Source: Sordariomycetes sp. S80-01Y
Taxonomy: Eukaryota; Ascomycota; Sordariomycetes
Direction of reading: 5' to 3'
NCBI GenBank assembly: GCA_037042185.1
Contig: JAXQJY010000020.1
Coordinates: 248,001 to 312,000, forward strand
Length of the DNA stretch: 64,000 bases
Shown here: one piece after another, positions 1 to 64,000 of the stretch
Layout of the letters: each line of letters begins with the position of its first letter
Numbering within the stretch: the stretch's first letter is position 1
The notes under the pieces: model-generated
Told to the model about the DNA's origin: nothing
What the model saw: only the letters and a program-made list of their open reading frames with translations
The model's database searches: none
Translations under genes and position numbers: made by a program

Positions 1-2068
1 AGAAGATTTCTCTCGGTATCTGGTCAAAATGATAATAAGCAAGTATGTTGAGCAAGTCCGTTGCATCTTTGCTCCTGGCCGAGTGCTTGTGGAGATACTC
101 TAAAGAGACATCGAATGCTGAGTAGACAGCTTTTATGATGTCAGAGTCCTTTTGAGTCCTTTTGCCGTTCTCCACGTCTCTATCTTGGCTTGTTTCTTGG
201 ACTATGTCCCTCTCTCGATCATTAATACCGTCGATCTGGGTCTGGGATGCTCGTCGTTGGCGCCAGTCTTTTCTAGCTTCCTCGTAAATACCCAGGTAGT
301 TTCGGATATCACAAACACCGCGGTAGATACAGGTGCCAGCTTGGATGAGCGCAATGGCGAGACAGCCGAGCATTCTGGCTATCCCCATGCCCGAGTCCTT
401 GGTACTGCCGTCCCATGGTCGAGGAATCTGTGCCTTTGTGAGCAACAACTGCAGTGCTTCATTATCTTTCAGGCCCTTGAGCTCGAGATGCCCCAAAGTT
501 CCTATCTGGCGGAAGTCAGGATTTCTAGTTGTGATGACGATGTGAGCGACGTCACTCATGGGGAAGAGGCTGGTCAAATCCAGAGATGGTTCATCGGCAT
601 TATCAATGATCAGGAGCCATGGGCTTGTAAGCTGATCAAGGAAATGTCTGCCGGCCCTCTCAGTTGGCTCCAGTTCAGCCAGTTCACCGATCTGCGAAAA
701 GGAATCGCTGATGGTCTTCGGCGACGCGGCGCGTATTGTGAAAACAGCAGTATAGCTGAACCAAGCGAGTCAGTAGTGAAGAATAAGCTAATCGCAGTTG
801 CGGGTACACCATACCGATGTTTGTGATGGCTAGCAAAGTTAGAGCAGAGCTCGGTTTTTCCAGAACCGCCCATGCCGTATATCACAAATGACTTCCTCCC
901 TGGTGAAGTTCTCGTTGAGCCGCCTGGTAGTAAGGCTGCTTTGAGGCTCTCCAACATATCCTCGCGTCCAATAAAGTGAGTTGTAGCCTCCTTGGGTAGG
1001 TGCAGGTGGCGGTTGTTCACGGTGTTGGAAGACCGAAAAGGTACTTCCAAATGAACATCAAACCCGAAGCCCCCCAGTTCCCAAGCCTCTCCAGCTCTTC
1101 TCTCTTGAAGGGCTATATCCGCCTGATTCCAACGATGGGCAATAATTTGAGGTGCTTTCTCACAGTAGTATTGCAGGGAAGCTAGGGCAGTTCGATAGTC
1201 TGAGGAGTGCATGGACGCGAATTTGACCATGTTTGGGTGCGATGCATGTATTCCAGCTTTTTCCGCATTGTCGACGTTCGGAGCGGCTGATTCGTAGGTA
1301 ACAATATAATCTGAATGACCTCCAAGGCTGGTTGGAAGCCCTTCCCAAAAGTAGAACATGTGAAACTGCCTAGCCAGAGGCGAAAATTCGGTATCTACGG
1401 ACTGAGGTACTTGAGCGTGCCCATGTCCAACAGATCGGAACTGTTCGGCCGCGTGGAAGAGCGTCCGACGTTTTTCGCCTTTTTGTCGAGCGAGCCTCTC
1501 CAGGGCGAGCCAGTTCGACTGATTGGCTTTTCCGTGAGGCGTTCCGAAGAAGAAAATCGCAAAGGTCGAGATGAATTGATCCCACAAGGGGACGACTTTC
1601 GGTGCAGTGCGTGTAGAAGAATATATCAAGCTTTTCTTAACGAGAACGCCGCCGAGTCCATGGCATACGAAGATTATAGGGCGCCTGACGCATCCCGCGA
1701 GCTGTCGATCCGCTCGTAGCTGCTGGACGAGACTTTCTGCAAGCCTCTGTACGTTGTCTGCAGCATCATCGGCGAAAAAAGAAGCGACGGGCGTATCGTA
1801 GCTATATGAGACGATTCTGCATATCTTAATTTGCTGCGGAAGTAGCTCCTGGAGCCAGTTGATACCGGTCTCGGGGTGTGTCCACGCAGTGGAGGAGTCC
1901 TCGTAAGCGTCGTGCACGGCGACAATGCTGGAACTCAAGTTAGATAAGTTCGGCTACTTGCAGGCCTCGAAGTAGCAAGAGAGTGCCCTAAACTTACTCG
2001 ACAAGCTGGTCTTCACGACCCGCGATCTGAGCAGGGTCTGGTTCGTGGAGAACAGAGAAACCAGGCAT
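1..2068 (-). CDS. NLR: SesB-like lipase domain + NB-ARC (3' end beyond window)
   Basis: Fungal NLR-type receptor gene, cut by the left window edge. Exons read 2068-1998, 1933-815 and 755 to the edge, with introns 1934-1997 (GTAAGT donor) and 756-814. The start ATG at 2068 gives a short leader that runs in frame into the SIVAVHDAYED strand typical of SesB-like alpha/beta hydrolase domains (about residues 25-300). The NB-ARC follows: P-loop GMGGSGKTEL near residue 375, Walker B LLIIDNADEP and the IVITTRNPDF strand after the second intron. The reading frame stays open to position 1, so the C-terminal repeats lie outside. The usual GHSLGG nucleophile elbow reads CHGLGG here, so the catalytic serine is replaced by glycine. 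By family analogy this is a cytosolic incompatibility or immune receptor. Splice sites are inferred by eye; the 1933 acceptor has an in-frame alternative 6 nt away. Confidence 0.88.
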
Positions 2069-3025
2069 GTTTAAAGGATGCGACTGGAGTACGAGATCGA
2101 GGAACGGCGTCCCGTGAGACGATCGATGGGCTCTGAGGCGCCGTCGTCGCAGCCCGAGGCTTCATTGTCATCGGACCTGCTTTTGTCAAGGAGTAGAAAG
2201 CCGTTGAAGAGCTACCTCCACACGCGAACTGTTTCAGCGGGGAGCAGCGGGAAAGCAACGCGACCCATGACTTCAGGGTGCATAACGGACGGTTTGCTTT
2301 ACAGCCTACCAGCGCTAACCAGTAACGGAGACAAAGACCGGAATAGACACGTTGAGGAACGGCCCGAGCCTCGTCGGCTGCAGGTTGAATCTTCAGTAGC
2401 CAGCCGGGTCCCATTCAGAGACCACGTCTCGAGTAAATCGCCGCGGGTGTTCAGGCCATGTTTCCCTTACGGTATGAGACAAGAGATCTTGAGAATACAG
2501 GTTGATCAAGTTCACGGTAAGGAAAAAACGAGGCAGCAACAAGGAGCGTTGGTACACCGGAGATTCGGTGATGTTGCAAACTCGGAAAGCGATCGCGTTG
2601 CTGGCCACGATTGCAGATCTCAGACGAGGCCAGATCAGGCAGGTAAAGCCTTAGTCTAGTCTAGTTATGGGCAGAAGGCAGCGGGCGCTTAGAGCGATCA
2701 TTTCGCGGTACAAGGCGTCTCCTCCTTGACGGAAAAGACAAGACAGGAGAAGCTCCCGGCATTATTGGTGACGGGGTACGCATCCTTTTGCAGCAGCTGC
2801 GGGGCTGCGAGTGGATCTGCGAGTGGACGAGATTGGCGCTTTTGTGCACCAATCCCAGCTATTTCAAATGCGTGTTGGTTGTTGGCGCCGGAGGTGGTCA
2901 GGGATTTGTGAAACAAATAGGTGACCATCGTGCAGCGGCACTCATACGCGGGGCTGGGCGGTCGAAATGGCTGAACGAGGGTCGATGTTCTCAACAACAG
3001 CCCTCATTGGGGTCTGACTCCGCCA
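2069..3025. other. Intergenic, divergent promoter region
   Basis: About 1 kb between the minus-strand NLR and the plus-strand P450. Short open frames exist on both strands but none shows a recognisable domain or convincing splice structure. It presumably carries both promoters; I see no repeat or RNA gene. Confidence 0.5.
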
Positions 3026-3072
3026 TGAGAGACAAGCAAACTCCTGCTTCATTCTCGATTGAACCATTAGCA

Positions 3073-4943
3073 ATGGAATCATCGAGGCTGTCGAAAAGGT
3101 CTGGGCAGGATCTTGGTCGACTGTGGTCAGGCCGAGCGGCCCCGCTGGTTTTTTCTGTGCTCACCATGGGCCTTACGCCATTCGCATCTGCACGAGGTGT
3201 TCCTCTGTCTCAGCTCCTAGCTCTCGGATTCGCTGGGTACGTTGTCTTCTGCATCTTCGCCTGGATTCAAGACTACCAGGTAAGCCAAGGACTCGATCAA
3301 ACGTCCACGACCGTGCTGAACGCGACAGCATGACTCTGCGCTGGGCCGGAAACACAACTGTAGCCTACCTCCCGAGCTGCCGAAACGATGGCCCTTGGGG
3401 ATTGACAGAATCAAACAGCTCTGGGATTCAAATGCTGAGGGTCGATTGCTCGCTTTTCTGTGCTCGGTAGCCAAGGACTACGAGCCTCGGAACACTCTGT
3501 ATCAGTATCTCCTCATCGGCCCTCGTGCCTACCATATCCTCACGCCGCCCAATGTCGAGGCTCTCTTATCAACCAATTTCAAAGGCAGTTTGAACCTCCG
3601 AAGATGGGTATTTTCTGAGACTGACTGTGTCCCCAGACTTTGGCTTTGGATGCCGCCCTGCCGTGTTTGCGCCGCTTCTGGGCAGCGGCATCTTCACGCA
3701 AGAGGGTGATGCCTGGAAACGCTCAAGAGAGCTCCTGCGGAAGCAGTTCGCACGCGCAAAGTATCAGAATCTGGATCGTTCGTTCGGTGAGCATGTGGAT
3801 AACCTCATTGCATGCATGCCCTCCGAAGGCAACGTTGATCTGCAGCCCCTCTTCTTCAACCTCACTCTGGACACTACTACGGCGCTGCTCTTCGGGCGCT
3901 CAGTATACAGCCTTCGGGCTAGCATCGATCAAGACACCGAGAACAAGCTGTTTGCAGAGAGCTTCAACGTTGCCCAGGCGGGTCTTGTCAAGAGGTTCCG
4001 CCTTGCTCCATTTCATTTTCTCTACAGCCCGCCGTCATTCCGGAGGGCCTGCCATAATGTTCATCGCTTTCTCGAAGGATACATCCGCGAACAGAAGTTG
4101 CTGGAGGGATGTGAAAGACCGGCTAGTGCCGAGAGTGATTCGATATCCTGGTTTGTAGAAGAGGTGGCTGCCGGGTGTACAAGTGAGACGAGCCTTCGGG
4201 ATCAGCTCCTCAACGTCCTATTGGCAGGTCGAGATACCACTGCATGCTGTCTAAGTTGGACCTTGTAAGCTTTTGGAAAAGCTCTTGGTATTTCTTGCTA
4301 ATTGTCCCAGTCGTCTTCTGGTTCGCCATCCAGACCGTCTTCAGCGTCTTCGTGAAGAAATCTCATCCGTCATGGGTGACTCGGGTTGCCCGACCCGTGA
4401 ACAGATTCGAAAGATGCCGTTCCTGGACGCTATAATAAAAGAAAGTGAGACTGTGCGCCCATATGTTGACAAGAAGGCGAGGCTGAGGTTTCGTGAAATT
4501 TAGGCCTTCGACTATACCCCCCCGTGCCGCTGAACAATCGCGAGGCCGTCAGAACAACTTTACTGCCATCGGGAGGCGGCCCCAACGGCACCGACCCTAT
4601 TCTAGTGAGGAAGGGAGAACTAGTCGTCTTTTCACAATACATCAACTCAAGAAAGCAGAACATCTACGGACCGGATGCGGATGAGTTCCGCCCCGAGAGA
4701 TGGGAGACCGGAGAGCTGGCAAATATTGGGTGGGCGTATTTCCCGTTCAATGGTGGGCCTAGGAAGTGTCTAGGTGAAGACTTTGCCATGATGGAGGTTA
4801 TGTACACCGTCGTACGGCTATTGCAGGCGTTTCCTGCCATGAGGCTGCCGGATGGGGAGGTTGTAGAGCCTGTCGGGGCTGAGCGACAGACACTAACCCT
4901 GGTGCTTTCCAGTGCCGATGGATGTCGTGTAGAGACTGGGTAG
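3073..4943 (+). CDS. Cytochrome P450, CYP52-like
   Basis: Membrane-bound monooxygenase of about 554 residues. Exons: 3073-3279, 3329-3584, 3637-4264, 4311-4444, 4504-4943. The second intron either uses a GC donor at 3585, giving the family-typical NFKDFGFGC join, or a GT donor at 3588. An N-terminal hydrophobic helix lies near residues 46-66, then a Pro-rich hinge (PPELPKRWPLG). The I-helix reads LLAGRDTTACCLSW, the K-helix ExxR is KESLRLYPPV, and the heme loop is FPFNGGPRKCLGEDFA with its cysteine ligand. All diagnostic motifs are present, so it looks functional. The CYP52 clan oxidises alkane or fatty-acid chain ends, but fungal relatives also serve secondary metabolism; the substrate cannot be read from sequence. 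An upstream in-frame ATG at 3026 is an alternative start. Confidence 0.93.
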
Positions 4944-5374
4944 AGAGTGGCCAGGCCAGCTGATTATTATTTTAAGCACACCTTTGATGCCTCTATTCCT
5001 AATCACGCAACCCATAATAGAAGGCCTGCAGGTGGCCCCAGGTTCCCAGGGAATGAGATGTTTTAATAGAATGAGAAGGCGTTTACTAGGCATCCGCGCA
5101 GCCCCTCTCGGTCCCCGACTACGCCACCAGACCCCCCGAGAGGTGCGTGTCTCTTGTTGGCTGAGAGATGAAACCGTCGGGAGGCCACGAGGCCCGATCA
5201 GTGGCAGCACATGCATCTTGCATGACCAGGGTGAATGGAGACGCAGCAATCTCCTGTTTCCTTATATGGACCGGGCGTCCCGAAAACCAGTTTTGCCATC
5301 CCCGTTTATCTGATTGTTGGCATGTACTCTGCACCTTTCCAGAGACCGTAGCGGCGATTCCACCACTACCCAAA
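4944..5374. other. Intergenic
   Basis: 430 bp between the P450 stop and the next plus-strand gene. It should hold the P450 3' region and the lipase-gene promoter. No domain, repeat or RNA recognised. Confidence 0.5.
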
Positions 5375-6476
5375 ATGGGCTACAGAAGCGAAGATACCGC
5401 TGGTATCATAGAGCTTTTTCGGCCCACCGAGGAGAAGCCTGAAATCGAGTAAGCCAAAATTCGATGATAGTAAAGTGTGCAGGACTCATCTGTGCAGTAT
5501 AGTGGCGGTCCATGGTCTCAATGGAGATTCGCGAAAGACATGGACCTCGAAAGACAGTGGCATCTGCTGGCTGAGCGATAAGAACTTTCTCCCCAGGTAC
5601 ATCAAGAATGCTCGCGTGCTTTCCTGGGGGTATAATGCCAGCTTCACCTCCCTCAAGGGAACCGTGCCCTCTAAAGACCGAATTCACCACCATGCGCAGA
5701 CGTTGGTGGCCAATCTTTGTGCAGAGCGCATGGTTAGTGGCTCCTCTCTTACGGGATACAACTGACGAACAAAACAAAAAAGCTATCCGGCACCGCGGGT
5801 AAGCCCATTATCTTCCTCTGTCACTCCTTGGGGGGGATCATTGTGAAGAGGGTGCGTCCACGCCAGCTCTGTGCGTGGGGTTGAGCATGAGTTCTGACCA
5901 TCATGACAGGCGCTATCATACTCCCAGTTGAGGACCGGACATAGAATCTCTCATCAACACGACATATTCACCTGCACCTACGGGGTACTCTTCTTTGGGA
6001 CGCCGCACCTTGGGTCATCCAAAGCGACCTGGCTGCAGTATCTCACGAGGATGGCAGAAGCCGCCACACCTAAAGCATTCAGTGTGACCGAGTCCAGCTT
6101 AATCAAGGCTCTCGCGGAGGAGTCGGAGACGCTGCAGAACATCGCCGACAACTTCGTCCCCATCATGAAGAATTTCCGCATCTGCTTCTTCTGGGAGCAG
6201 GAGCAGACTGACCTCAAGCTCCTGGGTAAAGACTACATTGTCACCAATGACAGTGCGGCGCCCTTGTTCGATGATACGGAGCGATCCGGTATAGCCAGCA
6301 GCCACTCTGGCATAGTGAAGTTCGGAGATCCTTCAGCACCGGGGTTCCGGACCGTCATTAGCATCATCGCCCGGTACTGCCAGGAAGCACCTCGAGCCAC
6401 AGCGCTGAGGAAGGCTCGTGAGGCCGTGGCGCTCAGGCTGGAGCGGGAGCAGGTAGCTGAAAGTCTGATGATATAA
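5375..6476 (+). CDS. Stand-alone SesB-like alpha/beta hydrolase (lipase-type)
   Basis: Exons 5375-5448, 5498-5732, 5783-5851 and 5910-6476 join in frame. The short first exon runs into IVAVHGLNGDSRKTW, the signature first strand of the SesB-like family. The nucleophile elbow is CHSLGG, so the serine is present, followed by the family strand GVLFFGTPHLGSS and the conserved YIVTNDSAAP segment. The domain ends near residue 300 and a stop follows at once, with no NACHT/NB-ARC, so this is either a free effector-type enzyme or a receptor cut after its first domain. In fungi such domains occur alone and at the N termini of NLRs and are thought to be executioners or lipid hydrolases. Two NLRs in this window (1-2068 and 25419-29918) carry the same domain type. 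Confidence 0.88.
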
Positions 6477-6769
6477 GGTCTTTGCTCCGTGTAGAAGTCT
6501 CGGTCATGTGTCGGGGACGTGGTTTGTCGAAGTGGGTTTTGAGTGGAGGATAGCATATTCTTGCATAATGGGTTCTTCTACACAATAACCAAGAGCTCTA
6601 GCCGATTTTGGTTAAGTATGATGCAATGAAGTGTATTTATGGTTGCTAAATACGGCCACCACTCCCAAAGAAGAGTTCATGTCGTAAATTGAGGTACGGT
6701 GAGGGCGAAGTCTCGCACATCATCCAGCGGACGCTTAGCCCTTTACCTAGCTAACTCAATCATTTCCTC
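6477..6769. other. Intergenic
   Basis: Roughly 290 bp of A/T-leaning sequence after the lipase stop. No continuation into an NLR nucleotide-binding domain was found here. Confidence 0.4.
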
Positions 6770-7244
6770 TCAGACCCTAGGCATGTAGTAGACAGTAGTC
6801 GGAAACCAGCGGTTGACAATGAGATCATTGAACATCCCGCGGAAAGCATTGCTGAAGCGCTAATCAGAGAGCTTGGGCGCTTCGATCACCGCAGAACAGT
6901 CATCGGCATTTACAGACTCAACCCTTGCTCAGGTGATGACATTAGCACTGAATGAGGTTTGTCTGATTCGTATCCTACGCTAAAGTCTTGTTTCCATAGC
7001 TTACAATGAACTTTTGCAGCTCACACTGGGGAATTTCGTCATGGCTAGGAACCATATGCGGGGTGCCGCTAGGATGGTGGCAGTCAATGGCGGGCTTGAG
7101 ACCTTTGGGCTTGGTGATTTTCGCGAAATTTGGTTCCGCAAACTTGTCGATGAAGTAGACTTATTGTCTGGGTCCATAGATCGAGATCCGCCCGTATCCT
7201 GCGCTGAAGCCTGGAGGGCCCATACTGTCTCGTCATATGTCTAG
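6770..7244 (+). pseudogene. Remnant of a fungal-specific transcription factor
   Basis: Two pieces resemble the middle-domain helices of Zn2Cys6-family regulators (Fungal_trans_2 type). The first, around 6905-6957, reads DSTLAQVMTLALNE. The second, 7018-7244, contains ARNHMRGAARMVAVNGGLE, the typical 'R..L.G..RMV...GGL' helix pair. A plausible intron separates them, but no start, no Zn2Cys6 domain and no full C-terminal region are nearby. I treat it as a truncated relic. Confidence 0.6.
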
Positions 7245-7710
7245 TCGATCGACAATCTCTCCCTTACCCATTCCAATGGGTGAGACCTCGTCTGAACTTC
7301 TATGGACAGTATACAGCATGTAAAAAAACCTTTCCAGGAGGGAAAACCACAATCCCTGTACATCTATACTGTTAGTAGAACTTGGGCCATGGAGAAAATC
7401 ATCCGTGCCCATTCAAATAGACTTAATACGTTCCCTCTTCGGTATCAACCAGATAAGTGTTATTTGTTTCTCGCCAAGCGCTGCTCCCTCCTAAAGCAGG
7501 AACCGATCCTGGTATATCATCATCATGAGTTAGTCGGTGAGCCGCGGACGATCAAAGTCCTGGGACCCGAGCAGACTATGAATAATCATATAGATTTAGC
7601 ACCTATAAACCATGGCTCATCCGCGGACTCATAGAGCTGTATTGCAAAGTTTACAATACACTCAAGCCCGAAACAGGCAATTCTAGGTACTCAGTCTTTT
7701 GAGCTTCATT
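7245..7710. other. Intergenic / unrecognised
   Basis: Contains an open frame at 7302-7634 (plus) of 110 codons without a recognisable domain. No other feature seen. Confidence 0.35.
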
Positions 7711-8364
7711 ATGTCTGAAATTATGTCTGAAATTAAGACAAATATTACCCCAGGGTCCCGTGTACTCGTCACCGGTGTCAACGGCTATATGGCCTCGCAT
7801 GTTGCCAAGCAGCTTTTGGCACGCGGCTTCAAAGTACGAGGTACAGTCAAGGACCTTGAACGAGCATCATGGCTCGTTAAAGATGTTTTCAAAAACCACG
7901 CCAACAACAACGATTTTGAGCTTGTCACTATTATAGACTTCACAGCTGAGGAGGTTTACGGCAGCGCGATAAAGGGGGTGTCCGCAATAGCCCACGCGAC
8001 ATCTGTCGTCAGCTTTGACCCGGATCCAAATGCTGTTATACCTCTGACGGTTGATGCGGCCACCCGCATAATGGAAGCAGCATTGAAAGAGCCGTCAGTT
8101 AAAGCTGCTATCTACACCAGTTCAATTGTAGCCAGTACTATGCCTATGCCTGGGAACTCTACACACGCAGATCGCAATACGTGGAACGAGACTGCTCTGC
8201 AAATGGCTTCGGCTCCGCCGCCCGATAATGCCAGTCAAGGCGGCATTGTCTACATGGCAAGCAAAGTCGGGGCAGAGAAACCTGTGTGGAAGCTTGTGAA
8301 GGAAAAAACACTTCAGAGTCAACTAGGTCTGTCCGGCGAAAATCATGGGCGAGGCGCTCAGTGA
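7711..8364 (+). pseudogene. Truncated extended short-chain reductase (aldehyde/ketone reductase type)
   Basis: N-terminal two thirds of an NAD(P)-dependent extended SDR of the GRE2/dihydroflavonol-reductase type. The cofactor loop is VTGVNGYMASHVAKQLL near residue 20. The strand AAIYTSSIVAS carries the catalytic serine region, and YMASKVGAEK provides the Tyr-x3-Lys pair. Family members run to about 340 residues; here homology stops near position 8305, just after the active-site lysine, and an unrelated tail runs to the stop. The C-terminal substrate-binding lobe is missing. Immediately downstream lies a laccase fragment on the opposite strand, which suggests a rearrangement junction around 8300-8400. 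ATG 7711 was chosen; 7723 is also possible. Confidence 0.8.
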
Positions 8365-8399
8365 CAGCCATCTTCAGTCTAAGAGGTCCTGGATCAAGC

Positions 8400-8810
8400 A
8401 ACTTTGGGCCATGGAGCGGTTGCCATTGTGAGACCATGCCAGTGCTGGTTGATAGTAAGCAAAGAAACAGACTAATGAACTATCCATGCCCGTCTCATGT
8501 TATCTGGAGAAGTAGGGAGTGCTGCGCTAAATCTTACCATGGTAAGGTTCTGAGCTGGGATATCATTTTAAACTCTGATCCAAAGCGTCTTGCCTTCCTC
8601 AAATCTCAGTACAGGGCCTGGACTGGTACCATTGACTACCAGGATATCTTTCTCCGGCACGCAAGACTGTTTCCTGCTCTCTTCGGTGACTCTGAGAACA
8701 GCATCTGGAATAAATGTGTCATCGTGAGTTACTGCATTCGCCACCCCGAACAGCCCCGCCACGGGGATCGGTATAAATTGGAGGGATGCTTTGAGGAAAT
8801 GCATCTTCAA
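8400..8810 (-). pseudogene. Laccase / multicopper oxidase N-terminal fragment
   Basis: Starting at 8810 this reads a signal peptide (MKMHFLKASLQFIPIPVAG) and the laccase N-terminal block with PDAVLRVTEES, a Cys, and NGTSPGPVLRFEEGKTLWIRV. The frame is then interrupted by a TAA where the family has tyrosine in the VYND segment. It continues through NDIPAQNLTM to a GTAAGA donor, and the expected next exon begins at 8444 with the copper-ligand motif HWHGL. Homology is lost about 40 bp later, next to the truncated reductase. Only the first 100 or so of about 600 residues remain, so no active oxidase is encoded. Confidence 0.75.
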
Positions 8811-9019
8811 ACTTCATATAAGCGAGATACTTTAAGCGGAATTGAGCAGGTTTGAGCAGATGGAGAACATAGTGCGGAAAACCAGCTGGTTTATAGATTG
8901 GGATAAACGTAACCCTCTAAGCCCATATACGTGGCTCTAAAACAGGAGCCACTAGCGGAAGTCTAGATCTGTAACAAGATGATGACTTGAATAAGTATCG
9001 AGAACATAAGCTAACGAAT

Positions 9020-9530
9020 GATTGAAACTCATTGTAGGTACCTGGGAAGTAGTTCTCACCACGGTTCCGTTGGGTTTCTTCTTGGGTGGGGTAATCCTCT
9101 CTGCGCAGTTCATTGGCCTCTACCACTGTTCTTCAAGAAAAGATATAGTCACAGCTATCAGCATGTACTACATGAGCCAACAAATTGGTATCGCTCTGGG
9201 AATAAGCTTTAGTTCGGGTCTCCTGAGACGTCAGCTGAAGGTCACCTTAAGCAAAGTAATGATGGACATTCCAGGGTCCGCACAAGTGTGTTCTACAGTC
9301 CGTTTCCTCGAAAAGCAAGACCAGGCTAATCATATGATCATATAACCAACAGATCATAGAGAAGATTTTGGATGACTCTTCCGCCGTTATTCAATTCCCC
9401 GAGGAAATCCAGTCGCTCATACGACAGGCTTACCTTGCAAGTTTCTGGGTTGTACCATGTACGCTATTTGATACTGTACTCAATGTCAGTGATGCTAGGT
9501 TGCTAATACATTTCCAGTACTAGCGCTTTC
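9020..9530 (+). pseudogene. C-terminal fragment of an MFS transporter
   Basis: Open frame 9022-9345 contains two hydrophobic helices and linkers typical of drug:H+ antiporter-type MFS proteins, for example PLGFFLGGVILSAQ and MSQQIGIALGISF. After an apparent intron or break the frame resumes near 9356 with a C-terminal family segment (KILDDSSAVIQFPEEIQ) and a last helix start. The N-terminal ten or more helices are absent. It may once have exported the product of the neighbouring metabolic genes. Confidence 0.65.
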
Positions 9531-10176
9531 AACCCAATTACTCGTAATTCTGCCCATGGTTTCTACGACAGAGCAGTATGCGATTTGAGTTCCAAGGGCA
9601 TTACAGTGAGCACTGAGCCCTCGCCGATCTTATTCTGAAAAGGCAGAGAACTAGGTATTGATATCAACGGCTTGCTAGCAGTATATGCTGTAGCACTGGT
9701 GTATTTTTTTCTAAAAAGGATAAAATTGAAGTGTATGTGGCACAACAATCATAGATGGGCTGCTGGCAAGCCGAAAATGCGCGTTCGTATGAAGTGCAAA
9801 CCACAAAGCCAGTTGTAACATACTAAAATGCTATAAACGATGGAAGATGACATAAGACAACCTTTTAAAGACCAGAGCAGCGGCCGAAAACAGTTCTATC
9901 GATGACAGGATCAATGACAAGTAACCGCATGCCTTCTTACAAGAAACAGCTAACTACTTCTCATAACATGACAATAATACGCTTAACATAGTACTGTGAG
10001 CAGAATTCTCGCTTCAACGATATATTTCTTTGTTTCACTACTAGCGGCCAGATGGCAGACATGATACGGTATTTGGCATGACGCAGTTACATCTCCTATG
10101 GCTGACTATCCACGACGGGTTCCGATTTCTCCTCTGCCACCTCAAGACAGCCAACTTCTAATTCACATACTCAAGG
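9531..10176. other. Intergenic
   Basis: About 650 bp between the transporter fragment and the TauD gene's 3' end. No supported gene; a few short frames only. Confidence 0.45.
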
Positions 10177-11735
10177 TCAAGACTTTTTAGCACTCTCTGC
10201 CTGGATGCGTTGCTCTCTTTGCTGGCGGCCTTCACTCTTTGGATCATAGAACGCTGTTTCTGGTAAGCAACTAGTCCTTGATATGCCTTGCCTCGACTTA
10301 CGTTTTTCGCCGAAGACCGTGGTCCTAATACCTCTTCGTGTACCCGTAGCGTAGTGGCCTGGTATGATACGATGCAGGCAGATTCGCTGTGCATTCGTCA
10401 GTACTAGCCGATGATGTCTCAATTGTGCAGTAGTTTTACGTTGTCCCAGAGAGCAATGGCCCCTGGCTGCCATTTCCATCTGACATAGTGGTCGTCTGAA
10501 CTGTGAATGAGTAGGTTCAGGAACTGCAGGAGTGCATCTGACTCTGCCTTCTTTAGTTCGGCAATTCCTGTGCAGTACGCAGGATTGACATTGAGCGATT
10601 TCAGGCCGGTAACAGGATGTGTGCGAATCGCAGGGTGATGGGTGTCAATCGGCGGACGACGAGGTTCATCGCCGAAGTAGTCCTGAGGAAAGGACGTCAG
10701 TTACTTCCGTGTTAGAAACCGCAACTTTGTTGCATGTAAAACGGTGTGCCAGATCGCTTTTCAGTATATAACTTGACTGACAGTGGTGTGGGTGGGAAAT
10801 TGGGCATTTTAATGCCAGGAACGGAAACCGAGTGAGAAATTTGTGCTTACGATGGTGGTATCGTATTGCAAGCGCGAGGTGTGTACGGCGTGCAATCCCT
10901 CTAGCAATTTTTGCATAGGAGGACTAAGCTCATCATAAAGGCCATACCCTGACACCCAGGCTGTGTCTCCACCGACATCGGGATGTTCCTCCATGCGGAG
11001 GAGAGAGTAGCTTGGGGCTGTTTTTTTTTCGTTAGCGAAGGGTCCCACAAGGGAGGAGGGAAGTTATACGGTTAATTTCGAAGCTTGTGTCCGAGTGAAA
11101 CTCGTTCATTGGCCATGGAGTGTATTTCAGTAGAGTCCGCCAATCTGCATTGTTTCCTCCGACAATAAAATGCTTCGTGTTCTGTGAAGAGTCAGGAAGG
11201 GCTAAGTTCTTTATACCTAGAAAAGAGTTTGGCCGGGTACCTTCTGCGTGGGATGCGTATCCAGAATTCCGAAATGTTCGAAGATCTCAACTTGCCTCTC
11301 GGTTGTCAAGTCCTGGTCCCGGAAAAAGACAACACCGCGTTCGTTGACGAGGGCAGCGAGCTCATCCAGCTGCTTTGTGTTTAGCTGACTTAGCTGAACA
11401 TTCTTCAGCTCCGTGCCTAAAATTTAGTCAGCGCATCATGTCCAAAGCGTAATACTCTTTTGCATTTTTCCAGGCAGATATATACCAATGCTCTCAGTCA
11501 AATCAGACGGCGTGGCGACAGAAAACAGGGCCTCCTTTTTCGGATCAGCGTAGGATGCCCGATCTTTCGGAGGTGTAAACTCCTCGTGAATGGGGTCCGG
11601 GGGGACATGGCCCTTTATCTTGGGGTTGTAATTGGGATGGATTACAGTCGGTTCTCCAGAGTCGGGAGAAATGTGCTTGTAGGCCTCCAGAGACTGGATT
11701 GGAGCAGGACGAACTTTGGCCATTATTGATGTCAA
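10177..11735 (-). CDS. TauD-type Fe(II)/2-oxoglutarate dioxygenase
   Basis: Seven exons join in frame into about 371 residues: 11735-11486, 11416-11241, 11181-11070, 11017-10851, 10682-10440, 10386-10302, 10259-10177. The family core starts with GTELKNVQLSQLN and ERGVVFFRDQDLT. The metal facial triad is visible as H171-x-D173 in EFHSDTSFE and the distal His near 321 in DNRICLHRIIPGH, followed by the arginines that bind 2-oxoglutarate. The segment PPSYSLLRMEEHPDVGGDT is characteristic of fungal sulfonate/alpha-ketoglutarate dioxygenases. Fungal members attack sulfonates, phenoxy acids or secondary-metabolite intermediates; the substrate is not predictable. The fourth intron (10683-10850) is longer than the others. 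An internal Met at 11723 is an alternative start. No breaks seen. Confidence 0.9.
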
Positions 11736-12768
11736 TCGTGACGAGCTTTCAAATTCAATGTAAAAGAAATGGATGACGGGGCCGCAACCACGGTTACTTT
11801 CGGATACTCTTCTTTATGTGAACTGTCAGAGCTGATCGGCTCACCTGCTTTATAGAACTCTCTTGAGACGGAGAGAGAAGAGAGAAGAATTAAGAGGTGC
11901 TTGAGCTACCATTCCCTCTAACCCGTATTGCATAAGTTGCTGATTTAGGCAGGCGGGGTAAAATAATTCTGGACCTTACCGTCCATAGGTTAGTCCAGAA
12001 TGTTTACGAGTTGGCGTGAAATTCGCTTGTCATGCAGGGGGGAACAATGAGCTGTGCATGCGCGCAATGTCTCTCTACGTGCCCTGATGTCCAACCAATA
12101 AAAACTAAACACGTCACCTAGCCAGTCCACTACCTCGGCAGCTGTTGTGGTCTTTACGATGTCTTTCACATTGAATGCTCCTTAACCAATGTAGCATAGA
12201 TCGTAGTGCCTCCTAAGACATGATTTGATATCGAAAAAGCTGAGAGACGCGCACATGCACCCCTGAAAACGCTCACTAGCACCACACCTGCCTATGTGTC
12301 CAGGTACCCTTTTCACGTTTGATATTATTATGTGTTGTTCTGGTAGTGATGATATTTTTGGACACCTCCGGTCTCGGAATGCCCCTAGAACAACTCAATG
12401 ACGCGGCTAGGGTTTCCTGGTATTGATTTGCTGTAGGGTACGGGTGCCAGCAAATTGGAAATGGCTCAGCTTTCACGACGCTCTCCCAAGAAATCGCTGT
12501 GGCAAGCAGAACTCGGGTGGTGGGAGTTCAATGGAGGAGGTTTAACACACTTGACAACTACTTCGTAATCTGTCTAAGGTGCCAGTCTGTCTCGGAAATT
12601 CTAGTGTGACATCATCTAGTGACGGCAAAGAGAGTCGACATAGTTTCTGAGTTCTATTGCATAGTCTGTCTGGTGACCTCGTTTACTCCCTTCGAGGTGA
12701 CAACATATCTTCATTTGTATTTCTTAATCCATTTGGCATTTTCAATTCCCTGCCCTAACTGGATTCAC
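11736..12768. other. Intergenic
   Basis: About 1 kb upstream of the TauD gene and downstream of the acyl-CoA synthetase gene. Only short frames (such as 12276-12476 minus) occur. It presumably includes the TauD promoter; nothing else recognised. Confidence 0.45.
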
Positions 12769-14778
12769 TCAACACTGCCCACCCATGCGCCAATATTTCA
12801 TATCCGCCAAGTCCGTAACCTCCACTCCTTCCTTGTCCTGCCAGTTATCACCAAAGAACTTCTCGCGCGCGGCTACTTTGGAAACCTTCCCATTTACCGT
12901 CAAGGAAATTTCTTCTCCAGCCTGGAGCCAGTAAACAACTGTCGGGATCTTGAACTGCATAAGACCTGTGTTTTCTTCCAGGTCCTTCCGGAGAGTGTCC
13001 AAGTTCGGTCGCTTCGATTGGTATTCCGGCCTGATTTGCAGAATGGCGGCAGTACGCTCCTTCTGTCCATCAGCTAAAGGTAGGACAACAGCGTTGTCGA
13101 TGTAGGGTAGGGATAGAATGGCAGTTTCAACCTCGCCTGTGAAAATTGTGAAACCCCAGAAATGCAATACTGTGAGTCGAGTCAGCAGGTGTCGGGAATT
13201 TTGGAGGCAGTTTCCAAACCATCAATATTTGTGCGGCCGTGGAGCACATAACTGCCTCCAACCATCTCGGCACAGTCGCCGCTCTTAAAGAAACCCTCTT
13301 CATCGAACGCCTTACCCGTCAAGGTTGGGTCTTCCGAAATGTAACTGATTCCTTGTTTAGTACTCTTCTGAGCCAATGTTAATGGTTCATACCGTGTAAA
13401 CATTGTAGGCCCCTTCAGTCGCATTTCCCCATCCACTAGCTTCACCTCGACTCCAGGTACGGGAGGCCCAATTGAGCACTATCACATAATCAATACCATA
13501 ACGCAGAATGTGCGGTAATGTTGAACACTTACCATGTCGGGATAGTTCGGATTTTCCCACCTCATGCTACATATCAGAGTCATTTCAGTTGACCCGTACA
13601 GATTCAATAGTGGTTTTCCACGGCGGAGTTCTGTCCACCTCGTTTGTGTGTGTGGCGAAAGAAGTGATCCGGAAACACCTGCAACTCTCACGTTAATCAT
13701 CCCTTGAATGTAGGCCTCCACTTCTGCGGCAGGCAGCACAGCAATATGCTCATCGAAGTATTGCGCGAGCCTGTCATAGCCAGTAGGCGCGACGTCAAAT
13801 ACGCTGACGCCACCTTCCTTAATGCGTTCCCAGAACCATTTTGGTTCAAAGACTCCTGCACAGGTTTCCCTAAACATCGACGATGTGAAGTTAGCAGATT
13901 GATCAGACAAATGGTTCATGTCTGTGGTCTCATCTTCGCATAGGTTTAAAACAACCTGGTAGAAGAAGGGCACTGGCAGAGGCTTACAAGCAAGCTCCAG
14001 ACATTAAACTAGGGATGATGCCAAAAATCCCCCCCATCCAATTTCCTGGCTTTTGGTTCAGGAACACGTCATTTTTCGTTAACTTCCATGTTCCTATGCG
14101 CTCCCGTGCTGATGCTAGAAGAGCCGAGTAGGAATGAAGAACACCCTTCTGCTTTCCCGAAGTACCGGAAGTGAAGAACAATGTGCCATTCTGCGATGAT
14201 ATGCTGTCCGACATTGGTCCCGTTTCGTATATATGAGATGTCGAGTTATCAAGACATGGTAGCTCTACCCCCAGGAAAGGGAGGTTTGAGAGGGCGCCAT
14301 TATCATGTTCAGCACAGAGGGCCTTAATTGCGTCAACCTTCTCAGCGAGCGATGGTGCATACAATAGGGCTGAAGGTCTTGCGAGCTTAAAAAGGCGTAG
14401 TATATCCTCTGGCTTGATAACAATTGCTATGTTTGAGGTGAGCATACTTTATCGTCGCCACGGAAGTGACTGCTTACACTGAGCTGACATGACTCCACCA
14501 AGAGAGAAGATGGTGAGCATTGACACCAGATACTCTAACCCTGGAGCAGCTATCAGGTAGTAGAATTTATCCTGATGGGCCTTATCGCCGTTAGACGTGC
14601 CATTTTGTTGCCGTGCACCTGGTAGCTTCTCGCGAAGTGAAGCAACACTTTGCAGTAGTTGTCCAGCTGTGGCAGTTCTGCCCGAGTAATGATCTCGAAC
14701 TAAGATCTTATCAGGAATTTGCTGCGCGTGCTGGACAAGCTCCAGAAATGGCGAGATAGGGGGGAAGACGAGATGCAT
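12769..14778 (-). CDS. AMP-forming acyl-CoA synthetase (ANL superfamily)
   Basis: Five exons, 14778-14478, 14426-13988, 13869-13533, 13478-13220 and 13169-12769, give about 578 residues. All core adenylation motifs are present: the phosphate-binding loop TLFFTSGTSGKQKGVLHS, LYGSTEM, the FFKSGDCAEM and YVLHGRTNID hinge motifs, and the C-terminal catalytic lysine in NGKVSKVAARE. The organisation matches fungal acyl-CoA or malonyl-CoA synthetase-like enzymes, which activate a carboxylic acid as acyl-AMP and then as a CoA thioester. No carrier-protein domain follows, so it is not a full NRPS-like enzyme. It lies between two non-heme iron dioxygenases and could supply or modify an acid substrate for them. 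The third exon's acceptor at 13870 makes an unusually long 118-bp intron. Confidence 0.9.
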
Positions 14779-16015
14779 TGTAAGTTTGATAAGATTTTGA
14801 CAGGAAGCGAAAGCTCGATGGCGTATCTGTCACAGGTTGAATCGAGACAAGAGGAGGTAAATTTGGCGAGAATAAAGATGTACGCGGCCAATACTAGTAA
14901 ATATTGTATCCTTTATAATTTGGAAGCCCCGTGAAGAAACTTTTGACACGGAGGTCACTCTGAATTGATCGCCGGGTGGGATTGCAGGTCTGACTAGTCT
15001 TACCATTCGCATTATCGAACATGTAGTGACCCTGACCGCCTTTTGCTATTTGCTTCGTCCTGCACGAGTTCAGCTGCAAGTTTGTCAATAAGTTCGGCAA
15101 ATCTTGACGCGTCCCCATGCTATCCACTCAATGAGTTGCTTAAACCCTCACGGATGGGCCGGGGGGGGGGGGCACCCGATAGGGAGTTTGCTTTAGCTCA
15201 ACATGAGGCTCAAGTCTATTAATCTATTAATAACGGACGGGAAAGAGTCCCGCTGCCTCCTCCATATTGCTATCTTGGGACTTCGACCAGACGCCCAAAT
15301 CAGCAGCTTGGTTGCTAACAGACCTGAGCTACTCCAACATTTGGGGATAATTTAATCCAAGACTGATCAACACAGAGCATGCTGGTAGATGAAAAAGGAA
15401 GCATGCGCATGGCTGGCTATGCATCCCCTGCGTCTATGCTTGTCTCTCGTCAGCTTGCCCCTCATTTAGCCGCGGATCTTTCCCGGAGGCTCAGACATAC
15501 AGCTGTTGAGATGTATGTGTGGAGGCACCACCAGCGGCCTCCCCAGTCATTGAGCTCTGCGATCATCGTTTGTAAGCTCTGCCCCATTACAACGCGACAA
15601 CAGCCGTGTTTTGGGCTAGATGCCGATCACGGGTCCCTCCCTGAATGTGTGTGTTTAGTACCTGTGAGTGGATCCCTAGTATTCAGGAACCCCACCTACT
15701 CCAAGCAGCATAGGTACGTGACTTCGTTGTGGCAAAACATCACAGTCTGTTAGGCTTGACGATACGTGGATTATCAGGTCTTTTGAGAGACACGGGTGGG
15801 GACCCTGACAGATTATCAAATCAGAGAGGACCAAGTCTGACCACGGGGCGGCAGTTACAGTGGAGCTGGAGAGAACATGCGGTCTACGAGTAGCACGTAA
15901 AGCTTGCAAGTCGGTTAAACCCTTTATTGCCTCGCTCTTTTCCCTACCGCCATAGCCTGTTCCAAGTTTCTCCGATTTCTCTTTCCACTCCAATTTTGTT
16001 ACTCACGGCCACACG
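14779..16015. other. Divergent intergenic region with a G homopolymer
   Basis: 1.2 kb between the divergent synthetase (minus) and dioxygenase (plus) genes, so it likely holds both promoters. A G12 run lies near 15161-15172. Small open frames here show no domain. Confidence 0.5.
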
Positions 16016-16945
16016 ATGCCATCCACGGAGAGACTGGCCTCTCTGGCCGTAGTCGACTACGAGGCACTGGCAAACAAAGATGTTGGAGAGATCCAAAAGC
16101 TAGTGCAAGCCTGCCAAACGGTGGGCATGTTCTACCTAAATCTCCGGGGTTCCATGACGGATGACGTGTTTGAGGACGTACCGGCCATTCTCGAAACCGG
16201 ACAAGTCTTCTTCAATCTTCCCCATGATTCTGAAGAAAAGACACAAAGCCTTCGTGAGGGGATGGAGCGAGGGTATGGAAAAGGTGCTTGCGAGTGAGGC
16301 GTCCGCTTGTGCTGACGGTTTTCAACAACATGTAGATACCATGATTGTAAGGGGTTCGAATATTACGAGGTCAGTATTTGGATGGCACTACATTTGCATG
16401 GTCTCTTTTCTAATCAATCAATTCCCTGACAGATCGCACGAGAAGAGTATCAAGACGACAAACAGCTCTTGCCTGCCACCCTCAGGCCACAGCAAGAGCG
16501 TATTGCCCGTACAATGGATATTTTTAACCGCGCCATACAGACGGTCGTCACCGAGCTATGTGCTGCCCTTGATATCAATTTCCCCGAGGTAGGCGACGAC
16601 CTTGCGAACCCCAGCGACACTGGCTTCAAGTTGGTGTACAAAGCTCCATTGGAGAAGCCCGGCCACGTTATGGCCCCATGGCACACCGATAGCGGCTTAG
16701 CTACACTGCTTTGGAATGACGAGGTGATGACGCAGCTACAAGTCGACGACAGAGAGTTGAAGAAGGGAGAGGACTGGGAGACAGTCCCCGTCATTAATGG
16801 CACTGTCCTCATCAATATTGCCGATGAGCTTGCCGCCAGATCAGGAGGACGCCTACACTCGCCTGTACACCGCGTGGTCAGTCCACCGGGACCGAACAGG
16901 GTATGGAACGGTGCTGTCTATCTCCTCCGGCCGTACAAGATTTAG
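16016..16945 (+). CDS. Isopenicillin-N-synthase-like 2OG-Fe(II) oxygenase
   Basis: Exons 16016-16293, 16336-16369 and 16433-16945 encode about 274 residues. The N-terminal DIOX_N half (VVDYEALANKDVGEIQKL, TVGMFYLN) precedes the catalytic jelly-roll. Metal ligands are H188 and D190 in PWHTDSGLATLL and H250 in LHSPVHRVV. R260 is in the place of the arginine that binds the co-substrate, but the usual Arg-x-Ser is Arg-Val-Trp. The tiny 34-bp second exon is supported by the frame-correct join into KGFEYYEIAREEY. The protein stops right after the LLRP strand, some 40 residues earlier than common relatives, so C-terminal trimming or a missed intron is possible. A role in the same pathway as the neighbouring acyl-CoA synthetase is an inference from position. 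Confidence 0.85.
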
Positions 16946-17199
16946 GTACTCGCACCAGTTTTGCAATAAAATACACGAGATATAAAAGAAGGCGAAAATA
17001 ACTGTCACACTTTCAAGTATACAATACGAGTGATAATAGCTAGTGGCCATTTCAGGCTGTGGGGTACGCGTAGCGCCAGCGGGTACCGGTTGGGCACCCG
17101 AGACTCTTGGCGTTGAAGTTGGCGGGCCGAATCCGGCCGCTAACGCTGCATATCTTCACACGTTGCTGCTCTTTTGCGACTCCACTCACCAGAATGCGA

Positions 17200-17670
17200 C
17201 CCAGCTCGATGTGCCGTGTCTCAAGACGCCAGCCATATCTTAATACACCGCTTCATAATACACCAAGCCTTGATCCACATTTTAGCCCCCGAGACGCCAT
17301 GTCTTAGATCAGCTGCGTCTTTGCATACCGCCTCGCATTACACTAACTACAAGTAAGCCGTGTCTCAAGAAGCTAGCTATATCGTACTACACCACTTCAT
17401 AATATACCAAGCTTTGATCTACATTTTATCGCCCGATACGCCATGTCTTAGATCAGCCGCATCTTTGCATACCGCCTCGTAACACACTAACCACAAGTGC
17501 GCCGTGTCTCGGGACGCCAAATTTCAACGTATTCTGTCTCAAATACACCGTGTCTTAGATCAGCCGCGTCTTTGCATACCGCCTCGTAACACACTAACCA
17601 CAAGTGCGCCGTGTCTCGGGACGCCAAATCTCAACGTATTCTGTCTCGAATACTCCATGTCTAAAATGCT
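17200..17670. repeat. Degenerate tandem repeat (minisatellite), units about 107-145 bp
   Basis: Successive blocks begin near 17212, 17355, 17500 and 17607 with GCCGTGTCTC and share ATGTCTTAGATCAGC, GTCTTTGCATACCGCCTCG and ACTAACCACAAGTG. The first two units are about 143 bp, the third about 107 bp with an internal deletion, the last partial. It lies in the 1.1-kb gap (16946-18066) between the IPNS-like oxygenase and the diiron gene. No protein is convincingly encoded. Confidence 0.85.
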
Positions 17671-18066
17671 GCCTTTTAATACACCCAGGATGGACAAAAG
17701 AATCGAGCACTCTTCACGCACATATGTATAATGTCCAGCGTTCGATTTTATTTGTACACCACTTGATACACTAAGTCTTGATACACTTCTTCCTAGCACG
17801 CCGTGCCTGGGGACGCTGTGTCAATGTATTATGTCGTAGTGTGCCGTGCCTCGGTATGCTGTGTGCTGTGTGTCTCGTTGTGCTTATGTTGATATTTGAT
17901 TTGTCTGAAACAACCCCTAGTATTCAGCGGACAGCAACCATTGACACATTGACAACAATTTATACACACCTCTGCCGTACTCCGGCTAAGCAGCCATATC
18001 TTGGTTACGAATGACGTTGCCAAATATTGACCAGATGACAGGAAGACCGTATTTTGCTTCTCGTCA

Positions 18067-20280
18067 TTGCCTTGGTCTGAGATGCAGAGCCATCACATGT
18101 TGTCCCCAAACGACTTCAGCGGAGTGCTACTCCTAGCATTCGGCGTGACCATCTTTATCTACTCATATTCCATTTTGAAAAGATACCGACGGAGACCTCA
18201 GCAGAGTCCCTCACACAATGTGTGTGCGAGCTCCGGCAAGCGAGAAGCGGCCTCTACTCCTCTCGAAATCCAACTGCCGAAGTCGACTGGCGACGACCAA
18301 TATCGAAGGCTATTTTTCAAGCTGCACAACGTTGAGGAACACCCCGAAGTGTTGACAGAAGGTCGGGATCTCTTGATATCTTTGCTTTCGGAAGCAATTT
18401 CGGCTGCACAATCGGAACGCCGACAGTATATCTTTGCCATTGATCGTTTCACCAAGGAGGAATTGTTCTCCCACGTCCACAAGGCCCATGAACTAGTCGG
18501 AGAGGAGTATAACCGATATGTTGAGGGTCGGGAAGCAGGTGATGAGCGATTGATGGCTACAGACCGACATCAGGCAGCCAAGGTACTCACGGCTCTGGCG
18601 CCACTGAAGTTGGTGGACGGTGCCTGGCTTGGTCGTATTCACCAAGTTACCACTCCATTCAATCTTCGACCGATCACGAAGCAAGCTTGGCAGGTACTTG
18701 CAGAGGAATTGGGAGATGGGAACCTTGATCTGAACCATGTTCATCTCTACAATAAGCTCTTGCGCGAGGTAGGGGTGCATCTCCCAGCCCCCTATGAGCG
18801 AGACTTTATCGATCACTCCAATGGCATGGACAACGAAAACGTCTGGAGAGCTGCCGTGACGCAGCTGCTTATCTCACTTTTTCCGCAAGATTTTCTACCC
18901 GAGATACTGGGATATAGCCTGCACTTCGAAGGCCTGAGCATGGAGACCATGGTCTTGTCTCGGGAACTCCAAGAGCTCGAACTCGACGCCCAATACTTTT
19001 TGCTACATGTGTCCATTGACAACGCACATTCCGGCCATGCCATGATGACGGCTCATACAGTGGTGGAGTACATGTCTCATGTCACACAGAGGGAATCACC
19101 GGCCATCGCAACGACAACGTGGCGACGCATCCAAGCTGGATATGCGCTATCCGCCCACCAATGCAACAGCATCAACGTTAAAAAGAACTTCATCACCACA
19201 CCGAACCCCATGGGCACTCCCACCTCTAGTCGATACGATGCAGACATTGTACGAATGCTGGTGGCTAAGGCTGCTGTAGCTCAAAAGACGCACAGCGCGT
19301 GTCGTGGCCGGATTGGGGGCAAGCCACTGGTCCACTGGCTCGATCCAGAGGCTCTCAAATCAGAGGTCCGAACAGTCCAGGAGCTGAGCAATGCATATCC
19401 CTGGGTTATCAAAGGCTGTCCGCGACAAAGCAGACTGATACGGGAAGTCAGCCGTGGAGGGAAGATGTTTGGGGCATTTACTTTGAAAGAAACAAAGCTA
19501 CTGCAGGACTGGATCCTTTCTCTGGGGCCCAACCCACATGAAGCAGAGGCATACTGGCATTTTACCATGAGGCCCCAGGAAAGTCGGCAACCTACGGCCC
19601 CGCTCTATCTGGTCAAGTTCGACAGCCTCCAGCGGCCGGACTGCCCCCCGCTATATACTTATGTGCATATTTGCGATAGGGCGCTCGATCTGGACCTTTC
19701 CCAAGCGGACTGGGCCAATTTATCAAGTCTATGGTTTGCTCATCTGTCTCTGTTGGAATGCTGGGTTGCAATCCCATCTCGAGCGGCCACAGACATCGGA
19801 GCTGCCGTGATCCGTATTCTCCGGGCGCAGTATAGCCTCAGCTGCGAAGAAGATGGGGTCTCTGGGATGGATGAGATCGAGCGAAGCAGCCCCCCCGATC
19901 TGGTTGCCATCGGCCTCGAAGTTTCGCGTCGCAAGGGCCTTGTCCCTCCCCCCAGTTCGCTGGCGGATGTACTGTCGCGGTGGCCGTGTTCATCAGCGGA
20001 GCGTTTGGCGAGTATATCACGGAGCCCGGTGCAAAACGCTGGAGTCCTTCTCGGGATGACCGGTGCCTTTCTCCATTTGCAACGGGCAGTTCTGCACTCA
20101 CCGGAAGCGCTCTGCGAAGAAAGTAGGACAGTCTTGGATGGAATCATTGACCGTGAGATGCAAGGTCTCCAATCTGCGTGCGAGCTGATTGAAGGCGACG
20201 CGATGAAAGGGTGGCAGTTGAACAATGGCTATCAGATGGCCGAAGAGATGATTAGGGAGGCCGTAACGCCGCCTTTATAG
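18067..20280 (+). CDS. Membrane-anchored heme-oxygenase-like diiron protein (iron-containing redox enzyme)
   Basis: Single-exon gene of 737 codons. A hydrophobic anchor spans about residues 17-36 (FSGVLLLAFGVTIFIYSYS). The middle part matches the fold of iron-containing redox enzymes (HDO type, Haem_oxygenas_2). Candidate diiron ligands fall in LYNKLLREVG (Glu near 234), YSLHFEGLSMET (His/Glu near 286-288) and DAQYFLLHVSIDNAHSGHA (Asp/His, about 307-325). This three-helix E...H/E...D...DxxH pattern is the family hallmark, known from UndA, SznF, BesC and CADD. The 400-residue C-terminal part is not recognised. HDO enzymes do oxidative C-C cleavage or N-oxygenation; the reaction here is unknown. 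It lies beside two other predicted non-heme iron enzymes, and its coding density and lack of stops suggest function. ATG 18082 is an alternative start. Confidence 0.75.
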   Translation: MPWSEMQSHHMLSPNDFSGVLLLAFGVTIFIYSYSILKRYRRRPQQSPSHNVCASSGKREAASTPLEIQLPKSTGDDQYRRLFFKLHNVEEHPEVLTEGRDLLISLLSEAISAAQSERRQYIFAIDRFTKEELFSHVHKAHELVGEEYNRYVEGREAGDERLMATDRHQAAKVLTALAPLKLVDGAWLGRIHQVTTPFNLRPITKQAWQVLAEELGDGNLDLNHVHLYNKLLREVGVHLPAPYERDFIDHSNGMDNENVWRAAVTQLLISLFPQDFLPEILGYSLHFEGLSMETMVLSRELQELELDAQYFLLHVSIDNAHSGHAMMTAHTVVEYMSHVTQRESPAIATTTWRRIQAGYALSAHQCNSINVKKNFITTPNPMGTPTSSRYDADIVRMLVAKAAVAQKTHSACRGRIGGKPLVHWLDPEALKSEVRTVQELSNAYPWVIKGCPRQSRLIREVSRGGKMFGAFTLKETKLLQDWILSLGPNPHEAEAYWHFTMRPQESRQPTAPLYLVKFDSLQRPDCPPLYTYVHICDRALDLDLSQADWANLSSLWFAHLSLLECWVAIPSRAATDIGAAVIRILRAQYSLSCEEDGVSGMDEIERSSPPDLVAIGLEVSRRKGLVPPPSSLADVLSRWPCSSAERLASISRSPVQNAGVLLGMTGAFLHLQRAVLHSPEALCEESRTVLDGIIDREMQGLQSACELIEGDAMKGWQLNNGYQMAEEMIREAVTPPL

Positions 20281-20600
20281 CGTGGCTGACAGTTACACTA
20301 CTCAACCAGCGCCTACGAACACCATTGCGAAGCTATAGTCGCGTATGAGTGTGTTCCTCTCTACACCTCGAGCTATTAGTTAGACTTTCCCTTTAGATAT
20401 GCGTGAGTATTTATACCGCTTAGACCAATTTCATGCTTGTTGCATCGTATATTATAGTACTTATTGCACTCTATGGAATCAATTGGTGGATTGACTGTAT
20501 GCCTCGTGCCATTCTGGAATTTGGTCATTAGTATAGTCCCAGTCATGTGGCGCTGGCTTCCGTCCATCGTAGGCAAAGCGCCACGAGTGTTCAGGGAGGC
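20281..20600. other. Intergenic (convergent 3' ends)
   Basis: 320 bp between the diiron gene and the convergent glycosidase-like gene. Nothing recognised; it should hold both 3' UTRs. Confidence 0.4.
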
Positions 20601-22358
20601 TTAAACCCACCTCCACATGTCCACTGTATTGTTGGATCCTGTTGTGTCGCTGGGACCTGATTCATCGCCCCAGCCAAATGGCGTATACAGGGAAGAGATC
20701 ACCTCCGAGCAGTTCCTTTTCTCGAGTGCATTGTACTCAGAAAGCGAACGGTCGTATTCCGAGATAGCATCCTGGATTCCGTTGACATCGTATGTCCCAG
20801 TTGCGTTCCCAGACATGCCCAGCAAGGAGACCGTCCATGACGACTCGATCAGGCGGTAAAGAAGCTGACCATAGCGGACGCTGAAATATAAAAATGCCCT
20901 TAGCTGCTTTCCCTCTTTGTCTGGTGTCTTCATTGCCAATGTGAGGTCCTCCGTCTTTTGGAGAAGTCTGTCCCATATGCGGCCAGCTTCGGCCTTTTCC
21001 TCGATAACAGCAGACACTTCGTCTGCATTCAAGATATTTTCCAAGTCAGTCCTAAACTCCTTGTCACCACCGCCGATTTACCAGTCTCTGGTCCAGAGCA
21101 GCCGATCCAGCTGATGCTTTAGCGAATAGTGCCCGAGAAGCACACCCCTCGCCGACAGCAAGGCCACATCTCGGAAGGCGCTCATGAGATCATCGGTTGG
21201 CCAGTACCCCAAGTCTCGGGCATATTCCTTAAACAGTGTCTCCTCTGATCTGAAGGGATCCATTGCCCACTTTTACATGACTTGAACATTCATATCGATC
21301 CAAAACTCATCCGCTGGGTATGGGCCTAGCCACCCCCCTCCACGGGGCCAAATCACCAGTCCCCTGAAGAGGACGCTCTCTTTGAAGTCATTTAGCCCGT
21401 GATAGCCCGGATCTTCAAGGTCCTCCTCGAATCCATTGATGACACCATCCATGATGTAATTTGGGTATGCTCCTTTCCCTTCGTACTCCCTCTGGCACTG
21501 GATTTCGACCAGGAACGGATGCTTTCCGATGTTGATGGTGGGGTTGTAGCCGGTAGTCCGCCAAAAGTCGCCCTTCGTATGCTTGATGACGAAAAAGAGC
21601 TTATCGCGAGGCTCAATAGCGTCGGTCACTTCGAGATAATAAGAAGGATCTGTGTGGAATCCATCGAAAGACCATGTACGATAAAACAAAAGCTTATCGT
21701 GCTTGTCAACAACAGACGCAACAAGAACATCCAAGAGTTGAATGTGGCTTTCGGATCCGTTCGCAATGGGACTGGAGCCTTCGTGGTAGGGCACGTCTTG
21801 CGTATAAATCTCCCCGGTCCAGACCAACAATCCGTCCAACCCAGGAAAACGCTCGAAAACAGCGTCGAGCATATACTCGGTGATGTTGGTCATGAGCGCT
21901 GAGTCAAAAGACCACTTGCCGTCATCCGTAGTAATCTGGTCTTCATACTTGGACACCAGAGCTCGCGGAAGGACAAACATGTCAAACCAGTACATCGCCA
22001 GCATACCGGCATCGTGAATATCTTTGATTTCCTGGTCAATTGTTTCGGCATGGGACTTGACCCATGACCGGGAGTCGCTGCCATGAGGGAACAGGGTCTC
22101 ATCAAACGAGTCCCAGGTAATTGCCGTGTGAGGTGGCCGTCCGTTGGCGACGGTCATGATATTGTTTCCCAATTCGGCAACAATTGCTGGATCGGTGTAC
22201 TTTGTCGGTGTGAGTCCCTCTCCGGGATTTTTGAAGACGACGCTCATGCGCCAATCTACAGGCTTGCGAGCCTCCGCGGTTGGTCTGGAGACCGAGGAGG
22301 TGCACAAGCATGTCTGCAGAAGGACTGCGACGCTGAAGTACAAGTGTTTCAGATGCAT
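20601..22358 (-). pseudogene. Secreted glycoside-hydrolase-like gene with two in-frame TAA codons
   Basis: From ATG 22358 to 20601 one frame of 586 codons reads through except for two TAA codons, just after MNVQVM (near 21270) and after LLWTRDW (near 21075). Both would be CAA before a single C-to-T change at CpA. The predicted product has a signal peptide (MHLKHLYFSVAVLLQTCLC) and an extracellular catalytic-like domain. The segment LVEIQCQREYEGKGAYPN resembles the substrate-side strand of GH67-type alpha-glucuronidases, but the family call is tentative. Either the gene is recently dead, a truncated 361-residue protein is made, or the stops are read through. The rest of the coding sequence looks well preserved, so loss would be recent. 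Confidence 0.7.
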
Positions 22359-22423
22359 CTCTCAACGTGTGCGTATAGTATACGGCCCTGGCAACCAGAA
22401 TGGCGACCTTGCGGCAACAGACC

Positions 22424-22432
22424 TATATATAG
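22424..22432 (-). promoter_or_regulatory. TATA-box-like element of the glycosidase-like gene
   Basis: TATATATAG on the plus strand (reading CTATATATA on the minus) lies about 65-75 bp upstream of ATG 22358, a reasonable fungal TATA position. Motif match only. Confidence 0.35.
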
Positions 22433-24464
22433 TCTAACTCATCACTATTGGGGTAATATGGCTTGATCAAGAGTCAAATAACCGAAGGGCTATTGATTAA
22501 ATTAACCGGCGTCGTCGTTGAACCTTGCGTTCCTTGCCACCCCTTGGGCTCGCCCAGCGCGAGTACCCCGCAATACGGACACGGCGCAATACGAAGAAGC
22601 GAGATCCGGGGAAGACAATCACGATGGCTGGAGCGTTGATCTCTGGGCGATTTACCCCGTGCGAATTGGCCCGTGAGGACAGAAGCGGGTAATTTCCCAG
22701 TCGGCTCGGACGGGTTACTGGGACAAGCTACCACGCATACACTGGAGCACTCAGACAGCCATTGAAACAGGAGTAGATTCAAAGAATCAGGAAATGCTAC
22801 TCTAGCTATACCTTTTTTTCTGAAAGGCAAGTTCGGGGAGGAGCGAGTCTACCATTGTTGTTAGACCGTTTCGAGCGTAGGCCGTCGGTTGAGACGAAAA
22901 AGTCTGAGATCCCCTGCTATTCAATTTGACGATGGACTATTCCATAATACGCATTCCAACGGTAGGCTACCTTAGGCCCTTTAGCCCACACGATCTGGCC
23001 TTGAATCAAGCTTCTTATTTCTCCAACCTGATGGTGGGTTAAGGAATGGCACATCAAGAGCGTAAGCCGAGACTATTGATGGTACAGTGCAATGGAAGTA
23101 AATGGATAACTACTATACACGTTTGGTCTATCAGAACTTTAGGGACCATTTATGTGGGTGTGCCGTCTTAGCTACTGCAGAGCCCTCCATAAGGCAGAAG
23201 CTCTGCCATCTATTTGAACTGAAGCTGCTCTAGCCTTGCATTCCTAAGTATACCTCGATATTAAAAACAGCTTTGGTACATGAAGAACGTGGTCTCAACC
23301 AGGAGGGACTGGGAGACATTCAAAGTGGAAAGTGCGTTGACGTCGTGCTCAGAGAGATTGCTGGTGCTGTAGCTAGTTTCAGAGCTCTCCACAAACCATC
23401 CCAAAGAACTGAAGAGTCGTGTCACACAGAAAGGAAACAAGAGCAGATATCATAACTGCTGAGGGACTAGCATGACCGCGAGTAATGGATGCTGATGATA
23501 TGAAGCCGGATTATGGCGCGACTCTTTGCACCCTCAGTGGACCTCTCTCTTGCGAGTCAAGTCGACCAGAGATGTATACCATCCCGTAAATTTATTGACA
23601 CACACTTGATCTAGTCGTCCACGAGGCCGTTGTCTTAGTCATGGTCTAACACGCAGTCAGACCTGGCATAGCGAGCTCAGTTGAAGAAGCGTAATTACGT
23701 TACGGCAACCTTCGCGGACTCTCCAGCCAAGCTATTTTCCTGGATGTCTAGCATTTAATGCGAGGGTGACGGATCAGGGTGGTGTTTTGTGCTCTGGGCG
23801 ATGGCATCGAGGTCGGGATTTTAGTGCTTAATCTGAAAGCGGCCCGAGAAGCGGGTGCGCAGATTCTGAGACTCGTCACGGATACTGATCTCTGAGCTTC
23901 AGTGCTATAGATTGTAGGTCTCGCTTGTTCGCAGCTCAATTCGACTGAGCGTCAGTAGAAGCCCGTCACTGACTACGTACTCCGTGAGCTATTTTGATGC
24001 GCTTACCCAGGGCTTACCCTGCACGGAGCATCCCAGTCAAAGTACCAACCACGGTAACCACTGGCTATCACATTTAAACTCCTCAAATAGTATCATTAAA
24101 ACTCCTCTAGCATTGCGAGGCCCAAGGAAAGCTATTTTGACCATTCTTAAGTTCGATTTACCGGCGTTCAACCAAGCCCTTCCAGTTGTAGGCTTATCAA
24201 GGTTTTCCAGATTTGTAGATAAACATTACGTGAGTTTACCAGGATTTCCTAAAAACTTGAAGTTCGTAATTCAAATAATTATAGTGATCTGTGATGCTCC
24301 AGGCGTTCTATATATGAACTCAGTATGGAAGCTCGTCGTAATACCACCAAGCAATCCAATGCCCCCGATAACACATCGGTTTGGTGAAGAGCAATCACGA
24401 CTTCCCTATGGATTGCCTTCTCTCAAATGAGACCATCTGATGTGTATACACATTGAATCAGATA
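22433..24464. other. Gene-poor stretch
   Basis: 2 kb without a supportable gene. Short open frames, including 23984-24430 plus (148 codons), show no recognised domain or splice structure. Confidence 0.4.
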
Positions 24465-24620
24465 AATACGACCATAACCAGTGGAAAATACGGGGTCCCG
24501 TCCAGTTCTTATTCTCAGATTCATGTCTTCTAGATCTTGAGGTCCTCGCTGCCGAATTTGGAACCGGTAACCGCCAGAACCGGAAGTTAGCGACGCGCAT
24601 TTTCAGTCCCAGGAGACACA
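24465..24620 (+). pseudogene. Truncated 5S rRNA-derived element, copy C (most diverged)
   Basis: TACGACCATAACCAGTGGAA and GTCCCGTCCAGTTCT match roughly the first 42 nt of fungal 5S rRNA. The 5S 3' part is replaced by a sequence also found at 30625 and 33495 (shared ATGTCTTC, CTTGAGGTCCT and TTTGGAACC blocks). The internal control region of a 5S gene (box A, IE, box C) is absent, so pol III transcription as 5S is unlikely. Confidence 0.7.
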
Positions 24621-25418
24621 CTCTGTACTAATAGCCGCCGCCCACACGGTTTCTGATCTTACGAAACTAAGATAAGGCCATTTCAATTAGGACTACCTAT
24701 AACCCGGCCCCTAGTAGACCAGTTTGCTAAATTCCAAATGTTAGATCCCAACTCCACACTTTTTTAACCCAATTTTAGCGACCATAGCCGCGGCTGCAAT
24801 TAAGAGCCATTAATACTACATAATTTGTCTGTTATCTTTGAAAGAGTTGAGTATCCTACTTGCTTTTGGTGTACTTCGACTATTGTGCTGCGACCCTCTC
24901 CCTGGATTTGTCTCTTTTAGGCATCGAGACGGCACTGTAGGTACTATAGGAAGAAGTACGGTCTCTTTGCGTGCAAGAGCGACGTCCCTAACGATGTGAG
25001 GCGCATGCTAAGCACGGGTTAACTCTGATATTTTACTTCTAAGGGGCGCGAGCGGCTGAGAAGAGACGAGTCACTGGTTACTAGACGTAGTTCATGAGGC
25101 CAATCAGGCGACTCAGCTATCTGCAGCGCAGGTGACCAGCAGTTATTCCGGCTAGCTTGAACGTGATGATTTGACTTCTTAGTGCTATATACTTAATCAA
25201 AAGCACGATCTCTTGTCCTCAGCTATCTCACGGGGGCATTGCTGAAATCAATACTGCCGCGTCATAGCGCAAAAGACGAGCGTATGAAGTCCCGAACCAC
25301 ACACTGGCTGCTATTTATAACACTTCAAGCAGATATCAGGTAGCAGCAGTGACGAATATTGGCCTTGTATGCGCCGGTAGAACAGATCGTGTCCAGCACT
25401 GATTTATCAGGGCATATC
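24621..25418. other. Intergenic
   Basis: About 800 bp of decayed-looking sequence downstream of the NACHT-ankyrin gene's stop. The left end may continue the 5S-derived element. No gene recognised. Confidence 0.4.
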
Positions 25419-28400
25419 TTAGACGAATCTCCGTCGCTCTTCTAGAGTGTGCGAGTCGTCTAAGCATCGCATACCATGTGTCCAACAGATAGCACAAATT
25501 ACGACCATCCTAACACATGCCCTGCAAGTGTACTGCTTTGAGTTGACGGGAATGGTAATCGTGCAGACTTCACACCATGTTGCGTGGTATTCGAAGGGAA
25601 CCGCCTCGTATCTAGTAGGTCCTGGATCGTCCCGTATAGCACTGTTAGTAGAAGTGCGGGTCTTCAACAACTGCACGATCGCATTCTCTTCGTCGTTTTC
25701 GCAACCTATTCGAGCCCATCCGAGCAGCGATGTGTTTGCAAGGTTATTGCTGCTGGTTATCTTCGTGCCATTTTTTAACAGAAGATCAACAACGTCGTAA
25801 TGGCGGTTCCTCACTGCTGCATCGAGAGGAGTGTTGCCATGTAAGTCTGCTCGCGTGGTATCGGCCTTGCCTTGTCTGAGTAAGGTCTCAACCACGGCGA
25901 CGTGTCCGCGTCGAGAGGCTTCCGCTATCGCAGTGCGGCCTAGATTGTCTGTCACGTTGCTATCTGCTCCCTTTCCGATGAGAAGTCGGACTATTGCTTC
26001 GTGTCCTTCCAATGAGGCTTCTTTGAGCGGATTGCCTTGGTTAACATTAGCTCCCCTTTCGATAAGAAGTCGGGCTGTTGCTTCGTGGCCTTCTAATAAG
26101 GCCCATTTGAGTGGATTGCCTCGGTTAATATCTGCTCCCCTTTCGATGAGAAGTCGGGCTGTTGCTTCGTGTCCTTCCCATGAGGCTTCTTTGAGCGGAT
26201 TGCCTTGGTTAACATTAGCTCCCTCTTCGATAAGAAGTCGGGCTGTTGCTTCGTGACCGTTACTTGAGGCCGATTCGAGCGGATTGCCTCGGCTAATATC
26301 AGCTCCCGTTTCGATGAGAAGTCGGGCTATTGCTTCGTGGCCGTTAAATGAGGCCGATTCGAGTGGATTCCCTCGGTTAACATCAGCTCCCTTTTCGACA
26401 AGCAGTCGGGCTGTTGCTTCGTGGCCGTTAAGTGAGGCCGATTTGAGTGGGTTGCCTCGGTTAACATCAGCTCCCTTTTCGACAAGAAGTCGGGCTATTG
26501 CTTTGTAGCGTTTCAATAAGGCCCATTGAAGCGAACTGCCTCGGTTAATATCAGCTCCCTTTTCGATGAGAAGTCGGGCTGTTGCTTCGTGGCCATTCGA
26601 CGCCGCTCTGGTAAGTGGGTCCCATGTTGTGCCATCGCGCTCATTGATTGGCTGTTGATACCCAATCAACTTCAACACCATTTGCGTGTGGCCTTGTGCC
26701 GCGGCCCAAGACAGTGGTGTATAGTCTTTGTATGCATATCGCCATGCTGGTTTGCTCGCAACAGGCTCAAGCCCATCAAACAAGTCAGCGCCGACGTAGA
26801 TGCCTGCTAGAGACGCCAAAAGAACGTTCAAAGCCTCCTGACGGCCATTCGCAGCTGCGGCAAGTGCTGGGAACTTGTGCCTGCCTGCTCTTTCCGCCGT
26901 TCGATGTCCAACGTCGCCGAGTTGGAGGAATACCTTTATAAGTTCGGCATGGCCCTCGGACGACAGCACGTACAGAAGATCCGCATCTTCTTGATAAATG
27001 CTTTGTCTGCCATGGTCTTGGGAAGTCAAAACATAGCGAGCCAAAACATAATCAGACAGAGGAAAGGTCGAAAGGAACTCGGTTTGCGGACAGGCACCTG
27101 CTGCAGCTTCGGCGTGGCCCAGGACGTGATTGACGGCGTAATCCAGAAATTTGTCCTTCGTTGTTAACTCAACCACAGAATGTCGTGACGCTGCGTTCAG
27201 CCGGTACCTCCAATATGCTATGTATGACTGCTGAAGCGTTGCGTGGCTTAAACCCACCATGTTGACCGCGAGTTCTGGCCATATTTCCCCAAGACCTTGC
27301 TCTTTCAGTAAGTAGTCTCGAATAGACTCGTGTATAAGCTGTACCGACCCACGCTCCGTGATCTGAGCAAGACCTTTCGAGGAGCTGATGACAAACTTGT
27401 GAGTGCGGTCCTGCGCACTCTGCCACGTCTCGCTTGACGGGAAGTCTTCATCTTCTACTAGCTTTTGCGAAGAAAGCCCTGCCCAGACTGCCTTTCTGTA
27501 TTCGAATGGCGTCAGACGTCTTTTCGAAAATAGTAGCCACGTCATACTAAGCCTGGTGGTTGCGTTTTCAATTACATCGCCCGTTCCTTGTCCGAGCGCC
27601 TGTCTGAACAGCCCGCGAAGGGTCTTGGGCACTTCTTCGAGTCTCTTCTTCATAACAAATCCAGCACTGAGACCCTCCTTGTTGAGGATTTCAACGACGA
27701 GCACAACCCACAAAAATACGCCTGACGCCTTCTTGAGGACTTTGTCGACGATATTGGGGTCGTCCACTTGCAGCCTTTCCCCGATATACGTTCTTAGGTC
27801 TTTTGTGTGGTCCGGATTGTCATCAAGGACGAGCTCCCGGCTTCTTTGTATGCGTATTGCTGGATAGTGACGACTGGAAAAGCAGATGCTCAGGTTAACA
27901 CGCTTGTCCAGCGCGGATTTGACCAGTTCCCCAAAGTAAAGGACCATATCCGCAACTTCCTCCTGCTCACACTCGTCAAGGGCATCGATGAACCAGATAA
28001 TCGAGCGGCCCTTAAGGCCTAGCACCGAACTTCGAAGCAGACCCTGAAGCTCAACGAGGGAACAGGTATCTCGATTTCGGCTAAGCAGCGAATTATTATC
28101 GAAAACTGCTTGAAGATCCTTGAACCGATCAAGAAGCTGCCAAAGGAGCGATTGATACATGCCGAGCACGGATTTCTCCAGATCGCTACCTCGGGCATTG
28201 AAAAAGAACGAGGCAACGAGAGTCGACCCTACGGCACTTTCGTGTACGGCATGAAAGGCGAACTTCATAAGTGTTGACTTTCCCGCGCCAGGATTCCCCT
28301 TGATCCATAACATTCGATGCTCCTCGGGAATATAGTCAGAATCCTGCCATTGGCGAAGCGTAGGGTGGTTCAAGATCCAAAAATAGGTGTTTCCATGAGG

Positions 28401-29918
28401 GGGTTTGACAGTAGCCAGTCGTTCATCGAGTTGTGGGAATTTAAGAGACTTCATAAGCCGTTCCCGTCTCTCTACTGTATCTTTGCTGACTTTTGCGATA
28501 ACATGAGCATATTTATATTCCTTGAGGTGACATTGTTACGTACCCTCTGCACCTTGAACGTGCTGTGGCAGACGTGCTACCGCTCGCCGACATATGTCGC
28601 CAAGCTTCGCCTTAATAACGTTGTCTTCGTTCCGTCCAAATTTGACAAGATCCGAGTGCGTCGCAGAAATAGGGAGCACATGCTCCAGGTGTCTCTCCCC
28701 TTCTTTGTAGTGCGTGGCAGACTGCTTAGAGACGAGAAACTCCTTTGTACCTGACATTTCCAATCTGTCATCAACCTGCGATATGAACTCTGGTTAGCGT
28801 GTTCAATGGAAGGATTTGTGCCTTCTCCTCGGTGCAGACTAACCTGTACAGCGGTAGGCGACTGTTTGGTTTCATAAAAACAGAAGACTTCCGATCTCAT
28901 CTTCCCCAGAACTGGGCCGAACCTTTTCCTCTGTTCGTCAAGGACCAGGGAGCTGGTACGACACAAACTAGCCAGCATGCCTGAATTGGGACCTTGCCCG
29001 ACCATTGGAAGCAAGGATTTGATATCCATGCCGCCATTGGGCACCCCGAAGAACGCGAAACCGTAAAGCCTTCCCAGAAGTACTTGATGGTCCGGCAAAT
29101 TCGAATCGCTAAGTGCTATGACGGCCTACTTTGGTCAGCTGCATACCTCTACGTCAATCAGAATACCTGCCTGTTTGATGATGAGTCCGCCCAGGCTGTG
29201 CCCTATCAACACCATGGGCATCTTGAGCTTAATGGTGCTTAAGTGCTGATGTAGCTCAGTAGCTAGATCGCCTATGTGCTGAAGGTTGTCACTATCGTAC
29301 AGCCTCGAGTCATAGCCATAGATCATGACCCGAGCCATCGGCTTTCCAGAGTCGACTGCGCACACATCTACGCCCAGGCTATCACGAAGCCACATGTAAC
29401 CGTCCGTTTTGCTCTTGAACGATCCGAAGGCATGTCCCCCGAGTCCACATACTGCAACAATACTGGCAGAGTCAGCGGGATAGTCAAACATCGGGCGGGA
29501 AGCTGACATACTCAACAAGATGATCTTCCTTTGGAGGGCAGAAAAGTGCTGTCAAGCCATGAAAGTGGCTATCGCAGGTGAGTATAGCGAGATTTGATCC
29601 AGGTGTCGAAGAGGGTTCGAGGCTAGCGCTTATGGTTGGGGGAAACTTGACATCCCTTGGACAGTCGACTGTGGCTGTCTGCCGATTGCCTTGGACGTCT
29701 GCGACGAGTGACTTGACTTCTAATCTTGCGGACGAATTGCCGGTGGCCCCCAGAAACTGCTCCAGTTCAGATTGGCCCCATTTAAGCGGTACACCTTGGA
29801 TACGATACGTCCAGGTCTTCGTCGGCTGAGCATCGCGATTTTGACTGTCTTTGCTTGGAACTTGGGAAGAAAGTTTAGGTCTTTGAGGAATAGACAAAAG
29901 ATCGCGGAAACTCTTCAT
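25419..29918 (-). CDS. NLR: N-terminal domain, SesB-like lipase, NACHT, ankyrin repeats, ZZ-like finger
   Basis: Large receptor of about 1422 residues. Exons: 29918-29512, 29462-29167, 29115-28844, 28775-28544, 28480-25419. The first 140 residues are a fungal module (YRIQGVPLKWGQSELEQFLG) often placed before SesB-like domains. The lipase follows with CGLGGHAFGSF, the intact elbow IGHSLGGLIIK and FAFFGVPNGG. The NACHT has P-loop WIKGNPGAGKSTLMKF and Walker B IIWFIDALDEC. Eight near-identical 28-residue ankyrin-type units follow (DNA about 25950-26625), then ordinary ankyrin repeats. The C-terminus is a compact Cys/His segment starting WCEVCTITIPVNSKQYTCRAC that resembles a ZZ zinc finger. By family, a cytosolic self/non-self receptor whose repeats sense a ligand and whose lipase domain acts. 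No breaks seen. Confidence 0.92.
25950..26625 (-). repeat. Eight 84-bp tandem repeats coding 28-residue ankyrin-type units
   Basis: Units follow the pattern PL-x-x-AS-x-x-GHEATARLLIEKGADINRGN, each 28 residues (84 bp) rather than the usual 33. They differ mainly at the two or three residues after PL and just before GHE, and at the E/I/V choices of the second helix. Nucleotide identity between units is visibly high, as expected for repeats that exchange by unequal recombination. Confidence 0.9.
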
Positions 29919-30624
29919 GCTGGACGTTCAGCCGCGGACGACCGGCCTCTTGCCTACATGTACATGCACAGATTACATGTGGTCGTAAATGTAGGTGGCC
30001 ACTGGATCACGACTGAATCATCCGTGACCGAGGGGGCTGTTGAAAGTAAAGGTTTACAGATAAGGTTGACCAGTCTCAGAAGAAAGAAACAAGTACGTCA
30101 ATTCCTCTTGGGCAATTCCTCTCATCCCTGCCCTGTGAGGCTGAGTATGGCACGAGGCGTACCTCGACTGCACTTTCGAGCGGGGTAATCATGCATGGGC
30201 GGCTCGATCAGCTCTGTTGGCTCTGTAAGACTGAGCCGATGCGATCAAGAACTGCGGTCATTCGTTGGCCGCCTCATTTGTCTTCTGATTGGCGATGTCA
30301 GAGACGGCGATCGACATGTTGATAGGTGAGCTAAGCGCGCAATGTCTTAAATCAGTCTTCGAAGAATATCTGGTATAGTCGGGAACAGCGTGGCCTGTAA
30401 TCGAATCTAGAGCAACCACAATGTCAGACACGCAGCAGTAATTGCGATGAGGTGTGCGAAGTTGATGTCGAAAAACTGCGAATGTGCTGAGGCTAACTGT
30501 CTCCGAGGTCAGCTCCCTAGCTGATCACGTGGGAGATATAGGAGTTCGCGCGCTGGCTGTCGTTGAATGATAAGATTCTACCAAGGAGCGTAGTATATAT
30601 TTGTTATCACGTTATCTTCCTAGC
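29919..30624. other. Intergenic, NLR promoter side
   Basis: 700 bp upstream of the NACHT-ankyrin gene. Contains the receptor's 5' region; no other feature recognised. Confidence 0.4.
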
Positions 30625-30945
30625 ACATACGACCATATCCAGTGGAAAATATGGGATCCCGTCTAGTTTTTGTCATATGCTTAATGTCTTCCATTACTTA
30701 AGGTTCTTTCTTCTAGCTTTAGAACCTATAGCTTCTAAAACTAGATATCATTAAGCCACACTTAGGACCCACCTATACCTATTACTTCCACTATTTTTAG
30801 GCGCCTATCTAAGAGTAAAGAGTAGGACCCGACCGTTTCTACTTAATTATTTCTTTATCCCACCCTAGGTTATTCGTATTAGCTTATACTTTAACTCCAA
30901 ACTTTTAAATCTAGAATTCGCGAATTAGGGGCTCTTTAGATATAA
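30625..30945 (+). pseudogene. Truncated 5S rRNA-derived element, copy B (RIP-like decay)
   Basis: ACATACGACCATATCCAGTG begins a 42-nt match to the 5' part of 5S rRNA. It is followed by a roughly 280-bp block homologous to the copy at 33495. Compared with that copy nearly all visible differences are C-to-T or G-to-A, for example CCCGTCC to CCCGTCT and CTCAATG to CTTAATG. The 5S 3' half is missing. Confidence 0.8.
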
Positions 30946-31384
30946 AAGTTATAATCTATGGGCTCTTCCGTCATATTCGTCAATATGGAGAAACGTTCGG
31001 CCTCATTGCAGTTGATCTCTTTCTGAATGCGCGCGTGGTTGTTGCAGTCTTCCCCTGGGGCTCTGACATAGAGCCTCTGGGGTAATTATAGGAATAATGC
31101 TTCGTTTGTATCAGCTGTATTTCTCATCAACGAACAGGGATCAGCCTTGCTCTCCCGGATTCTGCCATAGTCCAAATCGTAGTGCTGGGCCTGCAGTGTT
31201 GTTGTTGTGGCGATCATAAGGTGGTTCAAAGTGATCAGATTGACGATGTTGATGATCAGGTTCATGATCCTCAAAAAGTCTGATCTAGCTATGTGGGTGG
31301 CTTAAGGTCAAGAGGTGCGAGGTCTGCCAACTGCCAGCAGCTGCGACAGTTGTTGTTATTATTACGCACTAATGTAAATATTCT
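30946..31384. other. Intergenic
   Basis: 440 bp with no recognised feature beyond a short open frame at 31086-31274 (minus) without domain. Confidence 0.4.
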
Positions 31385-32476
31385 TCATGTCGTACTTTCG
31401 TACAGGTCTCTGATACGTCCTGGCTTGTGTTTCACCGGGTCTCTGGTCCGGTAGGACCACCTGGATCTCGGCGATCGGATTCGACGGACCTCCCAGATTT
31501 CATCAGCGATAGATGTCTCTCCACCGAGATCAGCCCAAACACAGAGCACTGCGCTCTTTTGCCAGATCTGTACTGTGAAGTCTGTCGGGCATCGTGCACA
31601 GCTATGTTCGCAGACTTCCCCTCGCCTAGTAAAGGCCATCTCCACTGCTGTCTCTATCTCTTCGTTTGGCAAAAGCTCCTCCGTTACCGGACTCATCCCT
31701 CGACGAGCCTGCTCTCTTCGGCGATGTTTATGGATCGGCGATTCCCTTAGATCTTGCTGACAATGCGTTTGGTGCTCACAGACTTTGAATCTTGTCTCAC
31801 CCACTCCACACAAGAGAGGCCTCGTTAACGACTCCCACTCTGGATCCTCCACATATTGAACGATTTTTAACAGGAAACGTCTTTCGACAATTTTCGGAAT
31901 CACCTCACAACATCCACGAAGCGATGTCCGGGAGTATGAGGCGTGCAGAATAAAGTATAGGCGTCGTACGAGGGCGTTAGAGTACCTCTCCTGCGCTTTT
32001 GTGAGTTGTTCTTGTCGATGGAGCTTTAATGCCATTTGAACATGTCGATGTCGCGGCCAGAATGTGAAGCTATAGGGGCCTTCTCGACGATGAATTGCTC
32101 CCCTAGATGACCAACTGTGAAACGACTTGGGGCTGGGGATGTCCTGGGGATGGAATTTATGCAAAACATGGCATTGCTCGCATGCCCAGACGTTGGGATT
32201 GTCTCGGCCGATTCTCGCAAGAAGCTCACTATTGTCTTCGAAGGTTAGACACGTGGTCGTTAGCAACCGCAAGGAGTGAAGCGCCTTTCGTAATTGCGAG
32301 CACGTCTGAGCAAGCAGCATGCAGTCCAGAGGACTCAGTTCTTCCACGATGATGACTAGGATCTCCAGAGGTATTTCGTGTAAAACAGAATGACACGCAG
32401 GCCTGGCAGAAGCCAACGAGGTCGCGAGCCTTGCCCAAAGTACGCGGGCGGTTGCTGCAATTCGTTCGTGAAGCAT
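31385..32476 (-). CDS. F-box protein
   Basis: 363 codons from ATG 32476. An F-box occupies about residues 32-66 (LHEIPLEILVIIVEELSP and LAQTCSQLRKAL), expected to bind Skp1 in an SCF ubiquitin ligase. A Cys-bearing stretch (ACEQCHVLHKFHP) and a basic C-terminus follow, with no leucine-rich or WD repeats recognised. Fungal genomes carry many such single-exon F-box proteins of unknown substrate. The frame extends 26 codons further upstream without an ATG, so a first exon upstream is possible. Confidence 0.8.
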   Translation of the reverse strand: MLHERIAATARVLWARLATSLASARPACHSVLHEIPLEILVIIVEELSPLDCMLLAQTCSQLRKALHSLRLLTTTCLTFEDNSELLARIGRDNPNVWACEQCHVLHKFHPQDIPSPKSFHSWSSRGAIHRREGPYSFTFWPRHRHVQMALKLHRQEQLTKAQERYSNALVRRLYFILHASYSRTSLRGCCEVIPKIVERRFLLKIVQYVEDPEWESLTRPLLCGVGETRFKVCEHQTHCQQDLRESPIHKHRRREQARRGMSPVTEELLPNEEIETAVEMAFTRRGEVCEHSCARCPTDFTVQIWQKSAVLCVWADLGGETSIADEIWEVRRIRSPRSRWSYRTRDPVKHKPGRIRDLYESTT

Positions 32477-33494
32477 TGCCTTGTCGCAGTCGTTGGAAAG
32501 TGCTGAAGGATTAGACAATTCAAACGGACGAATTTTTCGAACTTTGGTCTGCAAATTTTGTGCTCACATTGTGTGCCTGAACTCCATTAAGCTTCTCATA
32601 TAGGCTTCTCACCACTGCTAGCTAAGCGTACTACCGTAGTCTAAAGCGCATGCAAAGGATTTCCAAGGTTACTTCTAATAAGCGCATACAAGCGTGGGTT
32701 TGATAAGTCTAGGTGTAGATATGCATTGACGGAAGTCAAGTCATTGGTAAGCTCAGTGCATTTGGCCACGAATGAGCAGGATAGTAATGGTAAACTTTTC
32801 CGCGAAAGCGCACCAAAAGCGTTACATCGAGGTTGCAAATTGACATAGATGTGATCAAATAGGAATCACTAAGGTCGATTCATACGTCCTCATTAATTCA
32901 TCAAAGTCTCACCAGCTAGACTAGCTGGCGGCCGCTGGCTGCTATGAATCCAACCCCAGCACACCAAGCCCGTTGTTATCAAGCCCATCGATAAGCACAT
33001 GATTAAACAGCTGTTCATGGCAGGAAGCCAACAGCGGCAGAAACTAGCAATGGGTTGATTACTTTATCAAGCTACTGTTGCCGGCCATGATCAACAGCTA
33101 CAAATCTCGATCCAACGGCTGCTGTTGCTCTCGGAGGCTGCTGGCTGCTGCGCTTGATTGAGCGTTTGCCTCTCTTCTGGCTGCCATCGATGACGATGGC
33201 TTCCACTCGTACTGATGAGAGATAGAAGAAGATGTATCAAGAGGCCGGTATAAGCTGCTGGTCCGGTCTTTGTGTCAAGGGGGCTTTATTTTCTTCAGGG
33301 GTGAGATCGTAGCGGTTGATACGTTGCCTGAGCAATCGACTGCTCGTAGTAGACCAACGGAGGATGCGTCTATAAGAAAAGGACCTAGGGGTGTCGGGAC
33401 TTAAGCTAAGAAACCCATCCCTGTCATAGGTCGTAACTTGATAAGAATCAAAAAGTTCTAGGGTTTATGTGTTGACTTGCTTGCGCACACTTTC
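32477..33494. other. Intergenic
   Basis: 1 kb between the F-box gene and 5S-derived copy A. It has repeated GCTGCTGG/CTGGCTGC words between about 32930 and 33160 that could be part of an old repeat, but I cannot define ends. No gene supported. Confidence 0.4.
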
Positions 33495-33840
33495 ATATAC
33501 GACCATACCCAGTGGAAAATACGGGATCCCGTCCAGTTCTTGTCATGCGCTCAATGTCTTCCATTACTTGAAGTCCTTTCGTCCGATTTTGGAACCCGCG
33601 ACCTCCAAAACTGGATGTCAATGAGCGGCACTCCTGACCCACCCACACCTGCTGCTGACCGTTTTCAAAACGGTTGTACGACCCCAAACAGCAGAACCCG
33701 ACCGTTTCCGCTGACGCTTTTACTAGTCCCACCCCGAAGCGCCCAGCATCAGAAGCTTGCATCCTAACTTCTAGATTTAACATTTAAAAACCACCAGGAG
33801 TTCTCAGAACTCACCCCTCAGGGGCTCCTTAGCTTCCCAT
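33495..33840 (+). pseudogene. Truncated 5S rRNA-derived element, copy A (best preserved)
   Basis: The first 42 nt (GACCATACCCAGTGGAAAAT, GGGATCCCGTCC) match the 5' portion of fungal 5S rRNA. A non-5S block of about 300 bp then follows, shared with copies at 30625 and 24465, and homology to copy B ends near AGGGGCTCCTTAGC at 33820-33840. Fungal 5S pseudogenes made of a 5S head plus a conserved unrelated tail have been described in Aspergillus; this fits that type. It lies about 140 bp upstream of the next gene's ATG. Confidence 0.82.
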
Positions 33841-33975
33841 CTACTAAAATAGACAAATCGATCCCCATTATAGATAGGATTATATTCATCGGCTTTTCTC
33901 CCTTGGCCAGACGCGAACAATTTGCGGTGTACTGCCTTCGATGATAGTAGCGACCGCTTCGCTTTGATCGCAAGC

Positions 33976-34562
33976 ATGAATACTAGAACCACGATTCCGA
34001 TCAACAGCCAGCCACCTCATCGACTTAGCCCATACAAAGAGATGATAGTACAGTCGCATGATGTATCGACTAGATACAATATCTTCACGGCCATTGTCAA
34101 TTGGGTTTTCTTGGCTGGGTTCGTGGTGCTGCCAGGGACCTTTGAGTCACTCAGCCGTGCCGAGGCTTTGAGTGAATCGCGAGCCGGGAGCATCGTGCAG
34201 TATGCCGCTCAAAATAGTCCATTACTATACATCGGTGGTTTCAGCTGTTTCATAGGTGCAGCGGGCATAGGATGGGTCTGGTGGACCTTCAGGCTTAACT
34301 ATATCTGGCTTGTCGATCATATTTTCTTGTGAGTTACTATGGTTGTCAAGAATTCTTACTGATCTTGTTCAGGCCCGGGCTACTTAATGCGATAGTAGCC
34401 TTATTGATGAGCTTGATCAATATTTATACTGCGCGGAACGGGATATGGTCGGCCCCTGCAATCGTTACTATCTGTATCGCAGGAGCCACTGGGATAGTTA
34501 TGGGTTCAATGCTCGCTTTATATCAGCTTTACTTGTTACAAAGGCTAAATCACACCTCTTGA
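33976..34562 (+). CDS. Small four-helix membrane protein, fungal-specific
   Basis: Exons 33976-34328 and 34373-34562 encode 180 residues. Four hydrophobic helices are visible, starting near FTAIVNWVFLAGFVV, LLYIGGFSCFIGAAGIG, LLNAIVALLMSLINIY and IVTICIAGATGIVMG. The motif AGFVVLPGTFESL after the first helix recurs in uncharacterised ascomycete membrane proteins. No enzyme motif. ATG 33976 was preferred because it leaves a short cytosolic lead; an in-frame ATG lies at 33922. Confidence 0.75.
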
Positions 34563-34583
34563 AGGGCAGAAGCATAAACAATA

Positions 34584-34744
34584 TGAAATTCGAGGAGATT
34601 CACGTGTATCCAATTAAGTGTCTCGACCTGGTCGCTGAGAAATCCGGCCCGCCGGCTACCTTTCCAAGGAGTAGCTGTTCTCAAAGCCATGTCCATGATG
34701 CCGCCCGCAAAGCCTTTCCGAAGTACCCAGATAAGCTAGCTTGA
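34584..34744 (+). pseudogene. Possible MOSC-domain N-terminal fragment
   Basis: MKFEEIHVYPIKCL resembles the first strand of MOSC N-terminal beta-barrel proteins (molybdenum-cofactor sulfurase family). The similarity fades within about 20 residues and the frame stops after 53 codons, so at most a fragment is left. Confidence 0.35.
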
Positions 34745-34757
34745 CACTTAGCAGGCT

Positions 34758-35420
34758 TCACTTCCATACTACGGCACCTGATCGGCCTTCCAATATGGTG
34801 GTCATGACCCTGTAGCTGCTCAGTGTCCAATATATGATATCCTCGAGTCCCTTTATCATATCTGGCGCTACTGATTGGCGCAGTTCATCCAATAAGGCTT
34901 TCAATAAGGGCTGCCTCTTTTGCGCACTGCATTCTCCCCCTAAAGCCCAAGCCAGCGTGTGTCGTCTCGACTCGCCTCGCACATCTAATGACTGCTGTTA
35001 CCCAGCACTTGTATCTTGTATCAGTAGTACGGGCGCGAAGCGACCGTAACTTGCGCGCGTCTCTGGTGTCGCAAGTATCAATGGCGAGCCTGCAGGCCTT
35101 TGGTATTCTTCGCTGAATGTCGCTTCGCTTAAGCCTGGATGATGATCGTCTGCTAGCTTGCCCTCGACCATGCCCATAGCACGACCCCAGCTTTCAAGTT
35201 GGAGTCTTTCGGTATCCAATATGACGTCCCGAGTCGCATTGTCACGCGTGAATGATTTGTATACTTGCACCCAGTCTATGACCTCGACGCAGGGCCCCGC
35301 CAGCCCAATGAGGCTGACGGCAAACCTGCGGGTTCCAACTTCGCTATTGGCGCTTCTCAACCTTCCAGCTCTTGCGTCTGGACCATTCTGATCAAGTATC
35401 ATCCTTCGTTGCAGCATACG
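34758..35420 (-). pseudogene. HeLo-like domain gene fossil
   Basis: The minus strand encodes a helical segment like the start of HeLo/HET-S-type domains (FAVSLIGLAGPCVEVIDWVQ and LDTERLQLESWGRAMGM) followed by a more divergent downstream part. The gene is broken and appears to be a relic. Its orientation matches the flanking Zn2Cys6 relic. No NLR is adjacent to it. Confidence 0.5.
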
Positions 35421-35630
35421 TCTCTCCCTGGGGTCCTAGTTCTTTATCGCCAACTCTTTGAGGCACGAGCTTGTTGTACAATTTAGAAAGCCTTATGAGC
35501 CGCTCCAAAGCACGATCCTCTTACGGCTGTCTAGCCGTTTCTTTAACGCCTGTGAGATCACTCAACATGCCCTCCACTAGTCTCTCTTTTGGAGCTGATT
35601 CTTGGAGCTTGGTCCGAACCGTCAACATCT

Positions 35631-37473
35631 TCAACTGCACTGCAACCCGTTAATGCACCGCTTAGCTTGAGCAGCAGCGTAGACGAATATCGAAACAAAA
35701 TCAAGGCTATGGAACCCTTCGAATTGCCCACACACATTCTTCAGCGTCAATATAGAATCGATGGATTCCAAACATATATTGACAGGAGATACGTCCTTTG
35801 AGTTGACATGGCAAAAGGGTCGGAAGAGTGTCAAGAGACAAAAGTGGTAATACAGGTGCACAAACGGTTCGACGACGACTTTCTCCATGCTGTCACTCAC
35901 GAAGGTCGACGCATACCATGAGAGACAAGCGTGATACGTGTCTAGGAGTGGCTGAGGGAGAGCATCGCCTATGGTAATCTGAACCCGGGATGCTAAGGTG
36001 TATACCCAGTCCGTCAATTGGAAGATGCTGGACGGCATAGCCATGAAGTCTTGATCCACATGACTTACTCCCGCAAGCCCCGGCAAGCTTAACAACTGCT
36101 CAACATTAGCGTCCACCTCCGCGAGGTCCTTCCGCCAAATGAGGATTGGAAAACTGTGCGGTTGAAAATCAAGTCTTGAAGATTGGATGTGTCCAATACT
36201 AAGACGTAGCATTCGAGCAAAGCATACTGCCCCTAGCAGTGCCATCGCTTGCATCGTCCCCGAAGCCCCGAAGATTTTGGCCTCTTCAGTTTGGCGATGC
36301 ACCAAATACAGTCGTCGAAGGCCTTGATCAGTCAGTCTCTGGGCCTCGTCGTACTCTCCCGCAGCTAACTGATGCAAGCCCATCAGAAGTAGAGCTTGGC
36401 CGTTGGGAAAGTCACAGTCCGAATTCTCGGGGGATCCAATGACCTGCAAAGCCTCGACAAAGAGACGATCGCCCAACCCAGCGCAATATGACTGGTACGC
36501 AACGTGACCGGGTATGTTCCGACATCCTAGGCAACATATTATGCGTATGAGCGCCGAGGAGCAGTATTGCTTGTTCCCATTGATGAAGCTGTGTAGAAAG
36601 TGATCTTGCTTCACAATAGAGAATGGGATGTTTTGTCTGCAGAAGAATTTCTCAATGAACTGCCGCACCATTTGGTAGGGCAACAACATCAACTCGGTCT
36701 TCCCCCAATGCTCGCCTATTGAGCTGACAACCGTGGGGCTCATTTTTGCCTAGTTTGGCGAGAACGTATGTCGATATAATTGCGCTGCACTGGGATCTAT
36801 TACTGCGCCACGGCGGAAGGGAGGCGCTGGATCAAAGATCGAGCTGGAAGCTGGGGGCAGCTCTCTTGGCAAGTCATTGGACACGATAGGTGTACAGCCA
36901 GTCGCATTGGACAGGAAAGCGCCCCCGTCCGAGCCACTCTCGAGTGAGCCGTTGTGGTCGTACGCGGTGGTACAGTCTCGTTGACATCGTCTTCGACTTA
37001 GATGTTGGGCAATCTTCCTAATAGGCTCTCGTCGCCAGAGCGCAAGGAGGGCCTCGTTGTCGTGTGGCCTCGTCACTAGAGCCTCAAATATGGTGCTGCT
37101 GGAGGCTTCGTACGCCAGGAGCTCGTCTCGTAGTCCACGCAGCCTGTCTTTGCTTTCGTTGGGACGCTTGGCGTGGACACAAGAGAGATTAAGTGACAAA
37201 CATCGCTCGCAAGGACTCTCGCCGTTGCACTGTACCGAGAGAGAAGGAGACAGGTCAGCTCGAGCCCATTACAATGGCTTTTAGGTAGTCAATCACAATC
37301 TAGGGAATGTCACGGGCGAGACAAGGGTGGTCGTGCTGCGGATCCTCTACCCGACAGATGCTAGGAGGAGCTAGGACTAGCGTCAGACCTCGGGAGGTAG
37401 ATGGACTTACTCGTGCTCTCATCTGACGACAACCCTGGCAAGCTTTGAAGGTGGTGCGTTTTGTCCTGACCAT
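35631..37473 (-). pseudogene. Zn2Cys6 transcription factor with one premature TAG
   Basis: Exon 1 (37473-37411) and exon 2 (from 37229) join across a 181-bp intron to give a canonical binuclear cluster, C-x2-C-x6-C-x5-C-x2-C-x6-C (ACQGCRQMRAR then CNGESPCERCLSLNLSC). The frame continues through a linker to FSPN, then a TAG at about 36747-36749, then in the same frame MSPTVVSSIGEHWGKTELM and a long fungal-type middle domain down to 35631. The TAG is one C-to-T step from CAG at a CpA site. Without it this is a normal regulator of about 600 residues. A translation restart at 36743 would lack the DNA-binding domain. Confidence 0.75.
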
Positions 37474-38573
37474 CTCGATGGAGGAAGCGGTGTCGGCATA
37501 AATGGCATAACCACAATTGATGGAAGAGTATTGTCATGGACCTCCAGGTATTAGTATCGTCATGTTGTGGATGGCGATTTTAGGGACCTAGACGGGCGGC
37601 TGGCGCTGGCGCCGGTCTGTCCTGTCGAGGAGTAAGTGGGTGAGGTGAGTGAGTGGGGAGGCCGTGATTGGGGGAAAGAGCCGGGGATGGCTTTATCCTG
37701 GCGCCCCGCGACATAACCGCTGCTTACGGCATTCTGCCGTCATCACGAGCTGACGCATTTGCATGAGAACGAACGGCACCTTTTCACCGGCGGGCTACTT
37801 TGCTCTGGCCTCTGCCTTGGGGTGAATCCTGTGCCACAACTGAATCGTCCACCAACGAATTGAGCGTCTGGCTAGTAAGTCACGGCCAGTCTTTTTTGAG
37901 ACAGCTATGTGTCGACGATGAATTGAAACCATACTGAGCTGGTTCGCAAGAGGGAAATCTGGCGACTGCGTGGGCGATTTACTCCAAATGATGGAGATGA
38001 TGGAAGAAACCCACACTCTGGTTCAGTTGTTGGGAGTCCAGCTCGAGATCGCACAGGAGAATACATCATAGACAAAACTGCCAAGGTTTCTTGAATGAAG
38101 ATACTAGACCCCTAAGGTGTGCCTTCGAACAGTACATTAGACTCGGCTGTGAACGCGTCGCACTGAGATTCGAGAAGTGTAGGCGCTTGCAGCCGCATGA
38201 GGCGGACGGGCGAATCTTAAATGCGAAATACCATGGCCAACGCCTCATGCTAGATCACAGCCAGGCGAACCAGCTACAATATAATTGGGATCTGCAGGTG
38301 GACGGCCGAGAAGCAAACCGTCGCAGCAGTCACAGGTCTCAAGCTCCAATATCAAAGAAGGCAAGCCGGCGTAAGCTAGACACATCACCAAAGGGGGTTC
38401 TTATGTCGCAGCAGGACGGACGTCTCCTTAAGTCAAAGGAATGGAAGAGTGGTCTTCCTTGGCCGGCTATCATGTGCTATTCAGCGATACTTTCCCTGGA
38501 CGGCGGTCTCGAGTAGCCTCCGGGTACACTGCTCGTCGAAGTCGAAGCGTCGTAGTGAGATTGATTTGTTGGC
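37474..38573. other. Intergenic / unrecognised
   Basis: 1.1 kb containing the regulator's upstream region. A 141-codon open frame (38091-38516 plus) has no recognisable domain and overlaps the next gene's downstream side. Confidence 0.4.
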
Positions 38574-41099
38574 TTACTCTTCAAGCATGCTAATAAGCCT
38601 TTCTGCACGAGACACAGCGACGTACGAGTCGCATGATATCCACTTCCTGAAAGCCTCCCCTTTCGATGGACCTCGACTATATTGGCCACACAAGCAGATC
38701 CCTAATCTTCCAGCTTTTGATTGCCATGGGGCCTTCGCTGCGTAAGGTGATGGGTGCCTAGCTGTGCGAATGTCGCATTCAACCCTGACGATAGGTTGGT
38801 CTGTCAAGCCCAAAGCACCTCCCAAAGTGCTGGAAATACTAATACTCTCTTTGCAGAGAGTAAAGTGAAAATTGTTGCGTCGACGATCTTTGTATGTACG
38901 AACAGAGCATCCAGCCCGCGCATCCGCGATTTTCTTTGCCAAATTTCTCGCTACCTTTGTTCGAGCACCTTTGAGAGCTCGCTCTTGAGAATTAGTATGA
39001 TCAACTGTGCCAACAATGGAAAAGTCCAGTGGATTTGCATTGTTCAGTCCCCAGCCACGATGTTGAGCCAGATAGGCAGGCCTCAGCCGCAGAAATGCCT
39101 GGTGTTTCCAGGATGCAAAAATGATAGTCATAAGGGCTTCTGATATGTGGACAAGAGGTATTTCCACGGTTTCCGAGAAGCGAACCAGAACGACAAAGTT
39201 CAGGTGCGCGTCGTCTTTCCTCATCTCGTGGCAGTGAAGCATCCCGCTTTGTGGGTGAGGGTTGGTCGACTTCGCATAAGTTAAATGCTCTCGAATCCGG
39301 CGTCTCAACCCCCCAAATCTGCGGCCCGAACCAACGGATCCCGCAGCGCCTACGTAAATCTTGAAGAAGTCGGGGTCATTGTTTGTGATAATGTCCGCAT
39401 ATACACCCTGGCTTTCGTCACCGGTGTTCCCACCCAGCGAGAGAAGTCTGAATATTGATTAGCAATGTATACCGGTAGAAGACAGAATCTTACCTTGGCC
39501 CAGTAAGCTCTTCGGGCGATAGAATTAAACAAGCAACCTCGGCGCGAATGGCACTTGTTATCGTCGATGCAATGAACTCTACTTCGTTGACTCGAAAGTA
39601 AAAGCGTACACTTGGCGTTGTTCGGATCTTCCGAGAGAGAGACAGTCGCTGTAAATTTTTGGTGATACTTAATATCACATGGTAAAGTTCACGGTGCTCG
39701 TCGGATTTGAAGCCGTTGGATCCAGGATTTACCTGGTTCTTGTACGGTGCGCTTGGTCGGTTAGAAAGGATTTGACGAGTATCAGTCACTGATGTTGAAG
39801 TAATAAAACTATTTCCGGTCCAAGTGACGGAGTTCAAAGTTGTTGCCTCCTTTGTCAACGGAAGACTTGAAGGGCGGCGTAGGAAGTCGGCAAGGATTTC
39901 TGCTTTGCGAATAGCTGCTTTCTTCGGAGATTGAACCCAATGAGTAAAGGTTGTGCCTTTATGACCTCCTACAGCATGAGTTCCGGATATCAAAACGCCC
40001 AGTTGGCGAGCATCGCTGGTGCACGCCGCACTGCTCGCAAATGGAAAGCAATGGTTTCTGGCGCTCAAGTCCAAATTCACGTCGACAGTGCGAGAAATTT
40101 GAAGTCCATAGTGAAGGCCGACTTGCAACGGTAAAACAATGTCAACATGGGCTCCATCTTGGCTCGTCATGAGCGTGATGTGGAAGCGCACTACGCGCCC
40201 ATTCTGGTTGAGAACGTAAACTCGGAATGCTCCGCCACGTCGAAGTCGATCTTGACGACGACGCTTCGCAGTCATGGAACTTTGTGTCCCACTTGTCGCC
40301 AGTGTTTGACGAAGCACAGCTGACTCTTCGGGATCCATTGTATCCAAGCCTTTGAAGTATGTTCTCAAACCATTGAGGCGGAGGGGGCTGATTTCGTTGA
40401 GGCCCCAGTTCAGAGGCACTGGCTCTAAAGGCTTAGGCCTGCAGACGACATAGCCTTTTCTTGGGCAGGAGCCAAAAAGTATGGCCATAATTGCCTGTGT
40501 AATGACAACCAATTCCTTGTCCACGGAAGTCGTGAAGGTAGCCAATGTGGCCCAATTCGATCTCCATCCTGGGGTGTGCACCGCTTGGTAATAAGGGACC
40601 ACTGAGTGCTTCTTGCTCTTCTTCTCGAGTTCGATTCCTTGAGCTCGTGCTCGCATACCGGTCGACCGTGATTTGTAAGGCCCGGCAGCCGCGACAATGT
40701 AAATCTTTTTATCTGATTGGTCCGCATCGTTCGTCAAAATATCTGCTAAGACCCCTTGGGAGGTCGCTTCGAGAGGCCCGATCAGGCTCGTGATGCTACA
40801 GCACGTAAGACAATTTGCTTCAAACATTTATCTGGGATGTTGAGTGCCAAAGCTTACCAGTTATTCAGCGTCTCTTGACATGAGAAAATACGTTTTACAG
40901 CGGGATTAGTCGCCAAGACGATACCCTGTACAATCTCGTGGCGCGGCTGGCGGAAGAGATATTCTCCGATTGCGGGATGCACCTCCAACCTCATTTCTGA
41001 GGACACGTGTTTGATGATGTTGTCCACGCACTCCACGATGAGATCGGCGAAATCAATCTCTTCCATTGTCGAGGCAGTCGAGCTTGACAACGTCTTCAT
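38574..41099 (-). CDS. Protein with two tandem GIY-YIG-like modules
   Basis: Exons 41099-40858, 40795-39494 and 39447-38574 give about 805 residues. Two homologous halves can be laid over each other. The second begins SQGVYADIITNNDPDFFKIY followed by VGAAG, then GLRRRIREHL and a later Glu in IPLVHISEAL. This is the GIY...YIG, Arg...His and Glu signature of GIY-YIG endonucleases. The first half reads SQGVLADILTND and KKIYIVAAAG, so the tyrosine of GIY and the glycine of YIG are changed. That suggests a degenerate copy beside an active-looking one. The N-terminal 80 residues are acidic and unrelated. Fungal function is unknown; DNA cleavage is an inference from the motif alone. No signal peptide or helicase domain was seen. 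Confidence 0.7.
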
Positions 41100-41939
41100 T
41101 CTCTAAGGGTGTTGGTGAGGCCTACTCTACCATAAGGCAGGTCACTCACTATTTAACAACTACTATCAATAACGTCATTTGACCAGCCGAGCATTCCAGC
41201 GATCGTACTCTTGCATTAACTTTCGGCGATAAGCCAAACAACAAGCCACGATGATGCGAGTTTGGAGCAGAAATCTTGACATTATAGCTTCTGGGGTTTT
41301 CCAGCGCATCCATCGTTCGTGAGAGGACTTTCTGTTGCCGCGCTCACCATCCTCATTTCATACAAGCTTCATAAGTATCCCGCCGAAGCAGAGAGAAGCG
41401 ACACGTCAAAAGTTGCGTCCAACCAGCCCCCACCCCCCCCCCCCCAAAAAAAAACCTCTAGAGTTGGTGCCAAAGCACCCATTTTTCATAATCTACGCCA
41501 CGAAGCGGCAAGAACAACCTAATGAAACTAGCTTGACTCACGATCGAATGCATTGTGCCGCCGCTAAAGAATCTCCCCTCGCTCAATTCGTCAGCGGACC
41601 TGTCGTCCGTCCACCCAACACTCCAAACTTCCTTCCGACCTTGGCTGATGGCCGTACTCAGCATATCAACCGCCTATGATAGCCATAGACCCGCGTTGAC
41701 GATAATGATTGCTATTCACTATGTCCTCCGCGAAATGAGATCGTCATGAATCTTGACTACGGTCTTATGTCGATGCTCAAAACGTTTGCAAATACACCCC
41801 CACTGAGCTCTTCACCCTACATTTTGTGTTCGTCTGCCACTCGGGGAGATGCGTGCTTACATGATCGCTCAATCAAAAAGACTCGCAAATTGTGGGGCTA
41901 AAATGCAACCCCGCTTCGTCAATCACCTGAGCTTCGATA
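41100..41939. other. Intergenic with C-run/A-run
   Basis: Contains a tract of about 13 C then 9 A near 41433-41454. No supported gene. Confidence 0.45.
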
Positions 41940-42878
41940 TTGCTCAGTCTCAACTCCCACGTATCCTCGTCGTGCTTGTTGCCATATCTTGCAACTCGTA
42001 GCTATTCGGACGCCTCGCCGAAGTCCCCGTTCGCCATTTCTGAACCTACACATCTTCGCTTTGCAACGGTCGATACCTCAACCGAAAAACGATTAATCAT
42101 GTGGCGATGGTGGAGCAAGCAGCTCGATATTAGGGCTTTCTTGGTTTTCCAACGCCTACGACGATTCAACCAAACCTTTATTGTCCTTGCTGCTCTTGTC
42201 AGTGGGCTTGACATTGGTGCCTTGTCTTACCAGGAATTCCGTTCGCGCGACGAACACGATGCTAGCCTCAATCGTGTCGCCGAGGGCTTCCTTTGCAGCT
42301 CGGCCATCACGGCTGTCGTATCCGCGCTCACTGCGGGGATGCTACTCTTTCAATTCGAAGGATTGGAAAAAGCGAGCCGATTACATCTTGCTGTGGCTTG
42401 GGCTCCATTAACATTGATGGATGTAGCAATTGTCGAGTTCCTTATTGGAATTACGTGTTGGTACTCGGCCAACAATGTACGCTGGAGAGGGGCTTTGATG
42501 GCAACACAACTGTCCGCCCTAATCGGATTCTGCATTGCGCTTTCAGTATTCATGTGGCTTAGCATGAGAAAGAAGGGCGGGCTGGGAGAAGAAGAGAGGC
42601 AGCTAGCTGCCACTGAAAAGCGTGGGGTAGATGCCGATCGTGAGGAAGAACCTCAAGGCACTGATTCTTGGCTGGGAGATACGACAACGACGTCTGAGTT
42701 CGAGACAAAGCGAGTCCAGCGTCAGGAAGCCGAGGCTGAAAAAGGGTCTCGAGAGGGTCAGCCTCGAGCGAGGCGGCTCCTCGGCACCAAGAGGGATGTG
42801 GCCGATGCAGAAGTTGATAAGGCAAAGCGAACAGGCGTGCCGTTGACGACAACAGATGCGTCAACTCAAGGTCAGTAA
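41940..42878 (+). CDS. Four-helix membrane protein with charged C-terminal tail
   Basis: 312 codons from 41940; a more likely start may be ATG 42099 (MWRWWSKQLDIRAF). Four hydrophobic helices follow (IVLAALVSGLDIGALSY, AITAVVSALTAGMLLFQF, LTLMDVAIVEFLIGITCW, LSALIGFCIALSVFMWLSM), then about 100 Glu/Arg/Lys-rich residues. Similar uncharacterised proteins are common in ascomycetes. No catalytic motif. Confidence 0.7.
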   Translation: MLSLNSHVSSSCLLPYLATRSYSDASPKSPFAISEPTHLRFATVDTSTEKRLIMWRWWSKQLDIRAFLVFQRLRRFNQTFIVLAALVSGLDIGALSYQEFRSRDEHDASLNRVAEGFLCSSAITAVVSALTAGMLLFQFEGLEKASRLHLAVAWAPLTLMDVAIVEFLIGITCWYSANNVRWRGALMATQLSALIGFCIALSVFMWLSMRKKGGLGEEERQLAATEKRGVDADREEEPQGTDSWLGDTTTTSEFETKRVQRQEAEAEKGSREGQPRARRLLGTKRDVADAEVDKAKRTGVPLTTTDASTQGQ

Positions 42879-43303
42879 ACCAAGCTAGTGTCCGAGCCTA
42901 GGTCTTGCTCGCTAGCAATCGCCCAGCGTCTTAAAGTTGGTGCTCGGTTACGCAGGGAAGCTAGGCACTGAGCTGAGTGCTGTTGTTTGTCTTGTTTTAT
43001 GAGGAGGATTTCCCGGGCTTTGTATTCAAGCCTCCGCATTGTTTGTTCATGAGGTATAGAGAGATATCTGGGAGGGTTAATGGTGAGAGTTTTGCTGCTT
43101 GGCTGGGCAGCCGTGGTGGGTAAAGCCGTGGCTTTTCAAGGCTTCATCCATAGTTTCCACGTTTTTGCTCTTAGCAGACCGCTACTAAAGTATGTACGGA
43201 TTTCACAGCTCTTCATCACAAGTACATAGTCGGTTCACTTGCAGCTATGGCTGGCTGGGTTCAACACAAATGATACCACCCATTCTAGGTCTTGTGGATC
43301 CAA

Positions 43304-43399
43304 GCGTTCCAATATCAATGCCACAAGGAATACCGCATAGGTGAAACTTGTGGTCTCAAATTGGTTTGCGACGTTGGCTACAAGGATCGGCCATGCAAG
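43304..43399 (+). repeat. Duplicated fragment of the small Cys-rich gene at 59470
   Basis: About 95 bp starting GCGTTCCAATATCAATGCCA are nearly identical (about 3 mismatches) to 59521-59616 inside a small protein gene. Similarity stops sharply on both sides. The copy keeps the frame for FQYQCHKEYRIGETCGLKL but has no start or tail of its own. Confidence 0.88.
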
Positions 43400-44307
43400 G
43401 ATACAGCACACGCGCAATCCAGCAGGACCCAGCGGCCGCCCGTCAGGCAGAAAGTTGATAGAGCGGGCGATTCTGGATGATTAGTTCACCATGGCGTGGT
43501 ATTGACGGGGTCTTGTCCAGGACCAGCACAGTGGACATCAAACTCAGTGCTCTCCTTCTGAAGTGTTGACGGAACGATCAACAAGCACAGGTGCCGGACA
43601 AACTGATCGCACTCGCCGCACTTCCAGTTGGCGCGGATGTACTACTCGAACTTCGCTGTGCTCTCTGGCCGAATGAGCAGCCATATCTTGCTGCTAACGT
43701 GACTGTCGAAGTGGACGCGTCGCTTGCCATCGCGAGATCCGGACGCTATTTATTTAGCAGGAGTCGAAGCAGCCTAGGGCAACGGCGATCGCTGTAATGT
43801 AGCATCGGCTTGGTGGTGAACCAAAAATCTTGTGGTGAGATGTACCGTGCGTCGATACGAGGCAAACGCGATTGGGTAGGCTGATTGGGATGACCACTCC
43901 ACTTGCAGCCGACACCTATTGTGTGGAGTGAGCGTAGTGACAGCACCTACCCTGCACTAAGCTCCGACTTTCATCAGCTTCTGGGCCAACGAAGTCAGTG
44001 AAACGAAACGGGCAGTTCTGTCGCCGAACGATGTTGCAGCGGATTCGCAGGGAGAGACACGGCTTATCCTAAGTCCTTATGCATTGTCAGGCGTCGGCGG
44101 ATTAACTTCAGGCTCTGAACCAAGGATTGCGACTCTCGCGTCCCAAATCGTGCAACAATTCACTTGCAGGAGCCGGAACTATTCAGTCAGACTGCACCAT
44201 ACCAAGTCCTCCATCATCCGAAAAAGCTCGACCCCCCGGCGTTGACCTGACCCTCGGAGAACCTCATTGGCGGCACGAGCGAACCTGAAGACGTTCCAAC
44301 CTCCTAG
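43400..44307. other. Intergenic / unrecognised
   Basis: About 900 bp between the duplicated fragment and the TPR-NLR stop. Open frames (43591-43797 plus) show no domain. Confidence 0.4.
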
Positions 44308-47300
44308 CTACTCACGAAATGACAGGCCCTGCAGCCAGTTCGACAACTCAACACCGATAGAATCTGTACTAGGGATGGCAAAGCAAGGATGTGCCTCGCA
44401 AGTCCCTGCCGTGCGGGGCACACGCCCATCTATCTCGTAGTCAATGTAGCAGTCGGCACAAAGGTTCACGTCGATGCAGACCCTGCACACAAATCTTGCC
44501 ATACCGAAACGTAGCTGCTTGTGACAGCCGTCACAAATGATCCTTCCCGAATTCAGATCAAAGAAACGGAGCTCCTGTACGAAGGCGACGGTAGCGTCAC
44601 CATCCTTCCCAATATATAGAAGTATCCGGCCAAGGAGACCGAGGAGAGATGAACAGATCGCACTATGCTTCTTGCAAAGGGCGCTGAGGGACGTGATCAC
44701 GTCATCGACTTGAACCGTATTTCTTGTGGCAGGACTCGTGATCCTTCGCTGTCGGGTGCCTCGCTCTAGGAGTTCTTGGTAGCGGCGGCGGTACACGTCG
44801 CAGAGGCTATGAACAACATCCATGCTAGGAGCATCCCCGGTGCATCCTAGTACCCGGACATACATCCGCTCCGCTTCGTCGAGCTTTCCTTCTTCCTTGC
44901 GTATATCACCAATGAGCTTTACGAGGAAGACTGTAGATTCGTGTTCCGAGCCGAACAGATGCTCAAAGTCGGATACAGTGCGCCAGCATAGCTCTGCCCC
45001 ATTTTCCACAGGCGCCTTATTGAATTGTTGTATAAATGCAACAAGAGACAGCTTGGTAGAGCTCGCACACGCAATAAGTGAGTGCGGATGATGTGGGCCG
45101 AGAAGCGAAACCATGTGAGCGTACGCGATCTGCGAGAGAGGCACGGCTTCTTCGAGCTTGCCTTGAACGCCTAGCGTATTGGCCAGGTTATGCATGGCCG
45201 AGATAGTGGATGGATGTTCCTCACCCAGAATCCGCCTCATCTTGTCGAGAACCTTCTTTTTTATCCCCGCCGCCTCTTCTAGCTTGCCTTGATCGCCTAG
45301 CGTATTGGCTAGGTTATTCATGGCCGAGATAGTGGATGGATGTTCCTCACCCAGGATCCGCCTCATCTTATCGACTACCTCCTTTTTTATCCCCGCCGCC
45401 TCTTCTAGCTTGCCTTGATCGCCTAGCGTATTGGCTTGGTTATTCATGGCCGAGATAGTGGCTGGATGTTCCTCACCCAGGGTTCGCCTCCTCTTATCGA
45501 GAACTTCCTTTTGCATCCCCGCCGCCTCTTCTAGCTTGCCTTGATCGCCTAGCGTATTGGCTAGGTTATTTATGGCCGAGATAGTGGATGGGTGTTCCTC
45601 ACCCAGTATCCGCCTCCTCTTATTGAGGACCTCGTTTTGCATCCCCGCCGCCTCTTCTAGCTTGCCTTGATTACGGAGCACAGCAGCCAGGTTATGCATG
45701 GCCGAGATAGTGGATGGATGTTCCTCACCCAGAATCCGCCTCATCTTGTCGAGAACCTTCTTTTTTATCCCCGCCGCCTCTTCTAGCTTGCCTTGATCGC
45801 TTAGCGCATTGGCTAGGTTACTCATGGCCGAGATAGTGGATGGATGTTCCTCACCCAGGATTCGCCTCCTCTTATTAAGAGCCTCCTTTTTTATCCCCGC
45901 CGCCTCTTCTAGCTTGCCTTGATGGCTTAGCGTATTGGCTAGGTTACTCATGGCCGAGATAGTGTCTGGATGTTCCTCACCCAGGATCCGCCTCGTCTTG
46001 TCGAGAACCTCCTTTTGCATCCCCGCCGCCTGTTTTAGCTTGCCTTGATCGCCTAGCGTGGCAGCTAGGTTACTCATGGCCGAGATAGTGGATGGATGTT
46101 CCTCACCCAGAATCCGCCTCATCTTGTCGAGAACCTTCTTTTTTATCCCCGCCGCCTCTTCTATCTTGCCTTGATCGCCTAGCGTATTGGCTAGGTTATT
46201 CATGGCCGTGATAGTGGATAGATGTTCCTCACCCAGGATCCGCCTCATCTTATCGATAACCTCCTTTTGCATCCCCGCCGCCTGTTTTAGCTTGCCTAGA
46301 CCGCCTAGCGTGGCAGCTAGGTTACTTATGGCCAAGATAGTGGCTGGATGTTCCACACCCAGGATCCGCCTCATCTTATCGATAACCTCCTTTTGCATCC
46401 CCGCCGCCTCTTCTAGCTTGCCTTGATTGTCTAGCGTATTGGCCAGGTTATTCATGGCCGAGATAGTGAATGTATGTTCCTCACCCAGGATTCGCCTCAT
46501 CTTTTCGAGAACCTCGGTTCGCATCCCAGCCGCCTCTTCTAGCTTGCCCTGATTATTTAGCGTGGCAGCCAGGCTGCTCATGGCCGAGATAGTGTCTAGA
46601 TGTTCCTCGCCGTGTAGACTGAGCATTCTTGACTGTACCAGTCTTTGCACGCTAGATGCTTCAGCCAATCGGCCCACGTCTGAAAGAAAATCCCCATGTG
46701 ATCCCAAAAAGAGCAGACTGAGTCCGTCATCCGATCTGTAGGTCTGAAGTTTGGATGCGGCCTCGAAATTTGCCATGATATGGGGAACAAGTCGCTGCCG
46801 AGCCACAGGCGTCGTGTTGCCCTTCTGTATCGTGTCTCGCAAAAGCATTAACGACCGGAGCATATAAAAGTTTTCGTCTTCGGTTGAAAGTCTATCAAAC
46901 GCCCAAGCATGTACAAGCTTATGCATACTGTAGCTTCGGTCTGATCGCTCCTGAAGAAGTCCATAAGAAAGCAGGACTCTGAAGCATTCCTCAATGACGT
47001 ATGTACTTGCTTCTGCACCTTTCAAAACTCCGTCGTACCATATAAACGTTTGGTCGTCCTTCATAGCTTGCTTGCATGGGCAGTGCTCTGCTTCCGGAGC
47101 AAGAAGCTCGATAAATATGTCGGAGAAGTTAACAAATCCAAGCAGTGTTAGTAGTCTCGACGCATCTGTACTTCCACCTTGAGCAATGGCACTAAATGTA
47201 CTTTCCCACGTAGTAAGAACGCTCTCCCCGTATTGATTGACCAGGCGGCTGGGCTTTTGCGAAAGTATCTCTCTCCGCCGCTGGCGATACTCTTCGAGGT

Positions 47301-48243
47301 ACCCGCTCAGGTTCCCTTTCAGTCTTGCAGTCTGGGATACGTACGTGCCAGACAAGCTCACGGCGAGCGCAAGGCAGCCAAGCTCTTTGACAATCTCCAT
47401 CGAGGCCACCTCGTTGGGGCTCGTGGATTCTAGCTTGGCGCATGCCATGAAGAGCGTCCTCGCCTGCTCGTCTTCCATTTCTGCCACCTCCACCGCTTCA
47501 GTTACCATTTCAGCGGCGCGACCACTGCGGGTGATAATAATCACATCGACATGAGGGACGTCTGGGATGAAGTGATTGATGTCGATAGGGTGTTCAGATG
47601 CGGGTTCATCGATGTCATCAGCGCCGTCGAAAACAAAGACCCAGCGGCCACTTCGCCCGTTGAACCAGTTCTTGACTGCGAGAACGGCATCTTCGGCATC
47701 AATTTCTTCATCGGACGCAGGGATGTGGAAAAGAAGCTTAGAGATGGCCATGAAACCAAGCTCAATCGTTTGCTTCTGACCAGCGTCGATCCAAAAACCT
47801 GCGTTGTACTCGCATCGATGTCGCAGGTAGTAGTTCAGGACGAGCTGCGTCTTGCCGGCCCCGCCCAGGCCCCACACAACAGCAATTCGAGGGCCCGGGC
47901 TATCGGCGTCCGTCCTTTCGCGATGTAGTTGCTCGTATAGCTTATCGCGCAGGCTTGGGCGCGGTACGAAGGTAGAGACAACGCGGAGGGAGGAGTAGGC
48001 GTAGTGGCCGCTATAGTCGCGAGGAGACGCGAATCGAGGCAACGCCGATTGATCTGGGGGTATTAGCTCGCGGTCGGCAGAAGCAGGGTAAATAAATGTG
48101 AGCGCACTGTAATTATGGACGTCCCCGAGTACAGCATGAGCTTGGTCGCTGATTTGGACATTATTGAAGTGGTGGCCTGTGCGACGTTCCATGGTCCGTC
48201 GGTTGGTGAGAGAGCGCAATTTGCAAGTTCGCTCATCAGGCAT
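44308..48243 (-). CDS. NLR: amyloid motif, NB-ARC, TPR (kinesin-light-chain type), ZZ finger
   Basis: Single long frame of about 1311 residues. The first 25 residues are followed by FNNVQISDQAHAVLGDVHN (about residues 26-44), a 19-residue motif that recurs twice in the adjacent HeLo gene. The NB-ARC has P-loop VWGLGGAGKTQLVLNY, Walker B GRWVFVFDGADD and the IIITRSG strand. Twelve 42-residue TPR units of consensus LGEEHPSTISAMNNLANT with GDQGKLEEAAG follow, then diverged repeats. The C-terminal ZZ-type finger contains ICDGCHKQLRFGMARFVCRV and LCADCYIDYE, plus His residues. By analogy with NWD2 of Podospora, ligand binding to the TPR array would trigger oligomerisation and template amyloid folding of the effector. 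An in-frame ATG at 48318 would add 25 hydrophobic residues; I prefer 48243, because the short N terminus suits such receptors. Confidence 0.92.
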   Translation of the reverse strand: MPDERTCKLRSLTNRRTMERRTGHHFNNVQISDQAHAVLGDVHNYSALTFIYPASADRELIPPDQSALPRFASPRDYSGHYAYSSLRVVSTFVPRPSLRDKLYEQLHRERTDADSPGPRIAVVWGLGGAGKTQLVLNYYLRHRCEYNAGFWIDAGQKQTIELGFMAISKLLFHIPASDEEIDAEDAVLAVKNWFNGRSGRWVFVFDGADDIDEPASEHPIDINHFIPDVPHVDVIIITRSGRAAEMVTEAVEVAEMEDEQARTLFMACAKLESTSPNEVASMEIVKELGCLALAVSLSGTYVSQTARLKGNLSGYLEEYRQRRREILSQKPSRLVNQYGESVLTTWESTFSAIAQGGSTDASRLLTLLGFVNFSDIFIELLAPEAEHCPCKQAMKDDQTFIWYDGVLKGAEASTYVIEECFRVLLSYGLLQERSDRSYSMHKLVHAWAFDRLSTEDENFYMLRSLMLLRDTIQKGNTTPVARQRLVPHIMANFEAASKLQTYRSDDGLSLLFLGSHGDFLSDVGRLAEASSVQRLVQSRMLSLHGEEHLDTISAMSSLAATLNNQGKLEEAAGMRTEVLEKMRRILGEEHTFTISAMNNLANTLDNQGKLEEAAGMQKEVIDKMRRILGVEHPATILAISNLAATLGGLGKLKQAAGMQKEVIDKMRRILGEEHLSTITAMNNLANTLGDQGKIEEAAGIKKKVLDKMRRILGEEHPSTISAMSNLAATLGDQGKLKQAAGMQKEVLDKTRRILGEEHPDTISAMSNLANTLSHQGKLEEAAGIKKEALNKRRRILGEEHPSTISAMSNLANALSDQGKLEEAAGIKKKVLDKMRRILGEEHPSTISAMHNLAAVLRNQGKLEEAAGMQNEVLNKRRRILGEEHPSTISAINNLANTLGDQGKLEEAAGMQKEVLDKRRRTLGEEHPATISAMNNQANTLGDQGKLEEAAGIKKEVVDKMRRILGEEHPSTISAMNNLANTLGDQGKLEEAAGIKKKVLDKMRRILGEEHPSTISAMHNLANTLGVQGKLEEAVPLSQIAYAHMVSLLGPHHPHSLIACASSTKLSLVAFIQQFNKAPVENGAELCWRTVSDFEHLFGSEHESTVFLVKLIGDIRKEEGKLDEAERMYVRVLGCTGDAPSMDVVHSLCDVYRRRYQELLERGTRQRRITSPATRNTVQVDDVITSLSALCKKHSAICSSLLGLLGRILLYIGKDGDATVAFVQELRFFDLNSGRIICDGCHKQLRFGMARFVCRVCIDVNLCADCYIDYEIDGRVPRTAGTCEAHPCFAIPSTDSIGVELSNWLQGLSFRE
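45105..46615 (-). repeat. Twelve 126-bp tandem repeats coding 42-residue TPR units
   Basis: Each unit encodes one kinesin-light-chain-type TPR. Units are strikingly alike at nucleotide level, for instance the repeated GGATGTTCCTCACCCAG and CTTGCCTTGATCGCCTAG words on the plus strand. Differences cluster at a few codons, such as NLAAT/NLANT, KLEEA/KLKQA, GIKKK/GMQKE. This indicates recent amplification or ongoing concerted exchange. Confidence 0.93.
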
Positions 48244-48318
48244 AGAAATGATGGTTGCGGACAGGACAAGAAGCGTGGGGATAGTCAGATATACCAAGAA
48301 ATAATGGTATGCAGCCAC

Positions 48319-48640
48319 TATTCAGCCCAACCAGCAGCTGTGCAGGTTGGGTCAGCCACCTCATTGCCCGCGCTGCATGTTGGTTCAACCCATTCGTGGC
48401 AGTTCAGCCAAGGCATACACCTTGCTGCAGTTCCACAGCCACCACAGCCACCACAGCCACCACAGCCACCACAGCCATTGTCGCGTCCTCACCAACTTCA
48501 CTTGCAAACGAGCAGCCATCAAACGAATAAATACAGACGTGACACCTTCATCAAGATCTCCATTCCATTTTCCTTCGCCTTCAACTTCTCCTTCACAAAA
48601 GTCTGCCGGAACCGTTGGCCCTTGCTACACTACGCCTAGG
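48319..48640. promoter_or_regulatory. Shared bidirectional promoter region with 9-bp repeats
   Basis: About 320-400 bp separate the divergent NLR and HeLo starts, so both promoters must lie here. It contains about five copies of CCACAGCCA at 48433-48477 on the plus strand. Whether the repeats bind a factor is unknown. Confidence 0.5.
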
Positions 48641-49513
48641 ATGCCTGATCCGATATCTCTCGTCACAGCCATCACTGGCATTCCGGGCATATTCAAGTCT
48701 TGTGTGGATTGTTTCCAGTATGTCCGACTCGGTCAGCGCTTCGGGAAGGACTATGGCGTCTGCCTAGCGAAGCTAGAAGCCGCGCATATTCGCCTGACAC
48801 GTTGGGGGGAGCCCCTCGGTCTTCTACAGGATAAAGTCGAAATCCAAGGTCCATTTACTGATGAGGATATCATCCGAGCATATGAATTGCTTGCCCTGAT
48901 CAAGGCTACTTTTGAAGAAGCGCAAGAGGCCGCAGCCAAGTATGCTAATGATAGGAGAAAGAAGGGCAAAGACAAGGAACTGGAACTCATCGACGAGGGG
49001 CAGATGGGGTCAGGAAGCTCCATAAAACTTCTCGTAACATCGCTAAAGTCCGTTTCCAAGGAGCGGCAAAGGAAGCTCAGCTTACCACGGAAGATCACCT
49101 GGGCATTGTACGGGAAGGACAGCTTCGACTCCTTGATCGGAGATATTGTTACGCTCACCAGCAATCTTGTGGAGCTTTTCCCATCAAACGAGCGGAGGAT
49201 GAAAGAACTCTGCCAAGAGGAAGTCAACAGCCTGAGCGATGAGTGTATCCCTGAACTCGGCAGGGTACTCCAGAATGATGATGAGATGCTCCCTAATACG
49301 GACGACGCGATGCTGAGCGAGACGATCTGCGCCTATGTTGAGTCACGCCGACTCCAGTTTCGCAACATTAACATTAGCGGCCAAGCAACCACCCACTTGG
49401 GTGACACACACGGCTTTGGATCTGGCGTGAAGCCAGGCAACGTCAGTGTTGATGGCATGACTATTAGTGGGAGTGCTTACACTCACGCAGGCCATGTTTT
49501 TCATGGAAAGTAA
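48641..49513 (+). CDS. HET-S-type HeLo-domain protein with two C-terminal amyloid motifs
   Basis: Intron-less 290-residue protein, almost the length of Podospora HET-S (289). The N-terminal HeLo signature reads GIFKSCVDCFQYVRLGQRFG followed by KLEAAHIRLTRWGEPLGL, matching the HET-S start (CVDCFEYVQLGR..., RLSRWGEA). The helical domain runs to about residue 235, ending in the SLIGDIVTLTSNLVELFPSN segment. Then FRNINISGQATTHLGDTHG (about 240-258) and a looser second copy, MTISGSAYTHAGHVFHGK (about 273-290), end the protein. HeLo domains are membrane-targeting cell-death executors activated when their C-terminal motif adopts an amyloid fold. The matching motif in the divergent NLR makes this its probable effector. 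No breaks seen. The frame is open upstream to 48347, but ATG 48641 restores the conserved N terminus. Confidence 0.92.
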   Translation: MPDPISLVTAITGIPGIFKSCVDCFQYVRLGQRFGKDYGVCLAKLEAAHIRLTRWGEPLGLLQDKVEIQGPFTDEDIIRAYELLALIKATFEEAQEAAAKYANDRRKKGKDKELELIDEGQMGSGSSIKLLVTSLKSVSKERQRKLSLPRKITWALYGKDSFDSLIGDIVTLTSNLVELFPSNERRMKELCQEEVNSLSDECIPELGRVLQNDDEMLPNTDDAMLSETICAYVESRRLQFRNINISGQATTHLGDTHGFGSGVKPGNVSVDGMTISGSAYTHAGHVFHGK

Positions 49514-50673
49514 GAGGCATGAGGATACAACCGGGGTTTACATTAAGAGGACGGGTGGCCTTTTCGCAGAGAGCTCGGGCCTAACTTGCGAGCCTATCAT
49601 GGGGTAGCCGTGGGCGGTCTGGAAGCGAGCGGCAAGTGGTCGACGACAACAGAAAACTTTCGGCTCTCTAGACGAATTGAGCAATTGCTCGCATGACCAA
49701 CGGGCCTTCGTGGTGTCGGATGTTCTGACTTCGACATACGGGTTCGAAATTGCCGGTCCTTTGACGCGTTAGTCGTCGGCGACACGGAAGGATGGTTGGA
49801 GTGCGGCACAGGCTGGACAGATTGTGATTAGGAAGAAAGCGGAACATACTATACTGAGTGAGGCGAGGCTGCCTATGTTCTGTTGATTGAGACAATCAGC
49901 GAGGTGCAGCAATAATGCTTCGGCGTTGCATTGCCCTTGCAAATATGATCGGCCTGAGATTAAAGCCTGGTACCCGCGCATTTCGTCCATTCAGGTTATA
50001 AAAAAGCTGATGAAAGATGAAGAAAATCGAGCAAAATTGCGAGCTGAGTGTTTTGCCCATTCGTAGAGGATCGTTGTTGTACTGATGACTTCAACCGACT
50101 CAACCGGTCCAATCAGCCAGGGTCTGAGCACTCTCGTATCGCCCAGCCCCGAGCTGATGCAAGCTCGCAAGACCCAAAGCTTGGCGCTTCGGATGCTATT
50201 ATCAAAATTGACGGGTCTAACAAGTCCTGAAGCATCGTCTGACAGCTGGGTCCACTTATCTTCTATGCACACTGTGTTCTCACAACCCCAAGGGACGGGT
50301 TAGGCGGTGTGACGAATGGGCGGCTAATGTCGTACCCTGGCGGTCGCCACCATTGTGCAAGGCAGTGAGCGAATAGCCTCAGCCGACGTGCCGCTTGCCG
50401 CGAAAGTTGTTCGCCAATGAGCGTGAACCAACCCCTCATCAAACGGTGAAACCCCCACTATCATTGTATGTATTCAAGCCACACTATGTATCGGAAGATA
50501 CGTAAGGATGAAGTTCGCCATAATCGCCGCGTCGTGTTCTGTCGCTTCCCATTCCCCAACGCTACGTCTTTGAAAATTCACCCTCTTCAGCAAACACGCC
50601 ACATCCTCCGTCGTTCTCTTGTTTTTAGGTTCTTGGGGCAGCCATCCGAAGTACAGTACGTTCACACTACGCA
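49514..50673. other. Intergenic / unrecognised
   Basis: 1.15 kb after the HeLo gene. Short frames only; the last part may belong to the retroelement fossil that follows. Confidence 0.4.
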
Positions 50674-50985
50674 ATGGTCGCAACAGAGCAACAGATATGC
50701 CGGGCCGAAAGAGCAGTATTTGAGTTGCGTCAAGGCCGAGGGTCTGCTCGCATTTACGCCCAAAAATTTGACACCGAGACACGAGCTCTTCGGGATGCGG
50801 GGTGGACAGATGCGCCTCTTATGGCCTTTTTTTACAAAGGTCTGAAGGAAGATGTGAAAGACCAGTTGTGTATGAAAGACCGGCCAGAAACTTTGGAAGA
50901 GTATGTGAAGATGGCCGTGAGGATTGACGACAGGAATCATTTACGGCGAGCCGAGAAACGAAGAACATCCCGCGAACAACCATAA
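50674..50985 (+). mobile_element. LTR-retrotransposon gag-like fossil (Ty3/Gypsy type)
   Basis: A short segment resembles the retrotransposon gag domain (EQQICRAERAVFELRQG, APLMAFFYKGLKEDVKDQL, YVKMAVRIDDRNHLR). No protease, polymerase, integrase or LTR was recognised around it, so it is an old fragment rather than a whole element. Confidence 0.65.
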
Positions 50986-51423
50986 TGTTATTATACCAGT
51001 TTCTCAGGCCTTCTTGTTTCTTTCTTTTTTCTTCCCTATAGCAATTAGCTATCTGGACACATGAGTTCAGGATCAATCTGCGTAACGACGATGAACCGTT
51101 TTGCTTCATTCTAGCGAGATGAGTATTCGCACCTCCATGGGCTTCAGGGCAATGTTGGTCCAGTACAATGGGGATTACCCCAGGGACAGGGGCTAAAGCT
51201 TCATATTGCTCATGTTGTTGATGGGGCCTCGGTGGGGTGGGACGGGGCGGGATCAATGCGATGCTCGAGATTAGATCAAACAGAGTTGAAGAAAGCAGTC
51301 CGATAAGCCTCGGAAGATATATGGAAGAAAGGCGTGGTTCATGGCGATGTCTGTGGTCTGTTTGCTAGTGCCGGGTTCATCGTGATCCCGGTCTGCAACG
51401 CCGATGTCGCTTCCGCAAATTTG
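50986..51423. other. Intergenic / unrecognised
   Basis: About 440 bp with no supported feature. Confidence 0.35.
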
Positions 51424-51540
51424 GGGATCACGGAGTACGTCGTGGAAGCTGCAGTCAGTAACTGGGACAGCGGCAAGGATATCATGGCGATGCTTCTCGA
51501 GCAGCGGGGGCCGTCGTGGAAGCTGCAGCCAGCAACTGGG
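51424..51540 (+). pseudogene. Relic of NLR-associated C-terminal repeats
   Basis: GITEYVVEAAVSNWDSGKDI followed by MAMLLEQRG resembles the 'ITE.VVKAAAGN..SGKEVMALLL..RG' repeats at C termini of many fungal NACHT/ankyrin proteins. The DNA word GGAAGCTGCAGTCAGTAACT at 51443 recurs with few changes at 51518, showing at least one and a half repeat units. No start or upstream domain is present. Confidence 0.5.
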
Positions 51541-52078
51541 GTGTGTAGAGATGGAACCCTGTGTCGCTCTCGATTGAGGCGTCCCAACCACAATCTACAG
51601 ATAGGACGACGTTCCACCACCCAGCAGCATCTTCATTCACATTCCCAACATCTACCACAATGTACATGTTGTGATCTTCCAGTCCTATCGTCCCATTTCC
51701 CTCGTTCTGCTGATATCCGTGGCTGCTACAAGTTGGCCCGCGTGCTCCATGAATAAGCTCTGCCCATCTAGCCGAGAGCACATAGACCCATGCAATCGTA
51801 AGGAGGGGAACTTGGTGGCCCCTGCTGCCAAGTTAACCAGCGAGTCTTGGATTTGAGGAACACCCCATTGTCGTCTGCGTACCTACCAACTTCAACAGCG
51901 TCCAACCCGGGAGTCTTGGTGCGTGCTGAAAATACCAAAATGCACACTCGGTATTCTTTCTATTGTTGGCGTATGCTATGAATACGTCACGTAATATGGT
52001 TTGCCTGTAGCGTTTGGCGGTATGCACCGGCTTGATGGCCACTTGAGTGTTTTGTACATGGACTTACCCTGCCGCTCC
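51541..52078. other. Unrecognised
   Basis: The minus strand at about 51850-51900 encodes WTLLKLVGTQTTMG, which looks like a diverged copy of RYMRLAGMQTAIG at 52353-52400. No complete gene can be built. Confidence 0.3.
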
Positions 52079-53658
52079 TCATGACTCGATATCTCTGCCG
52101 TCGAACTGTCTTTGATCACAGACCTTTCGATAAACGGAGAAAGAGGACTGGGAAGGGGTTGTCCACAAGAGCCACCAACCTGTGGCAGGAATCACAGGAT
52201 GAACGTAAACAAACACGATCTGTTTCTGGTAAGCGAGGTAAATGAGGGGTTTGAGGAATACTGACGACTTATTGAAAATGGATGCTCCACGGGCGTTTGT
52301 CACCGCCAGGTGCCCCATATAACTGTATGAAGAGCCGAGGATACTTTGAACTCACCCTATTGCCGTCTGCATGCCCGCCAACCTCATGTAGCGTTGACAC
52401 TGGTAAAGGTCTAGGTGTACATCATGCTTAAGAAATTCCCAACATATTACTCCTCGATATCCTTTCATAATGTGATCATACAGGCAGCTTCCGCCACTTT
52501 GCAAGGTTTTGGCTGATTCTTTTCTGCAAGACCACGATTGCGCGGTGACGACCTTGGAGCCGACACTAAACCGCCATTCTTCCACGCTGATTTGCAAAAG
52601 AGCCAGAGCTTATTGTCGCATAGGCTTAACACCTTTACTATCATTCACCTCAGAGGCGACTTCATAGCCGAGTATTCGCCACCAAGCTGCCTAATTGCTT
52701 CCTTCGTCACCTTGGGGTCCTAGAGTACGTTTCAAATGTGCCCATAGCCCACCTCAGGCGCCTCCCATAGCTGGTCTCTCGCTGGCCACGCAGATTTGGG
52801 CTCCTTTCCAGGTCTCTTGATTGTCGTAGAATCAGGCTTCTCCTGCGTGTGTTTCGCAGATTTGAACGTGAGGCTCTTCATGTCTGTCACGTACGCATGA
52901 CACGTGACATGGCTTTGACGCCCTGCACTATCCCTGGTCTTGTAACTAATAGTTACGTGTGGCGCATCCTTAACAACTCTACCACGTTCGGTTGTCGTGG
53001 AGTGAACGTCGCTCCTGTTCTGTTGTCAGTCATGAAGCCTAACAAGACAACTCGTTCGCCGGGCAGCGCGCCCTGGGCATACCGAATGAAAACCTCCGAA
53101 GGGTACAGTTGCTGGTCCCTTGCAGCTTGATACGCCAGTGCAACGTACTGTTGCATCTTCGGCTGCGTAACCTTATGCTGCTTGTGAAAGAAGTATTTGA
53201 CCATGTTGACTGTACTGGAAGACATGTTGTATGGTGACTTGGGTATTTGACGAAAGACGAATGAAGCAGCAATAAGTAGGAAAGGTGTCGTTGAAGTTGA
53301 TGGATGTTGAATTTATAACTCAGCGGAACTGCGATGACCTTTGACCTCTTTATAGCCATCTGAGCCATGCCGACTCGATGTGTTGTCTCCGCCCATGATA
53401 ATATTTCACATCCAATATCTTCATCGGGCGCCTATCACACCAATGCCAGGTTGAAGAGCCCCGCCGAGCGCTTAGACGAGCATAATAAGGAGACCCTCGG
53501 TTGACAACAGTATAGCCCTCATCCTTGAGCTTGCGCATCTCTTGAAAGGCTAAGCGCGCGGATGGGCGATCAAGAACATTTGCTCGTGGTTGCTGCATTA
53601 AGAAAGTGGTGGAGCAACAAAGACAGACCAGGTCCTTGGCCGCGAGGCCCGAAGCCAT
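52079..53658 (-). other. Possible decayed or multi-exon gene, function unknown
   Basis: Several minus-strand frames (53658-53350, 53225-52953, 52597-52352, 52318-52079) have protein-like composition. The last two join plausibly across a GTGAGT...ATACAG intron (AGMQTAIG then YMGHLAVTNARG). I do not recognise the family and cannot link all pieces into one model. The segment YPSEVFIRYAQGALPGERVV is the most protein-like. It could be a relic or a real orphan gene. Confidence 0.3.
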
Positions 53659-54156
53659 TGTTTAGTGTAACCATCCATGAATCTGAGCGGCGTTGACCAA
53701 TTGTATGTAGGTAAGCTGGGATGGATCCACATCCGCGCGCGTCCCGAAATTTCGCCTCATGCTATCACCAACACCCATCTCCACCAACATCAACCAACTC
53801 TTCAATCCGCCTCGATCTACATCGTTTACGAGCTCAAATTCAACTATCAACATCTTCTTGCGACTTTGGAATCGAAATCGCAATGTTTGGCGCCCAATCC
53901 AAAATTGTCTCGCTTGCTATACATCAGTCCTAGCTTGGCGAAACGTCATACAACCGCCCTCGTGCTTTGTCTCGTGTTATGACTGCGCTTTCGAGATTGT
54001 TACCTCCGCATTGCGATAAATTGAAGGTCGCCAATGAAAGTTCTATCTCTCTGGCGCTTTGGATTGCCGTGGCAAGCACCCTTTCGCCCCCGAGCTTCGC
54101 GGCCTTTTCCCTTTGCGCGGCGCCCCCGTCTGCTTCCACTTTCACTTGCACCCAGC
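53659..54156. other. Kinase gene upstream region
   Basis: 500 bp between the unrecognised minus-strand frames and the kinase start. The kinase frame is open from ATG 54034, so part of this may be coding for an N-terminal extension. Confidence 0.4.
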
Positions 54157-55541
54157 ATGTCGTCATCTACTTTTCAGTATGAGCTTATTGAGCTTGTAGA
54201 GGACCTCGAAAAATACCAGCCGGGCGGTTATCATCCTGTTTGCATAGACGATCGACTACACAACCGCTACCGCGTTGTGCACAAACTCGGCCATGGCACC
54301 TTCTCAACTGTTTGGCTGGCACACGATCAGCAAACGCAACAGTACGTCGCCGTCAAAGTCGGCATTGCCGATGCGCCATCCACGGAGATCGACACGTTGA
54401 AGTACCTGACCGAAGTGATCAATGCCTCTAGCCAGCCTTCAACTGGGGCTGCGATGATACCTGTGGTCAAAGATTGTTTCACGATTAGCGGTCCTAACGG
54501 CAATCACCCATGTCTTGTGACGAGTCCAGCACGATGTAGCCTTTCGGACTCAAAGCAGGAGGGGGGGAGGGGACTGTTCCCGCTGGACGTTTCTCGCTCA
54601 CTCGCAGCGCAGCTTATCCTAGCTGTGTGCTTTGTTCATTCTCAAGGATATTGCCATGGAGGTATGTCTCTAAACCTCGACACTATATCTCCATTACCTG
54701 TCTAGGCACCCTTACAAATAGCGTTGAAATCTACAGCCTTAGGCATCAGCTAACTTGTCACATAGATCTCCATCTTGGTAACTTACTCCTTCAACTACCT
54801 TCGTCCATGAACGACCTCACCGTAGATGAGCTGTACAGTAAAGTCGCAGCCCCGATGCCACAACCAGTCATCCGCATCGATGGTCGACCTTACTCTGTTA
54901 AGCCTGGCGTTCCATCCCACGTCAACTTGCCTGTATGGCTTGGCGAGGAAGACGGAGATATCACTTCGAATGAAGCAAAACTACTCCTAAGCGATTTCGG
55001 TACTGCTTTCCGTCCAAGTGACAACAATACATTCAAATCGCAGACCCCTTTGGTAATTCGACCTCCAGAAGTGCTTTCGGAGCCTGGGACGCCTTTGGCC
55101 TTTGGTTCAGACATATGGAGTCTCGGCTGTGTCATATTTGAGCTGTTTGCCCACACCTCTCTTTTCGACGGGTTCATGACCCCGCAGGACGGCATCACGG
55201 CGCAGCAAGTGCTCCTACTGGGGCCGATGCCAGATGAATGGTGGCATCGGTGGCAAAGTAGCGGGGGCTCTCTTGATGCAGAACATACATTGAACGACCC
55301 GGAGAGTTTTGGATCATGGGAAAAGAGGTTCGAGGATTCGGTGCAAGATGCGAGACGGAGCTATGGCTACCCTGTTGTCAGTGAACGGGAGAAGAATGAG
55401 CTCCTTCAGCTGCTGCGGCGTATGCTTACTTGGAAACCTACGGATCGACCAAGCGCTGAGCAGGTCTTGCATATGGACTGGGTTAGGAACTGGGCGTTGC
55501 CAGCGTTTGAAGCTGGACGCAAGAACACAGACCAACAGTGA
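54157..55541 (+). CDS. SRPK-like serine/threonine protein kinase
   Basis: Exons 54157-54661 and 54766-55541 give 426 residues. The N-terminal LEKYQPGGYHPVCIDDRLHN leads into the kinase domain, a typical SRPK start. The glycine loop is KLGHGTFSTVWLA and the ATP lysine is in YVAVKVG. The catalytic loop HGDLHLGNLLL is formed exactly across the intron, SDFGTAF is the DFG motif, and RPPEVL replaces APE. Spacer and activation segment are short, as in fungal single-domain SRPKs of accessory regions. All key residues are present, so activity is likely. SR-protein-type substrates are known for the family; the target here is unknown. An in-frame ATG at 54034 adds a 41-residue Arg/Pro-rich, mitochondria-like extension. 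Confidence 0.88.
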
Positions 55542-56050
55542 CCGGTGAAACGCTTGGTTTTCGCAGGGAGTTCATGACACAAGACATAACTGCCCACCAA
55601 CATCTCGTCTTCTGAAGAAAACATTCCATTGCTAAACGCATCCAGTACCTGGACTGATCTAGGCCTGGCCCAACCGTTGCTGGAGGTGGCGATCAACCAG
55701 TGGGGCCCACAGGCCGGTCCGAACCGTGACCCGCTTCAATTGCTTGTTTCTGTAACTACCCTGAGCTTGATCTGAGAACAGAGTGTCCTGTCGTGGCGCA
55801 CCGGTCGATAGACTGCTTCTTCTAATATTCAACTTTGTTGCAACTACGGTGATGGGCAGTCCGTTCATAAGATACTATTATCCTTGCTCTGTTAACCTAC
55901 GGGAACAATGGCTGGCGCAGCACCGAGGGGGTTGTCCGAGAGCATTGGCCTCGTGTTATTGGCCGGCTTAGCTGATTTCAATCATTGCTGGAGCCTCACA
56001 CCTCTCCCCGCTCGACATAACCTATTTGCCGGTCACTGGGTTATAACACC
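55542..56050. other. Intergenic
   Basis: 500 bp between kinase and deaminase genes; no feature recognised. Confidence 0.4.
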
Positions 56051-57779
56051 ATGGCTGAAACATCGAATATTTGGACACCCGCCCTAGATCGGGAATTTCA
56101 TCGCCGCGTTCTAGAGTTAAGCAAGCTAACAGAGACCCCCGCCGCGGCCCAGTACTACCGCGACCGCGCGGTGCTAGAGTCGACCGACCATGTCCTGTCC
56201 TTCCGGGATGAGCTCCAAATCGCCGATGACATTGCATTCATTTCTCATAGCGAGGAAGGCGCCCATCATGTGTCAGCTGTGACACTCCAAGAGCACCCCG
56301 GCTGCCTCATAGTACTTCTCGCCAGCAATTTAACACCGTCAAAGGCAACTATACAAGGCCTCGGAGAAATTGTGACAATAATTCGCCAATATGCAGTACA
56401 AAGTAAGCACCCGACGAAAGGGTGGATCGTTCAGTGCTAATACAATTGCAGGAAAAGAACGCCGATTATACTGCCGCAAACTTCTCGATAGTGTGCTCCG
56501 ACTTAGCAGGAATCGGATCCTGGCTCGAATCCGGCCACCATGGGTACGGCGGCCCTTTCATATCAAGAAAAACACACCGTTTTTGGGCGACCAGTTGCTC
56601 AGGTTTATGGACCAACTGGAGCGCGACCTGGGAACAGCCAGGCATCTGAACCCGCTTTTTGAAAAAGCCAGGGAGCTTGCTCAGTCCTTAGAACCTCTGC
56701 GAATCGAGGTCGATGAGACCAAGAGGAGCCCGATCATATGTGATATCGTCCATAAATGTGCAGCGATGGCTTCTCTGGGTGAAACTCGATCAGTGGAGGA
56801 ATTCCTCAGACATCTCAAGCTTCCAGTCGGAGTACACGAGGCGCCGGAGATTCGTCAGGTCGATAAACTTGCACGGTATTTCTTTCTCTGCAAAGACTTA
56901 CTTCGGGTCGCTAGAAAGTCAGAATACACGGCTTTATTTAAGCACATTCGTATCACTCATTTGGACGCCTTTCCAGGAATCTTTCGACAGGGCCTTAGGC
57001 AGAGATGTTTCGTCCACGCCGAGATACAACAAGTCCTCCACTACGAACGGCGACCACATCTACCACCGCCGCGGGCTATTGGGTGTAGCAAATCTGCTTG
57101 CTATCTATGCGATCTGTTTATCTCTAGACAGAACCGTTATTGCGTCTCCCATTCGCATCGACGCCTCTACCCGAAGTGGACTATCCCGAACATTAGCGGG
57201 ATGACGGAACTCCAGGCCTCTAAAATAAGACTTGTTGTACAAGGGATGGCACAGGACTTAAAACAGGCGATAATGGAGAACACAGTAGCGCCATGCTTGA
57301 TGCCCTTCCCTCTCGAGAGTCGAGCATTTTTACCCTTATCCAGCGGCTCCACGATGAGCGAAGAAACTGTGGCAGGGCTCTCTGTTCGCAGCTCACGAAA
57401 TACCCTCAAAGCAGCCCCATCAGCCCTGTCACTCCTGCGACTACCATCTGTCGTCCAGATCACGAAGGCCGACATGCCGTTTCACTGCCGCTTGCCTACC
57501 AGCCAACGTCCTTTCATCATAAAGCTTGACATGCTATCACTTTATTTCGAGTTCGCGAACACTTCAGCCGTGCAGCTATCCATTGCTCGGGCGCCAAAGC
57601 CCTCGGCAACAAAGCCCTCAACCCCAAGTCTAAGGGTTATCGACGTATTCAAAATCCCCACCGACAGCGGCCTGGAGCTAACACACTCTGAGGACCCATC
57701 GCGGCTGAGCTTTCGACTGCAGCGAAGCCTCAGCTTATCCATTGACATCGACTTGGTTTGGGGAAACGGGAGTAGATGA
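56051..57779 (+). CDS. Predicted OTT_1508-type nucleic-acid deaminase
   Basis: Exons 56051-56402 and 56452-57779 encode 559 residues. The zinc-deaminase signature lies at about two thirds: FVHAEIQQVLHYERR supplies His and the catalytic Glu, and IGCSKSACYLCDLFI supplies the Cys-x2-Cys pair. It is followed by the family block SHRRLYPKWTIP. This matches fungal proteins with the OTT_1508-like deaminase domain, a branch of the cytidine-deaminase fold predicted from comparative work to act on nucleic acids and linked to conflict systems. The N-terminal 300 residues are a fungal helper region without known motif; the C-terminal part is beta-rich and uncharacterised. Frame and motifs look intact. It is convergent with the BTB gene, 37 bp away. 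Confidence 0.8.
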
Positions 57780-57816
57780 ACGCTTCGGGCCTCCTGTTCC
57801 AGATCTACTATGGCAA

Positions 57817-58637
57817 TTATCGGAACCTCATCATAAGCTCAAAACACAAATCAAGCTCCCTGACCACGGTCTGCACCCGCTCGCTGTCCAGGATCCTAGG
57901 ATGTCGGGTGAACACATCGGCTACAGCATCTCGCAACCCTCGATCTTGATCCAAGGTAGAACTATAAGCCTCCTCGGCGGCGCGAACGAAATCGTCACTA
58001 TACCAGTGGAACTCGGCCTCCTGTTTGAATTTCTCTAGAGACAGGAGTTTGAGGCCTTCTATGCCGTACTTCTCTCCAAGAGCATAAGCCCTTGCGTGAA
58101 TGACTAAGTTGAAACTTTTGTGCATGTTATTGAGGGGAAGCAAAGTCTTCGAGCTTTTCTTTTTCTTTGCCTCTTTTTTGGACAACACGCCTGTGGTAAT
58201 GTCGGCATCTATACCGAATGTGAGCTCCGCGTCTTGCGACTTCTGGAGAAAGCCGTACTTGATGTCCGGTTGATGTGGGTAGTCGAGGTGGTAGAGGTAG
58301 TGCGCCATCAGCTTTACAGCTTGAGGATCATCGTCTGGAAGCGTAATAGTGTCGGTGATCCCCTCCTTGAACATTATCAGCTTATGTTTGCCGGGTGGTT
58401 ATAGTAAAAACGGTGTAGTAACCTTGAAAAAGTCATTGCAGGCTTTCTGGAAGAACAGCGATCTCCCGCACACAAGGACTTTGTGAACTTTATATGTGTA
58501 ACTGCCGGAAATGATGGTCAAGTCCGAGTAGGTTCCTTGTGAATGCGCGCTGTGCTGGTGAGAAAGGCCCATTAATCGTGGGAGTTGACATACTCGCTAA
58601 GTGAGGCCATAAGCTCATCATGTGGTTCGATGCCCAT
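57817..58637 (-). CDS. BTB/POZ-domain protein
   Basis: Exons 58637-58594, 58549-58423 and 58365-57817 give 239 residues. The BTB core reads YSDLTIISGSYTYKVHKVLV, then CGRSLFFQKACN and DDDPQAVKLMAHYLYHLDY. An acidic/lysine-rich insert and a C-terminal helical part (NLVIHARAYALGEKYGIEGL) follow, as usual in fungal BTB proteins. These dimerise and often act as cullin-3 adaptors or unknown scaffolds. Small first exon and both introns give in-frame joins. Confidence 0.88.
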
Positions 58638-59469
58638 CGTATAAGGCTTGACCGCGAAGTGAAGAGTGATCTGCTTGCTATCTTTATACTGCGGGGTGGG
58701 ATTGAGGGGCTTGGGGGTGGCCCTGAATAGTGTGTACCACATGTGGCTGACGTCTGGTGGTTAGCCACAAGAGGGAGCTAGCTCAAAGATGTTAAGCATG
58801 GACTGGCCCAAGTTGCACATCGGAGCCCAGGCTGGGGCCAGGTGTTCCATTGCAGCACAACCCCAGCTCCCCATACTACAAGCTGCGAATCACTAGCTTC
58901 AACGTAAGCATCTATCTTACCCAAGGCAATGTCTGTGCCAGTCATTTTCTGGTTACCTTAAGGACATCGGCATAGCCACTGGCCAGCACCAGCTTTCGAC
59001 CTGCGCGTTACCGAAGCCTGAACGGAAGGTTCGAGAACCAGAGGAAAGAGACTTAAACAGCGGAAGTAAGTGATCCATAGCGGGCATCGAATCTCGCCGC
59101 CTCGCTTCTGTGACGCGGCGCGTACCTCTTTCACCTATACACTTCCATCACAAAGCAACGGTCTCTGAGACTTTTCTGCCGCCTGCCATCAACACCCTGC
59201 GAGGTTGCTTCCACGGATGAGTCTAACACGAAGGTGAAAATGCCTCAGCTGATGGAAAGGAAGCGTCTGTTGGCCCCCTCTATGGTAGGAAATGCGACGC
59301 TGTTGGTTCTCCAATGTGATTTCCAGCGTGTCGGTGCCGAATCAGAACTCGACCATCCACACCCAGTATGATCGCCATCCACCGTGGATCCAAGCCAGCT
59401 CCTTCTATAAGAGCCCGTCACTCAACTCTCTGAGGATTTGTCAACATTGATTGATTTCTTCGGCTAGTC
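58638..59469. other. Intergenic
   Basis: 830 bp; no gene recognised. Upstream regions of the divergent BTB and Cys-rich genes lie here. Confidence 0.4.
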
Positions 59470-59874
59470 ATGTGTTTCTACAACCAAATCGTGTGGACCT
59501 GCGGGTTCTGGAAGTGGTCAGCGTTCCAATATCAATGCCACAAGGAATACCGCATAGGTGAAACATGTGGTCTTAAATTGGTTTGCGACGTTGACTACAA
59601 GGATCGGCCATGCAAGATATGCCAAGATCTTGCAAAAAAGCAACGAAGGGCGGCAAAGATGCAGGTTGATATTGCGAGATGGCTATACGAGGGCAATCGA
59701 CCTGCAACCGTTCATGTGACCGAAGGAGAGCTTTCGAAGGTTCGAAAAGAAATCATGAGCCTCAACAAGATTCACGATCGAACTCGAACTCGAACCCTCC
59801 CTCCGATCCGCGATCTCCAAAGTCCAGTCGGTGCACCATGGTTCGAGCTTGCTTTTGGCAACACAGTATGTTGA
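59470..59874 (+). CDS. Small cysteine-rich protein of unknown function
   Basis: 134 codons. The N-terminal half holds regularly spaced cysteines (MCFYNQIVWTCGFWKW, YQCHKEYRIGETCG, RPCKICQDL), which could bind zinc. A basic helix (KKQRRAAKMQVDIARWL) and a Ser/Arg-rich tail follow. The family occurs in many ascomycetes and is of unknown role. No signal peptide is apparent, so it is probably intracellular. A 95-bp piece of it is duplicated at 43304-43399. Confidence 0.75.
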   Translation: MCFYNQIVWTCGFWKWSAFQYQCHKEYRIGETCGLKLVCDVDYKDRPCKICQDLAKKQRRAAKMQVDIARWLYEGNRPATVHVTEGELSKVRKEIMSLNKIHDRTRTRTLPPIRDLQSPVGAPWFELAFGNTVC

Positions 59875-60399
59875 GCTTCAAGGAGGGCGAGGAAACAACA
59901 TTTTTGCTGATTAGCTTAGGTCAGAAGTCGGCCGGGGGAACCAACCGGACGAATCAGACTTTGCATTAGACCCAATCCGTGCGGGGTCTAGGGAGAGGCA
60001 GCGATTGGATAAATTTACACTTCGGAAACAGGCCGAACAAGCGCCGGAACCCAGAGGAGGATGTCACAACCGCTGTCTCCACCCCGGCCAACCGGGTGAA
60101 CCGGATGAGCTTCCACCCGCGATGCTCCAAGACGCCTGCCACAGACAGGGTGGGATCAATGGATGGTACTGTCAAGAATGCTTGGCCGTTATGTATGTAC
60201 TGTGCTTTCTACCACAAATTGAATTCAACACCTCGATGTATTACCTATTAATATGCTATCAAATTGGGCTTTCTAACCAGACACCATTCTCCTGTTATGC
60301 CGCGGGCGGGTCAAGAGCAGCGGCTCATTCTGAAGGTCTATCATAGGTTGGATGGAGTTGTATCCTCGACATCGCAACAGGACCCATCCATATAGCGCG
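59875..60399. other. Intergenic (convergent 3' ends)
   Basis: About 500 bp between the Cys-rich gene and the methyltransferase stop. A 113-codon plus-strand frame (60005-60346) shows no domain. Confidence 0.4.
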
Positions 60400-61383
60400 C
60401 TACGCCGGCTTCTGCCCAGTAACGACAACAAACTCGAACATAGGGTGGACTGTTCGATCGCGAGTAGCTGTGCGAACACTTGCGTTAAAGACCTCTACCT
60501 CCTCTCTTGACCAACCTAGAACATCTGTGAACAGGACGGCGGTGAAGCCAGAGACGCCTTCCTGAAAATTGATGCTCATCAACGTTCCAACCTCTTTCAG
60601 TCGCTCGTCCTTTGGCCAGCTCCCGATGGGTAGTCGAAATCGCTGCTCATTGATGCGTTGGAACCCTGCCTCGTTGGCCCATTTGGTGAAACTTTGCGCT
60701 GGGTCCATTGTCCGACCCAACTTGTCGCACGCCTTAGAAAGGTAGTCCATCATCTGGACCATGGGGTTGCCGGCCGCAAGCGAGTCGTCCTCGGAGAACA
60801 GTGTATTGGCGGATTCCTGGAACTCAACCCATCCACCAGGCTTCAAGTTGGCATAAATCTGGCTGGTAAGGCGCGGCCAGTCCTTGATTGAGCCGGCCAT
60901 GTACCGACAGTGAATGAAGTCATATTGGACTGGTTCAGCCCAGTCAGCCTCGATATCGTCGACGTAGAATTTGACATTTGGCGGGGCCCATTCGGGTTGG
61001 ATAGGGCTAAGATCGTTGCCGACGACCTCTGCGCTGGGAAACGAATCCGCCATCTCTACCGCCCAGGTTCCCGTACCAGTGCCGAGATCAAGTATTCTCA
61101 GACCCTCAGGGCGGGTGGGGGCAAGAAATAAGCGGTCTTCAAGAAGACGAAAGAACACATGATGAATCATGTCAAGCCGGTCTTGCTCAGTGTCGTCGTT
61201 GGGAAAGCTATACTTTCCAGACACGTACCCGTGGTAGCGTCGCCCATGTCGCCAGTCGTACTTGACGGCGATGCTGGCAAGCGATGTGCTATTGCTTGTC
61301 TCGTTGTCCAACTCACCCAGCCCAGAGTCAGTGTCGTCAACCTCTATAACTGCTGGGACAGTGAGCGATGTTTCTGGAACCAT
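60400..61383 (-). CDS. LaeA-like SAM-dependent methyltransferase
   Basis: Intron-less, 327 residues. The SAM-binding motif I is RILDLGTGTGTWAVEMAD, followed by VVGNDLSPIQPEWAPPNVKF, the segment typical of LaeA-like enzymes, then YDFIHCRYM and LKPGGWVEFQE. Upstream, KYDWRHGRRYHGY with the Y-x-x-END-like start is also family-typical. LaeA itself is a nuclear regulator of secondary metabolism; most paralogs are cluster-linked or uncharacterised methyltransferases. Frame and motifs are intact. Its distance (40 kb) from the iron-enzyme cluster argues against a direct operon-like link. Confidence 0.9.
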   Translation of the reverse strand: MVPETSLTVPAVIEVDDTDSGLGELDNETSNSTSLASIAVKYDWRHGRRYHGYVSGKYSFPNDDTEQDRLDMIHHVFFRLLEDRLFLAPTRPEGLRILDLGTGTGTWAVEMADSFPSAEVVGNDLSPIQPEWAPPNVKFYVDDIEADWAEPVQYDFIHCRYMAGSIKDWPRLTSQIYANLKPGGWVEFQESANTLFSEDDSLAAGNPMVQMMDYLSKACDKLGRTMDPAQSFTKWANEAGFQRINEQRFRLPIGSWPKDERLKEVGTLMSINFQEGVSGFTAVLFTDVLGWSREEVEVFNASVRTATRDRTVHPMFEFVVVTGQKPA

Positions 61384-61975
61384 TTCTGCCGACGGAGACT
61401 GATGGTGCGTTGCAGGTCGAATAGGTAGCGCTGGGCAAGAGGTAAAGAGGGACTACCGGAGCCGGAGTTGATCCGGTGCTTGCCAGTGCTTGTCGCCTCT
61501 CCTACTTCATGGCGCTTGCTAAGTCTATTGCAGCTGCTTCATTTTTTGAATACCATCCAGCAGCATCGCATCATCACTTCAAGCTGCGTAGATTTTACTG
61601 TATCATACAAGCTCCGATCATGCACCATTTTTCCGTCGGCATTTCGGCTTCGTCTGAATAGCCAAACTGACGTCTGCCATCGGGGCGACATGTCCTCCCC
61701 GATGTCCTTAACTTCTGAGTTTGGAGGGGCTTCCCAACGGCACCGTACATACCATGCTGGACTTCAGCTATTCTGCCTCGAACGATAAAATGCCCTGAGA
61801 GCAGTTCTATATTCACAGGACCTGAGTTCGACATTACTTGTGTCAGGAACGTTTGCCGGACGTATCAAGTTTGGATCTAACCTGCGAATATTGACCCAAA
61901 AGCCCCAGCATGTGGATCGAGAGCCATTGACGTTCGCGCTTGGACGTTGTCACAAATCCTTCACAGCACTAACTT
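61384..61975. other. Intergenic
   Basis: 590 bp upstream of the methyltransferase and downstream of the DUF7924-type gene. Nothing recognised. Confidence 0.4.
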
Positions 61976-63573
61976 CTAACCCTTCTTCTTCCTTGGTCTT
62001 TTTGCAGCAACCGGCTCCGTACACGAAGTATCTGGAGTGGACCCTTGCGCATCGGCGATGCTGGACTGAAGATCCGGTTCCCTTGCAGAGTCGTCTGATT
62101 GCGACAGATGGTGGCTTTCTAGCTCTTGGGAGAGTCCAGTCTCTGGAAGCGACGGAACCTCAAAGTCCAAATGAGACGGTAATCCGTCGACAGCGGAGCA
62201 AATCCTCGCGAAGTGTGCTGGCATCCAAATATCATAAATGTTTCTTGTGAGACAGTAGGCCGTCCACTTGTCCTTGCCCTCCATTTCGGTGAAATCGAAG
62301 GTGCGAATTGGATGGCGGTAGAATTTCGTATCCCTACCCTGAACCACCGCGTAATGGCCGTAAATGCGTACCAGTCGGTGGTCATGAGAGATGGAGAAAG
62401 CTAGTATCTGGCGATCAATCTCCTTCTCACGACCGACAAGTCGGAAGAGCTCGACGACTGATCTCACAGCGAGCGTCATGCTATGCGCGTTCTGGCGGTC
62501 CGCAACGTCAAGCGCCGCAGTGCCACACTTGACCTCGCATGTGAGAAATGGGAAGTACATTTGGTATGTCGCCATGAAGAAGGACTGATCACCGGCAATG
62601 AAGTTGCCGATGAAAGGCGAGAGCTTCTCTAGCCGGTCGTCCGAGAATGCTTGGCGCCTAAAGCCCACAGAGTAGTCCGGCTGTGGCCGAGTGCTAGTCA
62701 CAGGGATAGAGTTGCTCTTTCCTTCATTGGTGCTTTCAATCAAACAACCAAGCTCCTTGGCCCCGTAGGTGACCAGAATCTCCGCGGAGGGAACAATCAA
62801 CGGGGTGATGTCCCTCATAAGTCTTGCCTCGTTCCTATCTTCGACTTTCTGGCAGGTTGCTTCGAAAATATCGTCGCGGAACAAGGAGTCTTCGGGCGTT
62901 GGTTGCTGCTCCTCGAGCAGGGCTCGGCAAAGGCACTTGCTTTCATCAGTGATGCCTAATTCAGACTTGTCCATGAAGCTGCCCTTCGTCTCGAGTAACG
63001 TCTTGTATCGTGGGTCGCGGTACGGCGCACTTTTCTCTTCCCTGACAGAGCTGGCGGAGCCAGGCTCAGATCGCTTGCGGCTCCTCAACGAAGACGAAGA
63101 CTTCTTTCTGGCAAGAATGTGCTCCATGAAAGGATCTTGCTTGTACTGGGCTGGCCAGCGTCCTTTTCCTGCCCAATACGCAACGGGGTCGGTCTCGTCA
63201 ATCCCGTCAATGTTTCGCGATCGAGAGGTTGGGTCGGGGCGCGCGCGCTTGGGAGCACGATGATCGAGCTTTCCGGAAGTGTCTTGGCTTTCACGCTGTC
63301 GTTTCCGGCTTGCAGATGCAGTCCGTACCTCTCGAAATAGCTTCGGAGAAGAGATGGGGGGTATCGTCCGTGCAAGTTCGGATCGCTTTAGGGACCGTTG
63401 AGCTGCCGTTTGGCGTTCTGGCTTGCGCACCCTGCCGCTCTGGACTTGATCCCCTATTACCGGTTAGTGCAGTCGCCTGTGGGAAAGAATGCAGTAGTTT
63501 TACCTCGAAGATTGAGGGCTGGAGGCCGGTGCTTATTTAGGTAGGCGCGAGTCTGTGCGCGAGTGAGTGCCAT
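61976..63573 (-). CDS. DUF7924-type protein, predicted PD-(D/E)XK-like fold
   Basis: Exons 63573-63504 and 63453-61976 encode 515 residues. A basic N-terminal half (KRARPDPTSRSRN, RKKSSSSLRSRKR) leads to a C-terminal domain with PDYSVGFRRQAF, then FPFLTCEVKCG, then the family block RQNAHSMTLAVRSVVELFR and HDHRLVRIYGHYAVV. Asp, then Glu-x-Lys in strand FLTCEVKCG fits a restriction-endonuclease-like core; that assignment is my inference. The family is abundant and variable in ascomycetes and of unknown function. The lysine-rich tail (AAKRPRKKKG) suggests nuclear import. The first exon was chosen because it supplies an ATG and a clean GTAAAA...TAATAG intron. Confidence 0.78.
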
Positions 63574-64000
63574 GGTGGTATGAATAAGAGGAGATGGTTC
63601 GATGGGTGCTTTCGTCGCGTATCCCAAAGACCATCAGATGGTGGAGAGGTGGTGGGGTAGAGGTTCAAGTTTGGGCCTCGCGGTAGAGAGACGCGTCAGG
63701 ATGCGACGGCGCTAAAATTTGATTGGTTTGGGAGGGTCACACACCTCGACAGTCCTGCTGCAACGCTGCTGAGCGGCGATTGCACGGGCGTGGAACTACC
63801 ACTTTCCATTCTAACCGCCCTTCCTAGCGGTAACTGCGCCTGCATGTGACAACCCCATGCCGTCTGTTAAATAGCATGAGCGCTTCTGAAACCAGGTGCC
63901 GCACTGTAGGAATGCAGAAACGGAAAGAATACCACAGGACCTGCTCTGACCAAACCTTGTTGAGCTATCTGAGAATATATTTTCGTCCAAGTCCGCCCGG
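63574..64000. other. Upstream region to window edge
   Basis: The last 427 bp hold the DUF7924-type gene's promoter side. No further gene start recognised. Confidence 0.4.

Follow-up and report, generated by a model that had tools for sequence, protein, structure and literature searches.

The window analysed here, a stretch of 64,000 nucleotides from Sordariomycetes sp. S80-01Y (contig JAXQJY010000020.1, positions 248,001 to 312,000), contains an NLR gene and a HeLo gene which are divergent neighbours with 448 bp between them. Both open reading frames predicted by the first-pass annotation of this DNA were found fully open in the ORF listing. The pair contains three copies of a 21-residue motif, called r0, r1 and r2 and numbered here by HRAM position. 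The features are as follows (positions are those of the window):

44308 to 48192, minus strand: NLR gene, coding for 1,294 aa when read from the ATG at 48192 (start choice uncertain)
44362 to 44535, minus strand: C-terminal Cys-rich, ZZ-like finger of the NLR, below the Pfam cut-off
45100 to 46611, minus strand: TPR array of the NLR, 12 highly alike in-register units of 42 aa (126 bp)
47323 to 47904, minus strand: NB-ARC domain, residues 98-291 of the NLR, Walker A GLGGAGKT at residue 109
48112 to 48174, minus strand: r0, the single HRAM-type copy at the NLR N terminus, HRAM positions 3-23
48193 to 48640, no strand: divergent intergenic region of 448 bp, in which a 9-bp repeat occurs five times (48433-48477)
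48641 to 49513, plus strand: HeLo gene, coding for 290 aa if it is unspliced; two motif copies lie at the C terminus of the protein
48659 to 49240, plus strand: HeLo domain (PF14479), residues 7-200
49352 to 49414, plus strand: r1, first effector copy at the HeLo C terminus, HRAM positions 3-23
49442 to 49504, plus strand: r2, second effector copy at the HeLo C terminus, HRAM positions 3-23

The minus-strand reading frame is open from 48321 to 44308, and translation of the NLR is likely to start at the ATG at 48192, which has an ACCATGG context; the alternative start is another in-frame ATG, upstream of this one. From the N terminus the protein consists of r0, the NB-ARC domain, the 12 TPR units and the Cys-rich finger, and no Pfam domain was found in its first 70 aa. 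The NB-ARC domain is supported by both the profile (PF00931, E=5.1e-06, 26.4 bits with a cut-off of 23.5) and the Walker A motif, and the TPR array by a TPR_10 match in Pfam (E=2.1e-133) and by a tandem repeat at the DNA level (11.6 copies of 126 bp, 87% matches). When all 12 units were compared, including the divergent last one, variability peaked at unit positions 6, 12, 19, 20 and 31 (entropy 1.5-1.9 bits). At positions 12, 19, 20 and 31 there were residue differences in 44-48 of the 66 unit pairs and silent differences in 0-4, and at position 15 there were 32 silent and no replacement differences; these are plain difference counts. The pattern is compatible with the report by Dyrka et al. 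(PMC4986451) of positive selection at TPR positions which lie on the concave face in a Podospora NLR. With regard to the C terminus, the ZZ finger is weaker than the first-pass annotation proposed: the region is Cys-rich and ZZ-like, with three CxxC pairs recognised by eye, but the match to PF00569 (18.1 bits, 18.0 in a second run, E=0.0025) stays below the cut-off of 21.4.

The HeLo domain was identified with 141.5 bits against a cut-off of 23.2 (PF14479, E=4e-41), and the protein had three PDB matches at E<=1, all of them HeLo structures of the small s protein of Podospora (2wvo, 2wvn and 2wvq, the best being 2wvo with E=1.7e-25). Its N terminus is hydrophobic, residues 4-22 being the highest-scoring 19-residue stretch of the protein (Kyte-Doolittle 1.39). 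Searches for relatives in virus and prokaryote contig collections gave 1 and 25 pattern matches respectively, none of which was confirmed, as expected there. In the unspliced reading r2 is followed by just two residues and the stop codon (four residues past HRAM position 21). The last five residues of the protein (49496-49510) are the same five with which a published PUASM motif instance begins (PMC9815663), a likeness which may be chance at this length. The stop codon coincides in part with a donor-like GTAAGA at 49510. For an intron starting there six acceptors come into question, among them CAG at 49569 with no branch-point consensus, GAG at 49592 with a branch-point consensus 12 bases before the intron end, and TAG at 49607 (98-base intron), where a branch-point-like sequence precedes the end by 27 bases. 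Because the distance for the TAG acceptor is a workable one, a longer, spliced tail is possible, although the unspliced model of 290 aa was retained as the simpler one; the motif copies are identical in both models.

The two peptides which had been proposed to share a motif are both present, and their residues F, N, I-S, Q-A, L-G-D and H are identical in register between r0 and r1. In total, r0 and r1 are identical in 10 of 21 columns (48%), and r0 and r2 in 5 of 21 (24%). A recent duplication was considered as the source of the likeness between r0 and r1, and was ruled out because 7 of the 10 shared residues differ in codon; the two copies have 31 of 63 bases in common.

When compared with the published HRAM rules, the three copies all contain Gly19, the superfamily residue which is perfectly conserved in the published set (PMC4518210), and all have hydrophobic residues at positions 5, 8, 10 and 18. 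For the five HRAM hydrophobic positions (5, 8, 10, 16 and 18) this gives 5/5 for r0 if Ala16 is counted, and 4/5 for both r1 and r2, which have Thr16; these positions are described as held "in general", with Thr named for position 10 only (PMC4518210). Position 6, one of the three salt-bridge positions of HET-s (PMC4518210), is R in r1 and D in r2, and thus of opposite charge. The coupling of residues 8 and 12 reported for NLR motifs (PMC4518210) is seen as V8 with D12 in r0, and I8 with G12 in r1, an effector copy, fits as well. In addition, r0 has no Lys or Glu and has four His, following the reported trend for NLR motifs, with two Asp retained. The HeLo protein also has the layout of the two-repeat HeLo type (at most 310 aa, with a loop of 6-18 aa), as it combines a length of 290 aa with r1, r2 and a loop of nine residues, three of them Gly; loops of 6-18 residues were found in 154 of the 155 published HRAM proteins (PMC4518210). 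An adjacent NLR with one N-terminal copy, reported for 98 of those 155 cases (PMC4518210), is present here 448 bp away, and position 3 of its single r0 is residue 7 counted from the ATG.

The copies depart from the usual pattern at two positions. Position 15 is H, T and Y in r0, r1 and r2 respectively, where Arg or Lys is an HRAM preference and not a defining rule (PMC4518210), and position 16 is A, T and T. No match of the HeLo tail to the HET-s(218-289) profile PF11558 was reported at E<=10, a range in which the HMMER filters drop most weak matches, and its sole Pfam match at that threshold was to an unrelated family (E=0.053); PF11558 is matched by just 38 of the 155 published proteins (PMC4518210). 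The published class residues are N3 for HRAM1, Q3 for HRAM2, Q18 for HRAM4 and Q16 for HRAM5 (PMC4518210). None of these is present in any of the copies, which have H, L and V at position 3 and L, L and A at position 18, and the HRAM3 class residue His3 is found in r0 only, being absent from r1 and r2. The motif thus keeps the general HRAM pattern and fits no HRAM1-5 class residue consistently. It is most likely an HRAM outlier or a member of an undescribed subfamily, judged from these residue patterns, and the label "private" given to it in the first-pass annotation is plausible. A bolder reading is that the three copies represent a sixth HRAM subfamily, marked by the shared I10-S11 and A14, a small residue at position 16 and no class residue at position 3. 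Such a subfamily would have its own seeding specificity, with the finger as an extra sensor on an NB-ARC-TPR receptor, and the pair would form a parallel, insulated amyloid death pathway; we put this forward tentatively, and consider it rather unlikely. The PP motif (FxGx(x)NxGLQLxGxNxGxL) was tried as well, and was not recognised in a by-eye comparison with the published consensus (PMC3321046).

The locus contains a gene pair with the domains described and with three motif copies in HRAM register, in which the NLR has one copy and the effector two, in agreement with the NWD2/HET-S type of pair proposed for it. On this sequence evidence the locus very probably encodes an HRAM-type amyloid signalling pair, consisting of a receptor and an executor. 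By analogy with NWD2/HET-S and FNT1/HELLF, a cue would be sensed by the TPR array of the NLR, and perhaps also by the C-terminal finger, upon which the NLR would oligomerise through its NB-ARC domain. This would bring several r0 motifs together into a beta-solenoid amyloid nucleus. The nucleus could then serve as a template from which the tail of the adjacent HeLo protein, with r1 and r2, takes up its fold. The HeLo domain would be expected to open and to insert its N-terminal hydrophobic segment into the membrane, killing the cell. Amyloid formation by r0, r1 and r2 themselves is likewise predicted from these two known pairs.

The shared motif could instead be a non-amyloid docking peptide, with the HeLo protein recruited by peptide pairing or in a folded complex and without any self-templating fold. 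The amyloid nature of the motif is itself inferred, and both Thr16 and the lack of Arg/Lys15 are unusual for an HRAM. No solenoid is seen in the predicted models, which were made by AlphaFold from single sequences and have such low confidence (mean pLDDT 49.5 for the HeLo tail and 35.6 for the whole HeLo protein) that they are uninformative. A further point against the main reading is that no solved amyloid was found among the matches of the HeLo tail or of a three-copy profile, each of which had one unrelated match at E<=10. However, one receptor copy with two effector copies, Gly19, the hydrophobic spacing and the opposite charges at position 6 together reproduce the published HRAM arrangement, and we consider docking without amyloid to be improbable.

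A pair which is of the HRAM type in structure could also be non-functional, either as an inactive relic or because the HeLo protein has lost its toxicity, as in the [Het-s] variant. The HeLo protein has D, R and L at positions 23, 33 and 86, none of which equals the HET-S residue, and D23 is the residue of the non-toxic HET-s; the HET-S residues were inferred from the variants D23A/P33H and E86K (PMC3531502), with positions equated through the gap-free first alignment block. However, the HeLo protein lacks the proline at position 33 which disables HET-s, and it retains F25, a residue whose change to Ser inactivates HET-S (PMC3531502). On toxicity, the sequence of the HeLo domain therefore points in both directions. 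Further points against a non-functional pair are that both reading frames are fully open and that the TPR units are in register over 12 copies; loss of function is in our view very improbable.

The likeness of the copies was also assessed against shuffled sequences, by the top BLOSUM62 score of any ungapped stretch of 21 residues. Between the 80-aa head of the NLR and the 70-aa tail of the HeLo protein this score was 53, a value reached in none of 5,000 shuffles in which both stretches were permuted and which gave 41 at most, and for the whole NLR against the whole HeLo protein none of 1,000 HeLo shuffles reached 53, with one shuffle at 51. For r1 and r2, the best internal score of the HeLo tail was 31, reached by 1 of 2,000 shuffles. 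A loose HRAM pattern had 25 matches in the 457 six-frame ORFs of the window, and is weak evidence on its own because the mean after shuffling was 17.4. A tighter pattern had four matches in the window with 0.61 expected, three of the four being r0, r1 and r2, although this pattern and one allowing Thr16 were both chosen after the copies had been seen. Out of 20,000 shuffles, 311 had at least one match to the Thr16-allowing pattern in the 60-aa NLR head, 11 had at least two in the HeLo tail of 60 aa, and none had both together; without Thr at position 16 the pattern matches once in the NLR head and not in the HeLo tail. That the likeness reflects chance or sequence bias between unrelated neighbouring genes, as the abundance of loose-pattern matches might suggest, is extremely improbable given the shuffling results for r0 and r1, for head and tail together, and for the tighter pattern, the latter two with post hoc patterns.

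The surroundings of the pair were covered by a Pfam scan of 9 of the 36 listed ORFs of at least 170 aa, besides the NLR and HeLo genes. A second NLR at 25419-28535 (minus strand) combines an NPHP3_N-type NTPase with ankyrin repeats, its NACHT match being below the Pfam cut-off. Its ankyrin units are alike (84 bp, 7.5 copies, 82% matches), and it has a Cys-rich end with three CxxC pairs by eye, where all Pfam finger matches are below cut-off. The ORF upstream of it (28577-29125) looks hydrolase-like by eye and has no Pfam match, as does the ORF at 5907-6476 (plus strand). At the window edge (2-1953, minus strand) there is a third NLR-like gene, whose Pfam matches (alpha/beta hydrolase, AAA_16 and NB-ARC) are weak, none of them attaining the cut-off. 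A 97-bp stretch is duplicated at 43303-43399 and 59520-59616, with 97% identity over a distance of 16 kb, and the first copy lies past the 3' end of the NLR gene, at a distance of about 0.9 kb. Other observations were a short ORF at 50629-50985 (plus strand), which by eye resembles a retrotransposon gag fragment, and a 749-aa stop-to-stop ORF at 18031-20280 (plus strand) with an iron-containing redox enzyme domain (PF14518, E=6.7e-30).

The pair is a further example of a well-described kind of system rather than a system of a new kind. Novelty may lie in the variant of the motif and in its occurrence together with a C-terminal finger. No description of HRAM, NB-ARC-TPR and ZZ finger in one protein was found in the main texts of the mostly open-access literature, which is weak evidence. 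If the reading as an HRAM pair is true, the motif would be a natural HRAM variant in which core position 16 can be Thr or Ala and position 3 carries no consistent class residue. Such a variant would help in asking how side chains determine the seeding barriers between amyloids of the same fold. The receptor, with NB-ARC, highly alike TPR units and a C-terminal finger, would likewise be a test case for sensor rebuilding.

Finally, the pair can be placed beside the systems already described. NWD2 and HET-S of Podospora anserina (HRAM1) are likewise divergent neighbours, with two copies in a HeLo effector and one in the NLR (PMC3321046, PMC3531502, PMC4518210), although NWD2 is a NACHT-WD protein whereas the NLR here is NB-ARC-TPR, and the class residue N3 of NWD2/HET-S is absent here. 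The TPR repeats in place of WD repeats, which the first-pass annotation had presented as a distinction of this pair, already have precedents. FNT1 of P. anserina (HRAM5) is likewise an NB-ARC-TPR NLR with an N-terminal r0, encoded beside a cell-death protein, HELLF, with C-terminal r1 and r2 (PMC7885112, PMC7889193). In contrast to the protein described here, which has a true HeLo domain (PF14479), HELLF has a HeLo-like domain; its motif class is marked by Gln16 (PMC4518210), where the copies here have Ala, Thr and Thr; and the descriptions of FNT1 consulted (PMC7885112, PMC7889193) mention no finger, whereas the NLR here has a Cys-rich one at its C terminus. In the Arthroderma pairs, too, the partner of the HeLo protein is an adjacent NB-ARC-TPR NLR and the two share a terminal motif, although theirs is the pseudopalindromic PP motif centred on Gln (PMC3321046), which was not seen here by eye. 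Nor is a finger on a fungal NLR without precedent, as zinc fingers, ZZ included, have been published for these proteins (PMC12258605): in Sordariales they were found in 57 NLRs, 52 being C-terminal and 17 ZZ, and 16 treble-clef fingers adjoin canonical repeats. The finger described here is likewise C-terminal, and its score is below the ZZ cut-off. In the same survey, 87 (56%) of the Sordariales NLRs with amyloid N termini had NB-ARC and 68 (44%) T-NACHT domains, and TPR was the commonest C-terminal partner of NB-ARC (PMC12258605), the combination also found in the receptor of this pair.
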